From: Alicyclobacillus sp.
Lineage (GTDB): Bacteria > Bacillota > Bacilli > Alicyclobacillales > Alicyclobacillaceae
Assembly: GCA_023511295.1 (NCBI GenBank)
Contig: JAIMBT010000029.1
Location: forward strand, 1 to 38,822
Reading direction: 5' to 3'
Length of the DNA stretch: 38,822 nt
Shown here: positions 1 to 38,822 of the stretch, one piece after another
How the letters are laid out: each line of letters starts with the position of its first letter
Position numbering within the stretch: the stretch's first letter is position 1
The notes under the pieces: generated by a model
What the model was told of the DNA's origin: nothing
Database searches by the model: none
Seen by the model: the letters and a program-made list of their open reading frames with translations, nothing else
Made by a program: the position numbers and the translations under genes

Positions 1-715
1 ATTCTTCAACGCTGTTCCAGTTGGCCCGGGCCAACTGGAAATTCAACGAAAAAGAACTTCTACAACTATGATACGAGGAGGATTCCGTGTAGACGGTCTG
101 TCCCGCTCGATTTTGGATGGTGCCGCCGGGATATTCGGCGACGGCCGCCTGCGCCTGAGCGAGGGTGTAAAACTGAGCCACGCGGTCGCCAGTTTTCGTA
201 TAGACCGTATAGTTGGCCTCTGCGTTCCACACGGTGCCGTCCCACTCGCTGTGCAACTCGAGCGCTAACAGCACCTGCTGGATGTACCAGATGGGGATAA
301 AGGTCGTGGGTTTGCCAGACGAGGGATCTACCGCGACCTGCTTCGGCACGTCCCCGACCAGCGTCCGTCCGTTGATCTCAATCCGTAAAGGCCCCGTTTT
401 TTGGTTCAACGTCGGCAGCGGTTGAACGGTGAACGGTGCTTGAATCTGCCAGGAAGACCCGGTCCATGTGTTCTGGATGTGCATCGCTTTCAGCAACTGC
501 TCGACGTAGAAAAGCGGCATGTAGGTTGTTTTCTGATACGTGAACGCCGCGGGTGCGGACAATGGTTGGCCGTTTTCCTCAATCACCGTCCGACGCATGG
601 ACTGGGTAGCGGCATGACCGACCTCGCTAGGTAAGACCAACCCCGCACCGCAGCCAATCGTCGCCACCCAACCGCCAAACCACTTAATCATCGACCACTT
701 CTGTCGTTCCGACAT
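1..715 (-). CDS. Secreted stalk-domain (copper amine oxidase N-like) protein, 3' end off the window
   Basis: This reading frame is open from the ATG at 715 to the left edge (238 codons), so the C-terminus is missing. An N-terminal basic stretch and hydrophobic segment followed by an AxA site (about residues 9-35) indicate a signal peptide. Two similar segments follow, each of the type TTYMPLFYVEQLL and TTFIPIWYIQQVL about 80 residues apart, which resemble the repeated units of copper-amine-oxidase-N-like stalk domains in Firmicute surface proteins. That family likeness is my recognition, not a search result. A later segment (AQFYTLAQAQAAVAEYPGG) looks like a separate small domain. A purine-rich AAGGCGGGG lies about a dozen bases before the start; a second ATG nine codons in is the alternative start. 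The function is unknown; an envelope or spore-surface role is only an inference. Confidence 0.7.
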   Translation of the reverse strand, partial: MSERQKWSMIKWFGGWVATIGCGAGLVLPSEVGHAATQSMRRTVIEENGQPLSAPAAFTYQKTTYMPLFYVEQLLKAMHIQNTWTGSSWQIQAPFTVQPLPTLNQKTGPLRIEINGRTLVGDVPKQVAVDPSSGKPTTFIPIWYIQQVLLALELHSEWDGTVWNAEANYTVYTKTGDRVAQFYTLAQAQAAVAEYPGGTIQNRAGQTVYTESSSYHSCRSSFSLNFQLARANWNSVEE

Positions 716-1049
716 CTCCCAACCCCGCCTTCAAATATCTTGACGAGCTCGAAAAGATTCGCTTGTCGAGCCTGCGCCGACTCCGTTTCATAGACGGAAT
801 CATTCGTCGATTCGTGACAGGCACAGATGGTTTCCGACAGACCCCGGTAGGCCGCATCCGGTTCGCCAACGGGTTGGCTCACTCGGGACAGAAATCGCCC
901 ATGCCGTCAGTATACTGTGTCGAGTTCCGTTCGACACAAATCTATCCGACCCATCTCCGATTTTGTATACTTGAATCGGCCGTGCATCGGTGAGCGAAGC
1001 ACAAGCACGCGACGCCGCCCAGGGCACGCACGCGCGAGGAGGTCCGGTA
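716..1049. other. Divergent intergenic region
   Basis: This region separates the leftward stalk-domain gene from the rightward coiled-coil gene. Besides the perfect palindrome listed separately, it holds two GTATAC sites (near 910-915 and 965-970) that could be -10 elements on either strand. A leftward open frame of 64 codons (882-688) overlaps the next start but has no ribosome-binding site, so I do not call it a gene. No RNA gene or riboswitch was recognised. Confidence 0.4.
916..938. promoter_or_regulatory. Perfect 8-bp inverted repeat, candidate operator
   Basis: TGTGTCGA and TCGACACA are exact reverse complements separated by seven bases (GTTCCGT). The site sits between two GTATAC motifs and directly upstream, on the minus strand, of a TATACT that could be a -10 element. 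A symmetric site of about 23 bp in a divergent promoter region is typical of a dimeric repressor target. No regulator gene lies next to it and I do not recognise the half-site as that of a known regulator. Confidence 0.45.
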
Positions 1050-2243
1050 ATGCGAACACTGAAAGGGTACCAGGCGCTGGACGTTGCAGCCGAATACCAG
1101 CTAGACCTATACGACCAATCCGAAGGCCGGCACGTCACCCTCGAGGAGGCACGCGCGAAAATCAGTCAGCGGGTAGATCCGGACCGGTTCGTACTCCGCA
1201 ACTGGCCCGACTCGGACCGCGAGGCAGAAGAGGTCGTCCTGCAACTGTTCGAACTGGCCCTCGCGGAGCGCCAATTGTTGGACGCGCGCGTGGAAGACCT
1301 GGCTTCGGAACTGACAGCGGACAACCCTCTCCACCTGCAGGCCGCCGTGTCTGCCGCAGAGCGACTGGCAGACAGAGGCGCGCTGGAGGTCGTGTCCGGG
1401 CGCCGGGAAGACCCGGTGTACCGCCTTCCCGCGACGGTGTATCTGACGGACGCGTTCTTGGACCAACTGCGCAGTGTGGTCTGCGAGGACTGTGCGGACC
1501 TAGATCTGGCGGGCCCCTTCCACAAGTCCTGTCTCGCTTCGCTGATACAGTTTCTCCAAGACGGCAACTTCCGGCTGCGCGACGTGACGGAAGTGCGGGC
1601 GGACGACGGTGCGTCCCGGTTCCAACTCGGCGGTTCGCGCCGGGTGCCAGGACAGCTGTTGGCGAAGACGGTGACGGAGGCGAAGTCGCGGTGGCAATCC
1701 GTGGTGAAGCCGATGCTGCAGCGGACGCGCGACGCACAGTCCCGTGGCGCAGAAGCCTCGACAACCCGTTGGCGGGAGGACGCCTCGCCGCACACCGCCC
1801 CGGATGCGTCGCCCGGCGGTGCGCTGGGCCGCAGCGCCGAACGGCCTCGGCCGGCCACCGCAGAGACGGGTACCTGGTACCCGGAGGACGTGGCAGCCGC
1901 CGGGAATGGGGCGGGCGCGTCAGATTCCGGTACGCCGAACCGTGCCGACTGGACCACCGGTCGGCAACGAGTCACGAAGGAGCAGTTGATCTCGTACCTG
2001 GCGGAGATAGAGATTATCGACGAGAGCGGCGAGATCTCGGCGTTGCGGCGCGAACGCACCGCACTGTCGCAGAAGATAGCTGAGCGGGAACGCGACCTGT
2101 TGCGGCTCGAACGGGAAAAGGCATTCCTCGAGCGGCAGTGCGAAGAGATGAAGCGAGACCTCGACACGCTGGTTGAAGCGATGCAGATTGCCAAGCGACG
2201 CAGCCGCACTGAAACCACGGTCGTCGACGTCGACGAACCGTGA
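1050..2243 (+). CDS. Conserved-looking coiled-coil protein of unknown function
   Basis: The 397-residue product starts at the ATG at 1050, which has a near-perfect GAGGAGGT eight bases upstream; an in-frame GTG at 990 has no such site. Residues 1-240 form an acidic, mostly helical region containing two cysteines in VVCEDCADLDL (around 151-160). Residues about 245-325 are low-complexity and rich in Pro, Ala, Gly, Arg and Thr, as in a flexible linker. The last 75 residues form a strongly heptad-like coiled coil (LRRERTALSQKIAERERDLL and onward) ending in an acidic tail. No signal peptide or membrane segment is visible, so it should be cytoplasmic. I do not recognise the family. The layout (N-terminal domain, disordered linker, C-terminal coiled coil) suggests a scaffolding or multimerising role, which is inference. 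Confidence 0.7.
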   Translation: MRTLKGYQALDVAAEYQLDLYDQSEGRHVTLEEARAKISQRVDPDRFVLRNWPDSDREAEEVVLQLFELALAERQLLDARVEDLASELTADNPLHLQAAVSAAERLADRGALEVVSGRREDPVYRLPATVYLTDAFLDQLRSVVCEDCADLDLAGPFHKSCLASLIQFLQDGNFRLRDVTEVRADDGASRFQLGGSRRVPGQLLAKTVTEAKSRWQSVVKPMLQRTRDAQSRGAEASTTRWREDASPHTAPDASPGGALGRSAERPRPATAETGTWYPEDVAAAGNGAGASDSGTPNRADWTTGRQRVTKEQLISYLAEIEIIDESGEISALRRERTALSQKIAERERDLLRLEREKAFLERQCEEMKRDLDTLVEAMQIAKRRSRTETTVVDVDEP

Positions 2244-2254
2244 CAGAGGCATCG

Positions 2255-2285
2255 CGGGCGGGCCCCCTCGGGCTCGCCCGTTCCC
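2255..2285 (+). terminator. Strong hairpin after the coiled-coil gene
   Basis: An 11-bp GC-rich stem (one G-U pair) closes a CCTC loop twelve bases after the stop codon. The following tail is only TTCCC, so it is a weak intrinsic terminator by sequence but has a very stable stem. It also lies downstream of the convergent small membrane-protein gene. Confidence 0.55.
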
Positions 2286-2371
2286 ATCCCGCAGAGCCGG
2301 CCTCATCGCATCGACCGCGCCGTGCGCCAGTCAAGGAACGGTGAGTCGCGCAGCAGCACCGTCCGTCTTCC

Positions 2372-2638
2372 CTATTCGTCTCGGTCCTCGGGTCCCAACT
2401 CCGCGTCAATCCTGCGTTCAATCTCTTCGTCGGAGAGGTCAAACTCCCGCGCGAATTCTCGTGCGCGGCGGCGCTGTTCATAGTAGTAGGCGCGCAGTTG
2501 CGCCCGCGTTCGCCGGCGGCTGGCCGGGTTTCTCGCACCGGCACGGGACGTGACGCGAAACAGAAGAAAGCTGATGAGGCCAGTCGCGACGAGCATGAGC
2601 AGGCTGACCCACGGTGGTCCGAATCCGAAGGCAATCAA
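2372..2638 (-). CDS. Small single-span membrane protein, TTG start
   Basis: I place the start at the TTG at 2638 because GGAGG lies eight bases before it; the upstream ATG in the same frame has no ribosome-binding site and would add 29 residues unlike a membrane-protein N-terminus. The 88-residue product has one hydrophobic span (about residues 8-27, PPWVSLLMLVATGLISFLLF), followed by a highly basic cytoplasmic segment (RRRTRAQLRAYYYEQRRR) and an acidic C-terminus. The basic flank predicts the C-terminus inside. The family is not recognised. It is convergent with the coiled-coil gene and divergent from the MFS gene. Confidence 0.6.
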   Translation of the reverse strand: MIAFGFGPPWVSLLMLVATGLISFLLFRVTSRAGARNPASRRRTRAQLRAYYYEQRRRAREFAREFDLSDEEIERRIDAELGPEDRDE

Positions 2639-2674
2639 GCGCGTCCCTCCGCGAACGTGTTGGTCTGTCCCCTT

Positions 2675-2704
2675 ATTGTGGCGTACGGCTAAGCCTGGTT
2701 GCAA
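2675..2704 (-). promoter_or_regulatory. Possible sigma-A promoter for the small membrane-protein gene
   Basis: On the minus strand TTGCAA (2699-2704) is followed after 18 bases by CACAAT (2675-2680). Each differs by two bases from consensus. The predicted transcript would start about 30 bases before the TTG start codon. Confidence 0.3.
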
Positions 2705-2757
2705 CCGACTCCCATCGGCAAACAACCTCTATACAGACGAGCGTCCCCGGAGGTAAA

Positions 2758-4014
2758 ATGATTCGAGTACAGGAATTTTCACAAGCCGAAGGTGATACCG
2801 TGCCACTCTGGAAACGCAACCTGTTTGTCTGTTGGTTCGGGTCGTTTGCGACCACTGCCGGCATGAGCCTCATCACCCCGTTCCTGCCACTGTACATTCA
2901 GCAACTCGGCATCCACCAGACGGCTGCCGTCGAAAGCTGGTCCGGGATCGCCTTCGGGGCGACCTTTTTGTTGTCCGCCATCGTCTCTCCCGTATGGGGT
3001 CGATTGGCGGATAAGAAGGGCCGAAAGCTGATGCTGTTGCGGGCGAGCCTCGGGATGGCGGTGATCATCACCGCGATGGGATTCGTGCAGAACGTGTATG
3101 AACTGGTCGGGCTGCGGCTGTTGATGGGGGCCGTGTCGGGGTACATCTCCGCGGCCATCACCATGGTCGCGACACAGACGCCCAAAGAGCATGCGGGCTG
3201 GGCACTCGGAACGCTGTCGACCGGATCTGTCGGGGGGACCCTGTTGGGGCCGCTCATCGGCGGCTGGCTGGCCGAGGCCGTCGGTATCCGCAACGTGTTC
3301 TTCGTCACGGGTGCGCTGATGTTGGCCGCCTTTCTCGCGTCGCTCCTCTACGTGAAGGAGCGGTTCCAACCCACCCAGCAAGCGAGTTCGTCGTTTCGCG
3401 AGGTGTGGAAGCTGGTTCCGAACCCGGGCATGGTCATCTCGATGTTCGTCACGACGTTCGTCTTGCAACTGGCGAACATGTCGATTCAGCCGATTGTCAC
3501 AGTGTACGTGCAGCAACTCTCTGGCAACAGCCAGCACGTCGCCCTCATCGCCGGCGTCGTCGTCGCGGCCGGGGGGCTCGCGAACGTACTGGCCGCCCCT
3601 CGGCTGGGCAAGCTCTCTGACAAGATTGGGGCCCAGAAGGTGTTGTTGGTGGCTCTCGTGGTCGCCGGCCTGTTGTTCATCCCGCAGGCGTTCGTGCACA
3701 CGCCGTGGCAGTTGATGGGGTTGCGTTTCCTGTTGGGGATTGCGATGGCGGGACTGTTGCCGTCGGTCAACACCTTGGTGAAACGCAGCGCGCCAAACGA
3801 GATTGCCGGCCGCGTGTTCGGATACAACCAGTCGTTTCAGTACCTTGGAAACTTAGGCGGCTCCATCCTCGGCGGTCAGATGGCGGCTGCGCTCGGCATC
3901 CAGTCGGTGTTCTTCTCTACCGCCTTCCTGCTGTTGCTGAACGCCGTGTGGTTCTACAGTTCACAGCGACGACACACCGGCGGGCGGCGGCTCGCGACCT
4001 CGACCTCCGCGTAA
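2758..4014 (+). CDS. MFS drug-type exporter (DHA1/MdtG-like)
   Basis: The 418-residue product has the twelve hydrophobic segments of the major facilitator superfamily. The loop motif between segments 2 and 3 is clear (SPVWGRLADKKGRKLM, about residues 79-94), and a second-half counterpart (APRLGKLSDKIGAQKV) follows. The opening VCWFGSFATTAGMSLITPFLPLY pattern is typical of the MdtG/YttB multidrug-type branch, which exports small molecules with proton antiport. The substrate cannot be deduced. CCGGAGGTAAA precedes the ATG at 2758; a GTG at 2800 is a weaker alternative. It is a monocistronic unit, convergent with corA. The overall MFS call is firm, the subfamily tentative. Confidence 0.9.
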   Translation: MIRVQEFSQAEGDTVPLWKRNLFVCWFGSFATTAGMSLITPFLPLYIQQLGIHQTAAVESWSGIAFGATFLLSAIVSPVWGRLADKKGRKLMLLRASLGMAVIITAMGFVQNVYELVGLRLLMGAVSGYISAAITMVATQTPKEHAGWALGTLSTGSVGGTLLGPLIGGWLAEAVGIRNVFFVTGALMLAAFLASLLYVKERFQPTQQASSSFREVWKLVPNPGMVISMFVTTFVLQLANMSIQPIVTVYVQQLSGNSQHVALIAGVVVAAGGLANVLAAPRLGKLSDKIGAQKVLLVALVVAGLLFIPQAFVHTPWQLMGLRFLLGIAMAGLLPSVNTLVKRSAPNEIAGRVFGYNQSFQYLGNLGGSILGGQMAAALGIQSVFFSTAFLLLLNAVWFYSSQRRHTGGRRLATSTSA

Positions 4015-4068
4015 CCCAACCGGACGGAAGGAGGACGCCCGAGACCCGCGGGCGCCGCGCGACACCGT

Positions 4069-5040
4069 TCACAGCCACTTGCGCCGTCGAAACACATACA
4101 GCATGACCACTGTCAACAACACCATCACAAGGGCGACCATGCCGGTACCCCACCACGATTTCTGCATCGGCAGGGGCACGTTCATGCCAAAAATGCCGGT
4201 GATGAACGTGAGCGATGCCGTGAGCGTCGTGATGACCGTCAACACCCGCATCGTCTCATTGGTCTTCGCGGTTCCGAGCGATGAGTACGTCGCCAAGGCG
4301 CCGGATGTCAAGTCGTCGAACACCTCGATGGAGTCGGAAATTCGCTCCAGGTGGTCTGTCAAATCCATGTAGTACGGCTGGTTCTCGTGTCGCACCTCAA
4401 ACGAGTGAATGGTGCCGACGCGCGCGAAAATACGCCGTTGCGGCTGCACGACTCGACGCAACAGGACAATCGTCTTGCGCAAGGCGAGGAACTCCTCGGT
4501 GATGGCCAGCGCTGGGTGCTCGTACATCTCATCCTCGAGTTCGTCAATCCGAACCGCAATCCGGTCCATAATCGGGAAATACGTATCCGTGATACCGTCG
4601 ACGATGGCGTACAGCAGGTAATCGCCGCCACGCGTCATGTAGTACGGGTCATGCAAGGACCGGGCCGCGATGCGCCCGACGGACGGAATGGGGTTCTTGT
4701 GGACCGTTACGATGAAGTTCCGGCTGAGGAACACGTTCAGCTGCTCGCTGGTGATCTCGTTGTCGCTCTCCTCATCGTACTTCAGCGCGTGAAACTCGAA
4801 AAAATAGTATCCGTCGTAGCGGTCCACCTTGGAGCGCTGTGACTCGTGGATACAGTCCTCAACCGCCAACGGGTGAAACCCAAAGACGTCGGCGACCGCC
4901 TTTATCTCGTAGGGGCTCCAGTTGTAAATGTCAATCCACAGCAGACTGTCCTCGTGTTGTATCATCTCGCTGACCCGGTTGAGGTCCACGTCATGCACCA
5001 TGCGGTTCTCTCGCGCATCGTAGTAATAGGTCTTGATCAC
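4069..5040 (-). CDS. corA: CorA family magnesium/cobalt transporter
   Basis: The 323-residue product has the CorA layout: a large N-terminal cytoplasmic domain, a long charged stalk helix, and two C-terminal membrane helices. The signature GMN sits at residues 285-287 at the end of the first helix (FGMNVP), and the second helix ends in a basic RRRKWL tail. CorA proteins are pentameric channels for Mg2+ (also Co2+ and Ni2+) in the cytoplasmic membrane. The start is a GTG with GAGGAGGGG seven bases upstream. The gene is divergent from the O-methyltransferase gene across about 250 bp and convergent with the MFS gene. Confidence 0.95.
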   Translation of the reverse strand: MIKTYYYDARENRMVHDVDLNRVSEMIQHEDSLLWIDIYNWSPYEIKAVADVFGFHPLAVEDCIHESQRSKVDRYDGYYFFEFHALKYDEESDNEITSEQLNVFLSRNFIVTVHKNPIPSVGRIAARSLHDPYYMTRGGDYLLYAIVDGITDTYFPIMDRIAVRIDELEDEMYEHPALAITEEFLALRKTIVLLRRVVQPQRRIFARVGTIHSFEVRHENQPYYMDLTDHLERISDSIEVFDDLTSGALATYSSLGTAKTNETMRVLTVITTLTASLTFITGIFGMNVPLPMQKSWWGTGMVALVMVLLTVVMLYVFRRRKWL

Positions 5041-5289
5041 CGCGAACCCCTCCTCGTCCGACGGATGTCTGCCTGTCGTGGGTGGAACAACCTGAGTGTA
5101 CTTGCCGGAGGGCCCGTCGACAAGTCACCCAAGCCGCCCCGATGGGCCCCAGCGCGGCCGAGGAACCGCCGGTGGCCGACGCCACTCCGTTCAGTGTACC
5201 ATCGAGAGGTGGGCCGCGGCCGTTGCAGCCGCCGGGACCGGTGTCCAACCGCAGACGTCGACCATCCACGCCGGGAAGGAGGCTGTGCC

Positions 5290-5955
5290 GTGGAACTTCA
5301 GGATTACATTTCGTCGCAGTTCGTGCGGCCCGATTCCGTTCGGGATGACGTGATGGCGCAGATCCGCGAACAGGGGATGCCGGAGATCTCCGTTCCGCCG
5401 GAGGTGGGACAGTTCCTCACCCTGCTCGTCCGCGTGTCGGGCGCGGAGCAGTTGCTCGAAGTGGGCACACTGGGCGGCTACAGTGCGATTTGCCTGCTGC
5501 GAGGAACCCGTCACAGCCGTCCATCCGCTCACCTCACGTCGCTCGAACTGAAACCCGAGTTTGCATCGGTTGCGAAGGCCAACCTGGCAGCCGCGGGGTA
5601 TGGGGACCGGGTCACCATTCGCGTGGGACCGGCGCTGGACAGCTTACAAGCCCTGGTCGAGGAAGGTGCCCGTTTCGACTTCTTTCTGATTGATGCGGAC
5701 AAAGGCAACTACATCCGCTACCTGGAATACGCCGTCCAGTTGGCGAACCCCGGCGCGGTCATTGTGGCGGACAACGCCCTGCGCGGGGGCAGAGTGTTGC
5801 GCGAGACCGATACCGCACCTTCGACGGTGGCGCTGCGGGCGTTCAACCATCTCGCTGCCTCCCACCCCCGCCTCGACGCGATGTTGCTCCCGCTCGGCGA
5901 CGGCCTGGTTGTCGCACAGGTGCTGCCGGGGTCGGAAGGCGGTGTAAGGCCGTGA
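5290..5955 (+). CDS. SAM-dependent O-methyltransferase (family 3, COMT/TrmR-like)
   Basis: The 221-residue product has the class I methyltransferase fold: motif I EVGTLGGYSA (about residues 57-66) for SAM binding, an acidic SLELKPEF strand, and LIDADKGNY (about 132-140), where this family binds a divalent metal. The GTG start at 5290 is fixed by GGAAGGAGG seven bases upstream; the frame stays open far upstream but that part is non-coding. Family members methylate catechol-type hydroxyls, and the Bacillus relative TrmR (YrrM) methylates 5-hydroxyuridine in tRNA. The sequence does not decide between these. The stop overlaps the start of the next gene by four bases, so the two are translationally coupled. 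Confidence 0.88.
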   Translation: MELQDYISSQFVRPDSVRDDVMAQIREQGMPEISVPPEVGQFLTLLVRVSGAEQLLEVGTLGGYSAICLLRGTRHSRPSAHLTSLELKPEFASVAKANLAAAGYGDRVTIRVGPALDSLQALVEEGARFDFFLIDADKGNYIRYLEYAVQLANPGAVIVADNALRGGRVLRETDTAPSTVALRAFNHLAASHPRLDAMLLPLGDGLVVAQVLPGSEGGVRP

Positions 5956-7250
5956 CCGCGAACACCCCACCCAGCGCCCCGGACCTACCATCTGCCGTGA
6001 CCGTTCCGGCGAAGCAGCGGCGCGGCACCGTCTGGCTCGCAGTCGGCATCGTTTTGGTCGCCTTCAACATGCGAGCGGGCATCACCTGTGTCGGGCCTGT
6101 GCTCGGTTCGATTCAGTCCGGACTGCAATTGTCGAACGGAGTGGCCGGGATGCTCACGACCGTGCCGCTCCTTGCCTTCGGCGCGCTCTCGCCGCTCGCC
6201 CCTCGCATGGGCGAACGGTTCGGACGAACGCGCGCCGTCGCCGTGGGACTCCTGGCGATTGGCCTCGGCGCCCTCATCCGCGTTCTCGGCGGGACCGCAG
6301 CACTCCTCGTCGGGACCGTCGTCTTAGGGCTCGGCGTCGCCCTGTGCAACGTGCTCCTGCCGGCACTCGTCAAGGAGCGGTTTCCGGCGCAGGTCGGCCT
6401 GATGACGAGCACCTATTCGACGGCCATGGGCCTGTTCGCCGCCATCGCATCCGGCGTGAGCGTCCCCTTGGCAGACGGTCTCGGCCTGGGTTGGCGGGGG
6501 GCCCTTTCCGTCTGGGGAGGCCTTGCGCTCGTCGCCATCGGCGCTTGGCTGCCGCAGGTGCGAAGCTCAAAAGCCGCGGGCGAGCGGGCCAACGCCACAC
6601 CAGGGGACGTCTGGGTATTGGCGTCGACGGAAACGAAGCCGTCGCGCGATGTCTGGACGGCTGCATTAGCGTGGCAGGTCACGCTGTTCATGGGCCTCCA
6701 GTCGTTGCTCTTCTTCAGCCTGGTCACCTGGTTGCCGACACTCTTGCGGACCAAGGGGGTCGCTCCCGGCCTCGCCGGCTGGCTGCTGTTCGGTGTGCAG
6801 TTGGTGGGACTCCCCGCCACTTTTGTGGCACCCATCCTGGCGGACCGCATGCGCACACAGCGCAGCCTGGTCGCGGCGATTGCAGGTCTGTACGGCGCCG
6901 GGCTGGCGCTCCTGCAATGGGCCGAGGCCCTCGCGCCGCTGGTGTTGGCCTGCATCCTCGTCGGCCTGGCACAAGGGGCGTCCATCAGCCTGTCGCTGAC
7001 CCTGCTCGGCCTGCGCTCGTCGAACGCCGTACAGGCTGCGGAACTGTCGGGGATGGCTCAGTCCGTGGGTTACCTGCTCGCCGCCTCCGGCCCCCTCTTG
7101 GTCGGTCTCCTGAACGACGCGAGCCGAGGCTGGAGCGTGCCGCTTTGGTTTCTCATCGCCGTGGACGCGGTGTTGCTGATGGCCGGACTCGGGGCGGGGC
7201 GGGATCAAAAAATCGGACAGGTCCACGCTCGGCACCCGTCTGTGCGATAA
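5952..7250 (+). CDS. CynX/NimT-type MFS permease
   Basis: The 432-residue protein has twelve hydrophobic segments. The N-terminal pattern FNMRAGITCVGPVLGSI followed by LLAFGALSPLAPRMGERFG is characteristic of the CynX/NimT (cyanate or 2-nitroimidazole) branch of the major facilitator superfamily. Substrates in this branch are small anions or drugs; none can be assigned here. The start codon is a GTG that overlaps the methyltransferase stop (GTGA), so expression is probably coupled to it. tyrS begins 64 bases after the stop. Confidence 0.87.
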   Translation: MTANTPPSAPDLPSAVTVPAKQRRGTVWLAVGIVLVAFNMRAGITCVGPVLGSIQSGLQLSNGVAGMLTTVPLLAFGALSPLAPRMGERFGRTRAVAVGLLAIGLGALIRVLGGTAALLVGTVVLGLGVALCNVLLPALVKERFPAQVGLMTSTYSTAMGLFAAIASGVSVPLADGLGLGWRGALSVWGGLALVAIGAWLPQVRSSKAAGERANATPGDVWVLASTETKPSRDVWTAALAWQVTLFMGLQSLLFFSLVTWLPTLLRTKGVAPGLAGWLLFGVQLVGLPATFVAPILADRMRTQRSLVAAIAGLYGAGLALLQWAEALAPLVLACILVGLAQGASISLSLTLLGLRSSNAVQAAELSGMAQSVGYLLAASGPLLVGLLNDASRGWSVPLWFLIAVDAVLLMAGLGAGRDQKIGQVHARHPSVR

Positions 7251-7314
7251 TGGCCCTACGGATACACCTGTGCGCTTTGCGAAGGCGGAGCGCAGACGCG
7301 AGAGGAGACCGTCG

Positions 7315-8574
7315 ATGAACATTCTCGAAGACCTGGAGTTTCGCGGGTTATTATTTCAGTGCAGTGCCCGCGAGGAATTGGAGCGAAAGTTGGCGGAGGG
7401 GCCGGTGCGCTTGTACATCGGATTTGACCCGACCGCAGACAGCCTGCACATCGGCAGCCTCTTGCCGATTCTCACCCTCCGCCGGTTTCAGCTGGCCGGA
7501 CATCGGCCGATTGCCCTCGTCGGCGGCGCCACAGGGCTGATTGGCGACCCGAGCGGGCGCAAACAAGAGCGCCAATTGAACGATCTCGAGACGGTCGCAG
7601 GCTGGACGCGCAAGATTCAAGGCCAATTGTCCCGGTTCCTGGACTTCGACCACCCGGACACGGGCGCTATCGCGGTGAACAACCTGGATTGGACCGCAGA
7701 TCTCGACGTCATCACGTTTCTGCGCGACGTGGGCAAGCACTTCAGCGTCAATACCATGTTGGCGCGGGAATCGGTCGCAACGCGGCTGGAAGGCGGAATC
7801 TCGTTCACCGAGTTCAGCTATATGCTGCTGCAGGCCCACGACTTCCTGGAGCTCTACCGACGGCATGGATGCACCCTGCAAGTGGGCGGTTCGGACCAAT
7901 GGGGCAATATCGTCGGGGGCATTGACCTCATTCGCCGCGTCGCCGGCGAACAGGTATATGGGCTCACGGTCCCGCTCGTCACAAAGGCGGACGGGACAAA
8001 GTTCGGCAAGACGGAGTCCGGGGCTGTGTGGCTCGACGCGGAGAAGACGTCCGTGTACCAGTTTTACCAGTTCTGGCTGAACACACCGGACGCCGACGTG
8101 GTGAAGTTCCTCAAGTACTTCACCTTCCTCACGCCGGAGGAGATTGCGGACCTCGAACAATCCGTCGAGACAGATCCCGGTTCGCGACGCGCCCAGCGCA
8201 CACTCGCGGAGCAGGTCACCACGCTCGTCCACGGCGCTGCGGCGACAGCCCGCGCCGTCCACCTGTCACAGGTGCTGTTCAGCGGCGAGGTTCAGGACCT
8301 CACCGCGGCCGAGTTGTCCGAGGTGTTCGCGGATGTCCCGTCGGCCACGATCTCCGCGAGCGAGGGGCTCGATATCGTGACGCTGCTGCTCGCGAGCGGC
8401 GCATGCCCATCGAAGCGACAAGCGCGGGAAGACATCGCGAGCGGGGCCATCTCCGTGAACGGCGTCCGGGTCACCGACGTGGAGCGGGTATTCGGAGCGC
8501 ACGACCTTCTGGCGGACGCTTTCCTCGTCATCCGCCGCGGCAAGAAACGGTACTTCCTGCTGAAGGTGGAGTAA
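7315..8574 (+). CDS. tyrS: Tyrosyl-tRNA synthetase
   Basis: The enzyme charges tRNA-Tyr with tyrosine using ATP in the cytoplasm. The 419-residue length matches bacterial TyrRS. The class I signatures are present: HIGS at residues 45-48 after YIGFDPTADSL, and the second motif as KFGKT at 229-233. The tyrosine pocket segment GGSDQWGNI is also present. A C-terminal S4 RNA-binding domain covers roughly residues 350-419. The ATG at 7315 has AGAGGAGA upstream; the frame extends upstream without a better start. Only 64 bases separate it from the permease gene, which leaves no room for the T-box leader that usually precedes tyrS in Firmicutes. Confidence 0.97.
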   Translation: MNILEDLEFRGLLFQCSAREELERKLAEGPVRLYIGFDPTADSLHIGSLLPILTLRRFQLAGHRPIALVGGATGLIGDPSGRKQERQLNDLETVAGWTRKIQGQLSRFLDFDHPDTGAIAVNNLDWTADLDVITFLRDVGKHFSVNTMLARESVATRLEGGISFTEFSYMLLQAHDFLELYRRHGCTLQVGGSDQWGNIVGGIDLIRRVAGEQVYGLTVPLVTKADGTKFGKTESGAVWLDAEKTSVYQFYQFWLNTPDADVVKFLKYFTFLTPEEIADLEQSVETDPGSRRAQRTLAEQVTTLVHGAAATARAVHLSQVLFSGEVQDLTAAELSEVFADVPSATISASEGLDIVTLLLASGACPSKRQAREDIASGAISVNGVRVTDVERVFGAHDLLADAFLVIRRGKKRYFLLKVE

Positions 8575-8589
8575 CCCTATAGGCGCGGT

Positions 8590-8612
8590 CCGCGCGGCTC
8601 CATGCCGCGCGG
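8590..8612 (+). terminator. GC hairpin after tyrS
   Basis: Two copies of CCGCGCGG enclose a seven-base loop 15 bases after the tyrS stop. There is no T-run, so termination is only likely from the stem strength and position. Confidence 0.4.
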
Positions 8613-8671
8613 CCGAAGCCGCGCTCGTTCCGAACACCGATTTCGTCATCTTCTGCTCCGCCCCTCGCCCC

Positions 8672-8715
8672 AAAAAAATCAGAGCGCGAATGAAACTGCA
8701 CATTCGCGCTCTGAT
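8672..8715 (-). terminator. Intrinsic terminator of ctaB
   Basis: A perfect 15-bp stem (8678-8692 with 8701-8715) and eight-base loop are followed on the minus strand by a run of seven T residues. It starts 37 bases past the ctaB stop and is a textbook rho-independent terminator. Confidence 0.9.
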
Positions 8716-8752
8716 GGTTCCAAGCCTCCGGTCCACGCCGTACAGCGCAGTG

Positions 8753-9676
8753 TTAAAACACCATGGCGACGAACAAGATGGGCAGGTAGATGACCGACGC
8801 CAGGAACGTTCGCTTCGCCCAGCGCAACTGTCCGTCGCGCTCAAAGCACAGCCGAACGTTGAATGCGAGGAACACGAGGTTCGCGACGACGGCGACGAGC
8901 GTGTATTTCCATCCCAAGTGGCTGACGCGCGCGAAGCCCACGGCAACCAGTGCAAGTGCCACCGCATAGAGCAGGCTCTGGATTTTGGTCGACCGCTCGC
9001 CGCGCACCACTGGCATCATCGGGATGCCCGCGCGCGTGTAGTCCTCGTTCTTGTACAGCGCCAGCGCCCAGAAGTGAGGCGGCGTCCAGAGAAAGATGAT
9101 GGCGAACATCAGCCACGCCGCCAAGCTCAGGTGCCCGGTCGCCCCAGCCCACCCAACCAACGGGGGAAACGCTCCAGCGCCGCCGCCAATCACGATGTTC
9201 TGCGGTGTCCGCCGTTTCAACCACATGGTGTAGATGACGGCGTAGTAGAACGCGCCGGCGAGCGTGGTCACCGCCGCCAGCCAGTTCACCGTAACCAACA
9301 GCCACGCGAACGACACCACCACGAGACCCATCCCGTAGACCAGCGCCGCCATCGGCGCGACCTCTCCATTCGGAATGGGTCTGTCCGCGGTGCGCGACAT
9401 CACGCTGTCGATGTCGCGGTCGTACCACATGTTGATGGCGGCCGATCCCGCTCCGGACAGTCCCAGCCCGACGAGCGTGCAGACCAGCACCCGAACATTC
9501 GGCAGGCCGCGGTCCGCGAGCAACATCGCGCAGAACGCCGTGAACAGCAACAATCCCTGTATCTTCGGCTTCGTCAAGACAACGAAGCTGCGAACGGTCG
9601 AGCGAAAGTCCGCTGGGCGCAGGGTACCCGTACCCGGCCACTGGCGGTCGCCAGAACCGCTATGAGTCACCGTCAT
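8753..9676 (-). CDS. ctaB: Protoheme IX farnesyltransferase (heme O synthase)
   Basis: The enzyme adds a farnesyl group to heme B to make heme O for terminal oxidases, in the cytoplasmic membrane. The 307-residue product belongs to the UbiA prenyltransferase superfamily. The first Asp-rich motif is NMWYDRDID (N82, D86, D90) followed by RTADRPIPNG, and the second is YKNEDYTRAGIPMMP. About nine hydrophobic segments are visible. The ATG at 9676 has AAGGAGGGA upstream. It stands alone, without ctaA or oxidase subunits adjacent, and has its own terminator. Confidence 0.96.
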   Translation of the reverse strand: MTVTHSGSGDRQWPGTGTLRPADFRSTVRSFVVLTKPKIQGLLLFTAFCAMLLADRGLPNVRVLVCTLVGLGLSGAGSAAINMWYDRDIDSVMSRTADRPIPNGEVAPMAALVYGMGLVVVSFAWLLVTVNWLAAVTTLAGAFYYAVIYTMWLKRRTPQNIVIGGGAGAFPPLVGWAGATGHLSLAAWLMFAIIFLWTPPHFWALALYKNEDYTRAGIPMMPVVRGERSTKIQSLLYAVALALVAVGFARVSHLGWKYTLVAVVANLVFLAFNVRLCFERDGQLRWAKRTFLASVIYLPILFVAMVF

Positions 9677-9979
9677 GGTGGCTCCCTCCTTCTCCCCTGT
9701 CGCAAACCGCGGACGACGTCCTTCGCAGCCGCCCCGGCATTGGCACGACAGAGCTCCTTGGATACAGTGTAGCGGAATTCGCGGACGACGTCATGCGCCG
9801 CCACCAACTGTCACAAAAATGTCCTCAGCCACCACCCCCTGACAGCGTTTACCGATCCCGTTGGCTCCATGCACCGCCTTCTCCAGCTGTCTGCTTGTCC
9901 AGTTTTGCACTGCCAGCTTGCGCGGTGGCAGGCCGCCTCCCATGAGGCAGCCCGCACACCCTCCGTCGATTCCCTTCGA
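9677..9979. other. Intergenic region upstream of ctaB
   Basis: This is the ctaB promoter region and the tail of the interrupted spore gene. It contains the 13-base sequence CGCGGACGACGTC twice in direct orientation (9708-9720 and 9780-9792, 72 bases apart). A minus-strand TACACT near 9767 could be a -10 element. Open frames here have no ribosome-binding site or recognisable product. Confidence 0.4.
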
Positions 9980-10411
9980 CTACCGCTGCTTCGACTGAAA
10001 CGACTCGCGCACCAGGTGCCAATTCTGCGGAAAGCTGTAACCGAGCAGCCAGAACGAGAGCCCGCGCAAACCGAATTCATAGACGAGGTTCATCTTCAAC
10101 GCCGCACTCATGGCGTCGTCAAACCACACCTCGTGGTCGGTTCCATCCGCACTTCGATAGCGGAACATCGGCGTCGAGGACGCAGCGTCCCACGTGATGG
10201 GCACCTGCTCTTGGTCCGCCAAGCCCTCTGCGCTGTTGTTGGCCATTCCCGCAGCCAGGCGGCCCTTTTGCCACGGAATCAGCCAGTCGTACCCGTACAG
10301 GGTCATACCCATCAGGACTTTGGCTGCTGGAATCTCCGACACGGCGTAGCGCACGGCGTTGCGAACCTCTGGATACGGTGCGACAGCCGTCGGAGGTCCG
10401 ACGGCCGACAT
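9980..10411 (-). CDS. 3' part of an interrupted LysM/GH18 spore hydrolase gene (YaaH/SleL-like)
   Basis: This frame encodes the C-terminal part of a glycoside hydrolase family 18 barrel. It contains ALLPYP-like AVAPYPEVRNAVRYAV, then VLMGMTLYGYDW and later GLRGLSFWLLGYSFPQNWHL, all typical of the YaaH/SleL branch that hydrolyses spore-cortex peptidoglycan fragments. There is no plausible ribosome-binding site before its only internal ATG, and no N-terminal LysM or catalytic motif. The missing part is at 20202-21272, on the same strand. The real coding contribution probably begins at the CCT codon at 10396-10394, after a shared GGACC. As it stands, this fragment is silent unless the intervening DNA is removed; after removal it supplies the last 138 residues of a 495-codon gene product. 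Confidence 0.85.
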   Translation of the reverse strand: MSAVGPPTAVAPYPEVRNAVRYAVSEIPAAKVLMGMTLYGYDWLIPWQKGRLAAGMANNSAEGLADQEQVPITWDAASSTPMFRYRSADGTDHEVWFDDAMSAALKMNLVYEFGLRGLSFWLLGYSFPQNWHLVRESFQSKQR

Positions 10412-10418
10412 CCCACAA
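10378..10418. other. Left attachment site (attL) of the intervening element
   Basis: The core TCGGAGGTCCG (10390-10400) matches TCGGTGGTCCG at the other end (20195-20205) in direct orientation, 10 of 11 bases. The GG at 10395-10396 is my best guess for the central dinucleotide. The element-side arm is 10397-10413 and the chromosomal arm is 10382-10394. The site is about 60 bases past the recombinase stop, the usual position for a serine-recombinase att site. Confidence 0.75.
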
Positions 10419-10457
10419 CCCGTGCCTGTGTAGCCACCTCCGTCACCTCATCCATCC

Positions 10458-11984
10458 TCACGCGGTCGGACAGGCAAACCGATAGGCGACGCGGAGTGCC
10501 CGGCCATCCGCTTGGATGCCTTCCGTGAGCGCGACGAGGAGCGTGCGCGTCACGGCGACGTCTGTCACGGGGTAGGCGAGTGCGTCTGCCACCACACGGC
10601 GCAGCAACCACGGTGGGTCGGCCTCCGGCCAGCGTGCCAGCTCCGCGTCGAGCCCCGCCAGGCGATCTTGCAGTTCCCCCGCTCGCCGGTGCAGCCCGTC
10701 GGCGGCCGCGCGAAACGATGCCTCCGAGAGCCGATTCGCGGCGAATTGCTCCACCAGGGTGCGGTACGTTTGGTCGACCCGCGTCAACTGCTCGCCGAGG
10801 CGGCGTCGGGCGGCCTGCAGAGGCTCCAGCGGATCAAACCGGACGGCCCAGCCGAGGGCATCCCCCGCCGCCAGGACGTCCGCCCGAACACGCTCCAGCA
10901 CCGCCGCCTCCACGCCGTCTGCCGGCAGGAAAGGCTGATGGCAGACCGATCTGCCCCGGTCCGCCTGTGCAACGCAGCGGTAGTAGCGCACACCGCGGGC
11001 GTTGGCGTGAACCGTCATCGCGCTGCCACAGCGACAGCGCAGCAGCCCGCGGCTGAGCAGGTGCAGGGCCCCGCTGCGCCCAGGCTGCTGCCGCCGGCTT
11101 GCGCGAATGGCGGCCGCTCGTTCGAAGGTGGCCCGGTCCACCAAGGCGGGATGGGCGTCACGGCAAATCGCCAGGTGCTGGGGATCCGCCACAGGGATGG
11201 TTCGGCGGCGACGCGTCAGCGGGTCCCCCTTCGCCGGCGCGGCCAGGACCCGTACCCGTCGGCCGTAGACCACGTCCCCCGCGTAGGCCGGGTTGCCGAG
11301 CACGCGCAGCACCGTGCGCTGCGTCCAGCGGCTTCCCGAGGCGGTGTACTGGCCGCGGCTGTTCAGCCACTCGGCAATCCGCCGCGCGCCGAGGCCGCGC
11401 AGATAGAGGTCGAAGATCTCCTGAATGACGGGCGCAAAGGCCTCATCCGGCTGCAGGTGCTGCGTGTCCGGATGGAGCACGTACCCATCCGGCGGCCGCC
11501 CGTTCCACTTCCCTTGCCGCGCCTTCTGCCGCGCACCCATCCGCACCCGCACGGCGGTCTTCTCCGACTCCGCCTGGGCCAGCGCACTGTGGATGGTAAA
11601 CAGAAACTCCGCCCCGTCGCGCTGACTGTCGTAGTTCTCTTCCATCGACAGCACGCGAACCCCGCAAGCGAGCAGCGTTCGCAACATGACCAGCGCGTCC
11701 ACCGTGTCGCGGGCGAACCGCGAGATGCCTTTGAAAAGCACCACCTGGAAACGGCCCTCGCGCGCATCTTGGATGAGGCGCTGCGCCTCGGTGCGCTTGA
11801 CCAAGCTGGTGCCGCTCACGCCCGCGTCGACGTAGACCAGGTCCTCCGGGATATGCCACGCCTCCCCCGACTCCGCGCTACGCAGCCGCGCAATCTCCCG
11901 GCAAAAGCGGATCTGATGGTCAATCGATTCCCCCCGCACCTGCGACGCATCCGACACCCGGGCGTAGACGGCGCAGATGAGCAT
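10458..11984 (-). CDS. Large serine recombinase (site-specific integrase/excisionase)
   Basis: The 508-residue enzyme cuts and rejoins DNA through a covalent serine link. The N-terminal resolvase domain (about 1-150) has YARVS with the catalytic Ser at 11, followed by SIDHQ, and the active-site Arg segment SRFARDTVDAL. A recombinase domain follows (KWNGRPPDGYVLHP and onward), then a zinc ribbon (LLRCRCGSAMT with later YYRC and SVC) and a C-terminal coiled coil (about 395-455). This is the full domain set of the phiC31/SpoIVCA/SprA type. GGGGAGGG lies eight bases before the ATG at 11984, overlapping the end of a small upstream gene. Its stop is about 60 bases from the left attachment core. It most likely catalyses excision, and once did integration, of the surrounding element. 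Confidence 0.95.
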   Translation of the reverse strand: MLICAVYARVSDASQVRGESIDHQIRFCREIARLRSAESGEAWHIPEDLVYVDAGVSGTSLVKRTEAQRLIQDAREGRFQVVLFKGISRFARDTVDALVMLRTLLACGVRVLSMEENYDSQRDGAEFLFTIHSALAQAESEKTAVRVRMGARQKARQGKWNGRPPDGYVLHPDTQHLQPDEAFAPVIQEIFDLYLRGLGARRIAEWLNSRGQYTASGSRWTQRTVLRVLGNPAYAGDVVYGRRVRVLAAPAKGDPLTRRRRTIPVADPQHLAICRDAHPALVDRATFERAAAIRASRRQQPGRSGALHLLSRGLLRCRCGSAMTVHANARGVRYYRCVAQADRGRSVCHQPFLPADGVEAAVLERVRADVLAAGDALGWAVRFDPLEPLQAARRRLGEQLTRVDQTYRTLVEQFAANRLSEASFRAAADGLHRRAGELQDRLAGLDAELARWPEADPPWLLRRVVADALAYPVTDVAVTRTLLVALTEGIQADGRALRVAYRFACPTA

Positions 11985-11987
11985 CGT

Positions 11988-12191
11988 TCAGCCCTCCCCG
12001 CGGGTTGAAGTGGTCGCGCCGTCCGCCGGGTCGCTGTGCGGTGGGCGGAGCCGTTCTGCCGCCGCCGCCGGTCCACGGCTCATGGCCCGGGCGACCGAAG
12101 GCGTCAGCACATCGAGCGCCCGCTGCAGTGACTCTGGAAGCGGCTCGGTGCCGTACGACGTGTGGACAATCCGAATCGGTTCCCCTCGCAT
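11988..12191 (-). CDS. Small protein coupled to the recombinase
   Basis: A 67-codon gene ends three bases before the recombinase ATG, and its stop lies inside the recombinase ribosome-binding region, so the two are probably co-translated. GGGGGG is six bases before the ATG at 12191; an ATG two codons earlier (12197) directly abuts the same purine run. The product begins MRGEPIRIVHTSYGTEPLPE, is mildly basic, and ends in a Pro/Ala/Gly/Thr-rich tail. No family is recognised. Its position makes it a candidate recombination directionality or regulatory factor, which is inference only. Confidence 0.55.
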   Translation of the reverse strand: MRGEPIRIVHTSYGTEPLPESLQRALDVLTPSVARAMSRGPAAAAERLRPPHSDPADGATTSTRGEG

Positions 12192-12258
12192 CTGCATCCC
12201 CCCGCCAGATGGATATGAGCCGACAGATTGTACCGAGACGCCGTCCCGCTACAGCGAC

Positions 12259-13593
12259 CTACTCTGCTTCCGGGTGAAGTTCGAAGGAGACTTCCGGCTG
12301 GACTTTTTGGATCACCAAGTCCTCGTCCCCTGGCATGAGGCGCTTGCCGGATTTCAGAATGTACCGAAGCCACCAGCCCGCCATCCACGACGTGACCAGC
12401 GCCAGCATCACGAGGATGGCAAAGAAGTTCTGGTTGATGATGCCGAGCGCGTACGCCGTCGAGGAGAGCACGATACCCGGCCCCCCGCGCGCGTTCATCG
12501 CGGCCGCGAAGTTGACGCTCGTCAAGTGGTCCGTCCGGATGACGCGGCAGGTGAAGTACACGACCAGTGACTGCACGACGGTCGCGAACAACAGGTACAA
12601 CAGGAAGAACCCGACGTTGAAGTCCTTCGCCAGGTTCAGGTTCATCCCGACGAGGGCAAAGTACAGCGGGATGAAGAACGCGTACGAGATGCCCTGGATT
12701 CCACTCTCCAACTTTTGAAACAGGGCCGGCGGCAGGCTGAATTTGGTCGCCACGCCAGCAAGCAACGCACCGTACATGACGTCAACCTGGAGGTACCCAG
12801 CGATGTCGGAGAGCGCGAACAGGATGACGAGGAAGTACCCGAGGAACGACGCCCGGAACAGGAAGTTGGCTTTTTTCGACGTGATGCGCCGCAAGACCCA
12901 CGGCACGACGGCGATGCAGACAACGAGGAACCCGAAGGTGATGACCAAGCTCTTCGACACCGCCCAGGCGTCAATGCCGTGGTGCCCACCGCCCGACACG
13001 ATGCCGGACGCGATGGCGAGTGCCACCCACAGAATCAGGTCGTGAATCCCCGCGATGGCAATCACAATCTTCGCGAACCGCGAGTGCAAAATGCCGAGGT
13101 CTGCGAAGATCTTCGCGATGACCGGGATGGACGTGACCGCAATCGAGATCGCGACGACAATCTTGAGCGCCAGGACGTTCTGGTCGGGTCCGAGGAACTG
13201 GTGCGGGTCAAACACGTACGTCGACAGCCAACCGACGATGAACGGGATGACGGTCGATCCGACGATGATGGCAATCCCCGTCTTCACGTCTGCCTTCGCA
13301 AACCGCGACTGGAATTTGAGCCCCGCGGAGTAGAGCAGGAAGATGATTCCGAGCTGGTAAATCAGCCCGAACAAATTCCCTTCCGTGGGAAACCCCTGAT
13401 ACAGCCACGCGAAGGCTCCGGGGAGCAAGGTCCCCATGCAGGTCGGCCCGAGCAAGAGGCCGCCTGCCACCTCCCCAATCACCCGCGGGATGGCCAGGCG
13501 CTCCGCCACGTAGCCGAGCAGATTCGCCGCGGCGAGCAGGATGACCATCGCGAACAGAAACCGCGCCAAATCCGCTGCGCCTAAACTGAACAT
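12259..13593 (-). CDS. Cation:proton antiporter (CPA2/KefB-GerN type)
   Basis: The 444-residue membrane protein has about 12-13 hydrophobic segments and the CPA2 pattern: IPRVIGEVAGGLLLGP near the N-terminus, then a conserved ISIAVTSIPVIAKIFADLG and IAIAGIHDLILW with the Asp expected in the ion site. It ends shortly after the last membrane segment, with no TrkA-N regulatory domain, as in GerN/NapA-type Na+(K+)/H+ antiporters. The ATG at 13593 has GAGGAGGT seven bases upstream; the longer upstream frame is not coding. It is a cargo gene of the intervening element and lies directly upstream of the small gene and recombinase, with 67 bases between. Ion specificity cannot be read from the sequence. 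Confidence 0.9.
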   Translation of the reverse strand: MFSLGAADLARFLFAMVILLAAANLLGYVAERLAIPRVIGEVAGGLLLGPTCMGTLLPGAFAWLYQGFPTEGNLFGLIYQLGIIFLLYSAGLKFQSRFAKADVKTGIAIIVGSTVIPFIVGWLSTYVFDPHQFLGPDQNVLALKIVVAISIAVTSIPVIAKIFADLGILHSRFAKIVIAIAGIHDLILWVALAIASGIVSGGGHHGIDAWAVSKSLVITFGFLVVCIAVVPWVLRRITSKKANFLFRASFLGYFLVILFALSDIAGYLQVDVMYGALLAGVATKFSLPPALFQKLESGIQGISYAFFIPLYFALVGMNLNLAKDFNVGFFLLYLLFATVVQSLVVYFTCRVIRTDHLTSVNFAAAMNARGGPGIVLSSTAYALGIINQNFFAILVMLALVTSWMAGWWLRYILKSGKRLMPGDEDLVIQKVQPEVSFELHPEAE

Positions 13594-14023
13594 CTCCTCT
13601 ACCTCCTCATTCGGTACGGTTGCCCAAGCTGTGGGGCAAGGTGACATACCGTATGAGGGACAGGGGGAAGGGTGTCCATGACAATCACCTACCCTGGACA
13701 AGCGTCCATGGCAGACGGGCGCAAAGTTCCACCGATGTCCCACCGGACAGATGGCCAGGGCCAGGTGGCCGGGACCTTCCGCGACAGCCCCCGTACAACA
13801 ACAAGCTCCTACAAATCCAGCGGATCTGTAGGAGCCATTATCCCAAAGCGGCGTTTGCGGTGAGCTCCATCACCGTTTGCTCGGTTGTGGCGGACACCCG
13901 CGGTGACAGGACGACGGACGCAGGCGTCTGCTCTCAGTATAGCGATGCACCGGCAAGGAGCCGCGGCACCGGCCTACATCGCACGTCCGTTGCGCGCAGA
14001 TGGGCCCACCCGCGCGGCGAATC
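13594..14023. other. Intergenic region upstream of the antiporter
   Basis: This 430-base stretch holds the antiporter leader and the terminator-like hairpin of the dioxygenase gene (listed separately). A second imperfect inverted repeat pairs GTGTCCA with TGGACA-type bases around 13672-13700. I compared it by eye with the c-di-AMP riboswitch found before many K+ transporters and did not find its conserved blocks. No coding frame has a ribosome-binding site. Confidence 0.4.
13793..13835 (-). terminator. Terminator-like hairpin after the dioxygenase gene
   Basis: GCTCCTACA (13805-13813) pairs perfectly with TGTAGGAGC (13827-13835), with a further ATCC/GGAT stem inside. On the minus strand it is followed by TTGTTGTTGT. 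It lies about 190 bases past the dioxygenase stop, so it could instead be part of the antiporter leader. Confidence 0.5.
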
Positions 14024-14980
14024 TCAGTCGAGCGGCTTCAGTCGAGAGACAATCTCCTCGCGGCGCGGTTCCAGAAACGGCGGCAATACGACCCGCTCGC
14101 CGAGCGCATCCGGGTCCTCGTCGACCGCGAAGCCCGGTTCGTCGGTCGCAATCTCGAACAGGATACCGTTTGGCTCGCGGAAATACAGGCTGCGGAACCA
14201 GTAACGGTCGACCGGACCGCTGTTCGGCAGCCGGAACGAGCGAACCCGCTGAATCCACGCCTCGTATTCTTCGTACGTCGGCGTCCGAAACGCCACGTGG
14301 TGCACCCCGCCGGCCCCCAATTGTGCCGGCGGCAGGTCCGGTTGGACAACCACGTGCAGCTCGGCCTGCGGCCCTGTCGTGCCCATTTGAAACACGTGGA
14401 CCGTGTCCCCAGGGGACTCCGGATGCGCGTAGGTTCGGACCTTCCGCAGGTTCATCACGGCCGTCAGTACCTCCTCGGTTCCGCGCAAGCTGGGGACACT
14501 GATGTAGATGGGCCCTTGACCCCGGACCTGATACGCGGCGGGAACGGGGCTGCGCTCCCACGCCACATGCGGGTCGCCGGCGCCGCCGTCATCGACCAAG
14601 GCGAGTCGTTGCCCCTCGGGGTCTTCCAGCCAGATGGCGGCCCGCCCGTCGACCTCCGTCACGCCGCTATGCCGAACGCCGTGCGTCGTCAACCAGTCCG
14701 CCCACCAAGCGAGCGCCGCCTGCCCGCTCACGCGAAGGCCGGTGCGAACGATGCTGTGGGTGCCCCGCTGCTCGGCGGGAAGGTCCCAATCGAAGAAGGT
14801 CAGGTCGTTACCGGGCGCCCCTCGCCTGTCTCCGCTGTAGAAGAGGTGATATGCGCTCACGTCGTCCTGATTGACGCTGCGCTTGACGAGGCGCAGCCCC
14901 ATCACGTCTGTGTAGAACCGGTAATTCTCGCGAATCTGCGACGACACCGCCGTCAGATGGTGAAACCCTGTCAACTCCAC
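14024..14980 (-). CDS. VOC-family ring-cleaving dioxygenase (MhqA/MhqO-like)
   Basis: The 318-residue protein is built of paired vicinal-oxygen-chelate (glyoxalase-fold) modules. The opening [20 protein letters not shown] and the second module [20 protein letters not shown] supply metal-binding His residues, and [18 protein letters not shown] carries the metal-binding Glu. This matches the MhqO/MhqA/YkcA group that opens hydroquinone or catechol rings and protects against quinone stress. The start is a GTG with GGGGGA upstream. It is divergent from the S9 peptidase gene (215-base gap). It is a cargo gene of the intervening element; a role in detoxification is inferred from the family. Confidence 0.92.
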
Positions 14981-15195
14981 CTTGATTCCCCCTGCCTCGA
15001 CACCGTATCGGACGCGCGCGCCCTACCGGTATCTTACATCAACGGCACCCGATTCACCGAAGCGTGGGCGCAAGCGCGGCGCGAACGCGTGCGAAGGCGA
15101 GAACCGAACGGCGGCGGTGAAGGAGGTGGGCGGTCGCAGCTCGAATTCTCTGAGTGTACATAGCACCCGCCGCCTGGCGGAAGGAGGATGCGAAG

Positions 15196-17172
15196 ATGGC
15201 GATTGACCGACTGTGGGACATCGCGACCTGGGGACAGCTGGTGTTTGATCCGCTCCGGCCCCGCCTCTACTTTACGGAATCGCGCCCGGACAAGCGCAAG
15301 AACCGGATGACCCACCGCATCATGATGATGCCGAGCGATGGGCCGGACCGCACACCGTCTCCCTTGACGGCCGGCCCCAGCGACCAGCGCCCAACCCCCT
15401 CGCCGGACGGCCAGTGGTTGGCCTTCCTCTCGCGCCGCTCCGGCAGCGCACAGGTGTGGCGGCTGCCGCTGCAGGGCGGTGAACCGGTGCAGGTCACCGC
15501 CATTCAGGGCGGCGTGAAGGATTTTCGCTGGTCGCCGCAAGGGAACGGGTTGGTCGTTGTAGCCCACATCGAAGATGGCGCCCTGCAACGGGAGCAGGCG
15601 GCGACCGAGCCTGGCGCCGATGCTTCCGAGGACGAACTCGACCGGTACTACAACCGCGATGTCCGCCACATCACGCACCAGTACTACAAGCTCGACGGCG
15701 AGGGGTTCTTCGACGCGGGCCGCGACCAGCTGGTGTGGGTCCCCCTCGACGGCGAAATGACGCTGTGGACCGACGGCAAGGACAACTACGCGGAACCGGT
15801 GTGGAGCCCGGACGGCGCGTTTGTGTACTGCTTGTACCGCGCCTATGACCCCGAGGGCCCGCACCCTGGCATCGTGCGGGTCAAGCGGTTTCATCTCGCC
15901 TCTGGCACGTGGACCCAACTGCCCTTGCCGGATTGGACCATCAGCGGGCTGCGGCTGTCGGAAGACGGGCGGCACCTCGCGTTTTGCGCGACGCAACCAA
16001 AGGACCTCGGCTACGGTCTCACCACGCTCTACCGACTGGACCTTGCGACGAATCAGCTCACCGACTTGTCCAGCCACCTGGACCGGTGTGTGGGCGACGA
16101 GAGTTCGACGGATGTCCCCGCCAGTTCCACGGCCAAACCGACCTGGCGAAGCGACAGCGTCCTGATGCTGCTCTCGGACGCCGGCCGCGTCACGCTGACG
16201 ACATTCGCCGAGGGACGAGTGGAACGACTGTGGGATGCCAAACGGGTGGTCTACGATTTCTCCGTCCACGGCGACCAGGTCGCGCTGGCCGTCGCGGACG
16301 AGACCCACCCCTCCGGGATTGCCATCGCGCGGTTCGGCGATGCAGACGTGGACATCCACTACGCGCCGGTTCCGTGGACGGCGGAGGACGGACCGGTCGC
16401 ACCCACCGAGCTGTGGGCGACCGAGTCGGATGGTACGCGCGTCCAGACGTGGGTTCTGCGCCCCCGCACCCCCGGCCCACACCCGACCATCTTGGAAGTT
16501 CACGGCGGGCCCATGGCGATGTACGGGTACCGTTACTTCCACGAGTTCCAATGCCTCGTCGCGGCAGGCTACGCCGTCGTCTACACGAATCCGCGCGGGT
16601 CGCAGGGCTACGGTCACGACTTTTGCTCCGCCATCATTGGGCAGTGGGGCGACAAAGACTACCGCGATGTGTTGGCCGGCCTGGATGCTGCACTGGCCGC
16701 CTTCCCAGACCTGGACGGCCACCGACTCGGCGTCGCTGGTGGCAGCTACGGCGGTTTCATGGTGAACTGGATGGTCTCGCACAATGATCGGTTCCAAGCA
16801 GCCGTGACGATGCGTTCGGTGGTCAACCGGTTCAGTGCGATGGGCTCGAGCGACATGGGCTGGCTGCGGGTGCCGCAATACGGAACGCGACCGTGGTGGG
16901 AGGACCCCGAGCCATACTGGCAGCAGTCGCCGCTGCGCTATGCGTCCAACATCCACACACCGCTCTTGATTGAGCACCAGGAGAAGGACTTCCGCCTGCC
17001 GATTGAGCAGGGCGAGCAGCTCTACAGCGCGCTCAAGTACCTCGGCCGAACCGTCGAGATGCTGCTATACCCGGACGAGTCGCACGGTATGAGCCGAAAC
17101 GGCAAACCGTGGCACCGCATACACCGCCTGCGCGCCATCGTCGGTTGGTTTGACCGCTACCTGAAGGGGTGA
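15196..17172 (+). CDS. S9 family prolyl-oligopeptidase/acylaminoacyl-peptidase
   Basis: The 658-residue protein has an N-terminal seven-bladed propeller (about 1-390; repeated strands such as SPDGQWLAFLS and SPDGAFVYCLYR) and a C-terminal alpha/beta hydrolase domain. The nucleophile elbow is GGSYGGFMVNW, the catalytic Asp lies in EHQEKDFRLPIEQGE, and the His in DESHGMSRNGKP. The HGGP oxyanion segment precedes YGYRYFHEFQ. No signal peptide is visible, so it is cytoplasmic and would release short peptides or N-acylated amino acids from peptides. AAGGAGGAT lies before the ATG at 15196; the in-frame upstream ATG lacks such a site. It is a cargo gene. Confidence 0.95.
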   Translation: MAIDRLWDIATWGQLVFDPLRPRLYFTESRPDKRKNRMTHRIMMMPSDGPDRTPSPLTAGPSDQRPTPSPDGQWLAFLSRRSGSAQVWRLPLQGGEPVQVTAIQGGVKDFRWSPQGNGLVVVAHIEDGALQREQAATEPGADASEDELDRYYNRDVRHITHQYYKLDGEGFFDAGRDQLVWVPLDGEMTLWTDGKDNYAEPVWSPDGAFVYCLYRAYDPEGPHPGIVRVKRFHLASGTWTQLPLPDWTISGLRLSEDGRHLAFCATQPKDLGYGLTTLYRLDLATNQLTDLSSHLDRCVGDESSTDVPASSTAKPTWRSDSVLMLLSDAGRVTLTTFAEGRVERLWDAKRVVYDFSVHGDQVALAVADETHPSGIAIARFGDADVDIHYAPVPWTAEDGPVAPTELWATESDGTRVQTWVLRPRTPGPHPTILEVHGGPMAMYGYRYFHEFQCLVAAGYAVVYTNPRGSQGYGHDFCSAIIGQWGDKDYRDVLAGLDAALAAFPDLDGHRLGVAGGSYGGFMVNWMVSHNDRFQAAVTMRSVVNRFSAMGSSDMGWLRVPQYGTRPWWEDPEPYWQQSPLRYASNIHTPLLIEHQEKDFRLPIEQGEQLYSALKYLGRTVEMLLYPDESHGMSRNGKPWHRIHRLRAIVGWFDRYLKG

Positions 17173-17210
17173 AGGATAGCTCCTCCATTGTTTCCCAGGC
17201 ACCTCCCGCC

Positions 17211-17240
17211 GCCGCCCCTGCAACCCCGCGCAGGGGCGGC
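17211..17240 (+). terminator. GC hairpin between the peptidase and the secreted-protein gene
   Basis: An 11-bp perfect stem (GCCGCCCCTGC with GCAGGGGCGGC) and eight-base loop lie about 40 bases past the peptidase stop. There is no T-run after it and the next gene begins 30 bases later, so it may terminate partly or stabilise the upstream mRNA. Confidence 0.4.
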
Positions 17241-17269
17241 GCGTCTATGGAGGCAAAGGAGGAATCGAG

Positions 17270-18253
17270 ATGGCAAAATTCGTTTGGGTGGCGCCCGCGC
17301 TGATGGCGGGATTGGCGGCTATCTGGGGCGGGAACCAGCCGCTGGCGGGTGCTGCGTCCCCCGCGCAGCCGCCCGCCCGGGCACAGGTGCAGACGCGGAC
17401 GGCACCCGACATCCCCGCTCCGCCGCCGGCTCCAGCTTACACCTTCTTCCATGGGCGTTGGCCAAGATCCGTGAGCATTCCCCTGGCCTTGCATCCGGAC
17501 ACACTTGTGGCGCAGCGGATGCCGGACGTTGTACCGCCGTCGCGAGCGGTGACGGTCTACCTGCCCCTCTACCCCGGGGCCAAGCGCGTGCAATCGGTTC
17601 CGGAAATCGCAGATATGGGCACCCCTCTTGACGGGGACCTGGTCGACGGCAGCCTGTATGCCGAATCGCCCGCATCCGAGGCGAGCATCCGGGCGTGGTA
17701 CGTAAAGGAAATGCAGACGATTGGCTACACGTTGAGCGGCCAGGCGGAAGCGGCCCGGTACGGCCAGGTCACGTCGCGGGCGTACGAGTTTACGAAGCGG
17801 GGCATACCGGGCAATCCGACGCAGTTCCCGGACATCGAACTGCGGTTCCTCGAGCAGCCGCACGGTGGCCAAACGGTGTTTTCGCTGAAGGCGTCGTTCA
17901 TCGTGGTGCCGCCACGGCCCAGGGACACCTACCTCTCCACCGACATCACGCGCGTCGTCCTGGATGACGGACAGAGGACCCAAACCGTGACGGATCACGC
18001 TTGGATTTCGCACGTCGTGGCGGAGATCAACCAACTGCCAGTACAGACGCCCGGTATCTCCAGCGGCGGGCCTGCGATTGCTGCCGGCAGTATCACCACC
18101 ATCACAGCCACGTTCTACCCCGCCAGTGGCGACCCCATCCGCGTGGTGGACCATATCTACTTCGGCCCAGTCACCGTCGGTACGGACCCCACCGGGTTGG
18201 CGGGGACGGAGGCCCTTTGGTCGGCGCTCGTCGGCGTGTTCCAACCGCGCTGA
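17270..18253 (+). CDS. Secreted protein of unknown function
   Basis: The 327-residue product starts with a signal peptide (hydrophobic core VAPALMAGLAAIW, cleavage probably after AGA-A near residue 30). A Pro/Ala-rich linker follows (about 30-60), then a globular region. Around residues 95-145, VTVYLPLYPGAKRVQS plus an IRAWYVKEMQTIGYT segment resemble the pattern seen in Firmicute lipoprotein-like domains that compare successive peptide positions, but I cannot name the family. AAAGGAGGAATCGAG gives a clear ribosome-binding site. It is cargo of the element and probably expressed with or just after the peptidase. Confidence 0.75.
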   Translation: MAKFVWVAPALMAGLAAIWGGNQPLAGAASPAQPPARAQVQTRTAPDIPAPPPAPAYTFFHGRWPRSVSIPLALHPDTLVAQRMPDVVPPSRAVTVYLPLYPGAKRVQSVPEIADMGTPLDGDLVDGSLYAESPASEASIRAWYVKEMQTIGYTLSGQAEAARYGQVTSRAYEFTKRGIPGNPTQFPDIELRFLEQPHGGQTVFSLKASFIVVPPRPRDTYLSTDITRVVLDDGQRTQTVTDHAWISHVVAEINQLPVQTPGISSGGPAIAAGSITTITATFYPASGDPIRVVDHIYFGPVTVGTDPTGLAGTEALWSALVGVFQPR

Positions 18254-18274
18254 GCCGCAACGGCATCGTGGGTA

Positions 18275-18330
18275 CGCACACCCTGCCATCCTGTCCTCCC
18301 CACCTACGGGGCGGCCGGATGGCAGGTGTC
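18275..18330 (+). terminator. Long imperfect hairpin after the secreted-protein gene
   Basis: ACACCCTGCCATCC pairs with GGATGGCAGGTGT (one bulge), enclosing a CCCC/GGGG stem. There is no T-tract, so its role as a terminator rests on position and stability. Confidence 0.4.
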
Positions 18331-18342
18331 GCCTGTGCTGGT

Positions 18343-18394
18343 TGTAACATTCATGTAACATTTCCGGTGCGGCGTGCGTCTGAGTGGGTAGAAT
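18343..18394 (+). promoter_or_regulatory. Promoter region with an 11-bp-spaced direct repeat
   Basis: TGTAACATT occurs at 18343-18351 and again at 18354-18362, exactly one helical turn apart. A -10-like TAGAAT is at 18389-18394 without a recognisable -35. Activators of the OmpR/PhoP type bind hexamer repeats spaced by eleven bases in this position, and the GTAACA core is one base from the PhoP TTAACA. The assignment to PhoP is inference. Confidence 0.4.
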
Positions 18395-18431
18395 CGCAAC
18401 CCGCCCAGTGCGGGTGAGGGAGGCACGGCCC

Positions 18432-18881
18432 ATGACCGACCAACTGCGCTGGTGGACGACCACTGGCTTTGTGTACCGCGACACCGCCGAACGCGACGTG
18501 GCGATGACGTTCATCGAAGTGGTGGAAGCCACGTCCCGGAGGAAAGTGGTGCGGCGCTTTCACGGTGCGGTTCCGCGCCAAACCGTTGACGGAACCACCG
18601 TCACCGTACACTTTCCCAGGGACGCCGGCCAGGTGAAGGCGCGCCCCAAGTCGTGGTCGCCCGGCCGCCTCACACACCTCTACTGGCCGGAGTCGCGGAC
18701 CATGATTGAGGTGGTGCACGCGCCCCGGTACGCGTGCACGTGCGGCCGGACGCTGGTTTCCGACCTCCCCTACGCCTTCATGTGGTGCCCCTGCGGGCGC
18801 AAAGCCCAACCGGTGCCGGAGCCGCCGCGCACGGTCGAAGCCGAGCCGGACACCGGGCTGGTCGTCGAGTGGTGGCCGTAA
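18432..18881 (+). CDS. Small Cys-rich protein, possible zinc ribbon, unknown function
   Basis: The 149-residue product has a beta-rich N-terminal region (RWWTTTGFVYRDTAERDVAM, then several alternating hydrophobic strands) and a C-terminal pair of CxC motifs: ACTCGRTL (near residue 100) and MWCPCGRK (near 117). The spacing fits a small zinc-binding knuckle pair. No signal peptide is present. GGGAGG lies nine bases before the ATG at 18432; a longer frame begins at 18384 without a ribosome-binding site. It lies in the element's cargo. The family is not recognised. Confidence 0.65.
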   Translation: MTDQLRWWTTTGFVYRDTAERDVAMTFIEVVEATSRRKVVRRFHGAVPRQTVDGTTVTVHFPRDAGQVKARPKSWSPGRLTHLYWPESRTMIEVVHAPRYACTCGRTLVSDLPYAFMWCPCGRKAQPVPEPPRTVEAEPDTGLVVEWWP

Positions 18882-18998
18882 CCGCCCGGATGGAAGCACC
18901 GCCACCCTGCCCGACTTCCACCCGCATCCTGAAGGATGAATCACCGCGATGTATGCCAAAGTAAAAAGGCCACCTTCGCGGAAGAGAGGACACCCAGG

Positions 18999-19721
18999 AT
19001 GCAGGTACGACGGCGCACCCGAATGGTGCTGGTCACCGCTGCTGGCGTCGGGATGGCGGTTTGGACGGCGGTTGGGCTCGGCCCCGACCGCCTGTCCACC
19101 ATGGCGCTCGCACAGTCCGTACTCCGTGAGCTCTCACAGGGGCACCTGACGGGGGTTCACACAGGCCCTCCCGCCCGTATCGATATCACCCTCATCCAGC
19201 CCGGCGACATCCTGCTCTGCCACAACCCAGGTGGGGCGTACGGGTTTTGGACACACGCCGTCCTGTGCGTCAGCCGAGACGAGGTCATAGACGCCGACGA
19301 CTTCGCCCGGGGTACCATCCGCCAGCCCGTCCGGCACTACCAGGCGTACGACGAAGTCCTGTTGCTTCGCCCGACGGTCCCGCTGGCCATGCGCCAGAAC
19401 GCCGCCCGTGCGGCGGAACGCGCGCTCCACACGCCGTACGACCCCCTCGGCAGCCTGTTCGACCATCGTTCGGTTTACTGCAGCAAGCTGATTTGGCAGG
19501 CCTATGCCGACGCCGGTGTGGTCCTCTGCCCGGCGGCCGGTTGGGTGTTGCCAGATCAGTTGGCGGCAAGCCCGCGGCTGCGCCGAGTGGCAGACTGGAA
19601 GGCCCAAACCGTGGCGCGGCAGGTCCCGTCCGCAGAGGTAGGCGCTCGACCGGGGAACTCGGACCACGCCGCCGGAGAGGAGCGCTTGCGCCGTGGGGAG
19701 TGCGCTTCGGTTGTTTGCTAG
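18999..19721 (+). CDS. YiiX-like NlpC/P60-superfamily cysteine hydrolase
   Basis: The 240-residue protein begins with a basic N-terminus and a hydrophobic segment (VLVTAAGVGMAVWTAVGL), so it is exported or membrane-anchored. The permuted papain-type core has PGDILLCHNPGGAYGFWTHAVLCV with the candidate catalytic His, and VYCSKLIWQAYADAGV with the candidate catalytic Cys, as in the YiiX/YebB group. Such enzymes cleave amide or ester bonds in cell-envelope material; the substrate is unknown. The start at 18999 is chosen because AGAGAGGA precedes it; 18936 is an alternative. Its end overlaps the next start by 29 bases. Confidence 0.75.
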   Translation: MQVRRRTRMVLVTAAGVGMAVWTAVGLGPDRLSTMALAQSVLRELSQGHLTGVHTGPPARIDITLIQPGDILLCHNPGGAYGFWTHAVLCVSRDEVIDADDFARGTIRQPVRHYQAYDEVLLLRPTVPLAMRQNAARAAERALHTPYDPLGSLFDHRSVYCSKLIWQAYADAGVVLCPAAGWVLPDQLAASPRLRRVADWKAQTVARQVPSAEVGARPGNSDHAAGEERLRRGECASVVC

Positions 19722-20142
19722 CCGGTACGCGTGGTTGTCCCTTCTGTCGCTCAGCAGCCTGGCACATCCGTGGCTCCAGCGCGCGCTCGTTCTCGCGTGG
19801 ACGGTGGAGATGGGGCGAGCGGTGGCACGGCGCGCGGGCCACGGTCGACCCATCGGCGTGCTGACCGCGGCAACGGTGAGTCAGTTGCCCGGGCTTGTCC
19901 TCGCGTGCGCCAGCGCCGCGTTCGCGCTGCGGGGTGAAACCAGCGAGTGGGCGAGCGGTCTTCTCGAAATCTGGTACCACCCGTTCGTCTGCGTGCTCGA
20001 GCTGCTGCCAGCGCGCGCTGTGTGGGCGTGGTCAGACCTGTTTCTCTGCGTCTGCCTCTTACCGTTCGGCTTCATCGCTGGCGCCGCGGGTCTTCTATGG
20101 TTCACCCGCCGCTGCCTGCGCCACAGGGCTGGGATTTTCTGA
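19693..20142 (+). CDS. Small integral membrane protein of unknown function
   Basis: The 149-residue product starts at a GTG inside the end of the preceding gene (29-base overlap, +1 frame), with GAGAGGAG about eleven bases upstream. Three to four hydrophobic stretches are visible (around 10-35, 52-72 and 100-135), the last containing WSDLFLCVCLLPFGFIAGAAG. No motif is recognised. It is the last cargo gene of the element and stops 41 bases before the element arm of the right att site. The read-through tail of the interrupted hydrolase gene runs antisense to its second half. Confidence 0.6.
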   Translation: MGSALRLFASRYAWLSLLSLSSLAHPWLQRALVLAWTVEMGRAVARRAGHGRPIGVLTAATVSQLPGLVLACASAAFALRGETSEWASGLLEIWYHPFVCVLELLPARAVWAWSDLFLCVCLLPFGFIAGAAGLLWFTRRCLRHRAGIF

Positions 20143-21272
20143 AGCCACCCTCGCCGATTTGCTGGACGCCGCCCGTGGTGCCGGATGTCGGCCATCGGTG
20201 GTCCGCCGGCCCACCCCCACTCGTAGCTCATCAGCATCACGAAATCCACCGCCGCCCCCAACGACCGGTCATCGAACACACCCACCCGGCTGTCATTCGG
20301 GTTGTCCCCTTGCTTCGGCGGAAGCGCCACGGAAATGGAGAGCCCCTGGCTGCGACAGGCGGCCGCCAACTCCTCCACGAACGCGGTGAACAGCGCGCGG
20401 TCGGACGGGCGCATCCGCTCGAAGTCAACCTGTATGCCGCCAAACCCGCGTTGTCGCGCCGTGGACAGCGCACTCTGGACCACCTTGCGGCGCAGGCTCG
20501 GATTCGCCATCACGGTGTGCGCGAGTTCCGTGTGAAACTGCGTGCCGTCGAAGTTGGTCACGGTCATCAACGGCTGAATGTTCGCGCGGCGCGCGGCACG
20601 AACCGCCTCGGTATCAGGCTGCGGGGTGAGTGTGCCGTCCGGCTTGACACTGTAATGAAACACGCTCAGATGCGTCAGCCGATCTGCCACCTCCCGCACC
20701 CGTCTCGCGTCGCTGGGCTTGCCTTCTGGCACCAGATACGCGTGAACGTCGATGGCGCGCCGCTGGCGGATGCGCCGTGGCACCGGAACCTCGGCGCCCG
20801 GCGCCAGCCGGATGGCGCCCGCGAGCGCATACCCTGCTCTGTCCGCGGGAGCGGTCGCTCCGAATGGCGCAGCAGCGGTCGTGGCCGAGGTCGCCAGGCC
20901 GGTGTCGCCGTTTGCCTGCGGCGCCTGCTCCGGAAGCATGTGAAGACCCGCTTCCCCGCCGACACTCGCTGCGCCTTCCGACGCCGCCGGATACCCAAGC
21001 CCCTCCGCCGGATGCCGAACCGCGCCGACCCATGCGGCCAACGCCGCTTCGCTCACGCCGATCCGCTCGGCGACACGGCGGACGGTGTCATCCGCCCGCC
21101 ACGTGTAAACCTCCGCCAGCGTCGGTGGGCCCGGCGTCAACAGGTGTTGGCCTGGCACCAGCCGATTCTCGTCCGACAGTTCATTCAGGTGCAACAGTTG
21201 CTTGACCGTCGTGTTGTGTGCATCCGCAATGCCGCGCAGCGTATCGCCCGGCACCACGGTGTGAATCCACAT
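19881..21272 (-). CDS. 5' part of the interrupted LysM/GH18 spore hydrolase gene (YaaH/SleL-like)
   Basis: The first 357 codons (21272-20202) are the true coding part. They encode two LysM domains (MWIHTVVPGDTLRGIADAHN and a second unit YTWRADDTVRRVAERIGVS), an Ala/Gly-rich linker (about 95-170), and the first two thirds of a GH18 barrel. The GH18 part includes the catalytic strand GFGGIQVDFERM with E285, and ends in MLMSYEWGWAGG. After this the frame enters the element and reads a further 106 meaningless codons, antisense to the last cargo gene. YaaH/SleL proteins are spore-coat or cortex enzymes; in B. subtilis yaaH is transcribed in the mother cell by sigma-E. The ribosome-binding AAGGAG is 12 bases from the ATG. 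Without excision the product is truncated and should be inactive. Confidence 0.88.
   Translation of the reverse strand: MWIHTVVPGDTLRGIADAHNTTVKQLLHLNELSDENRLVPGQHLLTPGPPTLAEVYTWRADDTVRRVAERIGVSEAALAAWVGAVRHPAEGLGYPAASEGAASVGGEAGLHMLPEQAPQANGDTGLATSATTAAAPFGATAPADRAGYALAGAIRLAPGAEVPVPRRIRQRRAIDVHAYLVPEGKPSDARRVREVADRLTHLSVFHYSVKPDGTLTPQPDTEAVRAARRANIQPLMTVTNFDGTQFHTELAHTVMANPSLRRKVVQSALSTARQRGFGGIQVDFERMRPSDRALFTAFVEELAAACRSQGLSISVALPPKQGDNPNDSRVGVFDDRSLGAAVDFVMLMSYEWGWAGGPPMADIRHHGRRPANRRGWLQKIPALWRRQRRVNHRRPAAPAMKPNGKRQTQRNRSDHAHTARAGSSSSTQTNGWYQISRRPLAHSLVSPRSANAALAHARTSPGN
20178..20218. other. Right attachment site (attR) of the intervening element
   Basis: The core TCGGTGGTCCG is at 20195-20205, with the probable central GG at 20200-20201. 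The element-side arm (20183-20199) is the inverted counterpart of the left element arm, 15 of 17 bases. The chromosomal arm (20202-20214) lies in the codons for the GGPP motif of the GH18 domain. Confidence 0.75.
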
Positions 21273-21299
21273 GTGCGTTCACCACTCCTTCTCATGCTC

Positions 21300-21321
21300 G
21301 GCCCCTGCTGTCGCAGGGGCC
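21300..21321 (-). terminator. Hairpin between the MFS gene and the interrupted hydrolase gene
   Basis: GGCCCCTGC and GCAGGGGCC form a perfect nine-base stem with a four-base loop. It lies about 60 bases past the MFS stop and 28 bases before the hydrolase start. No T-run follows, so it may instead shape the hydrolase mRNA leader. Confidence 0.45.
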
Positions 21322-21378
21322 CATCGCATTGGCATGATACGGATGGCATAGGCGAACGGCACCGTACAGGCGCCTAAC

Positions 21379-22629
21379 TCAATACCGCCCGGGCAGTCCT
21401 TCTTCCAACACGCGGCGCCGCGACGACGCGACCACCAACGCGAGGTAACACGCCACCGCCGCCACGTCGCAACTGGCAATCACAAGGCCCATCGGCGCAA
21501 CCGCGTGACTGCCCCGCACCCCGACAAGCGGCGCCACCAGCGCGCCGGACAGCATCTGTGGCAGTCCCATCAACGCCGACGCCTTCCCTGCGCGCTCACC
21601 CTGGCTCTGCATCGCGAGGGCGAACGTCGTCGTCCCGACCATCCCGACCGACGCCACGACGACGAACAGCGGCAGCAAGACCGCAGCGAGACCGGCGTGG
21701 CCGAGAAGCACCCCGAGCAGTACCAGACTCGCCGTGAACGCCGCGCCCAGGCCGACGTGTAGCAACCTCCGCTCGCCGACGCGCGAGGCGAACAGACCCG
21801 CGGACTGCGACGAGAGGATGATGCCGATCCCGTTGGTCGCAAACACCGCACTGAACACCTGCGGCGACACGCCGAACACGTTCTGCAGGACAAACGGCGA
21901 CCCCGAGATGTAGGCGAACATGCCCGCGGAGACGAGCCCAGCGGACAGCGCGTAACCCATAAATCGCCGGTCGGTAAGCAACTGACCAAACGCCCGGAAC
22001 GTCTCCCGAACGCCTCCGACGGACCGGCGTTCCACCGAGAGGCTCTCTGGCAATCCCATCGCGACAGCGCACCAGATGAGCGCGCCGATACCGGCGAGAA
22101 CCAGGAACACACCATGCCAATCCGTGAAGCGCAACAATTGACCTCCGAGGACCGGCGCCACAATCGGGGCAGCACCGCTCACCAGTTGCAGCAGTGCGTA
22201 GAATTTCGTCAGTTCCGGGCCGCTGTACAGGTCTCGGACGACGGCGCGGGCGACAACGATTCCCGTCGCACCAGCCAGCCCCTGAATCAAGCGCAGGACG
22301 ACGAGCGGCCAGATGGAGGGGCTCAAGGCGCAGAGCGCCGACACCAGGACGTAGACGGCGACACCAATGAGAAGCGGCCGCCGGCGGCCCATGGCGTCGC
22401 TGATGGGCCCCGCCAACACTTGTCCCAGGGCGAGGCCGAGCAGGCACGCCGTGAGGCTGAGCTGGGCGAGGGACGCGGGGGCACCGAGATTAACCGATAA
22501 CCTCGGCAACGCCGGCAGGTACATGTCAATCGACAGCGGTGCAAAGGCGGTCAAAGAGCCGAGGATGAGTGCCCGCCGCAGGCGGGACGGTGCTGGATGG
22601 GACGGCTCTACACCACGGCCAACGTGCAC
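21379..22629 (-). CDS. Bcr/CflA-type MFS multidrug exporter
   Basis: The 416-residue protein has twelve hydrophobic segments and the DHA1 Bcr/CflA signature: LTAFAPLSIDMYLPALPRL in the first segment, GQVLAGPISDAMGRRRPLL in loop 2-3, and RLIQGLAGATGIVVARAVVRDLYSG in segment 4-5. Family members export drugs such as bicyclomycin or chloramphenicol, and some export amino acids, by proton antiport. The actual substrate is unknown. GGGAGGAG lies eight bases before the GTG at 22629; two ATGs further upstream lack a ribosome-binding site. The gene lies directly outside the right end of the intervening element and upstream of the split gene. Confidence 0.9.
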   Translation of the reverse strand: MHVGRGVEPSHPAPSRLRRALILGSLTAFAPLSIDMYLPALPRLSVNLGAPASLAQLSLTACLLGLALGQVLAGPISDAMGRRRPLLIGVAVYVLVSALCALSPSIWPLVVLRLIQGLAGATGIVVARAVVRDLYSGPELTKFYALLQLVSGAAPIVAPVLGGQLLRFTDWHGVFLVLAGIGALIWCAVAMGLPESLSVERRSVGGVRETFRAFGQLLTDRRFMGYALSAGLVSAGMFAYISGSPFVLQNVFGVSPQVFSAVFATNGIGIILSSQSAGLFASRVGERRLLHVGLGAAFTASLVLLGVLLGHAGLAAVLLPLFVVVASVGMVGTTTFALAMQSQGERAGKASALMGLPQMLSGALVAPLVGVRGSHAVAPMGLVIASCDVAAVACYLALVVASSRRRVLEEGLPGRY

Positions 22630-22693
22630 AAAGACTCCTCCCTGCTGCATCAAACGTCTGTGGAGCTTGTCTTTCCGTGTCGCCGGACCCGGT

Positions 22694-24148
22694 CTAGTGG
22701 ACCTTTGAATTCGGGGGTACCAGGACCTCTGCGACAGAATCCACGTATACGACCCGCCAGCCCGTCTGCGTCAAATAGGTCACGATGGAATCCCCGCTGG
22801 AGAACACCGCCGCCTGAAACTGGTACTGGTTGATGAGGCTTGGCGCGTCCGACCATACATTCTGCAAGGCCAGATAGTCCTCAAACACACCGTTGTTGAG
22901 GAAGATATCCGTCCGCCCATCGACAAACGTGGGGATGCCGCGCAGGATGAAGTAGCCCCCGAAGGAGTACTTGTCCAGGACGCGGGAGGTCAGGTGGTGC
23001 GCCTTCAGGTAGTTCACGGCCCCGACAGGATACGCCCCGCTGCTCCAGTGGTCTGACACGGGTCCGCTGACTTCGGACAATCGCGTACAGAAAAACCCGG
23101 CCCAGACCGCGAGCAGCAGCGCGTTGACGAGCCGCATGAGCGCAGACGGGCGATTGAGGGCGCGCAGCCAGTCGCTCGTCAACCCGGCGAGGAGCGGGAC
23201 CACCGTGATGGCCAGATACGGCAGGAAGCGCTGGCTGACCAAGAACATCGCAAAGCTGCCGCCGAAGAACAGCACATCGCGCATCGGCACCGTGCGGAAC
23301 CGGACCACCAGCACCAGCCCCACCACGAGGAGAAACGGCAGCACACCGTACTTGAACTCCTGCAGATGGAAGTTCGGCGAGTGCCACTCCATGATGTTGT
23401 CGGTCATCGTCGAGTTCGTGGACAGCAAGGCGTACGTGTAGGCCTTGAGGTGGTTCGGATTGAGCAACCCGACCACGCCCCCGATTGCCGCTGCCGCCAG
23501 CAACCGCCAGCGCGCACCGCGGGGTAGAACCGTCTTCGTCAACCGCCCGACTGGGGGGAGAAAACTGATGACCACCTCAAGGCAGAGCACCAGGGGGCCA
23601 ATGATGGAGGACCCGTGGGCGTTCGCCCAGATCAACATGAGCGGGGGGACGAACCACAGTGCTCGAAACCGTCCCTCGCGAACCCGCTGAAGAATCAGCA
23701 AGAACACCGAGAACATCATGTACGAGACCATCTGCGGACGCATCGTCCAAAAGATGATGCCACCGAACACCGCACTGCACGCGAGGATGGCAGCCATCAC
23801 CCGGTTGCCGCTGGACAAGCGGCTGGCGAGTCGGTACAGGGCCGCGACGGTGGCGGTCTCGATGCCGCACTGCAGCAGCCAAGTGGCTGTAAACCCAAAG
23901 TGGGTACCGAGCCAAGCGAACACCGCCTCAAACAGCCACTCCTGGGTCACCCACGGCAGCCCGCGGCTGGTCCAGGAGAACGGATCTGTCGTGGGGACGT
24001 GGTGGTGTGCGAGGATGTACAGCCCTGTCGCGTAGTGCCAAGGCGTATCCGGGTCATTGTACGCGTGCATGAAGTACATGGCGACGCCAAGGGTCCACGC
24101 CCCCAACAAAAGCCAGGGGACGCTGACCCAGCGCTTCCAGATGCTCAA
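22694..24148 (-). CDS. Polytopic membrane protein, GT-C glycosyltransferase-like
   Basis: The 484-residue protein has ten or more hydrophobic segments and a soluble C-terminal region (about 385-484, with GIPTFVDGRTDIFLNNG). The early extracytoplasmic loop MHAYNDPDTPWHYATG has the acidic, aromatic pattern that follows the first membrane helix in GT-C-fold glycosyltransferases and mannosyltransferase-like proteins. That fold assignment is tentative. The start is a TTG overlapping the stop of the upstream gene (TTGA) with GGGGAGG nine bases before it, so the two are coupled. Confidence 0.7.
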   Translation of the reverse strand: MSIWKRWVSVPWLLLGAWTLGVAMYFMHAYNDPDTPWHYATGLYILAHHHVPTTDPFSWTSRGLPWVTQEWLFEAVFAWLGTHFGFTATWLLQCGIETATVAALYRLASRLSSGNRVMAAILACSAVFGGIIFWTMRPQMVSYMMFSVFLLILQRVREGRFRALWFVPPLMLIWANAHGSSIIGPLVLCLEVVISFLPPVGRLTKTVLPRGARWRLLAAAAIGGVVGLLNPNHLKAYTYALLSTNSTMTDNIMEWHSPNFHLQEFKYGVLPFLLVVGLVLVVRFRTVPMRDVLFFGGSFAMFLVSQRFLPYLAITVVPLLAGLTSDWLRALNRPSALMRLVNALLLAVWAGFFCTRLSEVSGPVSDHWSSGAYPVGAVNYLKAHHLTSRVLDKYSFGGYFILRGIPTFVDGRTDIFLNNGVFEDYLALQNVWSDAPSLINQYQFQAAVFSSGDSIVTYLTQTGWRVVYVDSVAEVLVPPNSKVH

Positions 24149-25008
24149 ACGGTGTCATCCTCCCCTGTTTGCGTTGGACGAACGAGATTCCGGTAGAGGA
24201 CGGCCATCGCCACATTCTGCAGCGGTGTCACCAGGACCACGCCGACATCCGTGATCAGCGTGACCCACAGCGGTGCGTTGGACGCACCGGACAGTGCACC
24301 GAACAGCATACTGACGACGAACACGATGATCTCAATCAAAATAAAGAAACGCACCATCAAGCCGACCCGCCCTTCGGCGTACGCCGCCGACCGGCGCAGA
24401 GCGGCCCGAAAAGCGACGCCTTCGACGAACGTCACGGATGGCACGAACGCGAGCTTCATCGCCAGCCAGACGAGGATGCACACCGCGGTGACGCTGAGAA
24501 TCACGAGTGCGGTCGTGACCGATGGCCGATTGAAACCGAGCGCTTGAAACAGGTACCCGATGAGGATCACCAAGCAGAAGGAAATGACGGTGGCCACAAA
24601 GTAGACGACGCCGCGCAACACGTCCGTTCCGGCGACCGCTGGCCACCGGCGCACGCTCCGAACAAACGCACGCCACCCCGACTGCCCAGGGTTCAACACA
24701 GCGGACAGCGTGGTGCCGTACAGCAGCGGCCCCATGACCAGCCCGTTGAGGAGGGCGAACACCACCGACAGGACGACGTCGCCCATCCGCTGCGAGATGA
24801 GCTGCCAGGCCGCTGCAGGCGTCGTTGCGGATGTCAGCAGCTGCGTGTACAGCGCTTGGTTGTCGACGTTGAACAAACCCTCCACGACCAGAAACGGGCC
24901 GAGGATGCAGAGGGTCACCAACAGCCACTTCGGATACGCCCGCAACAGGACGCGCAACGTCGATTGAAACACACTGCCCGCTGTCTGCAGCGGTGCTGGT
25001 GTCGTCAT
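24145..25008 (-). CDS. Membrane protein of unknown function (YciC/DUF-type)
   Basis: The 287-residue product has about six hydrophobic segments arranged in pairs, with the amphipathic loop RAALRRSAAYAEGRVGLMVRF before the fifth. This overall layout resembles the glycerophosphodiester phosphodiesterase membrane domain/YciC-like proteins, but no diagnostic motif is visible. GGTGGAGAG lies before the ATG at 25008; an in-frame GTG at 25041 is possible. It is translationally coupled to the downstream membrane protein, suggesting a shared function at the membrane. Confidence 0.65.
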   Translation of the reverse strand: MTTPAPLQTAGSVFQSTLRVLLRAYPKWLLVTLCILGPFLVVEGLFNVDNQALYTQLLTSATTPAAAWQLISQRMGDVVLSVVFALLNGLVMGPLLYGTTLSAVLNPGQSGWRAFVRSVRRWPAVAGTDVLRGVVYFVATVISFCLVILIGYLFQALGFNRPSVTTALVILSVTAVCILVWLAMKLAFVPSVTFVEGVAFRAALRRSAAYAEGRVGLMVRFFILIEIIVFVVSMLFGALSGASNAPLWVTLITDVGVVLVTPLQNVAMAVLYRNLVRPTQTGEDDTV

Positions 25009-25203
25009 CCAGCTCTCCACCCCTTGCTGTACCTTACGCACCCGCCTCGGACGCGAGCCAAGGTGACCGCTTGTCTGTCATCTGGGTCAATGATAGCACA
25101 CCTGGACAGGATGCACCTGGCATTCGGCTGCGGCTGGTGTGGCGCGGCCGGAGGGCCGCAGCGGGAAGGGGCAGTGACCAGGGGGTGGGAGGGAGCCGCC
25201 CAG

Positions 25204-25623
25204 TTAGGATTTCGACGGAATCACCACCAGGTAGGCCTCCATCGGCCCTTCGTGTTGCGCGTCCAGGTGTTCCGTGCACACCAAGCGGTGAAATCCGGGC
25301 AGTGACGCCTGGAAGTGCAGGGTTGTCACCTGGTTCCGGTGCACCACGGTCCGCAGGTTGTAGTCCTCCAGAAGGACCGGGTGGTCGTGACCTTTGAAGC
25401 CGCGAATCTGCAGGGTCACGTCGTCTCCTTGGTTGACGACGTACACGGCGGGATCAAATCGGTACACCTCGTGCTCTGCGCCGTCCTGCTTCGCCTTCAA
25501 CTCGTTGGTCAAGATCTGGTACGTCACACTCGCTGCGTGCGCCTGCGGGACGCTCATCCCGCCGGCCACCCACGCCGCCGTCACACATCCGACGGCCCAA
25601 GCCGCCACAAGGTTCCTCCGCAC
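25204..25623 (-). CDS. Exported cupredoxin-like protein
   Basis: The 139-residue precursor has a twin-Arg-basic start and signal peptide ending PQAHA-A (about residue 32). The mature part is a single cupredoxin domain. Candidate copper ligands are a His in KGHDHPVLLED and, near the C-terminus, GFHRLVCTEHLDAQHEGPMEA with Cys, His and Met. The motif looks like the CuA site of cytochrome oxidase subunit II, but the second Cys position is Leu, so a mononuclear site is more likely. It would act outside the membrane in electron transfer or copper handling. The GTG at 25623 has AAGGAG eight bases upstream; the GTG at 25632 abuts it. Confidence 0.75.
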   Translation of the reverse strand: MRRNLVAAWAVGCVTAAWVAGGMSVPQAHAASVTYQILTNELKAKQDGAEHEVYRFDPAVYVVNQGDDVTLQIRGFKGHDHPVLLEDYNLRTVVHRNQVTTLHFQASLPGFHRLVCTEHLDAQHEGPMEAYLVVIPSKS

Positions 25624-25653
25624 AGCTGCCACTCCTTCTCGTGCCCGCGCGTC

Positions 25654-25940
25654 TCACGCGATGGTCGCTCGCGCGCGGACGGTCGGTCACTCGGGCACAG
25701 TTCGAGAGTGCCCGAGATCCTCGAAGATAGTGCGCACGAGCGCACCATCTCGCGCCTCAAGCTTCGCCGCGCATTCACGCGATGGTCGCTCGCGCGCGGA
25801 CGGTCGGTCACTCGGGCACAGTTCGAGAGTGCCCGAGGTTCTCTAAGATAGTGCGCACGAGCGCACCATCTCGCGCCTCAAACTTCGCCGCGCATTCACG
25901 CGATGGTCGCTCGTGCGCGGACGGTCGGTCACTCGGGCAC
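25654..25940. repeat. 121-bp tandem repeat, about 2.4 copies, with hairpins
   Basis: Units begin at 25654, 25775 and 25896 with TCACGCGATGGTCGCTCG; the third stops after CACTCGGGCAC. Differences between units are few (for example AGATCCTCGAAG versus AGGTTCTCTAAG). Each full unit can form a nine-base stem, CTCGGGCAC with GTGCCCGAG, and a second hairpin from GTGCGC/GCGCAC. The period is not a multiple of three, so it is not a protein repeat. It fills the space between the ABC-exporter stop and the cupredoxin start. Confidence 0.9.
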
Positions 25941-27845
25941 TCTCGTAGGATGCACCAATACGGAGCTGGCATACGTTTCCTGGTGTGGCCGATTTTCTTC
26001 GGGTGCGGCTTCAATCCCGGACTTGCGGTGCAGTTCCGCGTACAGTCCGCCCAGCGCCAACAGTTCTTCGTGCGTTCCGCGCTCGACGATGCGCCCGCGT
26101 TCCAGCACGAGGATGACATCCGCGTGCCGAATCGTCGCCAGGCGATGCGCAATCACGAGGGTGGTGCGGTTCTGCGAGACCGCCTGCAGGCCGATGTTGA
26201 CCAGCTCCTCGGTTTGACTGTCGAGGCTCGCCGTCGCTTCGTCGAGGATGAGGATCTTCGGGTTCAAGGCGACGACCCGGGCGAACGCAATCAACTGCCG
26301 CTCCCCCATCGACAGGTTTGCGCCCTTGCCGTACAGCGGCGTGTCGTAACCGCGCGGGAGCCGCGAGATCATCTCGTGCGCGCCGACCGCCTTGGCGGAG
26401 GCCACGACCGTTTCGTCGGAGATGTCCGAGCGAAACAGCCGGATGTTGTCTGCGATGGTACCCGAGAAGAGGTACACGTCCTGCTGCACCAACCCAACCA
26501 CGCGATGCAGGTCGCGTTGAGCCATCGTCCGGATGTCCCGTCCGTCGATGCAGATCTGGCCTTCGGTGGGGTCGTAAAACCGGGTCAGAAGGCTCATGAT
26601 GGAGCTCTTCCCGGCCCCCGTCGCGCCGACGACACCAACCAACTGCCCCGGCTCGACCCGGAAATCGATGTGGTGCAGAACAGGACGTCCAGTCTGGTAC
26701 GCGAACGACACGTCGCGAAACTCCACCAACCCGGCGACGTCGTCGACCACAACCGGGTCCGCCTGGATGGGCTCCTCGACGATGGGCTCGACCATGAACA
26801 CCCGACCGATTCGATCCGCCGACACCATCGACGCCTGCAGGGTATTCCACTGCTGCGTCAGGGCGTTGATGGGCTGGAAGAACTGCCGGATATACGTGAT
26901 GAACGCGTACAGCGTGCCAAACAGGATGGCGTGGCGCAACACGGCGGAACCACCGACCCACACGACGGCAGCGACGGCCAAGTTCCCGAGCAACTCGAAG
27001 GTGCGGTTGAACAGAACAGACACCTGGTAGTTCCAGACGTTCGCCTGGCGGTGGGCGCTGTTCAACACTTCGAAGGCGCGGGCCTGACGCCGCTCCTGGT
27101 GAAAGATCTGCGTAATCCTGATGCCCGCCAGGTTCTCCGCGAGGAACGCAACGATACTCGAGAGGCGCGTGCGGGTCACCTGGTACGCTTGGCGCAGGTG
27201 CTTGCGAAATGCCATCGAGATGCCAAACAGGATGGGAATCAGCACCATCGCGTACGACGCAATCCGCCAATCGAGTTCGAACATCGCGACAATGGTCATG
27301 AGGACGCTCAACCCGTCACGCACCATACTGAGGAAGAACTGTGTAAAGAACTGAGAAACCGTCTCCGTGTCGCTGGACACGTTCGTGACCAATCGGCCGA
27401 TGGCCGTCTCGTCGAAGAACTTCATCGACTGCCGCTCGATGTGGCGAAACAGATCTAGTCGAATCTGCCGGATGATGCTCTGACCGCTGTACTGCAGGAC
27501 CATGATCTGCGCGAAGCTCGCCAGCACACCGACCAGGACCAGGCCGACGTACAGCAGGCTGATGTGGAGAAGTCCAGTGTAGTTGTGCGCGCCGTTACTC
27601 AGGTCGCGATCAATCGCGACCTTCACCAGATACGGCTGGTACACGTTCGACAGGTTGAACACCACAACCAAGACAAAGACGATGAGAAACTGCATGCGAA
27701 ACGGCTTCGCGTACGGGAGCAGTCGGAGCAGCGCTTTGAAGCTGCCCTGCGGCCGCTGGGCATACCGCTCGGTCACGTCGGCCGGGTTCGCCGGCTGCGC
27801 AGCGCCACGGCGCGTCTGCCCGGAAGAATCGGCGGGTCCGCTCAT
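25929..27845 (-). CDS. ABC exporter half-transporter, catalytic subunit (BmrD/YheH-like)
   Basis: The 638-residue protein has six membrane segments (about 50-330) followed by an ATPase domain. Walker A is GATGAGKSS, the signature is LSMGERQL and Walker B is ILILDEATASLD, with the catalytic Glu present. It pairs with the upstream 587-residue subunit, whose Walker B lacks that Glu. This is the asymmetric layout of the Bacillus BmrC/BmrD multidrug exporter, and the gene order and lengths agree. The start overlaps the previous stop (ATGA) with GGGGAGGGGG upstream. The last few codons run into the third unit of the 121-bp repeat. The substrate is unknown. Confidence 0.92.
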   Translation of the reverse strand: MSGPADSSGQTRRGAAQPANPADVTERYAQRPQGSFKALLRLLPYAKPFRMQFLIVFVLVVVFNLSNVYQPYLVKVAIDRDLSNGAHNYTGLLHISLLYVGLVLVGVLASFAQIMVLQYSGQSIIRQIRLDLFRHIERQSMKFFDETAIGRLVTNVSSDTETVSQFFTQFFLSMVRDGLSVLMTIVAMFELDWRIASYAMVLIPILFGISMAFRKHLRQAYQVTRTRLSSIVAFLAENLAGIRITQIFHQERRQARAFEVLNSAHRQANVWNYQVSVLFNRTFELLGNLAVAAVVWVGGSAVLRHAILFGTLYAFITYIRQFFQPINALTQQWNTLQASMVSADRIGRVFMVEPIVEEPIQADPVVVDDVAGLVEFRDVSFAYQTGRPVLHHIDFRVEPGQLVGVVGATGAGKSSIMSLLTRFYDPTEGQICIDGRDIRTMAQRDLHRVVGLVQQDVYLFSGTIADNIRLFRSDISDETVVASAKAVGAHEMISRLPRGYDTPLYGKGANLSMGERQLIAFARVVALNPKILILDEATASLDSQTEELVNIGLQAVSQNRTTLVIAHRLATIRHADVILVLERGRIVERGTHEELLALGGLYAELHRKSGIEAAPEENRPHQETYASSVLVHPTRVPE

Positions 27846-29605
27846 GCCGTCACCCCCTCCCCAGCCTGCAGTGCAACCATGGAGGCGTAGATGCCGCCAG
27901 CCGCCAACAGGCTCTCGTGGGTACCGCGCTCCACTACGCGACCGCCGTCCAGCACGATGATCTGGTCGGCATGCCGCACAGCGGACAACCGGTGCGCAAT
28001 GATGATGTTCGTCTTGCCCTTGCGCAGCCGGTCGATGGACGCGATGATCCGCTTCTCCGTGTTCATATCGACGGCGGACAGGCTGTCATCGAGGATGAGG
28101 ATGGGGGCGTTCTTGAGAAACGCCCGGGCAATCGCCGCCCGCTGCTTCTGGCCGCCGGAGAGCGACACGCCGCGCTCGCCCACCACCGTGTCGAGGCCGT
28201 CCGGAAACGTCTCAATCTCTTCGAGAAACGAAGCGTGGCGCGCTGCTTCGAGGAGTTCCTCGTCTGTCGGGTGTTCCTTCGAAAATCCGATGTTCTCACG
28301 GATGGTGGTGGAGAACAAAAAGCCATCCTGCGGCACGTATGCAATCGCTTCTCGCAACGTCACCAGCGCCAGGTCCCGGACGTCGTGGCCGTCGATGAAG
28401 ACCGTGCCAGGGGGCGGATCGAAAATTCGTGGGAATAGGTTCACCAAGGTCGTCTTGCCTGCGCCGGTGCGCCCGACAATCCCCAGCGTCTGGCCCGGCT
28501 GAACTGAGAACGCCACGTCCTGCAGCGTCGGGACGTCTGCATCTTCATACTGGAACGACGGCAGGCGCACCTCGATGGCACCTTCGATGGTCTGAACTTC
28601 GATGGGGTGCTCCGGGTCCGTGATGCTCGGCAGCTCCGAGAACAGGACCCCCAGGCGCAGCAGGGAAGCGGAGGCGCGTTGGAAGTTGTTGAACACAAAC
28701 CCGAGCTGCTGCAACGGCTGCATAATCATGCCGAGGTAGAGCGTGAACGCCACGAAGCCGCCCAATTGAATCTGCCGCGTGATGGTGAGATAGCCGCCGT
28801 ACAACAGCGCAATGGCGAAACTCAGGGAGCCAAGAAACGGGATCACCGATTGAAACATCGCGGTCTTTCGGAATACACCCATCTGGCGCCGGACAATCTC
28901 GTCCACCCGGCGGGTGAACCGCAGGGCTTCGACGTCCTCGTTCGCCGTCGCCTTAATCAGTCGGATGGCGGTCAGGCTCTCTTCGGTCAATTCGGCCATA
29001 TCCGACAGCGCTTCCTGCGCTCGGCGAGACGAGTCGCGGATCTTCGGGCCCCACCAGATGATGAACACCGGCAGGAACAGCAGCGGGATGATGCTGACCA
29101 GGGTCAGCTTCACGCTTACGGTCCGGAACGTCATCACCAGCGCTGCGGCGAGGAGGAACAGCGCGTTGGTGAGGATGTTCAGGCCCTGCGACAGCGCCTC
29201 GCGGACGGTTTGCACGTCGGTCATCGCGTGGTTCAACAGGTCCCCGATGCTTCGTTTCCGGAAGTACGCGGTCGGCAACAGCTCCCAGTGCTCAAACAGA
29301 CGCTTGCGCAGCTGGTATTCGAAGATGCGCCCGAGCCGTCCGTTGCTCATCTGGCCGAAGCCGTACAGCACCACGTATCCGGCGCCGACGATAAACAGCA
29401 ACCCGACGTAGTGGAGCACACCGGCCATCGTCAGCTGGTGCGCCTGCAGTCGGTCCGTGAACTGGCCGATGATGTTCGGGAACTGCACGGAGACGAATTC
29501 CGATACAACGATACACAGAAAGCCAAACGCATAGAGCCACTTGTGGGCCCACATATAGTCTCGCAACAAGTGCTTCGGGTCTTGCACCTTCGTCCGCTCC
29601 GTCAC
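27842..29605 (-). CDS. ABC exporter half-transporter, degenerate-site subunit (BmrC/YheI-like)
   Basis: The 587-residue protein has six membrane segments and an ATPase domain with Walker A GRTGAGKTT, a canonical LSGGQKQR signature and Walker B ILILDDSLSAVD. The residue after the Walker B Asp is Asp rather than the catalytic Glu, so its own ATP site should be nearly inactive. The canonical signature here would complete the active site formed with the partner subunit. The start is a GTG with GGGGGG upstream, 28 bases after the pgi stop. Together with the next gene it forms a heterodimeric drug or lipid exporter. Confidence 0.92.
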   Translation of the reverse strand: MTERTKVQDPKHLLRDYMWAHKWLYAFGFLCIVVSEFVSVQFPNIIGQFTDRLQAHQLTMAGVLHYVGLLFIVGAGYVVLYGFGQMSNGRLGRIFEYQLRKRLFEHWELLPTAYFRKRSIGDLLNHAMTDVQTVREALSQGLNILTNALFLLAAALVMTFRTVSVKLTLVSIIPLLFLPVFIIWWGPKIRDSSRRAQEALSDMAELTEESLTAIRLIKATANEDVEALRFTRRVDEIVRRQMGVFRKTAMFQSVIPFLGSLSFAIALLYGGYLTITRQIQLGGFVAFTLYLGMIMQPLQQLGFVFNNFQRASASLLRLGVLFSELPSITDPEHPIEVQTIEGAIEVRLPSFQYEDADVPTLQDVAFSVQPGQTLGIVGRTGAGKTTLVNLFPRIFDPPPGTVFIDGHDVRDLALVTLREAIAYVPQDGFLFSTTIRENIGFSKEHPTDEELLEAARHASFLEEIETFPDGLDTVVGERGVSLSGGQKQRAAIARAFLKNAPILILDDSLSAVDMNTEKRIIASIDRLRKGKTNIIIAHRLSAVRHADQIIVLDGGRVVERGTHESLLAAGGIYASMVALQAGEGVTA

Positions 29606-29633
29606 CGTTCCCCCCTATCCATAGGTATCCGCG

Positions 29634-30989
29634 TCAGGTCACAGCCGATTCCAGCTGCGCCCTCAGCGCCGCCTGTTGTAACTCGTACCCCGGTTTGCCG
29701 AGCAGTGCGAACATGTTGGTCTTGTACGCCTCGACACCGGGTTGGTCGAACGCGTTGACCCCCATCAACTGTCCGCTCATCGCGCAGGCGAGCTCAAAGA
29801 AGTAGAACAGTTGACCGAGGCTGCGCTCCGACATATCCGGCAATTCGACGAGCAGGTTGGGCACGCCGCCCGATGCGTGCGCCATCTGCGTCGCCAGACG
29901 GGCTTGGTCGTTGACCCAGTTGAACGGGCGCCCGGCCAAGTACTCCAAGCCGTCGTCCATCTGAGGAGCAGACGGTATCGCCAAGTCGCACGGAGGCTCC
30001 GTCAGGCGGAGGACCGTTTCGAACAGGTTGCGCCGACCTTCCTGGACAAACTGGCCGAGCGAGTGCAGGTCGGTCGTGTAACCTGCGGACGCCGGGAAGA
30101 TCCCCTTCCCGTCCTTCCCTTCGCTTTCTCCGAACAGCTGCTTCCACCACTCCGCCACATACGCCAGTGCCGGCTCGTAATACGCGAATAGCTCCGTGGT
30201 CAGGCCTTTGCGGTAGAGTACGTTGCGGACTGCTGCGTAGCGGTACGCCGCATTTGCTGCCAAACGGGGGTCCGTTAGCGATTGTTCCGCCTCAGCGGCT
30301 CCTTGTAACAATTGGCCGATATCGACACCGATGGCGGCGAGCGGCAACAGCCCGACCGGTGTCAGGACGGAGTAGCGGCCGCCGACGTCGTCTGGAACCA
30401 CGAAGGAAGGGTATCCTTCGACGTCTGCCAGATGCTTCAGCGCGCCGCGGGCTGCGTCGGTCGTCACGTAGATCTGTTTGCGCGCGGCTTCGTGCCCGGC
30501 GGTCTGCTCGAGCCATGCGCGCAACACGCGGAACGCCAACGCCGGCTCCGTGGTGGTCCCGGACTTTGAAATGACGTTGAGATAGACGCGTTTTCCCTCC
30601 AACGTCCGCAGCAGGTCGCGAAACCCGCGCGCACTCAGGTGATTTCCCGCGAAATACAATTCCGGCCCGCCGCGCAACGAACGCGGAAGTTGATTGTAGT
30701 ACTGCGGTTTCAGAAACTCGAACGCGGCGCGAGCGCCGAGGTAGGACCCACCAATTCCAACCACGACCAATACATCGGCCTCGGAACGAATCGCCTCGGC
30801 GGCTTCCTCGAGTGCCTGCGTGCCCGCTGCCAGCGTGCGGCTGGCGAGGTCCAACCAGCCGAGAAAGTCGGCCCCGGCGACCTGGCGCCTTCGAAGCGCA
30901 GCATCGGCAGCCGCGACGGCAGGCTCTAGCAGTTCCAGTTCGGATTCACGGAAGGCCTCCCGCGCAAACCGCAAGTCGAGTTGTATCAT
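29634..30989 (-). CDS. pgi: Glucose-6-phosphate isomerase
   Basis: The enzyme interconverts glucose 6-phosphate and fructose 6-phosphate in glycolysis and gluconeogenesis. The 451-residue length matches Bacillus Pgi (about 450). Sugar-phosphate-binding segments VVGIGGSYLGARA and SKSGTTTEPALAFR are present, as is the family signature DVGGRYSVLTPVG. The ATG at 30989 has GAAGGG nine bases upstream; the frame extends much further upstream but lacks Pgi similarity. It is followed after 28 bases by the ABC exporter genes, so it may share a transcript with them. Confidence 0.97.
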   Translation of the reverse strand: MIQLDLRFAREAFRESELELLEPAVAAADAALRRRQVAGADFLGWLDLASRTLAAGTQALEEAAEAIRSEADVLVVVGIGGSYLGARAAFEFLKPQYYNQLPRSLRGGPELYFAGNHLSARGFRDLLRTLEGKRVYLNVISKSGTTTEPALAFRVLRAWLEQTAGHEAARKQIYVTTDAARGALKHLADVEGYPSFVVPDDVGGRYSVLTPVGLLPLAAIGVDIGQLLQGAAEAEQSLTDPRLAANAAYRYAAVRNVLYRKGLTTELFAYYEPALAYVAEWWKQLFGESEGKDGKGIFPASAGYTTDLHSLGQFVQEGRRNLFETVLRLTEPPCDLAIPSAPQMDDGLEYLAGRPFNWVNDQARLATQMAHASGGVPNLLVELPDMSERSLGQLFYFFELACAMSGQLMGVNAFDQPGVEAYKTNMFALLGKPGYELQQAALRAQLESAVT

Positions 30990-31032
30990 CCGGTTCATCC
31001 CTTCGTTCAGCCCGCCGCTCCAGCGCCGGGAA

Positions 31033-31038
31033 ATTATA
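31033..31038 (-). promoter_or_regulatory. -10 element of the pgi promoter
   Basis: A consensus TATAAT on the minus strand lies 44 bases before the pgi start codon. No good -35 is seen at 16-18 bases; TGACAA is at 22 bases. The position makes it the likely pgi promoter. Confidence 0.45.
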
Positions 31039-31108
31039 ACGTGCCACGAAATACCCGTTCTTGTCATATAGTACTTCTCTCGCCCGAAAACGCAAGGGGG
31101 CGAAAGCC

Positions 31109-32710
31109 TTACAACCAGCCCGCCAGCGCGTATGCGGCGACCGATCCGCCGGCGGCCAACAACGCGGGCCGCAGCTTGTACCGCGCGTACTCCATCACCG
31201 GCAGTTTCATCACCGTCGCCATCGCCACGGTGTTGTCGCTGAGCGGCGACACAAAGCCGCCGAAGGTGCCGCTCGCAAACACGGCGCCCGCAATCAGCGG
31301 CAGCGAGGCGTGGGTGCTCGCCGCGAGGGTGAAACCAAGTGGCATGAGGATGCCCCACGTGCCGAACGACGAGCCAATCACATAGGAGATGAGACAGCCG
31401 AACACGAACAGTGCCGGGGCAATCCACCGCGCCGGTACGAGTCCGCCGATGGCGTGCGCGGTGTACGTGGTAAAGCCGAGATCGGTCGAAACGGCAGACA
31501 CCGCCCAAACAAGGCTGAGCAGGACAATGACCGCCATCATCTCGTTCCCGCCGGCGAGAAAGCCGAACATCGTCCGGTGCATCGGCTGGCGCGTGATGCT
31601 GTACCAGGTGACGCTCACGACGAGGGTGATCAACAGCGCCTGCAGCATGGCGCGGGCTGCGTTGGCCTGTACGAGGGCTTGCCACACGGTCCGGCCAGGG
31701 GCGTACCCGTTCCACCATGTGAGGACGAGCGTGAGCGACAACAGCAGTGCCAACGGGAACAGCAGGTTGAACGCCCGCGGCTGCGCCTTGGCAGCGACCG
31801 CTTCCATGCTGTCGGCTGGTTCGGATGCCTGGGTCTGGGATTCTCTCGGTGGCGCATCTGCGCCGCCCGGGTGTAACTCACCGGCTGCCTCCGCGGCAAA
31901 GCCACCGGTCGCCGAGATCATCGAATGGGTCACCCGGTGTCGACCGACGCCTGTCCGAGCGGCCGCGCGAGAAGAGCGGCGCGCACCCAAAAACGTGTCG
32001 AACAGGCCGTACGCGAGGATGAGGAGCGAGAAGAAGTTGAACGGCAGGCTGACCAACAGCAGGTGGTAGGGACCAAACGCCAACCCGTGGTGGCGGTTCG
32101 CCGTCCCGAGCAGACCGACCATATACCCGACGAAGACGGTGCCAAGCGGCACCAGGGCCGTGAGTGGCGTGGAGGTGAGGTCTATCACGAGGGCCACACG
32201 CTTCGCCGGTACCTGCAGTCGTTCGAAGACCTGCCGCACCACCGGCGCCACGGTGATGATACGAAAATCTGGCGCCATAAACGTACCCAGCGCAGACACC
32301 CAAGTCAGGGCGAACGCTCCGCGCGTGGTTCGAACCCGCTGGCTCATCCAGCGAGAGAACCCGCGAACGCCGCCCGTCACACGTACGAGCCCGACAAACG
32401 CGCCGAAACCGTACAGGAAGACAATCAAGCGGAGGTTGTCCGGGATGGCGAGTTCCTTGAGGATGTAGTCGATGGCGGCGTTGATGCCGCCGAGGAGTGT
32501 GGGGTGCAACATATACGAGCCCACGAGCAGGCCAATCATCAGTCCGGGCAGAACTTGGCGAGTGACGATGGCAATCGGAATGACCACCAGGAAGGGCATG
32601 AGCGACCAAAACGTTCCGTACACCCGTTTCGCCTCCTCGGCAGACCGCGGCTTGTGCCGCGATTCCACGGTTTCCCCGTCGCGGGATACGGAAAGATTGT
32701 TCTCATTCAT
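31109..32710 (-). CDS. NhaC-type Na+/H+ antiporter family protein
   Basis: The 533-residue membrane protein has about 12 hydrophobic segments and the NhaC-superfamily patterns: PGLMIGLLVGSYMLHPTLLGG near the start, VIDLTSTPLTALVPLGT mid-protein, and YVIGSSFGTWGILMPLG with FGGFVSPLSDNTVAMAT near the end. A long hydrophilic insert (about residues 245-305, rich in Ala, Gly, Arg and Ser) separates the two halves. Such proteins exchange Na+ for H+ or, in some branches, other solutes. The ATG at 32710 is preferred; ATGs at 32722 and further upstream are possible, and none has a strong ribosome-binding site. Confidence 0.85.
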   Translation of the reverse strand: MNENNLSVSRDGETVESRHKPRSAEEAKRVYGTFWSLMPFLVVIPIAIVTRQVLPGLMIGLLVGSYMLHPTLLGGINAAIDYILKELAIPDNLRLIVFLYGFGAFVGLVRVTGGVRGFSRWMSQRVRTTRGAFALTWVSALGTFMAPDFRIITVAPVVRQVFERLQVPAKRVALVIDLTSTPLTALVPLGTVFVGYMVGLLGTANRHHGLAFGPYHLLLVSLPFNFFSLLILAYGLFDTFLGARRSSRAAARTGVGRHRVTHSMISATGGFAAEAAGELHPGGADAPPRESQTQASEPADSMEAVAAKAQPRAFNLLFPLALLLSLTLVLTWWNGYAPGRTVWQALVQANAARAMLQALLITLVVSVTWYSITRQPMHRTMFGFLAGGNEMMAVIVLLSLVWAVSAVSTDLGFTTYTAHAIGGLVPARWIAPALFVFGCLISYVIGSSFGTWGILMPLGFTLAASTHASLPLIAGAVFASGTFGGFVSPLSDNTVAMATVMKLPVMEYARYKLRPALLAAGGSVAAYALAGWL

Positions 32711-32812
32711 GCCCAGTTCCATTCCTGGCGGCCATCCGTGCCGGGTTGGCGGGGCGCCGGAGGTACGGCGCGGACCCACCGGGTCGTTCCAGACGGGACG
32801 TGGTGCCGACGG

Positions 32813-33022
32813 TCATTCGCCCTTCTTGCGCAACATCTTGACGCCGAAGGCCTGGGGCAACAGGTAGACACCCGCGAGTCCAATCAGCACGTAGACGACT
32901 CGGCTCCATAAGGCGCCTGACCCGCCGAACACCATCGCCACGACATCCCACTGGAAGAGTCCCACCAGCAACCAGTTCAGCGCCCCAATGAAGATCAGCC
33001 ACCACGCGATTCGCTCGACCAT
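32813..33022 (-). CDS. DUF378 family small membrane protein
   Basis: The 69-residue product has two membrane segments (IAWWLIFIGALNWLLVGLF and VVYVLIGLAGVYLL) with the GALNW motif typical of the DUF378 family of small bacterial membrane proteins, whose function is unknown. GGGAGG is seven bases before the ATG at 33022; an ATG two codons earlier is too close to it. A near-perfect palindrome lies just upstream (33038-33055). The gene is in the same direction as the NhaC-type antiporter downstream of it (102-base gap). Confidence 0.85.
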   Translation of the reverse strand: MVERIAWWLIFIGALNWLLVGLFQWDVVAMVFGGSGALWSRVVYVLIGLAGVYLLPQAFGVKMLRKKGE

Positions 33023-33037
33023 GTCCATCCCTCCCTA

Positions 33038-33055
33038 CTTGTTCATATGTACAAG
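33038..33055. promoter_or_regulatory. 18-bp palindrome, candidate operator of the DUF378 gene
   Basis: CTTGT-T-CATATG-T-ACAAG is symmetric except for two positions. It lies directly before the ribosome-binding site of the DUF378 gene. The TTGT...ACAA ends recall MarR/TetR-type or Rex-type operators, but the spacing does not match the Rex consensus. The regulator is unknown. Confidence 0.5.
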
Positions 33056-33099
33056 GGGGAAGGCATAGACCGAGCCGGCGACAGGATGTTCAAGGATTC

Positions 33100-33831
33100 T
33101 CACCGTGCGCGCCGCTGTTCGAGCCGCTCCACCTCCGCCAGTACCTCAGCCATCGTGGAGAGCGGCTTCTGACCGACCTTTTCCGTCATCTCCCGCGCCA
33201 TCTCCGGGTCAGGTACGTACCAGATGGCATCCATCCCAAACGCTCGAGCTCCCTCCACATCCGCGCGGAAGTTGTCGCCAATCATCAGCGCGTCGGTCGG
33301 ATGGACCTGCATCGCGTCGCACGCGGACTGATACACGCTCGGATGGGGTTTCGCCAACCCGACCAGCTCAGACACCGTGATGGAGTTCGGTGGAAAGTAC
33401 GGCGCCAACCCGGTAATCCGGAGCTTGCGCTCCTGCAGGTCGGGTGACCCGTTCGTGATGATGCCCAGCCGATGTTGTCGGGCTAAGGCCTGGACCAGCG
33501 CCAAGGTTTCCGGGTATGCGAACAGGGTGGACTCGAACGTCTCGTCGTACGCGGCCTGAAAGGCGTCCGCCTCGTCCACCGTCCGAACCACACCGAGATC
33601 TCGCCACGTCCGCAAGAACCGCTCGCGCCGAAGGTCTTTCATCGTGATCTGGCGCTGGTCGTACTGCCCCCAGAGCTCCCCGTGGTGCGCCAGAAAGGTC
33701 GGGATAAACGCATCTGGCACGTTCCCCTGGTAGAGCCGGTCGATGACCTGTTGCAGCCCCAATCGGTACTGCCCGCGCGTGTCGACGAGGGTGTGATCTA
33801 GGTCCAAAAAGATGACGTCGTATCGTCCCAT
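33100..33831 (-). CDS. HAD-superfamily phosphatase (YjjG-type 5'-nucleotidase-like)
   Basis: The 243-residue protein has the haloacid dehalogenase motifs: DLDHTLVD with nucleophile D10 and acid/base D12, ITNGSPDLQ (motif II), LAKPHPSVYQ with the Lys of motif III, and MIGDNFRADVEGA (motif IV). A helical cap domain (about 18-95) places it with C1-cap enzymes such as YjjG, which dephosphorylate nucleoside monophosphates or other small phosphates. The ATG at 33831 has GGAGGAG upstream; a long in-frame extension to the right is not coding. It is divergent from the NCS2 permease. Confidence 0.9.
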   Translation of the reverse strand: MGRYDVIFLDLDHTLVDTRGQYRLGLQQVIDRLYQGNVPDAFIPTFLAHHGELWGQYDQRQITMKDLRRERFLRTWRDLGVVRTVDEADAFQAAYDETFESTLFAYPETLALVQALARQHRLGIITNGSPDLQERKLRITGLAPYFPPNSITVSELVGLAKPHPSVYQSACDAMQVHPTDALMIGDNFRADVEGARAFGMDAIWYVPDPEMAREMTEKVGQKPLSTMAEVLAEVERLEQRRAR

Positions 33832-33888
33832 CCGTGTCTCCTCCGTTTCGCGCGTTTCTTTCGATCCCGATCGCGCAGCGTGCCTCCA

Positions 33889-33913
33889 TACTATACCAGA
33901 TGGCTGATATAAT
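33889..33913. promoter_or_regulatory. Divergent extended -10 promoters
   Basis: On the plus strand TGATATAAT (-10 at 33908-33913) serves the NCS2 permease. On the minus strand TGGTATAGT (-10 at 33890-33895) serves the HAD phosphatase. Both have the TGN extension and neither has a good -35. The two -10 elements are only 12 bases apart, so the polymerase sites overlap and may exclude each other. Confidence 0.5.
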
Positions 33914-34008
33914 GGCGTCATGGCCTGCCGTAGCGGACGCGTTGCGACGGGTGTCGCGCGCGCCGCCAGACCTGCTTGCGCGTACAAGGTTGGACAGGAG
34001 GTACGGCG

Positions 34009-35346
34009 ATGCCGAGAAGGGCGCTTGCAACCGCCTTTGCCGCCATCCAGTGGCTGGGCTTTATGTTTGCCAACACGGTCGTGATACCGCTCTCCGTGAG
34101 TCCTGCGTTTCACCTCACGGCTGCAGAGACCAGCGGCGTCATGGCGCGGTCGTTCATCGTCACGGGGCTCGCATGTCTGTTGCAAGCGTGGATGGGCCAC
34201 CGCTTGCCGTTGATGGAGGGCCAGTCCGGCCTGTGGTGGGGGGTCCTCTTGACGCTCGCCTCCACCGGCACCGCCGGCGGACAATCGCTGGCGGCCATCG
34301 GCGGCAGCGCGGAAATGGGGATGTTGCTGGGCGGTGTTCTGTTGATGGTGTGCGGGTGGCTCGGGTTGCACCGCGTACTGAACCGGCTGTTCACCCCGAT
34401 GGTGATGGCCGTCCTGTTGATTCTGCTCGCGTCACAACTCATCGACATCTTCTTCCACGGCATGATGGGCCTGTCCGGCAGCGAGCGCATTTCGCCCCAT
34501 ACGGCCCTGCTGTCGATTCTGCTCGTCGCCCTCGTGGGCACGCTGACGGTCGCCGGGCGCGGGTGGCTCAGCAACTTCTCCATCCTGATTGGCCTCGCGG
34601 TCGGTTGGGTGGCGTACGACGCATGGGTGGGCGGTGCGCCAGCTGTCGCGACACCGCAGTGGAGCGAGATTGCCCGGCCGTTTTCATGGGGCAACCCGGC
34701 GTTCAGCAGCGGCATCCTGCTCACCTGTGCCCTCACCGCTCTGCTCAACACCACGAACACCATCGCCACGCTTCGCGCGGCGGAACCCGTGTTCGACCAA
34801 CCGCTGCCCGACCGCACGTACCAACGGTCGCTGTTCCTGTCCGGATTGTACACCGCCATCTCAGGTCCGCTCTCCCTCGTGGCGTACGCACCCTACACGT
34901 CGTCGATTGGGTTTCTGCGGACAACCCGCATCCTCGACCGTTTACCGTACGTCATCGGCGCTGGTCTGTTCGTCCTGCTCGGTGCGGTCCCGGGATGGGC
35001 CGCCTGGTTCGCGACGCTACCGGTCAGCGTGGGCGACGCCGTGTTGTTCGTGGCGTATTTGCAGTTGTTCGGTTCGGCGCTGGAAAACCTCCAGGGCACG
35101 AAGTTCACCTTCCGCACGGTTTACCGCATCGCGCTCCCGGTCCTGGCGGGACTCGCTATCCTGAGCACGCCGAAGACCGCCTTCGCAACGCTGCCGCCGT
35201 TCGCGGAGTCCATCCTCGGAAACGGGATGCTGGTCGGGATTTTGTTGTCCGTGCTTCTCGAGCATTGCGTCCCCTGGCAGCGGGTGAATGGCGTTGCGTC
35301 GCCCCACCCAGCAGATCCCTCCACGCACGCCGCACACGTCGACTAG
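34009..35346 (+). CDS. NCS2-family purine/pyrimidine permease
   Basis: The 445-residue membrane protein has about 12-14 hydrophobic segments. The first, QWLGFMFANTVVIPLSVSPAF, is typical of the nucleobase-cation symporter 2 family. Later, LNTTNTIATLRAAE corresponds to the conserved substrate-binding helix region, with an acidic residue. Members import uracil, xanthine, uric acid or other bases with protons; the base is not deducible here. AGGAGGT lies six bases before the ATG at 34009; an in-frame GTG at 33976 lacks one. The divergent neighbour, a nucleotidase-like HAD enzyme, fits a nucleobase-salvage context. Confidence 0.85.
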   Translation: MPRRALATAFAAIQWLGFMFANTVVIPLSVSPAFHLTAAETSGVMARSFIVTGLACLLQAWMGHRLPLMEGQSGLWWGVLLTLASTGTAGGQSLAAIGGSAEMGMLLGGVLLMVCGWLGLHRVLNRLFTPMVMAVLLILLASQLIDIFFHGMMGLSGSERISPHTALLSILLVALVGTLTVAGRGWLSNFSILIGLAVGWVAYDAWVGGAPAVATPQWSEIARPFSWGNPAFSSGILLTCALTALLNTTNTIATLRAAEPVFDQPLPDRTYQRSLFLSGLYTAISGPLSLVAYAPYTSSIGFLRTTRILDRLPYVIGAGLFVLLGAVPGWAAWFATLPVSVGDAVLFVAYLQLFGSALENLQGTKFTFRTVYRIALPVLAGLAILSTPKTAFATLPPFAESILGNGMLVGILLSVLLEHCVPWQRVNGVASPHPADPSTHAAHVD

Positions 35347-35428
35347 CCTAGGTTCAGCGCCCGCCCACCGTACGTCCCCGAAACCTCGCGAACAGGAATT
35401 TTTCAACTTCACCCCGGGATATGCGAGC

Positions 35429-35947
35429 CTAAGACCCCGCACCTACCAGAACCACTTTCCACTTGACTGGAAGTCGTACCGAAGTCGTCCGGCCGTTCGA
35501 GAGATGCTCGACAATCACCATCTCCTTGTCCCCCGGCAGGAACTGCACGTTCGCGACGACCTGAGACGTGCGCGACCGAGAGCTGTCGACCAGTTCGAGT
35601 TGATCTCCGCCATCGAGTTGGTTGTACACCTGAAACAACTGGGCTGCCTCTGACGTCAACGCACCGTCCGGAATGGAGTGGCTGAGATGCACCACGGTGA
35701 ACGGTTCTTCGATGCCCGTCGGGTCGTCCGTCAGTTCGGCCGTTCCGACGTGATGCTGGACGACGTACCTCGAAAATTCGGAACTCGTGTGCGCGCGGAT
35801 ATTCAGTGCCTGGATGGTCAAACTCGCAAACAGCCCGCCGAAACCGAGCACAAGGACGCCGCCAAGGATAAACCACATCCGCGACCGGCGGCGCGACGGA
35901 AGCCCGTCGCCTTGCGGTGAATGCCACACAGCCTCTGAACCTTCCAT
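35429..35947 (-). CDS. Membrane-anchored extracytoplasmic protein, unknown function
   Basis: The 172-residue product has a short basic cytoplasmic N-terminus (SRRRSRM) and one membrane span (WFILGGVLVLGFGGLFASL, about residues 25-43). An extracytoplasmic domain of about 125 residues follows, rich in beta strands and ending in KWKVVLVGAGS. GGGAG lies nine bases before the ATG at 35947. No motif or family is recognised. It follows the peptide-transporter operon but is separated from it by a strong terminator. Confidence 0.65.
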   Translation of the reverse strand: MEGSEAVWHSPQGDGLPSRRRSRMWFILGGVLVLGFGGLFASLTIQALNIRAHTSSEFSRYVVQHHVGTAELTDDPTGIEEPFTVVHLSHSIPDGALTSEAAQLFQVYNQLDGGDQLELVDSSRSRTSQVVANVQFLPGDKEMVIVEHLSNGRTTSVRLPVKWKVVLVGAGS

Positions 35948-36016
35948 GTCGTCGAACTCCCTTCTGCCGGTTCTATTCAAAGGTAAACAGTCAGCGATAT
36001 GGCGAACGGAACGGCG

Positions 36017-36044
36017 AAAAGAGGGAACGGCGAACCGCTCCCTC
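36017..36044 (-). terminator. Intrinsic terminator of the peptide-transporter operon
   Basis: On the minus strand GAGGGAGCGG pairs with CCGTTCCCTC (one G-U pair) around a stable TTCG tetraloop and is followed by TTTT. It lies about 80 bases past the last permease gene. Confidence 0.85.
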
Positions 36045-36124
36045 CCTCTCCGTCAGTTGTACAATCTATAAACGCCCTTCAACACACGCCCCGACGTACC
36101 CGTGACGGATACCCCCCTGCACCA

Positions 36125-37036
36125 TCAAACTTGGAAGCTCGGGTCAAAGGCGTCGCGCAATCCATCGCCGATGAAGTTGATACACAGAATGGTGATGGTG
36201 ATGAGCGCCGCCGGCGGAACCCAAGCGTACGGCTCGGTCGCCAACTGGAAGTAGCCCATCGCGTTCGACAACACGTCGCCCCAGGACGGCGTCGGCGGCG
36301 TCACGCCGAAGCCGATAACGGCCAGAGCCGCCTCGGAAGCAATCAGACCAGCGAAAAGGAACGTCGCCTGTACGACCAAGGTGCCCATGACACTGGGAAT
36401 CATATGCCGGAAGATGATACGCATCGGACCGGCACCTGCCATCTTCGACGCGAGGACAAACTCGGAGTCGCGGAGGTTGAGGAACAAGCCACGTATCAAA
36501 CGCGTCATACCCGGCCACGCCGTCAGTCCGATGACCCCAATCAACACCCACACGGACGTGCTGTTGAGAATCGCCGACAGGATGATGATGAGTAGGAGGA
36601 ACGGGAAGTTAAACATGAAGTCGCAGACGCGCATCACGACCGAGTCTACCCAGCCCCCGTAGTAACCTGCGACACCGCCCAAGACCATCGAGATGACCAT
36701 GACAATCAGCATGTCCATAAATCCAATCAACAGGTCAATCCGGCCACCGTACAGGTCGCGTGCAAACAGGTCCATACCAGACGTGTCCGTCCCCAGCAGG
36801 TGTCCATTTCCGGGGGGCGCGTCGGTGTGCGCCAGATCTTGCACCGTCGGACTCTGGTGGGTCAACAAGGGTGCGGCCAAGCTCATGATGACAATCAACA
36901 GCAGAATGACGGAACTCGCGATGGCCATCTTGTTGTACATGAACCGTTCCAACGCCATCCGCGTCGGGCTTTTGGACGGGCGACCCGCGCGCACCGTCAC
37001 GCCTGCTTCTGTGGTGGTCGAGATATTCGTGCTCAT
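36125..37036 (-). CDS. Oligopeptide/dipeptide ABC transporter permease (OppC/DppC type)
   Basis: The 303-residue protein has an N-terminal span (about 38-60), the OppC-specific GNGHLLGTDTSGMDLFARDLYGGR segment, and five further spans. The EAA loop that contacts the ATPase is EFVLASKMAGAGPMRIIFRHMIP. It forms a heterodimeric channel with the OppB-type subunit. AGGAGGTG lies eight bases before the ATG at 37036, 12 bases after the preceding stop. No ATPase gene follows; a terminator ends the operon, so ATPases must lie upstream, off the right edge, or elsewhere. Confidence 0.94.
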   Translation of the reverse strand: MSTNISTTTEAGVTVRAGRPSKSPTRMALERFMYNKMAIASSVILLLIVIMSLAAPLLTHQSPTVQDLAHTDAPPGNGHLLGTDTSGMDLFARDLYGGRIDLLIGFMDMLIVMVISMVLGGVAGYYGGWVDSVVMRVCDFMFNFPFLLLIIILSAILNSTSVWVLIGVIGLTAWPGMTRLIRGLFLNLRDSEFVLASKMAGAGPMRIIFRHMIPSVMGTLVVQATFLFAGLIASEAALAVIGFGVTPPTPSWGDVLSNAMGYFQLATEPYAWVPPAALITITILCINFIGDGLRDAFDPSFQV

Positions 37037-37048
37037 TCGGGTCACCTC

Positions 37049-38008
37049 CTAGTTGTACCGAATCCGCGGGTCTGCCGCCGCGTAGGCGATGTCTGCGAGC
37101 AGGTTGCCGAGCAGGATAGCCACGGCAAACAGGACGGTCGTCGCCATGATGACGGGATAATCGCGCTGCTGGACCGCCGTGATGGTCAGCAAGCCCATCC
37201 CCTGGTACTGGAAGATACCTTCCAGGATAACGGAGCCGGCGACCAGACCGCCGAAGTCAAATCCAAAGAACGTGATGAGCGGAATCATCGCATTCCGAAG
37301 CACGTGCTTCCGAAATACGCTACCTTCGTCCAGCCCCTTCGCGTACGCGGTCCGAACGTAATCGCGGCGCGAGACCTCCAACACGGCACCACGGGTCTGA
37401 CGACTGTAGAAGGCCAGACTGACGAGAGCAATCGAGATGGCCGGCAACAGGGCGTGGTATATATGGTCAATCAGCGAACCCGCGCCAGGGCCGGTACCCA
37501 TCGAACCCTGCGAGGGGAAGATTCGAAGTTTAATCGCAAACACGTAAATCAGCAGAATCGCAAAGATGAACGACGGAACGGAGAACAGAATGAAACTGGC
37601 AGTCGATGTCGAGTAGTCGAAAGACGAGTAGGGCTTTCGCGATTGAAACAGGCCGAGTGGAATACCGATAATCAAGGTAAAAAATTCGGCAAGAATCGAC
37701 ATGATGAGCGTGTTCTTGATAGCCGGGCCGATGAGCGACAGCACCGACGTGTGCTGGCCGAAGCTAAAGCCCCAATTGCCAATCAGGAAGTTCCCAATCC
37801 AGTTCAGATACTGCTGGTAAAGCGGCAAATCCAGGCCGTTTGCGTGCAATAACTGCTGTTGCAACTGCTGCGGGTCCTTGATAGCCGGGTTCAGAATGGC
37901 TTCAATCGCGTTCCCAGGTGCCGCGTGCATCATCAGGAACGTCGCCACCGTGATGGCGAACAGCATGGGAATCATACCTAACAGGCGGCGCGCAATGTAG
38001 GTTCCCAA
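37049..38008 (-). CDS. Oligopeptide/dipeptide ABC transporter permease (OppB/DppB type)
   Basis: The 319-residue protein starts with the OppB pattern YIARRLLGMIPMLFAITVATF, has a large extracytoplasmic loop (about 35-95), and carries the EAA loop DYVRTAYAKGLDEGSVFRKH typical of the family. It partners with the OppC-type permease downstream. The start codon is TTG at 38008, supported by an excellent AAGGAGGT. The substrate class (peptides, or nickel or sugars in some relatives) depends on the binding protein and cannot be fixed. Confidence 0.94.
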   Translation of the reverse strand: MGTYIARRLLGMIPMLFAITVATFLMMHAAPGNAIEAILNPAIKDPQQLQQQLLHANGLDLPLYQQYLNWIGNFLIGNWGFSFGQHTSVLSLIGPAIKNTLIMSILAEFFTLIIGIPLGLFQSRKPYSSFDYSTSTASFILFSVPSFIFAILLIYVFAIKLRIFPSQGSMGTGPGAGSLIDHIYHALLPAISIALVSLAFYSRQTRGAVLEVSRRDYVRTAYAKGLDEGSVFRKHVLRNAMIPLITFFGFDFGGLVAGSVILEGIFQYQGMGLLTITAVQQRDYPVIMATTVLFAVAILLGNLLADIAYAAADPRIRYN

Positions 38009-38012
38009 TTGA

Positions 38013-38080
38013 GTACCTCCTTCTCAGGCTAGGGTGGAGCCACAGCGCCAGGCCAACCCCGTCACGTTGCCCCACCCTGC
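38013..38080 (-). promoter_or_regulatory. Hairpin between binding-protein and permease genes
   Basis: In the 118-base gap, AGGGTGG and CCACCCT (about 38028-38081) can pair around a long internal loop. Such stems behind a binding-protein gene usually protect its mRNA or attenuate read-through, giving more binding protein than permease. The role is inferred from position. Confidence 0.35.
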
Positions 38081-38126
38081 CGTCCGTTTGGAACCTTTCG
38101 TTCCTAAGCTGCGAGATTCTTGGTGT

Positions 38127-38822
38127 TTACTGCGACAGCCACCAGTCCTGGATGTTCAGCGGTCCCACAGCACTCCAGTCGTTCGCCGGGATGTTCAGCT
38201 TGCTGCTGTACGCGTACACGCTGTCTGGCGCCCAGAGGAAGATGTACGGCAGTTGCTGATTGACGTACAGCTGCCACTTGACCAGCGCCTGTTTGCGGTA
38301 CGTCTTGTCGAACGCCTGCGCGCTGTAGGTCGCCTTGATGAGCGCGTCGTTCTTCGGGTCGGTCCAGCGCGGGAAGTTCATCGCGTCGGTGGACTGCCAC
38401 AGGCCGCGGGGATCTGGATCCAAACTGAGGCTCCAGCCCATCAGCCACATCTGGATACTCTTGTCGTCCGTCTCGACCTTCTTCGCCAACGTGTTGAAGT
38501 CCATCGGCGTGTTCAGGACGACCTTGATGCCAATCTTCTTCAGGCTGTCCTGGATGGCGACCGCTTCCGCCTGCGTCGTCGGGCTGCCACTCGAGTACGA
38601 GAGCGTGAAGCTCAGGTCCTTGCCCGTGGAGGGATCTACGCGGTAGCCGTCCGACCCCATCTTGTAGCCCAGGCTGTCGAGGATCTGTCCCGCCTTCGTC
38701 GGGTCATAGTTGTACGGGTTCATGCCGTCCGCTGTCGTCGCGGCGGCCCAGCTGATGGGCGGCAACGGCCCGTTGATGGGCGTGCCAAGCCCCTTCAGGA
38801 TACCCTGAATCATCGTGTTGCG
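38127..38822 (-). CDS. Peptide ABC transporter substrate-binding protein (family 5), 5' end off the window
   Basis: The frame is open through the right edge, leaving the C-terminal 231 residues. They match the second half of family 5 extracellular solute-binding proteins: YDPTKAGQILDSLGYK, then LSYSSGSPTTQAEAVAIQDSLKKIGIKV and the RWTDPKNDALIKA segment. These lipoproteins capture peptides or similar solutes outside the membrane and deliver them to the permeases encoded directly downstream. An internal ATG at 38813 is not the start. The missing N-terminus should contain the lipoprotein signal. Confidence 0.93.
   Translation of the reverse strand, partial: RNTMIQGILKGLGTPINGPLPPISWAAATTADGMNPYNYDPTKAGQILDSLGYKMGSDGYRVDPSTGKDLSFTLSYSSGSPTTQAEAVAIQDSLKKIGIKVVLNTPMDFNTLAKKVETDDKSIQMWLMGWSLSLDPDPRGLWQSTDAMNFPRWTDPKNDALIKATYSAQAFDKTYRKQALVKWQLYVNQQLPYIFLWAPDSVYAYSSKLNIPANDWSAVGPLNIQDWWLSQ

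Follow-up and report, generated by a model that had tools for sequence, protein, structure and literature searches.

Does the small gene that lies directly before a large serine recombinase (LSR) gene in Alicyclobacillus sp. encode the recombination directionality factor (RDF) of that enzyme? The pair lies in a stretch of 38,822 nucleotides (GCA_023511295.1, contig JAIMBT010000029.1, positions 1 to 38,822), which was analysed as a whole and is called the window below. Only a handful of serine integrases have a known RDF (PMC11530663), and RDFs are described as being in general without significant similarity to one another (PMC5025042). Because they share so little sequence, they are hard to find. 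A first-pass annotation of the window, made from the letters and their open reading frames, had put the small gene forward as a candidate.

The split yaaH-like gene and its insert

The gene yaaH is an established spore gene. In the window a yaaH-like gene is present in two parts, with the recombinase and several other genes between them. The parts and the insert are laid out as follows.

20193–21272, minus strand: yaaH-like gene, 5′ part, with LysM and the first half of GH18 (Pfam, tblastn)
9980–10405, minus strand: yaaH-like gene, 3′ part, with the second half of GH18 (Pfam; in-frame composite)
10395–10399, minus strand: att core GGACC at the LSR end, on the side of the host yaaH C-part (composite frame)
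20200–20204, minus strand: att core GGACC at the far end, on the side of the host yaaH N-part (composite frame)
10395–20204, no strand: intervening element of about 9.8 kb, with the small gene/LSR pair at one end
10458–11984, minus strand: large serine recombinase, 508 aa (Pfam: Resolvase, Recombinase and Zn ribbon domains)
11988–12191, minus strand: small gene, candidate RDF, 67 aa, with a strand-YG-helix core and a variable tail
11992–11999, minus strand: likely SD of the LSR, GGGGAGGG, inside the last codons of the small gene (read from the sequence)
12198–12206, minus strand: likely SD of the small gene, GGCGGGGGG, 6 nt before ATG 12191 (sequence and the starts of relatives)
12209–12233, minus strand: promoter-like box GTACAA-N10-CATATCCAT before the small gene, with a sigma-E/K-like −10
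12259–13743, minus strand: cargo, Na/H exchanger (Pfam)
14024–14980, minus strand: cargo, glyoxalase/dioxygenase (Pfam)
15154–17172, plus strand: cargo, S9 peptidase (Pfam)
18936–19721, plus strand: cargo, C92 amidase (Pfam)
17270–18253, 18384–18881 and 19693–20142: cargo, three frames without a Pfam match

The two GH18 halves end at the same GGACC core, which is found at both ends of the insert, and we therefore conclude that the 9.8-kb element splits the yaaH-like gene. About 60 bp separate the LSR stop from the nearer core (10399–10395). In its organization the insert resembles the skin/gin type of sporulation intervening element, and its excision during sporulation is predicted.

On the minus strand the frame 12197–11988 is open and gives 69 aa from ATG 12197 or 67 aa from ATG 12191. 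We prefer ATG 12191, the start of the 67-codon gene in the first-pass annotation, because GGCGGGGGG abuts ATG 12197 but stands 6 nt from ATG 12191. The same annotation had the gene end three bases before the recombinase start, and the gap is exactly that: the stop TGA (11990–11988) is followed by ACG and then by the LSR ATG at 11984, with the two frames in phase (stop, Thr, Met). Its shared ribosome-binding region was also recovered, as the SD-like GGGGAGGG lies within the final codons of the small gene, 7 nt before the LSR ATG. Given this spacing and the embedded SD, translational coupling of the two genes is plausible; it is not proven, since the LSR has an SD of its own.

LSRs with about 45–63% identity to it over the matched part are present in the same family and order. 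Among phage records, 515 had LSR matches, all below 60% identity; the best of five LSR loci on viral contigs reached 37%, and plasmids yielded one LSR at 31% (E ≤ 1e-40).

A small-protein family beside related recombinases

The same arrangement recurs in relatives. The halves of yaaH flank such an LSR, at the same site, in 12 loci from Alicyclobacillus and related bacteria (the window, L038, L039, L040, L043, L044, L045, L047, L048, L049, L060/L134 and L135); A. suci, A. hesperidum, A. sacchari, A. tengchongensis, A. mengziensis and A. acidiphilus are among the hosts. A match to the yaaH N-part, paralogues included, was present in 53 of the 61 genomes searched. The elements measure 3.6 to 16.1 kb (window, L038–L040, L043–L045, L047–L049). 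All 12 split the sporulation gene at a short direct repeat, and when the halves are joined at the core the frame is open across the join in every case; in the 10 relatives printed, the join resembles intact yaaH. Among open-licence reports, and within the matches listed, we found none of intervening elements in yaaH or yhbH, and the only such element from Alicyclobacillus among those matches was a sigK prophage (PMC13141910).

Several of these elements have features of their own. The 3.6-kb element of L043 (11861–15510) carries its LSR in the orientation opposite to yaaH, so that the 3′ end of the LSR faces the N-part. A tandem pair of LSR genes lies inside the single yaaH element of L060/L134. 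In L135 (11566–13000) a small-gene frame is followed by an apparently decayed LSR, possibly a fossil module. Outside yaaH, an element of about 2.45 kb in a gene for an HtrA-like protease (L046, 12388–15616, from a metagenome bin) is the smallest seen; it contains a small frame, an LSR and a truncated globin, and the small frame is family-like by eye, without HMM support.

Recognizing the small protein itself required a detour through position. Iterative phmmer/hmmsearch started with the window protein recovered no relatives, and a single-sequence search of 59 genomes gave E ≤ 0.05 in two, namely the protein itself and one weak match (E 0.019). Members for a family model therefore had to be chosen by position, as small frames before 17 LSRs. 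These frames, which end near the LSR start, share I-x-V-x-x-V-x-[YF]-G followed by a helix. In a leave-one-out design, each member was removed in turn together with near-identical siblings, and 16 of the 17 then ranked directly behind a single frame. That top-ranking frame (L041, 7134–7427) is the small gene of a second LSR absent from the model. The remaining member, L050, ranked 154th and was removed from the family model.

The model was then applied more widely. In a second set of 67 loci with 20,630 frames it gave 16 matches at E < 0.01, and 15 of these lay at most 33 nt upstream of an LSR start or 27 nt inside the gene; an HMM search next to other serine recombinases was a check that the first-pass annotation had suggested. 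The sixteenth (L135) precedes the LSR read as decayed. Seven of the 16 repeat genes of the model and two are one gene counted twice, which leaves eight genes new to the model. Across 398 genomes of the class, at least 13 places in at least 12 genomes matched at E ≤ 0.01; all 13 adjoin LSRs, and nine are model members. This survey sampled the class and scored at most 15 candidates per genome, so its count is a lower bound. Three other matches in the window's own genome were weak (E 0.046 to 0.36), and 46 distant LSR loci among L073–L119 (L100 excluded) gave none. Before more distant LSRs, coupled small frames were seen in 7 of 16 cases by a loose rule, L231 being doubtful. Pfam, PHROGs and NCBIfam returned nothing credible for the small protein or its family, and a phage search gave no match to the small protein.

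Each of the 12 yaaH elements carries an LSR preceded by a member of this family, as scored by HMM. BLAST of the 10 complete elements recovered the LSR as the sole family common to all 10 and no further family in more than five (E 1e-4, clusters read by eye), a comparison that covers 10 of the 12 elements and that genes as divergent as the small gene would escape. By HMM and, for 10 of the 12, by BLAST, the small gene is thus the only gene besides the LSR found in all 12, and it is kept with the LSR in elements whose content otherwise differs. Within the wider clade, a small frame with HMM support is missing before the second LSR of the L134 tandem pair and before the LSRs of L042, L046 and L050, where candidates can be picked by eye; the third LSR in G062 is outside this count. 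In both L047 and L048, the ATG that follows the G-rich stretch does not share the reading frame of the core, and translation has to begin at a TTG.

Selection acts on part of the protein. Whole-frame dN/dS was mixed, at 0.13–0.67 in seven of nine pairs and 0.80 and 1.72 in two with few changes, after which core and tail were separated in seven pairs. The 32-codon core has a pN/pS of 0.28 and codon-position differences of 34/15/62; the tail has 0.84 and 59/53/52. We conclude that the core is under purifying selection and the tail nearly neutral. The frame is thus conserved, as the first-pass annotation had required of its candidate. Short proteins of 40 aa (the member in L060) and 39 aa (L219, outside the order) keep the Y/F-G core.

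A promoter-like signal and the probable function of the small protein

The GTACAA of the window is a variant of a GGACAA box in its relatives. All 17 members have CATA 19–28 nt upstream of the chosen start, against a background of 6.3%, and in most of them GGACAA or a near form precedes it. In 1.16 Mb (both strands, 31 loci), GGACA[AT]-N9-12-CATA occurs 32 times, with about 9 expected by chance for equal bases; 22 of the occurrences precede small gene/LSR modules (9 assigned by script, 13 by reading the list), and the other 10 are about the chance level. One of the 22 directly precedes an LSR without a small gene: at the second tandem LSR of L134 the GGACAA-N-CATA box runs into the LSR start and leaves no room for one.

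The SpoIIID consensus is WWRRACARNY. The spoIIID genes of seven genomes carry a CATATAC −10-like stretch, and at spoIVA CATATA lies close to GGACA, or to the complement of GGACA, in six of seven (both read by eye), so the parts of the box fit a mother-cell promoter with a SpoIIID-like site. As a whole the box resembles such a promoter, with a −10 of the sigma-E/K type and a SpoIIID-like box, while its −35 region shows no clear fit to either consensus. In B. subtilis, overlap between a SpoIIID site and the polymerase site has been associated with repression (PMC517825).

Taken together, we think it probable, from gene order and sequence conservation, that the window holds an element of the skin/gin type in a yaaH-like gene and that the small gene encodes the RDF of its LSR, the two being co-expressed in the mother cell. 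Because both the gene pair and the promoter-like signal are retained in relatives, the small protein is probably an excision helper; it also comes from the same element as its LSR, as an RDF is expected to. The proposal of the first-pass annotation is therefore still the best reading, now with conservation in all 12 yaaH elements and with a promoter-like signal before the gene, and in its activity the protein stays a candidate.

Under this reading, transcription would start just before the small gene, from the putative mother-cell promoter, and one mRNA would yield both proteins; the LSR start falls where the small gene ends, and its coupling to that gene is plausible. The small protein would bind the LSR, and the site is probably close to the coiled coil and the second DNA-binding domain, where other RDFs bind; binding would permit recombination of attL with attR. 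The element would then leave, and yaaH, whose composite is in frame, would be rejoined. If both proteins are made in the mother cell only, excision there would be one-way and the germline copy would keep the element. Some points count against this. A fixed RDF–LSR operon leaves the integration of the element unaccounted for. The searches showed no known RDF with a similar sequence: the profile of the yaaH-type small family (A1) gave no match at E ≤ 10 in the PDB, the SprA–SprB fusion included.

Alone, the small protein was modelled by AF2 as an extended stretch (residues 1–19), a helix (20–40) and a loose tail, with a pLDDT of 73.9 and, besides the long helix, a second, short helix of low confidence. 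A read-through chain of small protein and LSR was modelled with alignment rows of the LSR only, because MAFFT aligned the small-protein rows onto the LSR. In this weak model (pTM 0.39, linker pLDDT below 50) residues 9–14 become a strand and no interface is readable, and the alignments of the structural comparison scarcely reach its small-protein part.

Among the alternatives, an accessory partner fares best, one that stabilises the LSR, aids synapsis or holds the enzyme inactive until needed, with no role in directionality. Both readings would account equally for the tight pairing with the LSR and for a fold of helix and strand that is suited to binding. We nevertheless judge it unlikely, as the gin element, the C. 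difficile skin, SPbeta and the B. subtilis skin are all described as needing a small factor for excision, and BLAST of 10 of the 12 yaaH elements found no other common gene that could be that factor.

Somewhat less probable still is that the frame is a translational leader, which sets LSR expression and whose peptide has no function. Stop and start are a few bases apart in many relatives, the SD of the LSR lies within the small frame, and the tail evolves almost neutrally, all of which such a leader would explain. It would have no need of a conserved amino-acid core, yet the core is constrained to the pN/pS given above, and proteins of 39–40 aa retain its Y/F-G. The position of the stop also varies, from 61 nt before the LSR (L219) to 35 nt into it (L051, the same gene as that of L020).

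That the protein regulates transcription of the element, for instance as an autorepressor, seems very improbable to us: the gene does adjoin its own promoter signal, but searches of Pfam and further protein libraries found no DNA-binding family, and the AF2 model shows one long helix together with an extended stretch and a second, short helix of low confidence.

A chance frame in GC-rich DNA, which the 86 ORFs of at least 40 aa overlapping 9 kb here and the lack of relatives in single-sequence searches might suggest, is refuted by the leave-one-out and second-set HMM results together with the third-position excess and low pN/pS of the core; homologous frames occupy the same place before related LSRs, and the frame is therefore more than chance.

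Parallel modules and known systems

On contig C20 of the window's genome (L200), a second LSR element splits yhbH, with a coupled small gene of its own and a GGACAA-N-CATA signal. An LSR beside the yhbH C-part, with the N-part on its other side, was found in this genome and in G002, G009, G020, G021, G027 and G028. Seven of nine yhbH loci have a coupled small gene and a promoter-type signal (GGACAA, GGACAT or AGACAA), and the other two (L141, L142) have other upstream frames and no box. The small proteins at yhbH form a different family (APPITDW), and profile–profile comparison found no direct relation between the yaaH type (A1) and the yhbH type (A6). In hhalign, L232 scored 5.8e-5 to A1 and 0.0014 to A6, single-pair values by which it may link the two types. 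On a B. licheniformis plasmid (NZ_CP021678.1, L208), an LSR near prkA is preceded by an annotated 62-aa hypothetical protein; this is perhaps a related module near yhbH.

A broader idea, which we regard as possible but rather doubtful, is that the small genes preceding LSRs in sporulation elements belong to one old, fast-changing RDF superfamily, with several families and targets in Bacilli (yaaH, yhbH, the HtrA-like gene) and co-expression with the LSR in the mother cell. The fold of this putative superfamily would be a strand, YG and a helix, sometimes with a second strand. If the idea is true, its RDFs could be read from the genome beside their LSRs.

Described systems offer close parallels, compared here by layout and size. 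In B. subtilis, skr is a 64-aa RDF ORF that overlaps the 5′ end of spoIVCA and is required for the repair of sigK; it starts before spoIVCA, behind its sigma-E promoter, and a figure legend names sigma-E and SpoIIID (PMC6957869). The skr–spoIVCA pair is the nearest counterpart of the window pair, as both have a small gene at the start of the LSR gene, a mother-cell-type promoter (putative in the window) and a split sporulation gene, but they differ in target (sigK, not yaaH) and in spacing (an overlap of 101 nt against a gap of 3 nt). The skin element of C. difficile needs CD1234, a 72-aa RDF under sigma-E and SpoIIID, for its LSR CD1231 (PMC5025042). In contrast to the layout of the window, the RDF gene there is served by a separate promoter, and every cell expresses the LSR (PMC5025042). 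The first-pass annotation had held that no need of the skin recombinase for a partner is known; this has been superseded, since skr (PMC6957869) and CD1234 (PMC5025042) are required.

The gin element, with GirC and GirX, is likewise a sporulation element of non-phage nature with a small factor; GirX, of 42 aa, is needed for excision and is conserved among gin elements that otherwise differ in what they carry (PMC5595907). The likeness is drawn from that description, in which no coupled operon layout appears, and not from sequence, and the target of gin is gerE. In SPbeta, SprB is a 58-aa RDF with a mother-cell promoter (PMC4191935). SprA is the best structural match of the window LSR (PDB 9dxh; Z 19.5, rmsd 16.5, 464 aligned; SprA/SprB also 9dxd), and SprB too is small, but sprB is described as transcribed apart from sprA (PMC4191935), and A1 has no match to the SprA–SprB chain. 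In models made for the yin element, RDFs from several elements occupy one common region of the LSR (PMC10747680).

The rule that recurs here, by which a tiny frame follows a mother-cell-type promoter and immediately precedes an LSR, would supply many integrase/RDF pairs for testing, and such pairs could be used for genome-engineering switches. For the biology of the family, our results suggest that DNA excision restores at least two spore genes in the spore-formers of the Alicyclobacillaceae.
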